The notes below the pieces were generated by a model. The model saw nothing but the letters and a program-made list of their open reading frames with translations. It searched no databases and was not told the origin of the DNA. 34,218 bases of DNA from Thermotogaceae bacterium (lineage in GTDB: Bacteria > Thermotogota > Thermotogae > B21-G9 > HyVt-16), in NCBI GenBank assembly GCA_029981435.1, contig JARRBB010000014.1:1-34218 (forward strand), read 5' to 3'. This document shows, one piece after another, positions 1-34,218 of this stretch; position 1 is the first letter of the stretch; every line of letters begins with the position of its first letter. Position numbers and translations under genes: made by a program.

Positions 1-18
1 ATATATTAACACTAAATA

Positions 19-291
19 TTATATCGTATTGTAAGTAAAAAAATGCAAATTCATCTCCATCTTACAGAAGATGGAGTCTTCTTTGCAAAAAACGATAAAC
101 ACAGCTGATGATAGCAGCAAAGCATGTTTAATCGGCTCGAAAAAGATAATCAAAGAAACTAAGATTATCCCAATGTAAAACATGGGATAGCCGAAAGAGG
201 TTTTTGCAAAGTTTTTGGTTACTAAGTAAGCATGTAAAAATATCAGAAAAAATAAAGATGAAAGTATTATCTTCAAAATTATCTCAAACAT
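19..291 (-). CDS. small hydrophobic membrane protein, unknown function
   Basis: 90-aa ORF with two or three hydrophobic segments; ATG start; only a distant AAGGGG SD. Confidence 0.4.
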   Translation of the reverse strand: MFEIILKIILSSLFFLIFLHAYLVTKNFAKTSFGYPMFYIGIILVSLIIFFEPIKHALLLSSAVFIVFCKEDSIFCKMEMNLHFFTYNTI

Positions 292-453
292 TTTATTTCT
301 TTTACCCCTTTTTATTCTGTTTTAATTATATACTCAGACTCGATGTGTATTTATTTTAGATTTGTAAAAATTGTTATTACTGATTTTAAACTAAAAATTT
401 TTCAATAACTAAATCGTAATCTTTTAAAAAATTAATCTGTTTGAAATGCGTGG

Positions 454-459
454 TATAAT
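454..459 (+). promoter_or_regulatory. extended -10 promoter (TGG-TATAAT), predicted TSS about 463-467
   Basis: cgTGgTATAATc at 451-460; TSS would fall at the start of the first leader stem. Confidence 0.55.
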
Positions 460-462
460 CTA

Positions 463-580
463 TCTTAGAATTGTCGAAGGGACCATGAAGGTCTCACTTC
501 TAAGAATTTTTTAGAACTTTCAAATCAGGCCATGAAGGTCTGTACATTATGAAAATAATGTGCAGACCTTTTTATTTTTG
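463..580 (+). ncRNA. putative cis-regulatory leader (riboswitch-like): two GGNCC-AUGAA-GGUCU hairpins, the second mutually exclusive with an intrinsic terminator
   Basis: stem TCTTAGAA(463-470)/TTCTAAGA(498-505) encloses gggacc-atgaa-ggtctc (479-495); second hairpin caggcc-atgaa-ggtctg (526-542); its 3' arm (537-542) is also the start of the terminator stem 537-550/555-568. Confidence 0.7.
537..580 (+). terminator. intrinsic terminator in the leader of the FmdE/ABC operon
   Basis: 14-bp stem GGTCTGTACATTAT-gaaa-ATAATGTGCAGACC (one G.U) followed by TTTTTATTTTT. Confidence 0.8.
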
Positions 581-602
581 GAATATGAAGGGGGAAGTAT
601 CG

Positions 603-1289
603 ATGATGGATATTCAAGATATGATCAAGAAAAATGATCTTACAGGTATATTGAAGGTCGCAAAAGTATTCCATGGACATATTTGTCCATATCTGGCTCT
701 TGGGATCAGGGTATCCACGATTGCGATGAAGGAATTAGGAGTGAACAGAGCTGGTTTCAACGAAAGCGTGGATGAGGAGATCCTGGCGATTGTTGAAACA
801 AACAGCTGTTTTACTGACGGTGTTCAGGTAACCACTGGCTGTACGCTCGGCAACAATTCTCTCATATATGTTGACCTTGGGAAAACAGCGTTAACACTTG
901 TTAAAAGAGGAAGCTGGGAAGGTGTGAGAATTTACATTGATGCTGACAGGTTGAGAAAATACTATAACCCTGAAGCCCTTGAATTGTTTGAAAAGGTTAT
1001 AAAGAACAGAAATGGTACACATGAAGAAAGAAAGAGAATGAAAATTCTTTGGGAAGAAATGGGATACAAGATGCTTGAAATCCCGGAAAATGAATTGGAT
1101 ATAGAAAAAGTGAAATTAGAACCTATGGAACGAGCACCTATATTTGACGGTGTAAGGTGTTCAATATGTGGAGAACTCACCATGGCAACGAGAATAGTTG
1201 AACAGAATGGAAAGAAAGTTTGTTTAAAATGTGCAAATAAAGAGTATTTTGCGGTGATTGGAAGAGGGATAGTGGAGGTGAAGAAATGA
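603..1289 (+). CDS. FmdE family protein with C-terminal zinc ribbon
   Basis: FHGHICPYLALGIR N-terminal motif and ...CSICGE...CLKC C-terminal zinc ribbon; start at 603 has SD AGGGGG; the ORF-track start at 549 lies inside the terminator hairpin. Confidence 0.8.
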   Translation: MMDIQDMIKKNDLTGILKVAKVFHGHICPYLALGIRVSTIAMKELGVNRAGFNESVDEEILAIVETNSCFTDGVQVTTGCTLGNNSLIYVDLGKTALTLVKRGSWEGVRIYIDADRLRKYYNPEALELFEKVIKNRNGTHEERKRMKILWEEMGYKMLEIPENELDIEKVKLEPMERAPIFDGVRCSICGELTMATRIVEQNGKKVCLKCANKEYFAVIGRGIVEVKK

Positions 1290-2356
1290 AGATAAAATTA
1301 CTTTTGTCTGTGATTCTTCTGACCGGATTGATCGTTCTGGGACAGTTAGAGATTATCGATTCACTCGGAAGAAAAGTTACCATATCTGATAACGTTGAAA
1401 AAGTAGTAGCAGCTGGTCCGGGAGCTTTAAGGATTGTTGTTTACCTTGATTCAACTGATAAAATTGTTGGGGTAGAAGATTTTGAAAGAATGAGACCTTA
1501 TGGAAGACCTTATATACTTGCTCATCTTGAGTTGAAGGATCTTCCATCCATAGGCCCCGGAGGCCCTGGAAAACTTCCTGATCTTGAAGCGATTTTGAAA
1601 CTGAAACCTGATGTTGTTTTCATCACATACGTTGATAAAAGAACAGCGGATAGCATTCAAGATAAATTGAATATACCGGTCGTTGTTCTGAGCTATGGAA
1701 CGTTGAAAACCTTCGAAGACGAGTTTTTATTTGATTCTTTGAGACTCGCAGGCAAAATACTTGGAAAAACTGATAGAGCACAAGAAGTGATTAACTTTAT
1801 AATGAATGTACAGAGGGATCTTGAAAAAAGAGTGGCCGATTCTAAAAGGTCAACGGCCTATGTTGGAGGAATAGGATACAGAGGGGCTCACGGTATAGAT
1901 AGCACAAAACCTGATTATCCAATTTTCAACGTTTTGAAGATTGAGAACGTTGCCAAAGATATAAATCAGGAACATGCCTTCATAGACAGAGAAAGATTAC
2001 TGCTGTGGCAGCCAGAATTTGTGTTTATAGACGAGGGAGGATTGAATCTGGTAGTAGAGGATTATACGAAAAATCCGGAGTTTTATGAATTTCTTGAAGC
2101 ATTTAAAACAGGGAAGGTTTATGGTCTTTTGCCCTACAACTATTACACCACGAACATAGGCACTGCCCTTGCTGATGCCTACTTTGTAGGAAAGATAGTG
2201 TATCCTGAAAAATTCAAAGATATAGTCCCTGAAAAGAAAGCAGATGAAATCTACGAATTTCTTGTTGGAAAGGCTGTGTACAATGAAATGAAAAAACAGT
2301 TTGGAGGATTTGGTAAACTGAATCTAAAGGAAAGATCAATTGTTCCGGTAAGGTGA
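1286..2356 (+). CDS. ABC transporter substrate-binding protein, iron-complex/cobalamin/molybdate (PeripBP_2) class
   Basis: signal peptide, DSLGRKVTISDNVEKVVAAGP, LKPDVVFI motifs; ATGA overlap with upstream gene. Confidence 0.85.
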   Translation: MKIKLLLSVILLTGLIVLGQLEIIDSLGRKVTISDNVEKVVAAGPGALRIVVYLDSTDKIVGVEDFERMRPYGRPYILAHLELKDLPSIGPGGPGKLPDLEAILKLKPDVVFITYVDKRTADSIQDKLNIPVVVLSYGTLKTFEDEFLFDSLRLAGKILGKTDRAQEVINFIMNVQRDLEKRVADSKRSTAYVGGIGYRGAHGIDSTKPDYPIFNVLKIENVAKDINQEHAFIDRERLLLWQPEFVFIDEGGLNLVVEDYTKNPEFYEFLEAFKTGKVYGLLPYNYYTTNIGTALADAYFVGKIVYPEKFKDIVPEKKADEIYEFLVGKAVYNEMKKQFGGFGKLNLKERSIVPVR

Positions 2357-2360
2357 TTGA

Positions 2361-3395
2361 ATGGAAGAATACAGAGAATACATAAGAAGAAAAGTAATCT
2401 TCAGTTTGCTGTTAACTGGTGCATTGATTTTCACCTTTCCATTTGCTTTGGGTGTAGGTTCTTACAAATTGACGTTTTCGCAAATTTGGAAGGCCTTTTT
2501 TAACCATGATGGTGCGGCAGGCATGATAGTCTGGAACATACGTTTGCCGAGAGTGTTAACTTCAATATTTGTTGGTGCATCACTGGCAATTTCAGGAGCA
2601 GTTATGCAGACTTTGCTTAAAAATCCCCTCGCAAGTCCATTCACCATGGGTATTTCACATGGTGCCATGTTTGGTGCATCGCTCGCTATACTTTTATTTT
2701 CTGGAAGTGAGGAGAGTACCGGAAGGATAATGGTGGAAAACCCTTACTTCATCGTACTTTTTGCCTTTACCGGTTCTATAATCGGGGTTTTTATAATTCT
2801 CTCTCTCGCAAGATTAAAAGGTCTAAGCCCTGAGGCTGTTATACTTTCAGGTGTTGCAATAAGCTCTTTTTTCATGGCGGGAACAACTTTGCTGCATTAT
2901 TTTGCCGATGAATTGCAGCTTGCAGCCATGGTTTACTGGAGTTTTGGAGATCTCGGTAGAACAGCTTGGAATGAATTGTTTTTGGTAATCATTTCATTCG
3001 GGATAATCTTTTCTTATTTTGTTTTCAAAAGTTGGGATTTAAACGCAATTGAAGTTGATGAGAGTGTTGCAAAATCTCTTGGAATAGACACCACAAAGCT
3101 GAGATTTTTTGGCATAATTTTGGCATCTTTGATAGCTTCCATCACCGTTGCCTTTGTTGGTGTGATAGGTTTCATTGGACTGATATGTCCGCACATGATA
3201 AGACTAATAATTGGTAGTGATCACAGATTTTTGATACCAGCTTCTGCCTTGTTAGGTGCTTTGATACTTATGGTTTCCGACATGTTCTCTAAGATTATAT
3301 TATCTCCCACCGTAATTCCGGTGGGGATAATAACTTCTTTTATAGGTGTACCCCTCTTTATGTACCTCCTCCTTAGAGTGGAGGTGAGAAGATGA
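2361..3395 (+). CDS. FecCD/BtuC-family ABC permease
   Basis: RLPRVLTSIFVGASLAISGAVMQTLLKNPLASPFTMGIS... and GFIGLICPHMIRLIIGSDHR motifs. Confidence 0.92.
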   Translation: MEEYREYIRRKVIFSLLLTGALIFTFPFALGVGSYKLTFSQIWKAFFNHDGAAGMIVWNIRLPRVLTSIFVGASLAISGAVMQTLLKNPLASPFTMGISHGAMFGASLAILLFSGSEESTGRIMVENPYFIVLFAFTGSIIGVFIILSLARLKGLSPEAVILSGVAISSFFMAGTTLLHYFADELQLAAMVYWSFGDLGRTAWNELFLVIISFGIIFSYFVFKSWDLNAIEVDESVAKSLGIDTTKLRFFGIILASLIASITVAFVGVIGFIGLICPHMIRLIIGSDHRFLIPASALLGALILMVSDMFSKIILSPTVIPVGIITSFIGVPLFMYLLLRVEVRR

Positions 3396-4141
3396 TAAAA
3401 GTGGAGAATTTGATTTTTTCATACAATGGAACTCAGGTATTGAAGAATTTGAATCTCGAAATAAAACCCGGTAAAATCAGTGCGATACTCGGACCAAACG
3501 GAGCAGGTAAATCAACCTTTTTAAAATGTTTGAATGCCATATTGAAGTCAAAAGGTGGTTGTATTTACATAGATGGTGTTGACATAAATAGATTTGATTT
3601 GAAAGATATCGCAAAAAAAATTGGATACGTTCCTCAAAAGAGCAATCCGGTTTTGACAACCGTCTTTGATTACGTCCTTCTTGGAAGAAAACCTTACATA
3701 AGTTTCGGTATTAAAAAGGAGGATTTGAGAATCGTTGAAAATGCTCTTGAAACTCTTGGAATTGAAGAAATAGCTATGAAAAAGCTGAACCAGCTGAGTG
3801 GTGGTGAACTTCAAAAAGTTGTCATTGCAAGAGCATTTGCTCAACAAGCTAAGATTTTTCTGCTTGATGAACCCGTGAACAATCTCGATTTGAAAAGCCA
3901 GTACGAACTTATGAAGCTTTTAAAAAGGCTGACTTTCGAAAAAGAAATAACGGTTGTTATCGTTTTGCATGATATAAACATCGCATTGAGATTTGCGGAT
4001 GAATTCGTATTCATGAAAGAAGGGAAGATAATCGCAAAAGGTGGAAAGGAAATCGTTACTCCTGAATTAATCGAGGAAGTTTATGGAATAAAGGTACAGA
4101 TCGAAGAAATATCAGGTATTCCAGTCCTGGTATATTCCTAA
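3392..4141 (+). CDS. FecE/BtuD-type ABC transporter ATP-binding protein
   Basis: Walker A GPNGAGKST, signature LSGGE, Walker B IFLLDEP; overlaps permease. Confidence 0.93.
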   Translation: MIKVENLIFSYNGTQVLKNLNLEIKPGKISAILGPNGAGKSTFLKCLNAILKSKGGCIYIDGVDINRFDLKDIAKKIGYVPQKSNPVLTTVFDYVLLGRKPYISFGIKKEDLRIVENALETLGIEEIAMKKLNQLSGGELQKVVIARAFAQQAKIFLLDEPVNNLDLKSQYELMKLLKRLTFEKEITVVIVLHDINIALRFADEFVFMKEGKIIAKGGKEIVTPELIEEVYGIKVQIEEISGIPVLVYS

Positions 4142-4143
4142 TT

Positions 4144-5007
4144 TTAAGTAAAAAGTTCTAAACTCGCACCAGTTTTTGAAATTTTTGTTTTTATGATTTT
4201 TTCCAGATAGGGTATATCATCGAGATCAGATATATCGGTACACACTGTTGGACCAGAACCACTCAGGAAAAATATTTCAGGTTTTTTCGATAGGATGGAA
4301 TCCACAAATTTTTTCATCTTCCTTGATGAGTTAATGCGGTACTTTTGATGAAGTTCGTCGAGGGTATATTTCAGTGCTTCCTTATATTTTCCATGTGATA
4401 TTTTTGCAAGAAACTGAGTTGCATTTTTTAGATTGAGCACGGCATCTTCTCGCTTCACCGTTTTGGGTAAAACTTTTCTCATTTTTTCAGTCGAAAGTTG
4501 AAAATTCGGAATCGCAAATACCAGTTCTCCAAAATCGATTTCTTTGAAAACTTCGTACTCGAGCATTTGATCATTGAAATAGCTGACCACCAACCCCCCG
4601 GTGAAAGCAGGTACAACGTTATCAGGATGACCTTCTATATCAACTGCAAACTTTATCATTTCAGCTTCTTCCAAAGGCCTTCCTGTTAGTTGATTTGCTA
4701 TGATTGTTGCTGATACAATAACGGCAGCGCTTGAACCTAAACCTCTTGAAACCGGAATGTTGCATTTCTGAACTATTTTAACTTCCGGGATTTTTATCTT
4801 TGTCAAACGTTGAAATTCGTTGAAAACTTTTTCAAAAAGTGAGTAATCCTTTATCTGGTGAGAATAATCACCCTCATTTTCAAAGTGCCATCCATCCGTT
4901 TTGGTATCGAATTCCACGACGTTGAAAAACTCAAGGGCTATGCCGAAAACATCGAAACCTGCCCCAAGGTTAGCGCTCGTTGCAGGTACTTTTACAAGGC
5001 CTTTCAC
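4144..5007 (-). CDS. thrB: homoserine kinase
   Basis: GHMP kinase motifs [13 protein letters not shown] and SRGLGSSAA; adjacent to threonine synthase; GTG start with AGGAGA SD. Confidence 0.92.
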
Positions 5008-6047
5008 AATCCTATCTCCTTCAATACAACGCTCAAATCTGGTTCAACTATCTCTGGTTCTTCAATCCGTGAAATAACAACGTTCGGATCTTTCAAACCG
5101 TTGCCAGTCAATGTGCATACTACCGTATCTTTCGATTTGAAAATACCTTCTCTAGATTTTTTGAGCAACCCGGCAATTGAAGCGGCAGAGGCGGGCTCAC
5201 AGAATATTCCTTCTGAACTTGCAAGAAGTCTCTGTGCATCGAGTATCTCTTCGTCACTGACCGCTTCAATGACACCGCCTGATTCATCACGAGCCTTAAC
5301 AGCTTTTTTCCAGCTTGCAGGATTACCAATTCTTATAGCAGTTGCTATCGTCTCAGGATTTTCAACTGGATGTCCTTTAACAATCGGTGCTGCACCTTCA
5401 GCTTGAAATCCCATCATCTTCGGCAGTTTTTTCGATATTCCGTGTTCGTAATATTCTTTGTATCCCATCCAGTAAGAGGTTATGTTTCCGGCATTTCCAA
5501 CGGGTATGAAGTGATAATCTGGCGCATCACCGAGTTCATCAATGATTTCAAAGGCCGCGGTCTTTTGCCCTTCAAGTCTGTAAGGATTTAAACTGTTTAC
5601 AAGTGTTATTGGGTAATTCGAGGTAATTTTCTTCACAAGCTCCAGACATCTGTCGAAATTCCCGTTTATCTGAAGTATCTTTGCACCGTATATCATCGCT
5701 TGAGCCAGTTTTCCAAGCGCTATCTTGCCTTTTGGAATCAGAACTATCGCTTTTATGTTTGCACGTGCAGCATACGCGGCAGCTGAAGCCGAAGTGTTAC
5801 CAGTTGATGCACACATTATGGCCTTCGAACCTTCTTCGAGTGCTTTTGCAACAGCCAGAACCATTCCACGATCTTTGAAAGAACCTGTTGGATTTGCGCC
5901 CTCGTATTTCACAAAAACCTTTGCACCAACTCTTTCACTCAGGTTTACCAGAGGTATAAGTGGTGTGTTGCCTTCATTCAGAGAAATACGTGGTGTTTTT
6001 TCATTCACCGGAAGAAATTTCTCGTATCTCTCTATTATTCCTCCCAT
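5004..6047 (-). CDS. thrC: threonine synthase
   Basis: PLP motif [22 protein letters not shown]; thr cluster context. Confidence 0.93.
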
Positions 6048-6051
6048 TTTA

Positions 6052-8214
6052 TCACCTCAAATCAAGATCAAATCTACTATGTATTGCTTTCACAGCTTCA
6101 TTTGCAGATTCCTTGGATATTATCACTGAGATTCTGCTGTTTGAAGCACTTATCATGTCTATGTTGATCCCCTCATTCGCAAGCGTTTCAAAAATCGCTG
6201 CAGCTATTTTTGGGGTCGATGTAAGGTTGACTCCAACAACAGATACTTTCGATATATCTTTTTCAATTATCACTTCCTGAGCCTGACTTCTTTCTTTCAA
6301 GAGTTCTGTATCAAGGTTTTCAAGTTCCGATGATGGCATTATGAAAGCAATTGAGTTGTATTTACCCTCTCTCATACTCTGAATTATCATATCGATGTTT
6401 ATTTCATTCTGTGAAAGCGTTCTCATTATTCTCGCCGCGACCCCCGGCTTATCAGGAACATTTTTGAGAACAACCTTGACAACGTCGCTGTCAATTGTAA
6501 CAGCTCTGACAACAGGTTCTTCCACTTTGCTTCCCTCCCATATCAGTGTTCCTCTCCAATTCGAATTGAAATTCTTAACGACAACTTTGACACCGTATTT
6601 TCTCGCAAATTCCGCTGCTCTTGCCTGTAAAACTTGCGAACCGTGTCTTGAAAGCTCTATCATCTCTTCCCATGAAAGTTCCTTTATGGGTCTGGTATTT
6701 TCAACGATTCTGGGATCTGCCGTGAATATACCGTCAACATCTTTGTAAAGCTCGCAGATATCCGCCCCTATTGAATGAGCGAGTGCGATCGCCGTTAAAT
6801 CCGACCCGCCTCTTCCAAGTGTGGTTATGTCACCGGTTCTTGCAATTCCCTGAAATCCTGCAACCACAGGTATGTATCCAAGTTCGATGTACCTGGACAC
6901 GATTGATGTGTTTATGTTTTCTATTCTGGCCTGACCATGTTTTTCGTTGGTGATGATTTTGAGTTGTTCGCCTGTCAGAGATATTGCTTTGTATCCAAAG
7001 TCTTTCAATATCAGACTCATCAGAGCGACGCTCTGAATTTCACCGGTGGAAAGTAACAGATCGAGTTCTCTTGGATCGGGATTCTTTGATGCTTTTTTCG
7101 CCATCTCTATCAGATTGTCGGTGGTATCCCCCATCGCCGAAAGGACGACAACGGGTTTTACACCGGTTTTTATCTTTTCTTCTATTTTCCTTGCGACGCT
7201 TTTCATCTTTGAAATATCTTCCACGGAAGCACCGCCGAATTTCATAACAACAACTGAATATCTACGTTGCTGGAGCATGCTTTTATATTTTGCCACCCTG
7301 AAAAGATCAGCAATTATGGCGCTTGCAGTTGGATTGCCACCGGCACCTCTTCCTCTTAAAAAGAAATTACCTGCTAAATCCGTTGAAACCTCAACACCAT
7401 TTTCCACGCCGTCAACACTGTACAAAGGATCACCGGGTTGTATTTCTTCGAGTGATACCATAAAAATTCCATCATGAAGATCGGCTGTCCCCACAAGCTT
7501 CAATTTCATACCTTTCTGATTAATGGCAATCAGCCTGCTTGAATCAATACTGCTTATTCCTTCGATTTTTACATTTTTCAATCCGGGAAATTTTCCTGTG
7601 ACTATCCCTGCAAGTACGGATATTTTGTATCCCAGATCGTAACCTTCAATATCGTTAGTTGGATCTGCTTCTGCATAGCCATTTTTTTGAGCATCCTTCA
7701 GCGCTTCTTCAAACGAAAGGCCTTTTAACATTTCGGTGAGGATGTAATTGGTTGTACCGTTCAAGATTCCTCTAATTTTGGTGACTTTGTGGAATATCAA
7801 ATAGTCCTGAAGGAGAGATATTATAGGTATTCCACCACCAACTGCTCCTTCGAAGAAGAGTTTTTTGTGCTTTATGAATTCATAGAGTTCATTACCGCAT
7901 TCTGAAATTAAATTTTTGTTTGCTGTTATAACTATTTTTCCGAGTTCCAGAGCCCTTTGTACAAGAGGAAAAGCTGCATCGATACCACCGATCGTTTCTA
8001 CTACAACGTCACTGTTAATTATTAAATCATCAAAATCACTGGCTATTAAATCAGAGGAAATGTTTAACGTTTGATACTTGATTGGAGAGCGGTTCAAAAC
8101 TCTTGAAACTATAAATTTTTCACCTGTTCTTTCTTCTATTTCTCTTGATCTTTCAGTGAGAAGTCTGTACACAGCCCCCCCAACAGTTCCAAGACCAGCA
8201 ATACCAACACGCAT
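6052..8214 (-). CDS. bifunctional homoserine dehydrogenase (N-terminal) - aspartokinase (C-terminal) fusion with two ACT repeats
   Basis: [13 protein letters not shown] ... [10 protein letters not shown] (HSD), then [16 protein letters not shown] ... [13 protein letters not shown] (AK) and two ACT domains; start MRVGIAG at 8214 has a GGAG SD. Confidence 0.93.
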
Positions 8215-8291
8215 GAGAATCACTCCAGATTATTTTTTAAGGATTTTACCATATTGTTTTTGAAAAAGTTAGAAAAAATTTTTAAGATAAC

Positions 8292-8320
8292 TTGACATAT
8301 CAAATTTAAAGTGGTATCAT
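8292..8320 (+). promoter_or_regulatory. sigma70-type promoter of the cold-shock gene
   Basis: TTGACA (8292-8297), 17-nt spacer, TGG-TATCAT (8315-8320). Confidence 0.85.
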
Positions 8321-8375
8321 GAATCAACTAACCATGAAACTGGTAGTTAGAAAAATTTTGAGGAGGAATATTTTT

Positions 8376-8576
8376 ATGACAGGTACTGTGAAATGGTTCA
8401 ATTCCAAAAAGGGTTATGGCTTCATAACAAAAGACGATGGTGGTGACGTATTCGTACATTACTCTGCTATCGCAATGGATGGATTCAGAACACTCGAAGA
8501 AAATCAGAAAGTTGAATTTGAAATTCAGGATGGCGGCAAAGGCCCTCAAGCAGTCAACGTTAAGGTGCTTTTTTGA
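8376..8576 (+). CDS. csp: cold-shock domain protein (66 aa)
   Basis: [42 protein letters not shown]; the track start 8319 lies in the -10 element so 8376 is preferred. Confidence 0.96.
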
Positions 8577-8623
8577 TCAGATCAACTGAAATGGGGAAAT
8601 CCCATTAAATAAAATTCAAGATT

Positions 8624-8652
8624 AGGCCAGCAATAGCTGGCCTTTTTCTTTT
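8624..8652 (+). terminator. intrinsic terminator of csp
   Basis: GGCCAGC-aata-GCTGGCC followed by TTTTTCTTTTT. Confidence 0.85.
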
Positions 8653-10098
8653 TCAAAAGATGAAAAAGAAACTCAGGCCAATTACACAAAAAACAATGTA
8701 AAGAAGCAGTGCGTTATCAAGTTTTTCGAAGCTTTTAGAGAACTTCACCGGTCTGAAAATTTTATAAACAACTATCCCTGCTAATATTAAAGCAACACTT
8801 TTAAGAATATCTTTGAATTCCATTTTTGAACTTCCAGAAATTCCCACTGAAATTATAAAAAACGTTAGAATAAGATAGCCCAGATATTCATGTACTTTCA
8901 TACTGGCAACTTTTATGGATCTAAAGTTAGTGAATTTCCAGAAAGTTGCAGTCGTACCTATCGCTGCAATCGAAAGACCTATTTTAGCCATTATGGTGGC
9001 TTCATGTTCTATCATCGTTTTGCTCACAAAACCACTTAAAAACGGCATCCCAATGATCCCAAAAACGGCGATCTTCAAGGCTATGTTTCTTAAAAGTGGT
9101 ATTTTCTGTTCTTTCAGCTCCTGAATGGTTTTCTTTGAATAATCTTCCACGCTGTCACCCACAGTTAAAAAAAGAAGTGATTTGAAAATCCCGTGGTTGA
9201 ACATATGAAGAATGTTCGCGAACGAAATCCCGGATAAGACAAATCCCATCTGTGATAAAGTTGAATAAGCTAAAATCTTCTTCGAGTTTTTTTCATTGAA
9301 CGCGTAAATAACCCCGACAATGGAACTAACGATTGCCACAAAAGACACAAAAGGTCTTGCAGTAGCAAAGGAGTTCAGTGATAAAAGCTTGATGATCTGA
9401 AACGCACCGATTTTAACAAAAATGCCTGAGAGTAGAGCGGAAACTTCTGTTTCTGCTTGTGAGTGTGCAAGAGGCAACCACATACTCATGAAGAAAATTC
9501 CAGACTTTGCAAAAAGCCCTAACAGAATAAAAACAATAGATATTTCAGGAACGATTCTTAGGTTGGAAATGTCAAAAGTTCTGTTGTAAGCATACAATAT
9601 CCCAATACCTAATAAGTAAAAATTCAATGCAACACTGCTGAGTACAAGGTATTTCAAACTTGCCCAAAGCTGGACTTTTTTCTGTTTATAACCTATCAGA
9701 AGATAGGCACTCAGTGAAGCGAGTTCTATGACGACGTAAATGTTGAACAGATCATAAGAAATCATGGAAGCATTTACAGACGCCAAAAAAACTAATGAAA
9801 AGAAATAAAAGTTATAGTTATAGTTTTTCTTCAAAGAATTTACAATAACACTTAAAAAAACTACAGAAACCATTAAAAGCATCAGTTTAGAATTCGAGTT
9901 TATTATCAAATGCACACCTTTCAAGGCCCAGTTTGAAACGTAGAAATCGTGGGTTTCGCTTAAGTACAACAGACCAACTATTGAAAGATTTATAATTGAG
10001 CTTGAAACACCTATTTGTTTACTGTGTTTTCTAAAAATCAATACGAGTATTGAAAACAACAAGGGGAAAATGATCAGAAAGTTAGGATCAATCTTCAT
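8653..10098 (-). CDS. mrpD: Mrp antiporter subunit D-like (NuoN/M-like proton-translocating subunit)
   Basis: multi-TM protein, MSMWLPLAHSQAETEVSALLSG... and LAYSTLSQMGFV motifs. Confidence 0.88.
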   Translation of the reverse strand: MKIDPNFLIIFPLLFSILVLIFRKHSKQIGVSSSIINLSIVGLLYLSETHDFYVSNWALKGVHLIINSNSKLMLLMVSVVFLSVIVNSLKKNYNYNFYFFSLVFLASVNASMISYDLFNIYVVIELASLSAYLLIGYKQKKVQLWASLKYLVLSSVALNFYLLGIGILYAYNRTFDISNLRIVPEISIVFILLGLFAKSGIFFMSMWLPLAHSQAETEVSALLSGIFVKIGAFQIIKLLSLNSFATARPFVSFVAIVSSIVGVIYAFNEKNSKKILAYSTLSQMGFVLSGISFANILHMFNHGIFKSLLFLTVGDSVEDYSKKTIQELKEQKIPLLRNIALKIAVFGIIGMPFLSGFVSKTMIEHEATIMAKIGLSIAAIGTTATFWKFTNFRSIKVASMKVHEYLGYLILTFFIISVGISGSSKMEFKDILKSVALILAGIVVYKIFRPVKFSKSFEKLDNALLLYIVFCVIGLSFFFIF

Positions 10099-10435
10099 CT
10101 ATTTCCTCCTCGATCTTCTTTACATCCATTGTGTTCTGTTTGACGGTTAACAGCATTATGTAAACAAGAGAAAAAGTCAAAATTGCAAAACCTATGACTA
10201 TGGAGGTTATTATAACAGCTTGCGGAACAGGATCAGCTATGTTTTCAACGAAATTAGATGAATTATCGATTATTGGTGCCATTTTTCCACTTCTATACGA
10301 AAGTGAAACAAAAAAGGTTATAACACCTGTGTTCATAACTCCTAAGGACAGCATCTTCAAGATCAGACTCTTTTTGAAAACAGTCCCTAAAAATCCAATA
10401 AAAAACACTATTATCGAACAAACAAGTATTACCAT
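10088..10435 (-). CDS. mrpC: Mrp antiporter subunit C-like (NuoK-like)
   Basis: DPVPQAVIITSIVIGFA motif, three TM helices, operon position. Confidence 0.85.
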   Translation of the reverse strand: MVILVCSIIVFFIGFLGTVFKKSLILKMLSLGVMNTGVITFFVSLSYRSGKMAPIIDNSSNFVENIADPVPQAVIITSIVIGFAILTFSLVYIMLLTVKQNTMDVKKIEEEIDED

Positions 10436-11127
10436 TAAACAACCCCTCTGTGTTTGATAAAGTAAAATGTGATACTCCAGGAACCAAACATAACTTTCAG
10501 AAATATCAATAAATCAAAAAGAGGTATAAAACCCGCACTGAATATTTTACCGGTCTCACCCAGAGGAAGGAAGTTTTGAAAACTTTTTTTCCCCATAAGT
10601 ACAGGAAAAATTACTATAAGTACTACCACCAAGAGTGTTATTTTTTCATAATTCGAAATCTTCGAAATTTTAAAAGATTTTTCTATCTCATCTATGGTTT
10701 TTGTCAGTGAAACCAGCATCATACCGGTACCTGCAACTATTCCAGCCACGAATCCGCCGCCAGGACTCAAATGTCCAACAATAGCTATGTACACGGCTGA
10801 CAGAATTGACAGTGCAAAAGCGAACCTGGCATAAAAAGTCATCACAGGATCGCTGAAAGGTGTATGTTTTTCCAGTGAAGGAACGCTGTTGAGAAAGAAC
10901 ACCACACCGTAAACTGAAAGCGTGAAAACGAATACCTCAAACATGGTATCGTAGAGTCTGTAATTGAGATAGTATGCGGTCACAGCGTTGGGAGAATTAG
11001 TTTCTTCGATTATCTTTTTGAACTCTTCAAAAGGTATTCTGAACTCAGGGATATCCAACAGAGAAAAAACTGTTATCAGACACGTCAGAAAAGTTAATAT
11101 AACGATAATGAGGTTTTTGAAATTCAA
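10435..11127 (-). CDS. mrpB: MbhE-like (MrpA C-terminal end) + MnhB/MrpB fusion subunit
   Basis: NYRLYDTMFEVFVFTLSVYGVV (MrpA C-tail-like), then GHLSPGGGFVAGIVAGTGMML (MnhB); TTG start with AGGAGG SD. Confidence 0.8.
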   Translation of the reverse strand: MNFKNLIIVILTFLTCLITVFSLLDIPEFRIPFEEFKKIIEETNSPNAVTAYYLNYRLYDTMFEVFVFTLSVYGVVFFLNSVPSLEKHTPFSDPVMTFYARFAFALSILSAVYIAIVGHLSPGGGFVAGIVAGTGMMLVSLTKTIDEIEKSFKISKISNYEKITLLVVVLIVIFPVLMGKKSFQNFLPLGETGKIFSAGFIPLFDLLIFLKVMFGSWSITFYFIKHRGVV

Positions 11128-11822
11128 CCGAGATTCCTCCTGATGATATCATCAAATTTCTTTCTATCAATGTTTTGAAGAAAATCTCTCAATGCTTCAC
11201 CAATGTCTTCAGATTCCTTTGAAACCAAAAATATGTATTTTGTGATTTCTCTCGTATCCTGTTCTATATCACTGGATGTTATACTCCCACTCATTATCAT
11301 GTTTTTTATTCTAACAAGATCGAGTTTTTCACCTTCTTTTGTCTGAAATATATTAGTATCAAGATAGGGTATGCTAATAAAATCTGCCCTGTCTGCAGAT
11401 TCTTTTTCAGTGATTCCTCCACATATAATATCAAATTCTGTGAGTCTTTCTTTATCGTCCAAAGAATCTATTCTATGCATCTCAATGGTCATAGAAACAT
11501 CTTCAGAAAACAGCTTCAAAATTTCATATTCAACACCCTCATAACCCTGTGAAGATTCTTCAGCAAGACCGGGCACGTTAAGGTAGCCGATCTTTAATTT
11601 CCCAGAATGTTTCAGGGCGACTATATAAACAAAAGTTGTAAAAACTGCACCTATAGAAGCTTCTGCCATCGCAACATCTGGCGCACCGACAAAAAAATAT
11701 GTTATGGCCGCACTTGCACCAAATGCCCCAGAGATTATAATAGCTTTTAATGGCTTGTTCTGTAATACGACAAGCAATGCCAGTAAAATAAGAATAATTC
11801 CAAGTGAAATTTCCAGGATCAT
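11124..11822 (-). CDS. DUF4040 (MrpA'/MbhD-like) membrane domain fused to a shortened family-3 solute-binding domain
   Basis: aa 1-70 KAIIISGAFGASAAITYFFVGAPDVAMAEASIGA (DUF4040); aa 75-232 KLKIGYLN...GYEGVEYEILKLF...FDIICGGITEKESADRADFISIPYLDTNIF...KYIFLVSKESEDIGEALRDFLQ (SBP_bac_3-like). Confidence 0.8.
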   Translation of the reverse strand: MILEISLGIILILLALLVVLQNKPLKAIIISGAFGASAAITYFFVGAPDVAMAEASIGAVFTTFVYIVALKHSGKLKIGYLNVPGLAEESSQGYEGVEYEILKLFSEDVSMTIEMHRIDSLDDKERLTEFDIICGGITEKESADRADFISIPYLDTNIFQTKEGEKLDLVRIKNMIMSGSITSSDIEQDTREITKYIFLVSKESEDIGEALRDFLQNIDRKKFDDIIRRNLG

Positions 11823-12091
11823 TTTTTTCTACTCCTTAAAAAGAATGCTCGGGCCATCACATGAGTATTCATTGGAGCTGTTATCAAAAAAACGATCAAC
11901 AGCAGAATCATTTTTAGAGAATACCTTGAAATGAACAGCATACCTATCAAAAAGAACAAGATACCGATCGTATCTGATATGGAAAGTATATGAAGTTTCT
12001 CCATGAAATCTTTCTTGTAAAACAACCCCATCGTGCCTGCTAAAACAAGTATACTTCCTATCAGGATGAAAATCCTGCCTATAACGCTCAG
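11819..12091 (-). CDS. mrpG: Mrp antiporter subunit G (MnhG), probable CTG start overlapping the mrpF stop
   Basis: SVIGRIFILIGSILVLAGTMGLFYKKDFMEKLHILSISDTIG; aAGGAGGaatttgggCTGA; the ORF-track extension to 12265 is the off-frame shadow of mrpF. Confidence 0.75.
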   Translation of the reverse strand: MSVIGRIFILIGSILVLAGTMGLFYKKDFMEKLHILSISDTIGILFFLIGMLFISRYSLKMILLLIVFLITAPMNTHVMARAFFLRSRKK

Positions 12092-12345
12092 CCCAAATTC
12101 CTCCTTCCCATAAAGTAAGACACTATAACAACGCTGCCGGTACTTAAAAGGGTGTAAATCAAAGACAGGTCGAGCGCCCAGTCTTTCTGTAATAGCACTC
12201 CAAGAATGATCATCAACAAGGTTATTTTCGATGAAAATGAAGAATAGCCAATAAGCGTATTCCAAGGAGAACCTTTTATGAGCCGTAAAATCGATATGAA
12301 TATTGCTGATATGAGTAATATAATTGCGAACTCAATCATCTTCAA
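12088..12345 (-). CDS. mrpF: Mrp antiporter subunit F
   Basis: small three-TM protein in Mrp order E-F-G; GPTxxD-like region replaced by GSPWNTLIGYSSFSSK; start TTG 12345 or ATG 12339. Confidence 0.75.
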   Translation of the reverse strand: MKMIEFAIILLISAIFISILRLIKGSPWNTLIGYSSFSSKITLLMIILGVLLQKDWALDLSLIYTLLSTGSVVIVSYFMGRRNLG

Positions 12346-12718
12346 AAAACACCTCGTGTATGAAGAGAGTTTCGTCTAAAAAATCAAAGGCTATCGTTTT
12401 TGGGGTAAGTGTTATACTAAGCATCATAATCGCCAGGTCATTCTCATAGATTTTATCTACATTTAAATCAACAATCCTTCGGACAATTCTTTTTCTCTTG
12501 AGGATGTTGAACAACAATTCGAAGGCTTCCAGAATACTCTGTGGAATTTTTAGAAAATACGAATAAAAAAAAGAAAAGGGTAGTATGATGGAATCATTTG
12601 CTATGAGAAAAGATAGAGCTATTGAAACGAAGATACCGATCAAAAACGATTCAGCACTACTCGAAGATATTACAATCCAACTCAGCATCAGAAAAATAAA
12701 CAGTGAAAATCTTTTCAT
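12332..12718 (-). CDS. mrpE: Mrp antiporter subunit E
   Basis: FLIGIFVSIALSFLI ... VRRIVDLNVDKIYENDLAIMMLSITLTPKTIAFDF; ATG at 12718 with GGAGG SD. Confidence 0.82.
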   Translation of the reverse strand: MKRFSLFIFLMLSWIVISSSSAESFLIGIFVSIALSFLIANDSIILPFSFFYSYFLKIPQSILEAFELLFNILKRKRIVRRIVDLNVDKIYENDLAIMMLSITLTPKTIAFDFLDETLFIHEVFFEDD

Positions 12719-12730
12719 ACAAACCTCCAT

Positions 12731-14104
12731 TCAATCGTTGGTCATTGATTGTTTTTTACGTGCTTTCATCTCATAAAGTTCTCTATCTGCATTTAAAACA
12801 GCCTTATCGAAATGCTTTTTTGAGGGAAGAAAAGACATTCCATATGAAAAGGATATCGGTAACAAAACATTCGATTCTCTAACAAAAAAGCCTGTTTTTC
12901 CTATTTTTTCTTCAATGTTATGCATCTTTTCTATTGCATTTGATAAGGTACAGTTCTCCATAACAATTAGAAATTCATCGCCACCGAACCTTATTATTTT
13001 ATCAGATATTCTCAGCATTCTTCTCAACTCTTTCACAAAGAAGCGAAGGAACTCATCACCAGTTTTATGACCGTAAGTATCGTTCACCTTTTTTAACCCG
13101 TCTATATCAACAATCACGAGGACATTACCATTTGGATTTTCCTCTATTTCCACCAAGATTTTGTCTATTCCTGTACGGGAATAAGTGTTGGTCAATGGAT
13201 CTTTGTCATAGATCTGTCGAAGCTGCTGATACATTTCGTATTTTTCTATCAAAGAGGCTATGAAGATTCTCATGGATTCGAGCATATCACCATATATGCC
13301 TTTTACTCTCGGAATTCCCTGTTCAAAATCCACATAAAAAAACACTTCGTTCTTTTTTGCAGGGATAACTATAGTGGATTTGATTCTGAAATCTTGAATT
13401 TTTAAAAGTTGTTGAAGAATTTTGTCAGGAAGTCTATCAGATCTTTGATTTATTTTCTTTATCAACTTCACTTTTGTTAATCGAGCATCAGGAAACTCAT
13501 TCAACTCTATTTGTATGTCTTTCAATTTTTCAAAATCATATCCCAGAGCCGCTTTGAATACATAGTGATTTCCTTCTTTAACTAAGACACTTCCTTTTTT
13601 AGCATTTGGAATAGAGTGTATCAATGATTCGAGTAACTTTTCCAGAAAATCTTTTAAGTTGGCGTCCAGATTCACTTCTTTGTACGAGTTTATAAAGGCT
13701 TTTAGAATAAGTTTTTGTTTATAGGAACTCAACAAAGATAGTATGAACCCGGTTATCAAAAAAACTCCACCAGAAACAAACATAACGTTGTGGAGTTGAT
13801 TGTGGCTTTCAAAGGGATCAAGATATGTTGAAAAATTTGACGTTAAATCCACAAAAGCGCCGGTCGCAACAACAATAGCACCAATTTTCACAAACAAAGA
13901 ATAGGATTCTTTTGGAAGATATACAGTCATAAAGGAATATAAGAACACAAAGATCTCAAAAGCAAAAACGTTAGTCAAATTTATAAAAATGTTTTCTCTT
14001 ACCACATCCGTTCTTGCGAGTAGAAAAAATATCCAGTATGCAGCACTTATAACGGCAAAATATCCAAGCAGTTTAGGAAAATTGCTATCCTTTTTTATTT
14101 TTAT
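12731..14104 (-). CDS. membrane-anchored diguanylate cyclase (GGDEF) with GAF-like region; probable ATA start at 14104
   Basis: RISDKIIRFGGDEF (I-site RxxD + GGDEF); open frame upstream of GTG 14005 encodes KDSNFPKLLGYFAVISAAYWIFFLLARTD (TM helix) back to an in-frame TAA; AAGGGAGGGA SD before ATA. Confidence 0.82.
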   Translation of the reverse strand: MKIKKDSNFPKLLGYFAVISAAYWIFFLLARTDVVRENIFINLTNVFAFEIFVFLYSFMTVYLPKESYSLFVKIGAIVVATGAFVDLTSNFSTYLDPFESHNQLHNVMFVSGGVFLITGFILSLLSSYKQKLILKAFINSYKEVNLDANLKDFLEKLLESLIHSIPNAKKGSVLVKEGNHYVFKAALGYDFEKLKDIQIELNEFPDARLTKVKLIKKINQRSDRLPDKILQQLLKIQDFRIKSTIVIPAKKNEVFFYVDFEQGIPRVKGIYGDMLESMRIFIASLIEKYEMYQQLRQIYDKDPLTNTYSRTGIDKILVEIEENPNGNVLVIVDIDGLKKVNDTYGHKTGDEFLRFFVKELRRMLRISDKIIRFGGDEFLIVMENCTLSNAIEKMHNIEEKIGKTGFFVRESNVLLPISFSYGMSFLPSKKHFDKAVLNADRELYEMKARKKQSMTND

Positions 14105-14121
14105 CTTTTATCCCTCCCTTA

Positions 14122-15330
14122 CTATCCCCCCTTGCTCAGCTGTATATCTATTCTGTTGATCAGTTTGTTTATAACACCGGTTTTTATTTCCAAGTCCTGT
14201 CCATGCCTTTCCACTATTGAATAGCCGAGTTCCGCTTTTCGGTAAAAACCTCTTTTCTTTTCATTATCAGCTCTTTGAACAGAAGGCTTCCAACTTCCGC
14301 AGTTTGAATAGAAGCAGTATCTGTCCTTAACCTTTAAAACTCGCATATTCAGATTGTGGGTGTGTCCAAAAAACAGGCCGTTCAAACTCGTGTAATCTAT
14401 CTCAGGAACATGTTCCATATACCCTGTTAGATCTTTTTCTTTCAGCTGTCTTTTACCACTCAAAATTTTTTTTGAATAAGTGAAAAGATAATCGGTTTTT
14501 CTTACACTTCTAAGTTTCGAAATAAGCCTCACTAATAATTCTCCAAGTTTCATACCACCGATTCTGTTGATGAATATCTTTGAGAGCCAGTGTGTTTTAG
14601 GGAAATTCGATTTCATCCACCACTTTGCTTCTGCGGTTTTGAACATCTCAAGGAAAGTCTTTGTCCAGAATTCCAGTATGTTCACTCCGATATCGTATGC
14701 TTCCATTATATGTTCAAACCACTGGAAAACCTCAAAAAAAGGTTTTACATTGTCATATTCTTTCAAAATCTTTGGGGCATCTTCAAAATGCTTGTCGAAA
14801 TTTATCATCATGTATCTCGTCAAATAATCTCCAAGTGGAGGTATAAGATGCCCCGATTTTCTATCCACACTGAATTTGTTTATTACATCGAACTGGTTAC
14901 CATGGATCGCGAGGAGTCCCCAGTCTCTGTTGTAGTATATGGGTACTATATCAATGTTTTCAAAAAATTCCTGAATCTTTTCTTTCAATTTTGCGTTTTT
15001 AATCATATAATAGTCGTGGTTTCCGACTACATACGTAATTTTATGCTTTTTCGAGAAATTTCTCAAAGCATTCATGGCCTTGGTATGTTTTTTTACTATC
15101 AAATCGAAAGTTTCGATCGGAAAATTAGCAAGTAATTCCTCAAAGCTCACCAGTCCCATTTCTCTGACAGGGATACTTTCAAGCAGTTCAAATCCATCGC
15201 CTATTATTATCAGTTCTACGTTTCTTTCATAATTCAATTCCGACAGAAGCTTTTCCAGCTCGTCGTCGAAAACAAAATCATCTTTTGCGGAACCATCTCC
15301 TATGTGTAAATCGCTTATAAATATTTTTAT
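14122..15330 (-). CDS. calcineurin-like metallophosphoesterase; N-terminus extends beyond track ORF (ATA start or frameshift)
   Basis: upstream in-frame IKIFISDLHIGDGSAKDDFVFDDELEKLLSEL supplies metal motif I (DxH); then IIGDGFEL, VVGNHDYY, AIHGNQFD, FFGHTHNLN. Confidence 0.85.
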   Translation of the reverse strand: MKIFISDLHIGDGSAKDDFVFDDELEKLLSELNYERNVELIIIGDGFELLESIPVREMGLVSFEELLANFPIETFDLIVKKHTKAMNALRNFSKKHKITYVVGNHDYYMIKNAKLKEKIQEFFENIDIVPIYYNRDWGLLAIHGNQFDVINKFSVDRKSGHLIPPLGDYLTRYMMINFDKHFEDAPKILKEYDNVKPFFEVFQWFEHIMEAYDIGVNILEFWTKTFLEMFKTAEAKWWMKSNFPKTHWLSKIFINRIGGMKLGELLVRLISKLRSVRKTDYLFTYSKKILSGKRQLKEKDLTGYMEHVPEIDYTSLNGLFFGHTHNLNMRVLKVKDRYCFYSNCGSWKPSVQRADNEKKRGFYRKAELGYSIVERHGQDLEIKTGVINKLINRIDIQLSKGG

Positions 15331-15371
15331 ATTTCATACCCCCCGTTACTTTCTTCAGATTTATTATAACA

Positions 15372-17183
15372 TCAACCTACCACGACTGTATTTTTACCGC
15401 TCTGTTTCGCCTGGTACATCAATTCATCGACTCTCTTTAGAATGTTTTCGATGGTATCATTTTCTTTTACCACAGTCGCTCCGATAGAGATAGTGACCTT
15501 CAAACTCTGGTTTTCGCAATTGACCAGAGTAGATTCAACTGTTTTTCTTAACCTTTCGGCACTTATGGCGATTGCATCTTCATCCACATCATCAACTATC
15601 ACCAGAAACTCTTCACCACCCCATCTTCCAAAAATATCGTTGGCTCTGAACACTTTTTTCAGGATCTTACCTGTCGTTATTAAAACCATGTCTCCGCAAT
15701 CGTGACCATATACATCATTGAATTTTTTAAAATTGTCTATATCAAAGAAAATGAGTCCAAATCTCTTGTTAGAACTTTTAAAATCTTTAAAGAAACTTTT
15801 CAATTTCAATTCCAAATATCTTCTGTTCGGTACTTTTGTTAACTGATCAAACATCGCCATTTTTAGAAGTTCCTGATCAACATCGATTTTACGAGTTTTT
15901 CTGCTTTCCTTCATGTCGAGAACATGTTCTATTTTTTCATCTATCAACTGGACAATGTCACTCAAAAAGTTCTCTGCTTCTTTGCTTACTTTTTCATTAT
16001 TCTCATAAACAGTTACTACAGCACCGATCAATTTATCTTTCACATAAATAGGAGCGATACCTACAATGCTCTTTTCATTTATGTCAAGGGTTTTAGACAA
16101 TTCGGTGTAATTTTTTAGTTGTTTGAGTTCGAAATATATTGCAGTATTATCTGTGCAGAACTCTAAAAGGTTCGATGAAAGCTTTGAAAATTCGAAAGGA
16201 GAGTTTTTTCTGATATCGAAACTTCCAAGGATTTCAAGATCCGTGCTGTTTGAAAGACCGATGAAGGTGACTTTACTATCCAGATAAACGGTTAGATTTT
16301 TACAAAAATCGTTCCAGTCTGATTTTTCAGAAGCTATATTCTTTATTAGATTGTTCAATGCTTTGAACTTGTAATACACTGATCTGTACTCTCTTTCATT
16401 GGTTTTTTCAATGAAACTATGATGTTTTTTCATTACGTTGAACACGATCAGCTCACTAAACAATACCGCAGACAGAAAAATAGTGGCAAAAACGATGAAA
16501 TATTTATCAAAACCTTCTAAAAGAAAATCGTCTTTTAAATCGATTTTCATGTATTCGTCCACAGATGACAGATAATAAGCATAGCCGTATCTTGAAGCTT
16601 TGGGGCGGGAGCTATAAAAACCAAAGTCAGTATAGTAATACAGATCTTTCATGAAATAGGTTACCAGATTGGAGATATCGAACAAAGAAATGATCATAAT
16701 TTGAGCTTTCTCGAATTTTTTTTGAATACTACAAACCATCAAAGTTATATTGTTGTCCTTAAAAATATTAGCTTTTTCAGGAAAATTCTCTTTAGTCTCA
16801 TTGAATCTTTTTTTCAAAAAGGATGTTTCTCCCACTTCTAATATCACTTTATCCTGATACGTGAAAATCATCCCAACAAGGTTGTTGAAAATCGACGAGT
16901 TATCGGAGATTTTCAACACAATATTTCTTTTGAACCCCTCTGAAGATATTTTTCCAGAAAGGTAATCTTCTATGTGCTTTTCTATATCGGCTGAGTTAAA
17001 AATATTTTCAAGGGATGTAAAAATCTGATTCAATGATTTATCGAGAGATTCTGAAATTGTTTTGAGTTCTCTTTCAACACCGGTGAATTTTTGATTCATA
17101 TACATGTGCTTTGCAATAAACCAGAAAATTATCGTAGTTACTAAAATGAAAATCGAAGAATAAAAGACAATTCTGTATTTCAT
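15372..17183 (-). CDS. diguanylate cyclase with periplasmic sensor and GAF-like domain
   Basis: N-terminal TM + extracytoplasmic region + second TM; FRANDIFGRWGGEEFLVIVDD (I-site + GGEEF). Confidence 0.9.
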   Translation of the reverse strand: MKYRIVFYSSIFILVTTIIFWFIAKHMYMNQKFTGVERELKTISESLDKSLNQIFTSLENIFNSADIEKHIEDYLSGKISSEGFKRNIVLKISDNSSIFNNLVGMIFTYQDKVILEVGETSFLKKRFNETKENFPEKANIFKDNNITLMVCSIQKKFEKAQIMIISLFDISNLVTYFMKDLYYYTDFGFYSSRPKASRYGYAYYLSSVDEYMKIDLKDDFLLEGFDKYFIVFATIFLSAVLFSELIVFNVMKKHHSFIEKTNEREYRSVYYKFKALNNLIKNIASEKSDWNDFCKNLTVYLDSKVTFIGLSNSTDLEILGSFDIRKNSPFEFSKLSSNLLEFCTDNTAIYFELKQLKNYTELSKTLDINEKSIVGIAPIYVKDKLIGAVVTVYENNEKVSKEAENFLSDIVQLIDEKIEHVLDMKESRKTRKIDVDQELLKMAMFDQLTKVPNRRYLELKLKSFFKDFKSSNKRFGLIFFDIDNFKKFNDVYGHDCGDMVLITTGKILKKVFRANDIFGRWGGEEFLVIVDDVDEDAIAISAERLRKTVESTLVNCENQSLKVTISIGATVVKENDTIENILKRVDELMYQAKQSGKNTVVVG

Positions 17184-17219
17184 TCAAAAATCACTCCCGG
17201 ATTTGTCTGCATATATATT

Positions 17220-17248
17220 TTAACAATTTTTTTATTCGGTAGTATAAT
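17220..17248 (+). promoter_or_regulatory. sigma70-type promoter upstream of tldD
   Basis: TTAACA (17220-17225), 17-nt spacer, TATAAT (17243-17248). Confidence 0.65.
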
Positions 17249-17292
17249 CGAATTGATACTTTGATTTTAAGCGAAGTTTTCAGGAGGTGAAT

Positions 17293-18684
17293 ATGGTGCT
17301 TGAAAAAAAGCTTGTAGAAGATGTTCTGTACACTGTGATAAAAAACGGTGGAGACTTTGCAGAAGTCTTCGTTGAAAACAGATTTTCCACAAGAATGGAG
17401 ATGAAAGATGGAAAACTTGAAAAAGTTGCTTCTTCAAAGGAATTCGGTATAGGGATAAGGGGATTTCTTGGTACGAAAGCCGTTTATGCTTACACTAACG
17501 ACACATCCATTGATAACTTACTCGCAGTTGCAAAGAGAGTTGGACAGGCTCTTGGAGAAATTAAAGTGGAAGAGATCACCCTGAATCTGGAAAAGGTAGA
17601 TATTCCCAACAGACACGTCGTTTATCTCTATCCCCAAGATGTTTCAAAAGATATGAAAGTTGATATCATGAGAAAGGCGTACAGCTCGGCGAAGAATTTC
17701 TCGAACTTGATAACCCAGGTAGTCGTTCATTTCTGGGACTATGATCAGAAAATTCTTGTCGCCAACACTGAAGGAACTTTCGCTGAAGACAGAAGGGTCA
17801 GAACAAGATTGATGATACAGGCTGTTGCAGAAAGAAACGGTGAGATGGAAAGAGGTTTCTATGGCCCGGGAGCTGGAATGGGATTTGAATTTTTCGACAG
17901 AATAGACGTTGAGGAAGCTGGCCGAAGGGCAGCGAGAATAGCTGTGAGGATGGTGGAAGCCGAACCAGCTCCCGCAGGAAAAATGCCTGTCATAATTTCC
18001 AATGAGTTTGGTGGAGTCATCTTCCATGAAGCTGTGGGACACGCTCTTGAAGCTACTTCTGTGGCAAAGGGTGCATCGGTTTTTGCGGGAAAGCTTGGTG
18101 AAAAAGTCGCTGCTGAATGTGTTTCAGCTGTCGACGATGCAACAATTCCGAACGCCTGGGGCTCCGCCAACATAGACGACGAAGGAACCCCCACTCAGAG
18201 GACGGTTTTGATAGAGAATGGAATTTTGAAGGGTTATCTCATAGATAAACTCGGTGAAAGAAGAATGAATATGAAAAGTACAGGAAGTGGAAGGAGACAG
18301 AACTACAAATTTGCTCCAACTTCTCGTATGAGCAACACCTTCATTTTGAGAGGTGAATATTACCCGGAAGAAATAATCGCTGCCACTGATTATGGTCTCT
18401 ACGCAAAATCGATGGGTGGCGGCTCTGTAAATCCAGCGACGGGAGAATTCAACTTTGCTGTAAACGAAGGATACCTGATTGAAAAGGGAAAGATCACAAA
18501 GCCGGTTAAAGGTGCAACTTTGATTGGGAAGGGATATGAAATAATCCAGAAAATCGATATGGTTGGGAATGATCTTGATAGAGGTCAGGGAATGTGTGGG
18601 TCTTTCTCTGGAAGTGTTCCTGCGGATGTTGGTCAACCAACGATAAGGGTCAGCGAAATAATAGTTGGGGGGCGAAACAGATGA
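17293..18684 (+). CDS. tldD: TldD family metalloprotease
   Basis: HEAVGHALEATSVAKG (HExxxH) and RRQNYKFAPTSRMSNTFI; SD AGGAGG. Confidence 0.93.
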   Translation: MVLEKKLVEDVLYTVIKNGGDFAEVFVENRFSTRMEMKDGKLEKVASSKEFGIGIRGFLGTKAVYAYTNDTSIDNLLAVAKRVGQALGEIKVEEITLNLEKVDIPNRHVVYLYPQDVSKDMKVDIMRKAYSSAKNFSNLITQVVVHFWDYDQKILVANTEGTFAEDRRVRTRLMIQAVAERNGEMERGFYGPGAGMGFEFFDRIDVEEAGRRAARIAVRMVEAEPAPAGKMPVIISNEFGGVIFHEAVGHALEATSVAKGASVFAGKLGEKVAAECVSAVDDATIPNAWGSANIDDEGTPTQRTVLIENGILKGYLIDKLGERRMNMKSTGSGRRQNYKFAPTSRMSNTFILRGEYYPEEIIAATDYGLYAKSMGGGSVNPATGEFNFAVNEGYLIEKGKITKPVKGATLIGKGYEIIQKIDMVGNDLDRGQGMCGSFSGSVPADVGQPTIRVSEIIVGGRNR

Positions 18685-20006
18685 ATTTTGAAGAGTTCAA
18701 AGATAAAGTTCTCGCGTATGCAAAGAAAAAAGGATTGGAAGCCGAATTGAATTATGAAATGGAATATGAATTTTCCATAATGCTTTCTAACGGTGAACTT
18801 GATCAATACAGTGATGCTGGAAGTCGCTCTGTGATGTTAAAGGTTTTGAAAAATGGGAAACTGGGTGTTTCATCAACAGAGATCTTTGAGGAACCTGAAA
18901 GATTGGTTGAAGAAGCAGAAGAAAACATGAAACTTGTGGATTCTGAAGAGGAAGAGCTGCTTTACGACGGAAAAGGCGATTATCCATCTTATCCATCTAT
19001 GAAAACATACTTTGGAGAATTTGAAAAACTCTCCGTCAAAGACAAGATGGATTTTGCTTTCAACATTCACAAACATGCAAAGGAAGATAAAAGAATAATA
19101 ATGGTCCCGAGAGCTGTTTTTGCGCACTTTGTAAGGGAGAGTAGGATAATAAACACGCTTGGTCTTGAACTGTTTTACAAAGGTGATGGTGGTTATGCAT
19201 ACGCCATGACACTTGCTGCAGATAATTCACCAAGGGCAGGATTGTACTTCGATGTTTCGACTGTTCCTGAAGGTTTGAATTCAGAATTGATAGGAAAAAA
19301 AGCGGCAGAAGAGGCTATAATGAAAATAGGATCAAAATCTCTTAAAAGTGGAAAATACAGGGTGATTTTACGAAACGATGTTGTGTCAGAAATATTTGGG
19401 ATGCTCGCAGGAATGGTATCAGCGGAAAGGGCTCAGAAAAACCTCACTCCTTTGAAAAACAAGCTGGGTGAAAAAGTCGGTAGCGATATTTTGAACATAC
19501 TTGATTTACCGTATTTTCCTGGAAGTATTTTCAACAGGCCTTTTGACAGCGAAGGCGTTCCAACACAGGAAAAGAAGGTATTCGAAAATGGTGTTTTCAA
19601 AACATTTCTCCACAATTTAAAAACAGCAAAAAAAGAGAATAGAAAATCAACCGGAAATGCCAGGGGATTATCAGAAATAGCACCTGTGAATTTTGTTATC
19701 GAAAAGGGAAACTATGATTACAATCAATTACTTAAAGAGATGAACAGCGGTGTAGTGATAACGGATGTCGAAGGAATGCATTCGGGTTCGAATCCCATCT
19801 CAGGGAACTTCTCGCTCGGTGCTCGTGGATACAGGGTGGAAAATGGAGAGATCGTCGGTGGAGTCGAACAGATAACCATTTCCGGGAATATACTCGAAAT
19901 TTTGAAAAACGTCGAAGCAGTGGGAAGTGATATAAAGGTATTTTTGAGCTGTATCTCCCCATCACTTTTAATAAAGGAAATAGATGTTGCCGGAAATGAA
20001 AAATGA
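18681..20006 (+). CDS. pmbA: PmbA/TldE family protein
   Basis: SDAGSRSVMLKVLKNGKLGVSST and GNFSLGARGYRVENGEI; ATGA overlap with tldD; no HExxxH. Confidence 0.88.
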   Translation: MNFEEFKDKVLAYAKKKGLEAELNYEMEYEFSIMLSNGELDQYSDAGSRSVMLKVLKNGKLGVSSTEIFEEPERLVEEAEENMKLVDSEEEELLYDGKGDYPSYPSMKTYFGEFEKLSVKDKMDFAFNIHKHAKEDKRIIMVPRAVFAHFVRESRIINTLGLELFYKGDGGYAYAMTLAADNSPRAGLYFDVSTVPEGLNSELIGKKAAEEAIMKIGSKSLKSGKYRVILRNDVVSEIFGMLAGMVSAERAQKNLTPLKNKLGEKVGSDILNILDLPYFPGSIFNRPFDSEGVPTQEKKVFENGVFKTFLHNLKTAKKENRKSTGNARGLSEIAPVNFVIEKGNYDYNQLLKEMNSGVVITDVEGMHSGSNPISGNFSLGARGYRVENGEIVGGVEQITISGNILEILKNVEAVGSDIKVFLSCISPSLLIKEIDVAGNEK

Positions 20007-20013
20007 GTAAATC

Positions 20014-20040
20014 AAAAGGCGGGATTTCCCCGCCTTTTTT
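20014..20040. terminator. shared bidirectional terminator
   Basis: AAAAGGCGGG-atttc-CCCGCCTTTTTT between convergent genes. Confidence 0.85.
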
Positions 20041-21262
20041 AATAATCTATTCTTATACCCATAGACAGAAGAAACCGCAGGTTGTTTATATTGTAATCGA
20101 CTCTTCCAAGCATATAGAAGTTGTTAGAAATTTTCAAATTAGCCTCTGTGAATAAATCTATATAGTTATTTTTCGATTCACATCCTATCTCTAATTTCGA
20201 GCCATCTATGACTGTGTTTGCACTGAACCACCACATCGCTTTTTCAAAAGAAAGGCTCTTCAAATTAAGCGAAATGGGGTAGTATCCGGCAGAAAGGGTA
20301 AAGAATCTGAAATAGACATGATCGGTAAAACCAAGCAAAAGACTGGTGGTTTTGGTTGATTGAACGTACAGAACTCTTGAGGAAAACCTGAAATCATCTT
20401 TAAATGGGCGAATCTCAACCTCACCAAGGATATCAGGAAACACCGCTAACTGTAGCAATGCTTTCAATTTCAGATTGTCTTTAGGCCAAAAAGAGATATC
20501 AAGAGAGGGTACAAATCCAGTTGAATTTGAACCAAGGTAAACTTTCAGATAATTTTCTTTCGGATATTCAGGGATTTGCCAGAACATTTTTGAGAAACCA
20601 TCGACACTGCCTATCAAGTAAATATCCTCTTTGGGTAGTTCTTCTATCAAAGAGCATTTTGCATAAAGTGCAAAATACCGTGTTTTCGTTTTACTTTCCA
20701 GATACCATGAAGAGCTGTTTTTATAACCAGACCTGAAAGTTACTATAGCAAGTGGTAGAAATTCAGAAGTGTTCAACCAAACTGTGTTGTTCAGAAGAGT
20801 GTAATTTGGCAAACTCAAAACATTCAATTCGGTTAAAACAAGTCCGTCGGAAATTTTGATGGGTTTCACACTTATATCTATTCCTGTCGTGTACGACTCT
20901 CCACTTTCTAAATCTATGTTTTCCTGTTCGGTAGAAAGATGTGCAGGTTCATTGAAATTGGTAACCAACCAGAATCGACTCGATTTTGATTCTCTGGTTG
21001 AGTTTTTTTCAGAATCCAGTATTATTTGTGAGTAGGAAAGATCTAAAAGCAAGCTCTGACTTTCATTCAGGTAATACACCCCAAAATTATTATCAGGCGA
21101 ATTTGAAAATGCAGAATCCAACAATCCGAGTGAACTCAGCTTTTCATCGCTTAATTCGACGATTTCTATTTGATAAAGTACAGAAATCGTTTTTTCTTCA
21201 GCCGAGAACATACAGACATTCAGGAAAAGAATGGTAAGGAAAAACAGAATAACGCGCCTCAT
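20039..21262 (-). CDS. secreted beta-rich protein, possible outer-membrane/secretin-associated protein
   Basis: signal peptide; alternating beta-strand pattern, C-terminal NNLRFLLSMGIRIDY; operonic with secretin. Confidence 0.55.
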   Translation of the reverse strand: MRRVILFFLTILFLNVCMFSAEEKTISVLYQIEIVELSDEKLSSLGLLDSAFSNSPDNNFGVYYLNESQSLLLDLSYSQIILDSEKNSTRESKSSRFWLVTNFNEPAHLSTEQENIDLESGESYTTGIDISVKPIKISDGLVLTELNVLSLPNYTLLNNTVWLNTSEFLPLAIVTFRSGYKNSSSWYLESKTKTRYFALYAKCSLIEELPKEDIYLIGSVDGFSKMFWQIPEYPKENYLKVYLGSNSTGFVPSLDISFWPKDNLKLKALLQLAVFPDILGEVEIRPFKDDFRFSSRVLYVQSTKTTSLLLGFTDHVYFRFFTLSAGYYPISLNLKSLSFEKAMWWFSANTVIDGSKLEIGCESKNNYIDLFTEANLKISNNFYMLGRVDYNINNLRFLLSMGIRIDY

Positions 21263-21277
21263 TTTTGAGTCGCCTCT

Positions 21278-22471
21278 TTATAATGTTTCCGCTGATATGA
21301 ATATCAAAAGCTTTCTCTCATCGTTTTGTTCGACTTTTTTACCAAACAGATATCTTATTATAGGTATTTGAGAAAGTATTGGAACCCCTGAGTAATTATC
21401 TGAAGTCCTCTGGGTTGTCACACTTGATATCATCAGAGTCTGGCCATTGCAAATGTAAAGGGTCGTTGAAAGATTGTTCTCACTTACGACGAGTCCGCCG
21501 AATCTTTCGCCTGAAAAATTACTTATTTTAGGCGAAAGAGTTATTTCAAGTTTGTTGTCATCTATTACCCTTGGGGTTACCTGTAAAGTTATACCTGATT
21601 CTATGTCTCTTGTTGTTGCGTTTTCTTCGCCAGCTTGAAGAACTATCGTTTGCCTTTCCCCAACGAAAAGGTTCGCAGATTTTCCTTCGTTAACTATTAT
21701 CCATGGATCGGCTTTTATTTTCGCTTTCTTTTCCTCTTCCAGCACCTTGAGTTTTGCAACTATCTGACCAAATATATCTGTCTCAATATTGAGAGTTCCC
21801 AATCCCAGTCCTAAGAAGGTTGACCAGTTGGGATTGAGTTGCTCGTTCGCAGAGAAGTCTATTCCAAACGAATCAGTTCCAAGTTCTTTAAGAGCGGATT
21901 CAGATACCTCTGTGACTATAACACTTATCTTAATTTGCCTTGCAGGAACATCTATTTTAGCCAGATCTTTTTTAAACTGTTCTATAACGGCTTCTGGCGC
22001 AGTTATTGTTACCATGTTTGTTTTTGGATCGAATCTGATATATTTATCGTATATTGACGGAAGCAAGCTCTTTGCAGATTCAACGTCCACATATTTCAGT
22101 TTCAACGTTTCAGTTTTAGCCATGAATCTGAAGGAAGGATTTTCGGGATCCGGTGAGCCTACGAGATAGAAGTCTCCAATCTTCACAAAGGTGTATCCTC
22201 CCGGGAGAAGTAACATCATCAGTGCTTTTTCAAGGGGCACTTCGTTCAATTCCAATGTCACAAAGCCGGTTACAGTATTATCAGGAATTATGGTCACACC
22301 AGTTTGAGCGGATATATCGGCAAGGGCATCCAGTATGTAGGTGTTCTGAAATATATTCGACACGAGGGGTTGTTCAGTTTCAGTAGCCTGTGTTGAATCG
22401 GATGCTGTGTCAGAAAAAGCAAAAATCGATATCAAAACAAATATAAAGATAAAAAGCGTCTTTCTCATCAT
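21278..22471 (-). CDS. secretin-family protein (GspD/PilQ-like)
   Basis: N-domains (LADISAQTGVTIIPD...), IKISVIVTEVSESALKELGTD, VGERQTIVL, ESGITLQVTPRVIDDNKLEITLSP, VPILSQIPIIRYLFG. Confidence 0.88.
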   Translation of the reverse strand: MMRKTLFIFIFVLISIFAFSDTASDSTQATETEQPLVSNIFQNTYILDALADISAQTGVTIIPDNTVTGFVTLELNEVPLEKALMMLLLPGGYTFVKIGDFYLVGSPDPENPSFRFMAKTETLKLKYVDVESAKSLLPSIYDKYIRFDPKTNMVTITAPEAVIEQFKKDLAKIDVPARQIKISVIVTEVSESALKELGTDSFGIDFSANEQLNPNWSTFLGLGLGTLNIETDIFGQIVAKLKVLEEEKKAKIKADPWIIVNEGKSANLFVGERQTIVLQAGEENATTRDIESGITLQVTPRVIDDNKLEITLSPKISNFSGERFGGLVVSENNLSTTLYICNGQTLMISSVTTQRTSDNYSGVPILSQIPIIRYLFGKKVEQNDERKLLIFISAETL

Positions 22472-24078
22472 TTCACATTACCCCCTATTTTGAACGATTG
22501 CCTTGCAACTATCGGTGCTTCACCCCCAAAATCTGCCCTTACAAGGATCTCATAGTCGCCTTCCTCCAGAACAATCGGGAAAAGTATACCGTATATTCTG
22601 AATGTATTTGGTAGTACAGGATTATTATCGGCACCAGATTTACTTGCATTAGCTATAACTTCATCCCTTGGAGGTTTAACGATCCCATTCTCTTCGGTCT
22701 GTGGATAATGTCTTACGAGAGCAACCTGCAAGTCGGGTTTCAAATGTATGTTACCTTCATTCTTAAAGATTATATCAAAGGAAACGCCATTTTCCAAAAC
22801 TTCGAGGTTCTTAATCTCCATCGAAGCTTCTTTAACGAATTCGTTGCCAACGAAGATCAATAGATTCGCTCCCGTCTCAGAACTTTCGATTCCCTTTGAT
22901 CTGAATATTATATCACCGTAATAACCACCACTTGCATCTTCAGGTACCTTTACCGAGATTCGCACATTTCTACTTTTACCTGGGTCAAGTTTTAAGGTGC
23001 TTGGAGTTACTTTAACCCAATCTATAGAACCCTTTCTTTCACCTTCAGGCAGAAGATCTCCATATTCATCAAATTCAAGAGGAAGAACTTTCGCTTCAAG
23101 TTCAATTGGTGTATCTCCACGATTTGTGATTTTAATAATTTGACTTCTGAAAGCCCTTGGCATGAGGTTGAACTCTATCTCCTGCGGTTCCACCAAAAAT
23201 TTGGCAAGTTCGATCGTTTGCGTTTCCTGAACCTCTACTTTCTGTTCTTTAACAGTGAACTTTGTCTCGGCGATCATCGGCCTTCTACCACCGTAATCTA
23301 TGACGGCTCTCGCGACGTACTCTCCCGGTGGAAATTTTCTTCCGGTGATGCTCATAAGATTAACAGTTGCTCCCGGGATTATAACTCCCCTTCCACCACC
23401 AAGTGGCATCCTTGCCACCGTTCTTTTATCTACTGTCTGGATTATCAAAGTACCTTTGGTTACAACATGTACATTTCCAGTGTTGGTAACTTCTGCCACG
23501 AACACAAGAGCATTATCTCCTAAGTATGTTCTGAACATTGGGAAATCTTTTGAAAGTTTTACTTCAAATGAATTACAGAAAGCCTCGAGTCTCTGTCTTG
23601 TACCCCTTAAAGTTATCTCTAAAAAGCTCGTCATTCTATATATGAAGGTCATTTCCTGTAGAGCGCCTTCTTCTGTGGTTTCAGGCGGCTCAAGCTGCAC
23701 GACGATTACACCGTAGAGACCCCCAACGAGTCCTCTTGGAATCGATACCTTTGCTTTTATCATCTTCGTGCTTTTGGGCGGAACTGAAAATTCGGTTGGC
23801 TCGATTTCTACATACTTAGCTACCGAGTAAGGAGTTGTTCCGGGTTCGAGGATTTTATAAGTCCCATCTTTGGTTTCTTCGACATCCGCTACAAAAGCTT
23901 TGAAATTAAGGGTTTCGAATTCATTGTTGTTCTCAACAAAAAGTTCGACCGTAAAGGAATCTCCGGGACTCACACTTTTTTCTATCAGCATTGGAGAAAG
24001 CGCGATCGAGGGTCCACCAACTTGTCCCAGCATAATGTTTGAAATGACAAAAAACAAAACCAGAAGTAAAAATTTTTT
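22468..24078 (-). CDS. secreted protein with two tandem Ig-like/pilus-chaperone-like modules
   Basis: IALSPMLIEKSVSPGDSFTVELFVENNN...GGLYGVIVVQLE and FLVEPQEIEFNLMPRAFRSQIIKITNRGD...GGYYGDIIFRSKG; start near MKKFLLLVLFF after SD. Confidence 0.65.
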   Translation of the reverse strand, partial: KKFLLLVLFFVISNIMLGQVGGPSIALSPMLIEKSVSPGDSFTVELFVENNNEFETLNFKAFVADVEETKDGTYKILEPGTTPYSVAKYVEIEPTEFSVPPKSTKMIKAKVSIPRGLVGGLYGVIVVQLEPPETTEEGALQEMTFIYRMTSFLEITLRGTRQRLEAFCNSFEVKLSKDFPMFRTYLGDNALVFVAEVTNTGNVHVVTKGTLIIQTVDKRTVARMPLGGGRGVIIPGATVNLMSITGRKFPPGEYVARAVIDYGGRRPMIAETKFTVKEQKVEVQETQTIELAKFLVEPQEIEFNLMPRAFRSQIIKITNRGDTPIELEAKVLPLEFDEYGDLLPEGERKGSIDWVKVTPSTLKLDPGKSRNVRISVKVPEDASGGYYGDIIFRSKGIESSETGANLLIFVGNEFVKEASMEIKNLEVLENGVSFDIIFKNEGNIHLKPDLQVALVRHYPQTEENGIVKPPRDEVIANASKSGADNNPVLPNTFRIYGILFPIVLEEGDYEILVRADFGGEAPIVARQSFKIGGNVK

Positions 24079-24280
24079 CATGCTCATCACTTCTTTCTAA
24101 AGTTCCTTTTAACTTATTTAAATTCTATCATAAAACCATTGGCTCGAGCTAACTGCTTTTACATTTTTATTTTGTTTTTATTTTAGTTTTATTCTATTTA
24201 TTTAATGCTTTTAAGTCGATTTGATTTGAGTGATTATTCTAATTACAGGTTAAGAAAATTCGGGGATACGGGGGTCGTTT

Positions 24281-25348
24281 ATGCTTAAGACTTTTGGTTT
24301 TTTTATCTTGTTTCTGATAGCTGGTTTTATAGCATTTTCAACGATGCTCCCAACTTACAGATATGATCCCGACACAGGGCGCTGGGAACGTGTAGTGGTT
24401 GATGCAACTGTGGACATAAAAACGACTGCTGTTGATATAACTAAGAATATTGCTGTTAACTCGAACGCCACTTCTTCTATAGATGAACCAAAATCTTATT
24501 CTGGAAATTCCAACACAAGCATACCATTAGAAAATTCTATAAAAACAATACCCGTTCCTCTTTTTTCAAAAGGGCAGTGGTATTACTATATAACCTACGT
24601 TGTAAACTCAGCGGATGTTACTAACAAGAAAGAAGCTACACTCTGGGCTGGTCAAAGTATTGATTGCGGAAAGGTTTATGTATGGAATGACAGTGAATAT
24701 ATCTACGTCAAATACGTCACCAGCGGTCAATGGTTGATTACAGAGACACATGTAAAAGTTCAAACAGATGAGCCTGAAGGGAATCAGAGTCCCGGGCAAT
24801 TTCCTTACAAGACGGAGTATCAGGAACCAGTGAATGAAGCTCTTTACATGATACCTCTCAGCGCTACTTTTAAAATCGCTGAGAAAGTTTACATACTCGC
24901 ACATGCAGTGGTTTATCAGCCCAATTCACGGGGTTCTGAAGAAACAGCCTGGGCAGGTGGTCAATCGAACTGCATGGAAATAAAGGTTTCTGGCAGCAAG
25001 GTTGTTTGGTTCGTGAAAAAACCGGGGAAATATTTTTCCAGTGTGCTTGAAATGAGTATAGAAGCTGACTTACCAGTGGTTGTTACTTTTTCGAGTTTTT
25101 CAAATCCTAAAACAAACGATAGTGAAACTTTAGATGCCATGTATTCCATAACTGAAAACAACTCACCGCAAATCTGGTTGAGTTCAGAAGACCTGAACAA
25201 CCTTCAGCTTGATTTAGCGGTATTTCCTGAAAAGCTGTATTTATGGCAAATGATAATAGTTAACGGTAGGAGTTCGGACGTTTATAGAAGCGAGGGGGTG
25301 ATAACCTTTACTCTCAGAAATGTGAGAAACTACGATGAAATACCATGA
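24281..25348 (+). CDS. secreted/surface protein with extracellular beta-domain
   Basis: signal peptide; SGQWLITETHVKVQTDEPEGNQSPGQFPYK...KVYILAHAVVYQ...ETAWAGG module seen in other bacterial extracellular proteins; GGGG SD. Confidence 0.6.
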   Translation: MLKTFGFFILFLIAGFIAFSTMLPTYRYDPDTGRWERVVVDATVDIKTTAVDITKNIAVNSNATSSIDEPKSYSGNSNTSIPLENSIKTIPVPLFSKGQWYYYITYVVNSADVTNKKEATLWAGQSIDCGKVYVWNDSEYIYVKYVTSGQWLITETHVKVQTDEPEGNQSPGQFPYKTEYQEPVNEALYMIPLSATFKIAEKVYILAHAVVYQPNSRGSEETAWAGGQSNCMEIKVSGSKVVWFVKKPGKYFSSVLEMSIEADLPVVVTFSSFSNPKTNDSETLDAMYSITENNSPQIWLSSEDLNNLQLDLAVFPEKLYLWQMIIVNGRSSDVYRSEGVITFTLRNVRNYDEIP

Positions 25349-25419
25349 GTTAGTTTCAGTTTCAGTGTTTATCGAAAAAATATGCCCACAAGGGGGCAAA
25401 TTCAAAGGGGGTTTTATTT

Positions 25420-26181
25420 ATGAGAAAATTGTTAGTGGTTATGTTGATAATTCTGGTAGGCATGATGGTGTTTTCATCCACCGCCACCCAAACGACGCCT
25501 ACAGGGGTTGAGAAAGCAGTCTGGGATGGTGATGGTAATTTGATTACGAATCCAGATGAAGGCATGTATGGTAACGCAAGGGCATTTTCGCTTTTGGGAA
25601 CTTCTGGAAGCTGTAATAAAGACTGGAGCTTTGAATTCACAACCGAAGTTCAGGTGGCACAGTGGTCGGAGTGGTCGATTAGTGGAACGAAATGGCAGTG
25701 GTTTGTTAAAAAACCTGGTACCTACATTGCAGACTGTATAATTTTCAAAATTAAAAGTAACGGAGATGTGGAAATAAAGTTCGAAGGTTTCGATGATCCA
25801 TCTTATGTGGAAACGCCCGATCCAAGTCAGACTGCGACCATAGAGACATACTACGGTTACTCACTTGGCAGTGGCAGTGGTGGACCTGGACTTGTTGAAC
25901 CAGGAAATGGTGGTTCAGGCTGGATCAGAGCAGAAGATCTGAATGGCGAATCTCTTCTTATTCCTGAATTTTTCAGTATGCTAACTCATAAGTACAGTCT
26001 TCACGATGGAATAGAAGCACATCTGTGGAACAAGATAACAGTTGTTGACTGTAACTCAGCATCTACCTATAGAGACACTGGAACTGTTTACATAACTCTT
26101 AAAGAACAAAAACCGTGGATCGATCCAGAAACAGGAGACTACGTTGCTAATCTTGAGAAATTCTTAAATGATGAGAGATAA
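25420..26181 (+). CDS. secreted protein, paralogue of the 24281..25348 C-terminal half
   Basis: signal peptide; WQWFVKKPGTYIADCIIF vs VVWFVKKPGKYFSSVLEM; AEDLN vs SEDLN; STYRDTGTVYITL vs DVYRSEGVITFTL. Confidence 0.6.
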   Translation: MRKLLVVMLIILVGMMVFSSTATQTTPTGVEKAVWDGDGNLITNPDEGMYGNARAFSLLGTSGSCNKDWSFEFTTEVQVAQWSEWSISGTKWQWFVKKPGTYIADCIIFKIKSNGDVEIKFEGFDDPSYVETPDPSQTATIETYYGYSLGSGSGGPGLVEPGNGGSGWIRAEDLNGESLLIPEFFSMLTHKYSLHDGIEAHLWNKITVVDCNSASTYRDTGTVYITLKEQKPWIDPETGDYVANLEKFLNDER

Positions 26182-26204
26182 ATCCTGATCTTCTTTCATT
26201 GAAC

Positions 26205-26240
26205 CAAAAGAGGGCCTTTTAAAGGCCCTCTTTTGATTTT
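26205..26240. terminator. bidirectional terminator, near-perfect palindrome
   Basis: CAAAAGAGGGCCTTTTAAAGGCCCTCTTTTG between convergent genes. Confidence 0.85.
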
Positions 26241-26257
26241 GAGAAATGGGAAAAGGA

Positions 26258-26566
26258 TTACAGTTTTGTGCCAAGGAGTGCTTTTCTCTGGATTATCAAA
26301 GCCCTGTAGAGCTGGTTTGAGGTGAGAAGTCCGAGTTTAACAAGTATCTTTCCGATAGGATAATGGTAGTTTATCTTCTTTTGAATGTTCAGCGCTTTTT
26401 CAATTTTTTCTTCATCTATCAAACCAAGAAGCACCAAAATTTCACCAAGTTTCATAGGTGGTTTGATCCTGAACATGACTTTGTTGCATTTTGGGCAGAT
26501 CACATTTTCCGGTTCCTTTTCATAGTACAATTCATAACCACACAATAGGCATTTGTAAATAAACAT
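26258..26566 (-). CDS. zinc-ribbon + MshEN-like (T2SS/PilB N-terminal) small protein
   Basis: CLLCGYELYYEKEPENVICPKC then KLGEILVLLGLIDEEKIEKALNIQ...IGKILVKLGLLTSNQLYRALIIQ; SD GGAGG. Confidence 0.75.
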   Translation of the reverse strand: MFIYKCLLCGYELYYEKEPENVICPKCNKVMFRIKPPMKLGEILVLLGLIDEEKIEKALNIQKKINYHYPIGKILVKLGLLTSNQLYRALIIQRKALLGTKL

Positions 26567-26800
26567 TTATGCGCAACCTCCTGTGCCCCCACGTAACCCC
26601 TAATCCCTCTTAACATGTACAGCACTATAGTACTATTTTGAACATTAACATAAAAAGCAAGTACAAAGAAAATAAAAACATACTGAAAAAATTATATAAA
26701 AAGTTTTCTGATTTTAATTCTATGAAGGTGCTTTCCGTGATAAAATTAATTGGTTTTCAACTCATGTCAATTCTTTCGCCGAAAGGAGGAAAAGTTTCTT

Positions 26801-26833
26801 ATGGAAGATTATCCAGGTAGTAGACCGCCTTGA
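26801..26833 (+). CDS. putative leader peptide uORF1 (MEDYPGSRPP)
   Basis: ATG with AGGAGG 11 nt upstream; stop TGA shares one base with next ATG. Confidence 0.4.
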   Translation: MEDYPGSRPP

Positions 26834-26856
26834 TGAAAAGTAGAGAGGAGGAATAA
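26833..26856 (+). CDS. putative uORF2 (MKSREEE), stop 1 nt before mgtE ATG
   Basis: TGATG overlap with uORF1; codes through the mgtE Shine-Dalgarno. Confidence 0.3.
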   Translation: MKSREEE

Positions 26857-26857
26857 C

Positions 26858-28204
26858 ATGAAGGTGAAGATTCAGATTGACATCCGCAAGTTGATCGAAA
26901 GAAACGACCTCAAAACCTTAAAACTTCTTCTTCAGGACCAGGAACCGGGGACAATTTTCGAGATGATTGAGGAATTGGAAGCTTCAGAAAAAATAGTTGT
27001 TTTCAGACTCTTACCGAAAGATCTGGCCGCCCAGGTTTTTTCAGAGCTCGAACCTGATGAACAACTTGAAATTATAAGGCTTTTAAAGAGTGACCCTGTT
27101 TTGAGAGAGATAGTCAAAAACATGGAGCCAGATGACAGGGCAGAACTTTTGGATGAGCTTCCTGCGCCTCTGGTTACTATGCTACTTGAAATGTTAACAC
27201 CTGAAGAGCGTGAGGAAACCCTTCAGATCCTCAATTATCCCGAAAATTCAGCCGGAAGAGTGATGAGTCCGCGGTTTATATATTTAGAAGAGAACATGAC
27301 CGCAGACGAGGCACTTAGAAAAATCAGAAAGTTCGGTAAAAAAGCAGAAACTATATATACGCTTTACGTTGTTGATAATTCGAGAAAACTTCTTGGTTTT
27401 GTTGATTTAGAAGATATAATTTATGCAGAACCTCATGTTTTGATAAAGGAAATAGCCAATTACAACCCTGTGTTTGTTTATACTACAGATGATCAGGAAG
27501 AAGTTGCACAGATAATGAGAAGATACGATCTTCTGGTTATACCGGTTATCGATAAAACAGGAACGCTTGTTGGTGTGATAACCATAGATGATGTTGTGGA
27601 CATAATAGATGAAGAAGCAACGGAAGATATACAGAAGATGGCAGGTTTGAATGTGACCTATACCTCTTATTTTCATACTCCTGTTCTAACGTTTTTTGGA
27701 AAGAGAATACCGTGGCTGGCAATTCTTTTGTTGCTTGAAAGTTTGAGCAGTTTTGTAGTTGCGCATTTTCAAAATTTGATTTCTATGGTCCCTATTCTTG
27801 CAGCTTTTATGACCCTTATGGTTGGTGCTGCAGGTAACACAGGTTCACAAATATCGGCACTTGTAATAAGGGGTATGGCTCTGGGAGAAATAAAAACGAA
27901 AGATTTTTCAAAGGTCCTTATCAGAGAATTATTTCAGGGGATTTTACTTGGAGTGGCACTTGGAATTATATTATTGATGCGTGGTTTACTCATAACAAGT
28001 GATCTTTCTGTTAATATTGCCGCTACCATAGCCCTGTTTGTGGTGATTCTTTACGCAAATATTCTCGGTGTTATTTTACCTTTTATGGGAAAAATTCTAA
28101 AAATCGATCCAGCTGTTATGGCTGGTCCTGTTATTACAACCGTTGTAGATGTAACTGGTATGCTCATATATTTTTCGATCGCCAGAGCAATAATTGGAAT
28201 TTGA
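26858..28204 (+). CDS. mgtE: MgtE-family magnesium transporter
   Basis: MgtE_N repeats (EPDEQLEIIRLL, MEPDDRAELLDELP), two CBS domains, MVGAAGNTGSQISALVIRGMALGEI. Confidence 0.95.
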   Translation: MKVKIQIDIRKLIERNDLKTLKLLLQDQEPGTIFEMIEELEASEKIVVFRLLPKDLAAQVFSELEPDEQLEIIRLLKSDPVLREIVKNMEPDDRAELLDELPAPLVTMLLEMLTPEEREETLQILNYPENSAGRVMSPRFIYLEENMTADEALRKIRKFGKKAETIYTLYVVDNSRKLLGFVDLEDIIYAEPHVLIKEIANYNPVFVYTTDDQEEVAQIMRRYDLLVIPVIDKTGTLVGVITIDDVVDIIDEEATEDIQKMAGLNVTYTSYFHTPVLTFFGKRIPWLAILLLLESLSSFVVAHFQNLISMVPILAAFMTLMVGAAGNTGSQISALVIRGMALGEIKTKDFSKVLIRELFQGILLGVALGIILLMRGLLITSDLSVNIAATIALFVVILYANILGVILPFMGKILKIDPAVMAGPVITTVVDVTGMLIYFSIARAIIGI

Positions 28205-28210
28205 TATAAT
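28205..28210 (+). promoter_or_regulatory. possible extended -10 (TGA-TATAAT) for the EPS operon
   Basis: ttTGATATAATaaa just after the mgtE stop; no clear -35. Confidence 0.4.
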
Positions 28211-28241
28211 AAATTCAAAAAATGGTTTGAGAGGTGCTAAA

Positions 28242-30416
28242 ATGGATTATCAGAACCCCGAAATGGAACTGACGCTCACGGATATTTTCAAGATACTTAA
28301 AAGAAATAGGCTTTTGATAATCTCTATAGTTTTCATCGTGCTTATCGTAACAGCTCTTTATGCTTTTTTAGCGCCGAAGATATACGAGGCGTCTGCTACT
28401 TTGAAGATGAGCTCATCTGACAACAGCCTTTTGAAACTGGCTTCATCGGTTCCATCTTTTATTTTCTCTGGCACGGGTGTCAAATCAGATTATCAAACTT
28501 CAATAGAAATGATAAAAAGCCGAAGAACGCTCGAAAGGGTTGTTGATAATTTGAAACTTCAAGAGCTGGAGAGATTCAAAGATTCCTCCAGAGACAGATT
28601 AATAAATTTCCTTTCTGAAAATGTAAAAGTGGAATCGATCAAGGACACAAGTCTTGTAAGAATAAGCTTTCAGGATAAAGACAGGGAATTTGCTCAAAGA
28701 GTTGTTGATTCAGTTGTGAAATCGTATATAAAGACACTCGAAGAAGTGGCTCAGAATGAAGCCATTAGCACTCGAAAATTCATAGAGAGTCAATTACCTG
28801 CGATTGAAGAAAGACTGAATAAAGCCGAACTTGCGCTTCAGAAATTTAAGGAAGAAAATAAGATTTTCCTGCTTGAAGAACAGACAAAACTTTTGCTGGA
28901 AAATCTGACCAGCTTCGAGTCTCAACTTTTGCAGGCAAAGGTTTCGATGGAAGAAGCAAAGAAAGAGAGTGAAGCCATACAAGACATTCTTTCAAAAGAA
29001 GAGAAAATGGTTATAACATCTCAGATGATTTCAGATAATCCCGTGGTCGTTCAGCTTCGCTCACGCCTTGTTGAACTCAATATTGAACTTGCAGGCCTTT
29101 TGACGAAGTATAAAAGTACTGATCAGCAAGTCGTTGCCTTAAAAAATCAGATCAGCGAGGTTGAAAAACAGCTTCAAAATGAAGTAACAAAAATAGTATC
29201 GCAGGAGCAGAAAACCATAAATCCGAACTATCAAACTTTGCTCTCAAGGCTGATCACTCTGGAGGTTCAGGTGAACACTAACGACGCTTACATTCAAGCT
29301 CTTGAAAAAGTTATAAACGGTTATCAGTCTCAGGTAGAGGAATTACCAAGGCTTGAAAGAGAACTCTTTGGCTTGATGAGAGAAAGAGAGATAGCAGAGA
29401 CACTCTACACCATGTTTGTTCAAAAAAGAGAAGAAGCAAGGATTCAAGAAGCAGGTGCTTCAAGTGGTGTTTCTGTGGTTGACGAAGCCTTCGTTTCTGA
29501 TATACCTGTTAAACCGAACAAAAAACTGATTCTGGCAATTGGATTTGTTCTGGGAATATTTCTTGGAACTCTTGGAGCTTTTGGTAAAGAATTTTTAGAT
29601 AATACTGTTAAGGATGTTAAGGAAATTCATTACCTTTCAAAGAATGTTCAGGTCGTTGGACAGATTTCCGAAGCTGAGAATCCTAATCCGGATTTGATAA
29701 GTGCCGTTCAGCCATATTCGATAACCTCTGAAAATTTCAGACTGGTTGCGAGTAGTGTGTTGTTTTCCCTGCCTGATGATAAATCTTCAAAAGTCATTGG
29801 TATAACGAGTAGTATAGCACAGGAAGGCAAAACGTTCGTCGCTGCCAATCTCGCTATTTCTCTTGCAGGAAGTGGTTTGAAAGTTGCACTTTTAAATCTT
29901 GATATGAGAAAACCACGACTTGAAGAATTATTCGGTGTGAAGTTCCCACAGGGACTCACCGATTACATACTTTCAAGGGCGAAGATAGATGATATATGTC
30001 AACGTGAAATGCTCGGTATAAAAAATCTCGATTTCTTTCCTATAGGTTCCATTCCTCCAAATCCGATTTACGTTTTGAATTCGAGTAAAATTCCTGAACT
30101 TATAGATATATTGAAAGAAAGATACGATATTGTTCTGGTTGATACACCACCTGTTTTACCTGTCGCAGATGTTTCAACGATCTCCACCTTTTTGAATGGA
30201 ATTTTGCTTGTCGTTAGGTTGAATAGAACTCCAAAAGACGCTGTTGAAAAATCCCTCGATATACTCAAAAAAAGCAAACACAATGTGCTTGGAATAGTGG
30301 TTAACGGAATCAAAGAGGAGATTAAAGAGTACTATTACAATTATTATGGAAAAGGTAAAAAGATGTTTGGAATTAAACATGGTTCAAAAAGCAGTAAAAG
30401 TGTTATAAAAGATTAG
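28242..30416 (+). CDS. polysaccharide co-polymerase / tyrosine autokinase (Wzz-Wzc fusion type)
   Basis: Wzz N-terminus, coiled coil, Walker A ITSSIAQEGKTFVAANLA, Walker A' LLNLDMRKPRL, DTPPVLPVADV, C-terminal EYYYNYYGKGKK tyrosine cluster. Confidence 0.92.
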   Translation: MDYQNPEMELTLTDIFKILKRNRLLIISIVFIVLIVTALYAFLAPKIYEASATLKMSSSDNSLLKLASSVPSFIFSGTGVKSDYQTSIEMIKSRRTLERVVDNLKLQELERFKDSSRDRLINFLSENVKVESIKDTSLVRISFQDKDREFAQRVVDSVVKSYIKTLEEVAQNEAISTRKFIESQLPAIEERLNKAELALQKFKEENKIFLLEEQTKLLLENLTSFESQLLQAKVSMEEAKKESEAIQDILSKEEKMVITSQMISDNPVVVQLRSRLVELNIELAGLLTKYKSTDQQVVALKNQISEVEKQLQNEVTKIVSQEQKTINPNYQTLLSRLITLEVQVNTNDAYIQALEKVINGYQSQVEELPRLERELFGLMREREIAETLYTMFVQKREEARIQEAGASSGVSVVDEAFVSDIPVKPNKKLILAIGFVLGIFLGTLGAFGKEFLDNTVKDVKEIHYLSKNVQVVGQISEAENPNPDLISAVQPYSITSENFRLVASSVLFSLPDDKSSKVIGITSSIAQEGKTFVAANLAISLAGSGLKVALLNLDMRKPRLEELFGVKFPQGLTDYILSRAKIDDICQREMLGIKNLDFFPIGSIPPNPIYVLNSSKIPELIDILKERYDIVLVDTPPVLPVADVSTISTFLNGILLVVRLNRTPKDAVEKSLDILKKSKHNVLGIVVNGIKEEIKEYYYNYYGKGKKMFGIKHGSKSSKSVIKD

Positions 30417-30428
30417 GAGTGAGTTTGA

Positions 30429-33290
30429 ATGAATCGGCGGATATTACTTATAACAGTTCTGATAGTTCTGATAGCTTTAATTTCGTTTGCTGATTATAAG
30501 ATAAGAAAACTCGATCTTCTGGAAATAGAAGTTTTTAGAAACCCGGATCTTACCAAACAGATACTGGTTGATCACGAAGGTTATGCCGTTTTTCCGCTTG
30601 TTGGAAGAATAAAAGTTGAAGGATTGACGATAGATGAACTTCAAATTGAATTGACTAAAAAATTGGAAAAGTATCTTACAGATCCCATTGTCACCGTTTA
30701 CGTGGTTCAGTATGCGCCAAGAAACGTTTATGTAAGTGGTGAGTTGAACGCTGTTGTGGATATAGGTTTTCAGGAAGTGACACTTTCAAAACTCTTTTCT
30801 ATGCTTGAAGGGTTACCTGAGACCGCCGATGTGGAAAACATAAGGTTAAAAAGAGATGGAAAGGTTCAGATAATCAATTTAAAACCTCTTTACGAAAAAG
30901 GTGACTATTCAGTTGATGTAAAACTGGAAGAAAACGACGAAATATATGTACCAAAGATAAAGTTGAGTAATTATGTAAAACTCTTCGGCGCTGTTGAAAA
31001 TCCGGGAGTTTACAAATATGAGGATTCTATGACTCTTTCACAATTGATATCCAAAGCCGGTGGAATTGTGAAAGCCGGTGGAAACGAAAAGAACGTGTAT
31101 CTGAAAAGAGATGGGAAAGTCTATACGCTGAATTTGGTGGATATACTTCTTGGACAGCAGAGTGATCCGTTCATTTATCCAGGAGACGATATTTTCGTTC
31201 CTTTGAAAGACGAAAGATTCGTTTATTTGCTTGGCGAAATCGGTGAACCTGGGGTTTACAGTTTTTCTGTGAACGAACCTTTGACACTTCAAACCCTGAT
31301 ATCTAAGGCTGGCGGGTTGGATAAGGATACTATAAATTTGATAAATGAAATAAGGGTTACACATTCAGACTCAACGGAGTCAACCTACTCTGTGGTCAAT
31401 CTCACAGATGGTGCAAAGGATGTGAAATTGCAAAATGGAGATATAGTTTATATCAAAATTTTTGAACCAGCCGATGTTTATGTAATCGGAGAAACCGGAT
31501 TTGTAGGCAAACTCACTATAACACCACCAGAAAAATACAGTTTGAGCACCGTTATTAAAAATTCTCAGGTGGAAAACATCGATTACATAGAATCCGTGGA
31601 TTTAATAAGAGAAGGCAAGTTTGTGGCAAGCTATTCTATTGAAGATATATTGAATGGAACAATTGATCCACAGATTGAAGATGGTGATACTGTTTATTTC
31701 AAACCTTACAGATCGGTTGTCGTGTACGTTGCTGGAGCCGCTCAAAATATTGGAAGAATCATGTTTGAGCCCACAGAATCTCCCTATATGTCAACTGTTG
31801 TGAAAAAAGCTGGAATACCTGAAAAAGAGTTGATTTCGTCTGTGACTCTCTTGAGGAAAAACGGAGATGTAAAAAAGTATTCTGTTGAGGATATTTTGAA
31901 CAATCGAGTTGATGTTGAACTTGAAGATGGTGACACCATATATTTTGAGAAGGCAGCCAGCAGATCTGTATATTTTGTCGGGGATATAACTGCAACTATT
32001 CAATTCGATACAAACGAGCTTATGACTTTGAAAAGAGCACTCTCAAAAGTTAGTATTAAAGAAGATGGTTTCGGTTTTGATAAAATAAAAAAACTTTTTG
32101 TGAAGAGAGAAGGCGGTATCAGACAAGTAGATTTGAACATTCTTAACCCTGAGGCAGAAGATATGTTTTTGGAGGCAGGGGATCTGATTTATCTTGATCT
32201 GTACAAACCGGTCAGAGTAACGGTAATAGGGAAGGTCATGAACCCCGGTGAAATACTCTTCGACTACGATGAAAAACCAACCCTCAGTAATGCGATTTCA
32301 AAAGCCGGTGGAATTATAGATCAAAGTGTTTCACTTTACTGCGCTGATAAAATCTTCGTTATAAATGGTGAAGAAACTTACGAGTTTCAGATAGAAGACA
32401 CCCTGAACAAAAATAAAGACTTGCTTCTTGAAGATGGTGCTTTTGTTTATGTTAAACCTTATCAACCGAATTTTGTCTATGTGATGGGGAAAGCCGTGGA
32501 AAACCAGAAAGTATTCTTTGAAAAAGATGAAAGATTTGACCTAAGAAACCTCATTTCGAAGATAAATTTTGATGACAAGAGTGCCCAGCTAACACTTATT
32601 TCAGCCCAAGGCAATGAAAAGGTTTACAATCTTGACGATGTATATTCCGGGAAAATGAATGTGGAGCTTGACAATGGAGATACGATAATAGTGGAAAAAG
32701 ACTGGCAAAATTACTTGTATATCCTTGGAATGGTTTCTAATCCAGGCATGTATTACCTTGAAAAACAACCAATTTCAATAATCGAGGCTTTGAGTTTTGC
32801 CGGTGGGTTGAGTTCCTGGGCTTCCTACAACAGCGTTATTATAAAGAGAGACGAACAGGAAATAGAAATAGACCTCTCTGATCCTGCTAAAGTTGCTGAC
32901 TTCAAAGTAAAAGCTGGAGATCTAATATTTGTTCCCGCTGTTCAAACGAACAGAGTGTATGTTCTTGGAGCCGTTAAGAACGCAGGGATAGTTTCTATAA
33001 CCCCTCAGACGACTCTTCTGGATGCGATAATGAAAAGCGGTGGTTTCATAAATAACAGTGTAACGAGCAGAGTTTACCTTTTCAAAGGAGGTCCGAACTC
33101 AAAACCTATCAGGTGTGATCTGTCTGGAATAAGAACAGGAAGAACCATAGATGAAAAAGACAATCCTTTAGTTTCACCGAATGATGTCATCTATGTGCCT
33201 GATAATCCTGTTACAGACATTTCAACGATTTTGACTATAATTTCACAGACGCTCGGTATCATAAACACGACCACGGATATTATCAAATAG
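30429..33290 (+). CDS. polysaccharide export protein with Poly_export domain and about 10 SLBB repeats
   Basis: YKIRKLDLLEIEVFRNPDLTKQILVDHEGYAVFPLVGRI plus ten VYVxGxxxxPG-type repeat starts. Confidence 0.9.
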   Translation: MNRRILLITVLIVLIALISFADYKIRKLDLLEIEVFRNPDLTKQILVDHEGYAVFPLVGRIKVEGLTIDELQIELTKKLEKYLTDPIVTVYVVQYAPRNVYVSGELNAVVDIGFQEVTLSKLFSMLEGLPETADVENIRLKRDGKVQIINLKPLYEKGDYSVDVKLEENDEIYVPKIKLSNYVKLFGAVENPGVYKYEDSMTLSQLISKAGGIVKAGGNEKNVYLKRDGKVYTLNLVDILLGQQSDPFIYPGDDIFVPLKDERFVYLLGEIGEPGVYSFSVNEPLTLQTLISKAGGLDKDTINLINEIRVTHSDSTESTYSVVNLTDGAKDVKLQNGDIVYIKIFEPADVYVIGETGFVGKLTITPPEKYSLSTVIKNSQVENIDYIESVDLIREGKFVASYSIEDILNGTIDPQIEDGDTVYFKPYRSVVVYVAGAAQNIGRIMFEPTESPYMSTVVKKAGIPEKELISSVTLLRKNGDVKKYSVEDILNNRVDVELEDGDTIYFEKAASRSVYFVGDITATIQFDTNELMTLKRALSKVSIKEDGFGFDKIKKLFVKREGGIRQVDLNILNPEAEDMFLEAGDLIYLDLYKPVRVTVIGKVMNPGEILFDYDEKPTLSNAISKAGGIIDQSVSLYCADKIFVINGEETYEFQIEDTLNKNKDLLLEDGAFVYVKPYQPNFVYVMGKAVENQKVFFEKDERFDLRNLISKINFDDKSAQLTLISAQGNEKVYNLDDVYSGKMNVELDNGDTIIVEKDWQNYLYILGMVSNPGMYYLEKQPISIIEALSFAGGLSSWASYNSVIIKRDEQEIEIDLSDPAKVADFKVKAGDLIFVPAVQTNRVYVLGAVKNAGIVSITPQTTLLDAIMKSGGFINNSVTSRVYLFKGGPNSKPIRCDLSGIRTGRTIDEKDNPLVSPNDVIYVPDNPVTDISTILTIISQTLGIINTTTDIIK

Positions 33291-33331
33291 TTGGAAGTCG
33301 TCTGTAATTTAGGGGGATAGGGAGGATAATC

Positions 33332-34218
33332 ACGAAAGTTGTAGTTATATCAATACTGCTGATATATTGTGTTGTTTTTGGGATCAATTATGAACAGGTG
33401 CTTTGTAAAAAGATTTCAAGTGGTGAAACTTTTGCCACCACTTTCTGGCCGGCAGTAGAATATTTTGAAAAAGTTTCACCAAATTCTGATGATTTGAAAT
33501 TTTTTGTCAGTTTTTCACCTTCTTTTTCACTGAACAATATCTCGTTTGAGAATGAAAGCCTGCCAAAAATAATTCCTTTATTCTATGCTTACAGATGGAC
33601 TGAATTGAAGCCGTTCAACCAGTTTGGCTTCTCTTCGACTTTCAAAGGTTTTGAAATATTCGCCAATATGGATTTAAAGGTAGAACCCGCTAACTACCTC
33701 ATAAAGCGTGATGAAATAAATTTTCCAATTCCACAGGGTGCTTTTTACAATCTACCTCTGGATATGAATTTTCCAAGAAGAGGGTATTTGAAATATTCAA
33801 ATGAAAATTTCTTTTTACAGATTGGCAGGACGAAGTTGAAATGGGGATCTTCGGAGTTTCCGCTCACCATATCAGATTCATCACCTTACTTCGATAATAT
33901 AAGTTTTTCATACAGGTTTGATTATGCAAAAAACAAAAGCTTTACCTACTCTTACAGTTTGATAAGTGTAGACCCTGATTTAACAGCCACTGAAAGTTAC
34001 TTACAGTCCAAGAATGTTTCTAATGGTGTGATTTATAACGAACCGTCGAAAACTATCGTTGCACACAGATTGGATTTTAAACTCGGGAAAAATTTTAGAA
34101 TGGGTGTAGGTGAGCTGAATCTTATCGGTGGTAAGGTTATCGATCTTCAAGACATCAGTCCACTTATAATCTTTCACAATATATACAGTGCACCTTATCA
34201 GAACGTACTTGGAAGTTT
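33332..34218 (+). CDS. Wzi-like outer-membrane/capsule assembly protein, truncated by window end; probable ACG start
   Basis: ORF open to window end: TKVVVISILLIYCVVFG signal peptide; IGRTKLKWGSSEFPLTISDSSPYFDNISFSYRF resembles Wzi family; GGGAGG SD 6 nt before ACG. Confidence 0.65.

Follow-up and report, generated by a model that had tools for sequence, protein, structure and literature searches.

A tandem pentaloop-hairpin leader upstream of an fmdE operon belongs to a conserved RNA family that very likely serves nickel and cobalt genes

The stretch of DNA analysed here (the window; 34,218 nucleotides of a Thermotogaceae bacterium) carries an operon that opens with fmdE (603-1289, + strand), whose product joins an FmdE core (Pfam PF02663, 144.7 bits) to a C-terminal zinc finger of the dksA/traR type (PF01258, 29.8 bits). 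It is followed by genes for a periplasmic substrate-binding protein (Peripla_BP_2, 1286-2356, + strand; Pfam 89.7 bits), a FecCD/BtuC-type permease (2361-3395, + strand; Pfam FecCD 308 bits, the best NCBIfam models being BtuC, below cut-off) and an importer ABC ATPase (3392-4141, + strand; Pfam ABC_tran, with an NCBIfam FecE-type match below cut-off). The likely start of fmdE is at 603 or 606, after a GGGGG-type ribosome-binding site at about 590-597; the same frame continues upstream without a stop codon to an ATG at 549, which falls within the loop of the terminator described below (window 549-602). Further along, on the minus strand (6052-8223), a gene that reads by eye as a homoserine dehydrogenase-then-aspartokinase fusion adjoins others that look thrC-like and thrB-like.

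Between the promoter and fmdE lies a leader (463-580) built around two hairpins, each of which, as the earlier note had described, carries an identical AUGAA loop closed by CC/GG pairs. HP1 (479-495, + strand) is a 6-bp stem, GGGACC/GGUCUC, with its pentaloop at 485-489, and was identified from sequence, fold and alignment alike; HP2 (526-542, + strand; CAGGCC-AUGAA-GGUCUG), the putative antiterminator, has a conserved core that consists of its inner 4 bp (528-531/537-540). The two stems differ at three positions (A-U/G-U, G-U/A-U and G-C/C-G), with pairing kept each time, and the position just outside the 6-bp stem is unpaired in both. An intrinsic terminator stem-loop follows on the same strand (534-571; 17 pairs including G-U, a GAAA loop, and a U-rich tail at about 569-579), and it overlaps HP2: bases 534-542, which are the last three loop bases and the entire 3' arm of HP2, are also the first bases of the terminator, and the two structures are therefore mutually exclusive. 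The attenuator architecture proposed earlier is thus borne out. The terminator is by far the stronger of the two (-24.5 kcal/mol, against about -3 for the 4-bp core of HP2), and a single-strand fold of the leader favours it; the low fold energy of the region (z = -5.3) is due mostly to the terminator. The linker between the hairpins (496-525, + strand) may form an A/U-rich middle hairpin: TTCTAA (498-503) and TTAGAA (511-516), previously suggested to be alternative pairing partners, are indeed complementary and are predicted to fold in this way, but the sequence of the linker is not conserved.

The pair of hairpins is not readily produced by base composition, since only 1 of 20,000 dinucleotide shuffles of 463-580 gives two hairpins that are 6 bp or longer and share both the loop and two closing pairs. 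Both copies of CCATGAAGG within the window lie in the leader, the tandem is single-copy in the window's genome (by exact pattern and by a descriptor run over 1.98 Mb), and a covariance model scores 77 bits at the leader against 23 for the runner-up in that genome. We regard the window element and its switch geometry as real to a near certainty.

Just upstream stands a probable extended -10 element, TGGTATAAT (451-459, + strand; TATAAT at 454-459, TG at 451-452), from which transcription would be expected to start at about 466-468. This promoter has no good -35 element (3/6 match), and a consensus scan called no promoter there. Among the 21 aligned members of the family described below, 16 have a TATAAT match of at least 5/6 located 5-30 nt upstream of HP1, compared with 19% of random positions, and HP1 therefore probably sits right at the transcript's 5' end. 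The outer stem TCTTAGAA/TTCTAAGA (463-470/498-505), with which the element had been drawn from 463 onward, fares less well. It is not conserved among the relatives, and with a start near 467 its 5' strand is probably not fully transcribed; we conclude that the leader RNA probably lacks this stem. Two candidate leader peptides within the hairpins, MKVSLLRIF and MKVCTL, were dropped for poor ribosome-site spacing and want of conservation.

Within Thermotogota the leader is known from one genome, which is also the only one of 103 Thermotogota genomes in which FmdE was found by protein similarity; a search with the FmdE protein as query against genome contigs gave no match. Orthologues of the binding protein, 62-63% identical, are present in a single further genus of Thermotogota (Thermotoga-like), where the orthologous operons carry a TrmO_N-domain gene in place of fmdE and no hairpin leader upstream. 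The closest foreign operon (L045; FmdE 46% and binding protein 53% identical) has no tandem-hairpin leader, nor do 30 FmdE loci of other genomes. In one Thermotoga-like member frame changes and a stop codon disrupt the orthologous binding-protein gene (G094:C1:255405-256428, minus strand). Since the close orthologues lack the leader, the search was widened beyond Thermotogota.

A pattern scan of GTDB species genomes for two CCATGAAGG cores returned at least 116 stretches, and nearly all of the genomic matches listed, as well as the viral ones, are coding repeats or chance. One locus in a Thermoanaerobacteraceae MAG (L292) stood out, with a TATAAT box, HP1 (GCAGCC-AUGAA-GGUUGC), HP2 (GACC-AUGAA-GGUC) and a terminator that starts inside HP2, followed by a DUF3842-CooT-FmdE-CbiM-PDGLE-CbiQ-CbiO operon. 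A covariance model built from this leader and that of the window, run against 399 genomes of the MAG's phylum, found L339 (upstream of DUF3842-CooT-FmdE-CbiM and further genes) and L338 (upstream of a CooT remnant and then CbiM), and a search for DUF3842 in the small class of L292 added L348, whose HP1 is GCAAUC-AGGAA-GAUUGC. The CooT remnant of L338, at about 1160-1200 between leader and cbiM, is frameshifted. A second covariance model, made from these five leaders and run against 399 genomes related to that of L338, yielded about 20 more, bringing the relatives to about 25 in about two dozen genomes, all in Bacillota. Some genomes have two leaders: G414 has one before CbiM and one before a NikABCDE-like operon, and in G529 two divergent leaders precede CbiM and DUF3842-CooT. 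The covariance-model matches L340, L362 and L372 were set aside as plain terminators, L371, L319-L328 and L343-L345 as chance or coding, and a second CCATGAAGG pair in the window's own phylum (L005) as a coding-looking chance match.

Alignment of 21 members defines the family. HP1 is a 6-bp stem and HP2 keeps a 4-bp core, with a linker of 27-50 nt (median 37) between them. The loop is not strictly AUGAA, as the window alone had led the earlier note to propose, but ANGRA (AUGAA, AAGAA, AGGAA, ACGAA, AUGGA and ACGGA, with AUGUA once as the sole exception); A1, G3 and A5 are strictly conserved, the second base is variable, and the innermost closing pair is nearly always C-G. In helix 1, 98.4% of cells are paired and five of the six pairs show changes on both sides; the models used to choose the members favour paired bases, and this inflates the first figure more than the second. 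Cells changed on both sides number 51 against 19.9 in shuffles, and the covariation score of 0.595 (0.234 in shuffles) was reached by none of 500 shuffles; sliding the partner by 1-3 columns lowered covariation far below this in every control. RNAalifold recovers HP1 and the HP2 core when no structure is supplied, with compensatory changes in 7 of 10 pairs, from an alignment that was fitted to the covariance model and hence leans towards its structure. The 5' arm of an intrinsic terminator takes in HP2, wholly or partly, in 25 of 26 leaders, L355 being the single leader without one, and these terminators (-16 to -36 kcal/mol) are far more stable than the HP2 core alone (about -2 to -6). The overlap usually takes the form of a whole RCCAUGAA pairing with UUCAUGGY before the U-run; the window uses only the end of the loop and the 3' arm. 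The conservation and covariation that the earlier note had named as a test are thus present in other leaders, but in Bacillota, the Thermotoga-like orthologues having none, and its reading of two equivalent binding units is supported. Judged against Rfam 15 and the open papers searched, this is a conserved and undescribed family of antitermination leaders.

These data bear directly on the two readings in which no regulatory RNA is involved. The GACC-N5-GGTC quasi-palindrome, two copies of which lie 47 bp apart shortly after the promoter, is what might be expected of paired DNA operators, bound by a dimeric repressor or activator, beside an ordinary terminator. However, the arms of HP1 vary freely and yet compensate, G-U pairs included, and it is therefore pairing, not sequence, that is conserved; moreover 47 bp is about 4.5 helical turns, placing the copies on opposite faces of the DNA, and HP2 lies within a terminator in all but one of the leaders. 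We consider DNA operators very improbable. The single copy in the window's genome and its absence from the Thermotoga-like orthologues would likewise fit a decayed tandem repeat before a constitutive partial terminator, with no regulation at all, but against this stand the shuffling result given above and an element that is conserved, and covaries, in two phyla and precedes genes of related function. For the family this reading is refuted, and we give such an accident next to no credence overall.

Most leaders directly precede nickel or cobalt genes, namely CbiM, NikA-like binding proteins, DUF3842-CooT(-FmdE), CobN and DUF4198. Outside the first five leaders, the gene served is CbiM in seven cases, a NikA-like SBP_bac_5 protein in five, and DUF3842 and/or CooT in three; CobN, DUF4198, ZnuA (L368) and DUF3344 (L366) follow others of the newly found leaders, the last two not being clearly nickel or cobalt genes. 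The gene after L351 has no Pfam match and looks NicO/HupE-like by eye, and that after L370 is masked. The family very likely has a nickel/cobalt role. As to the ligand guessed at the outset, the metal or oxyanion imported by the operon, its class is probably nickel/cobalt, and the genes served do not point to molybdenum or tungsten oxyanions.

Several neighbouring features are worth recording. In two of the five NikA-like cases (L359 and L369) a gene for a SAM-dependent methyltransferase lies behind the leader and before the binding protein, possibly as part of a metallophore pathway. TrmO_N-domain genes head the binding protein-FecCD-ATPase operons of L007, L008 and L010 (Thermotoga-like), and one also follows the leader-controlled NikABCDE-like operon of G414 (L521 6195-6500); TrmO_N proteins may be tied to nickel and cobalt import. 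The Rfam scan also finds cobalamin riboswitches near two of the leaders (L360, 831-1017 and 1796-1981, minus strand; L355, 181-370, plus strand), which suggests that cobalamin riboswitches and the tandem-hairpin controls act in one cobalt/nickel neighbourhood.

The same scan gave no match to a known class at the window or its relatives, in agreement with the initial impression of novelty, and comparison with known metal- and ligand-sensing RNAs sharpens the point. The NiCo (czcD) riboswitch, a four-way-junction aptamer found mostly before metal exporters, resembles our family in placing nickel- and cobalt-related transport genes under RNA control, and its Rfam covariance model matches neither the window, nor the L292 leader, nor any of 20 member loci scanned. 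The Moco RNA motif, likewise a leader RNA for metal and cofactor genes and the obvious guess from the name FmdE, is a large multi-stem aptamer, whereas the genes downstream of our family point to nickel and cobalt. Guanidine-II (mini-ykkC) is alike in form, with two small tandem hairpins and near-identical conserved loops, but those are ACGR tetraloops upstream of guanidine exporters, and the opposite regulatory sign would be expected for an importer. The guanidine-II, Moco and cobalamin models find no match at the leaders. Sub-threshold Rfam resemblances to sau-5971 and trpB amount only to hairpins plus a terminator, and CsrA target hairpins were rejected on the loops, which lack GGA (GAA occurs in 20/21 HP1 and 16/21 HP2).

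A true riboswitch, in which two small tandem aptamers of the guanidine-II sort bind Ni2+, Co2+ or a metal cofactor directly and so stabilise HP2, has more to recommend it: the two units are near-identical, loop bases A1, G3 and A5 never change, the RNA holds every component needed, and the genes downstream are metal-related. The sign speaks against it, however. HP2 excludes the terminator, so that stabilising HP2 raises expression, and excess metal would turn uptake on; in addition, a pentaloop whose second base varies leaves little from which to build a specific metal site, and the NiCo, Moco and mini-ykkC models are unmatched. We consider a riboswitch unlikely. As uptake is needed when metal is scarce, a metal-free protein is likelier than the metal itself as the stabiliser, and of the two binders entertained in the earlier note, a small ligand or a dimeric RNA-binding protein, the switch sign argues for the protein over a metal.

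The closest known system is that of the dual-hexaloop leaders read by ANTAR sensors (EutV/eut, NasR/nasF, AmiR/amiE), which have two tandem hairpins, the second embedded in the terminator, with conserved loops that start with A and include a conserved G (PMC3369931, PMC8934654). As in our family, termination would be the default and binding of the loops would give read-through. The pentaloop could then be a variant of the hexaloop, with an ANTAR protein holding both hairpins. The details diverge: ANTAR leaders have six-nucleotide terminal loops with A at position 1 and G at position 4 (PMC3369931), whereas all 21 members have five-nucleotide loops (ANGRA, save for the one AUGUA) with an invariant A1, an invariant G at position 3 and conserved C-G closing pairs. 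Their hairpins and terminator overlap in the same manner, but E. faecalis eut linkers are 5-12 nt and 14 nt already impaired induction (PMC3369931), against 27-50 nt here, and ANTAR targets are mostly nitrogen genes, with neither nickel nor cobalt named in a paper on them, while our leaders serve nickel and cobalt genes. A search for the ANTAR domain (PF03861) in the window's genome gave no matches, in a test whose sensitivity is unproven, as 14 of 14 control genomes were equally silent. An ANTAR reader seems rather improbable, and the family, which shares the working principle of ANTAR leaders, should be kept apart from them.

Overall, we favour the view, at a probability of roughly two in three, that the leader is a member of a conserved RNA family that governs genes for nickel and cobalt uptake and handling by antitermination, with a putative dimeric apo-protein as stabiliser. 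Consider a transcript that begins just upstream of HP1. HP1 (6 bp) and HP2 (4-6 bp) would display two C-G-closed ANGRA pentaloops, and by default the nascent RNA would go on to form the strong terminator containing part or all of HP2, stopping transcription before the first gene. A factor that holds HP1 and HP2 by their loops would allow HP2 to persist, block the terminator and let the operon be read. We infer that this factor is a dimeric RNA-binding protein to which the two loops present two sites, and that it binds RNA in its metal-free form, switching uptake on when nickel or cobalt is scarce; an apo-metal RNA-binding protein is, on this reasoning, a likelier stabiliser than metal.

FmdE forms a domain-swapped dimer that holds a metal (Zn or Ni in one structure), and it has a zinc finger that has been proposed to bind RNA or to sense metal (PMC2954224). 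Its gene adjoins the leader in the window, L292, L339, L360 and L366 (the last encoding an FmdE without the zinc finger), and DUF3842 adjoins five leaders; both are candidate readers. A DUF3842 gene is also present in the window's genome (L412 3327-3761, contig C36), within an unrelated cluster, and its product is 58% identical to the DUF3842 protein of the L292 operon. CooT, a nickel-binding protein, is missing from the window's genome and therefore cannot be the general reader. That the reader belongs to a non-ANTAR class of RNA-binding metal sensors, such as an FmdE zinc-finger dimer or DUF3842, whose apo form antiterminates nickel and cobalt uptake genes, is a tentative proposal to which we give slightly less than even odds.

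Whether the window's own operon imports these metals is a separate matter. Its importer is of the FecCD/BtuC type, and the substrate could be a corrinoid, haem or an iron chelate instead of nickel or cobalt; a search of the window's genome for [NiFe]-hydrogenase motifs found none, and in 2009 six Thermotogae were classed as non-users of nickel (PMC2667541). For the family at large the implications are broader. NikR is present in fewer than half of the bacteria that have NikABCDE (PMC2667541), which implies that nickel is regulated by other means in the rest, and control of nickel and cobalt uptake by this leader is best read as NikR-independent. A leader placed before CbiM/NikM, NikA-like, CooT and CobN operons offers a testable answer to how nickel is sensed in many anaerobes. 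If the proposed mechanism is true, anaerobic Bacillota, and at least one of the Thermotogota, would have in this system a counterpart to NikR that acts after initiation, and FmdE and DUF3842, proteins of unknown function, gain a concrete hypothesis. Antitermination by paired hairpins, familiar from nitrogen genes and their ANTAR proteins, would also exist with other loops and, probably, another reader.
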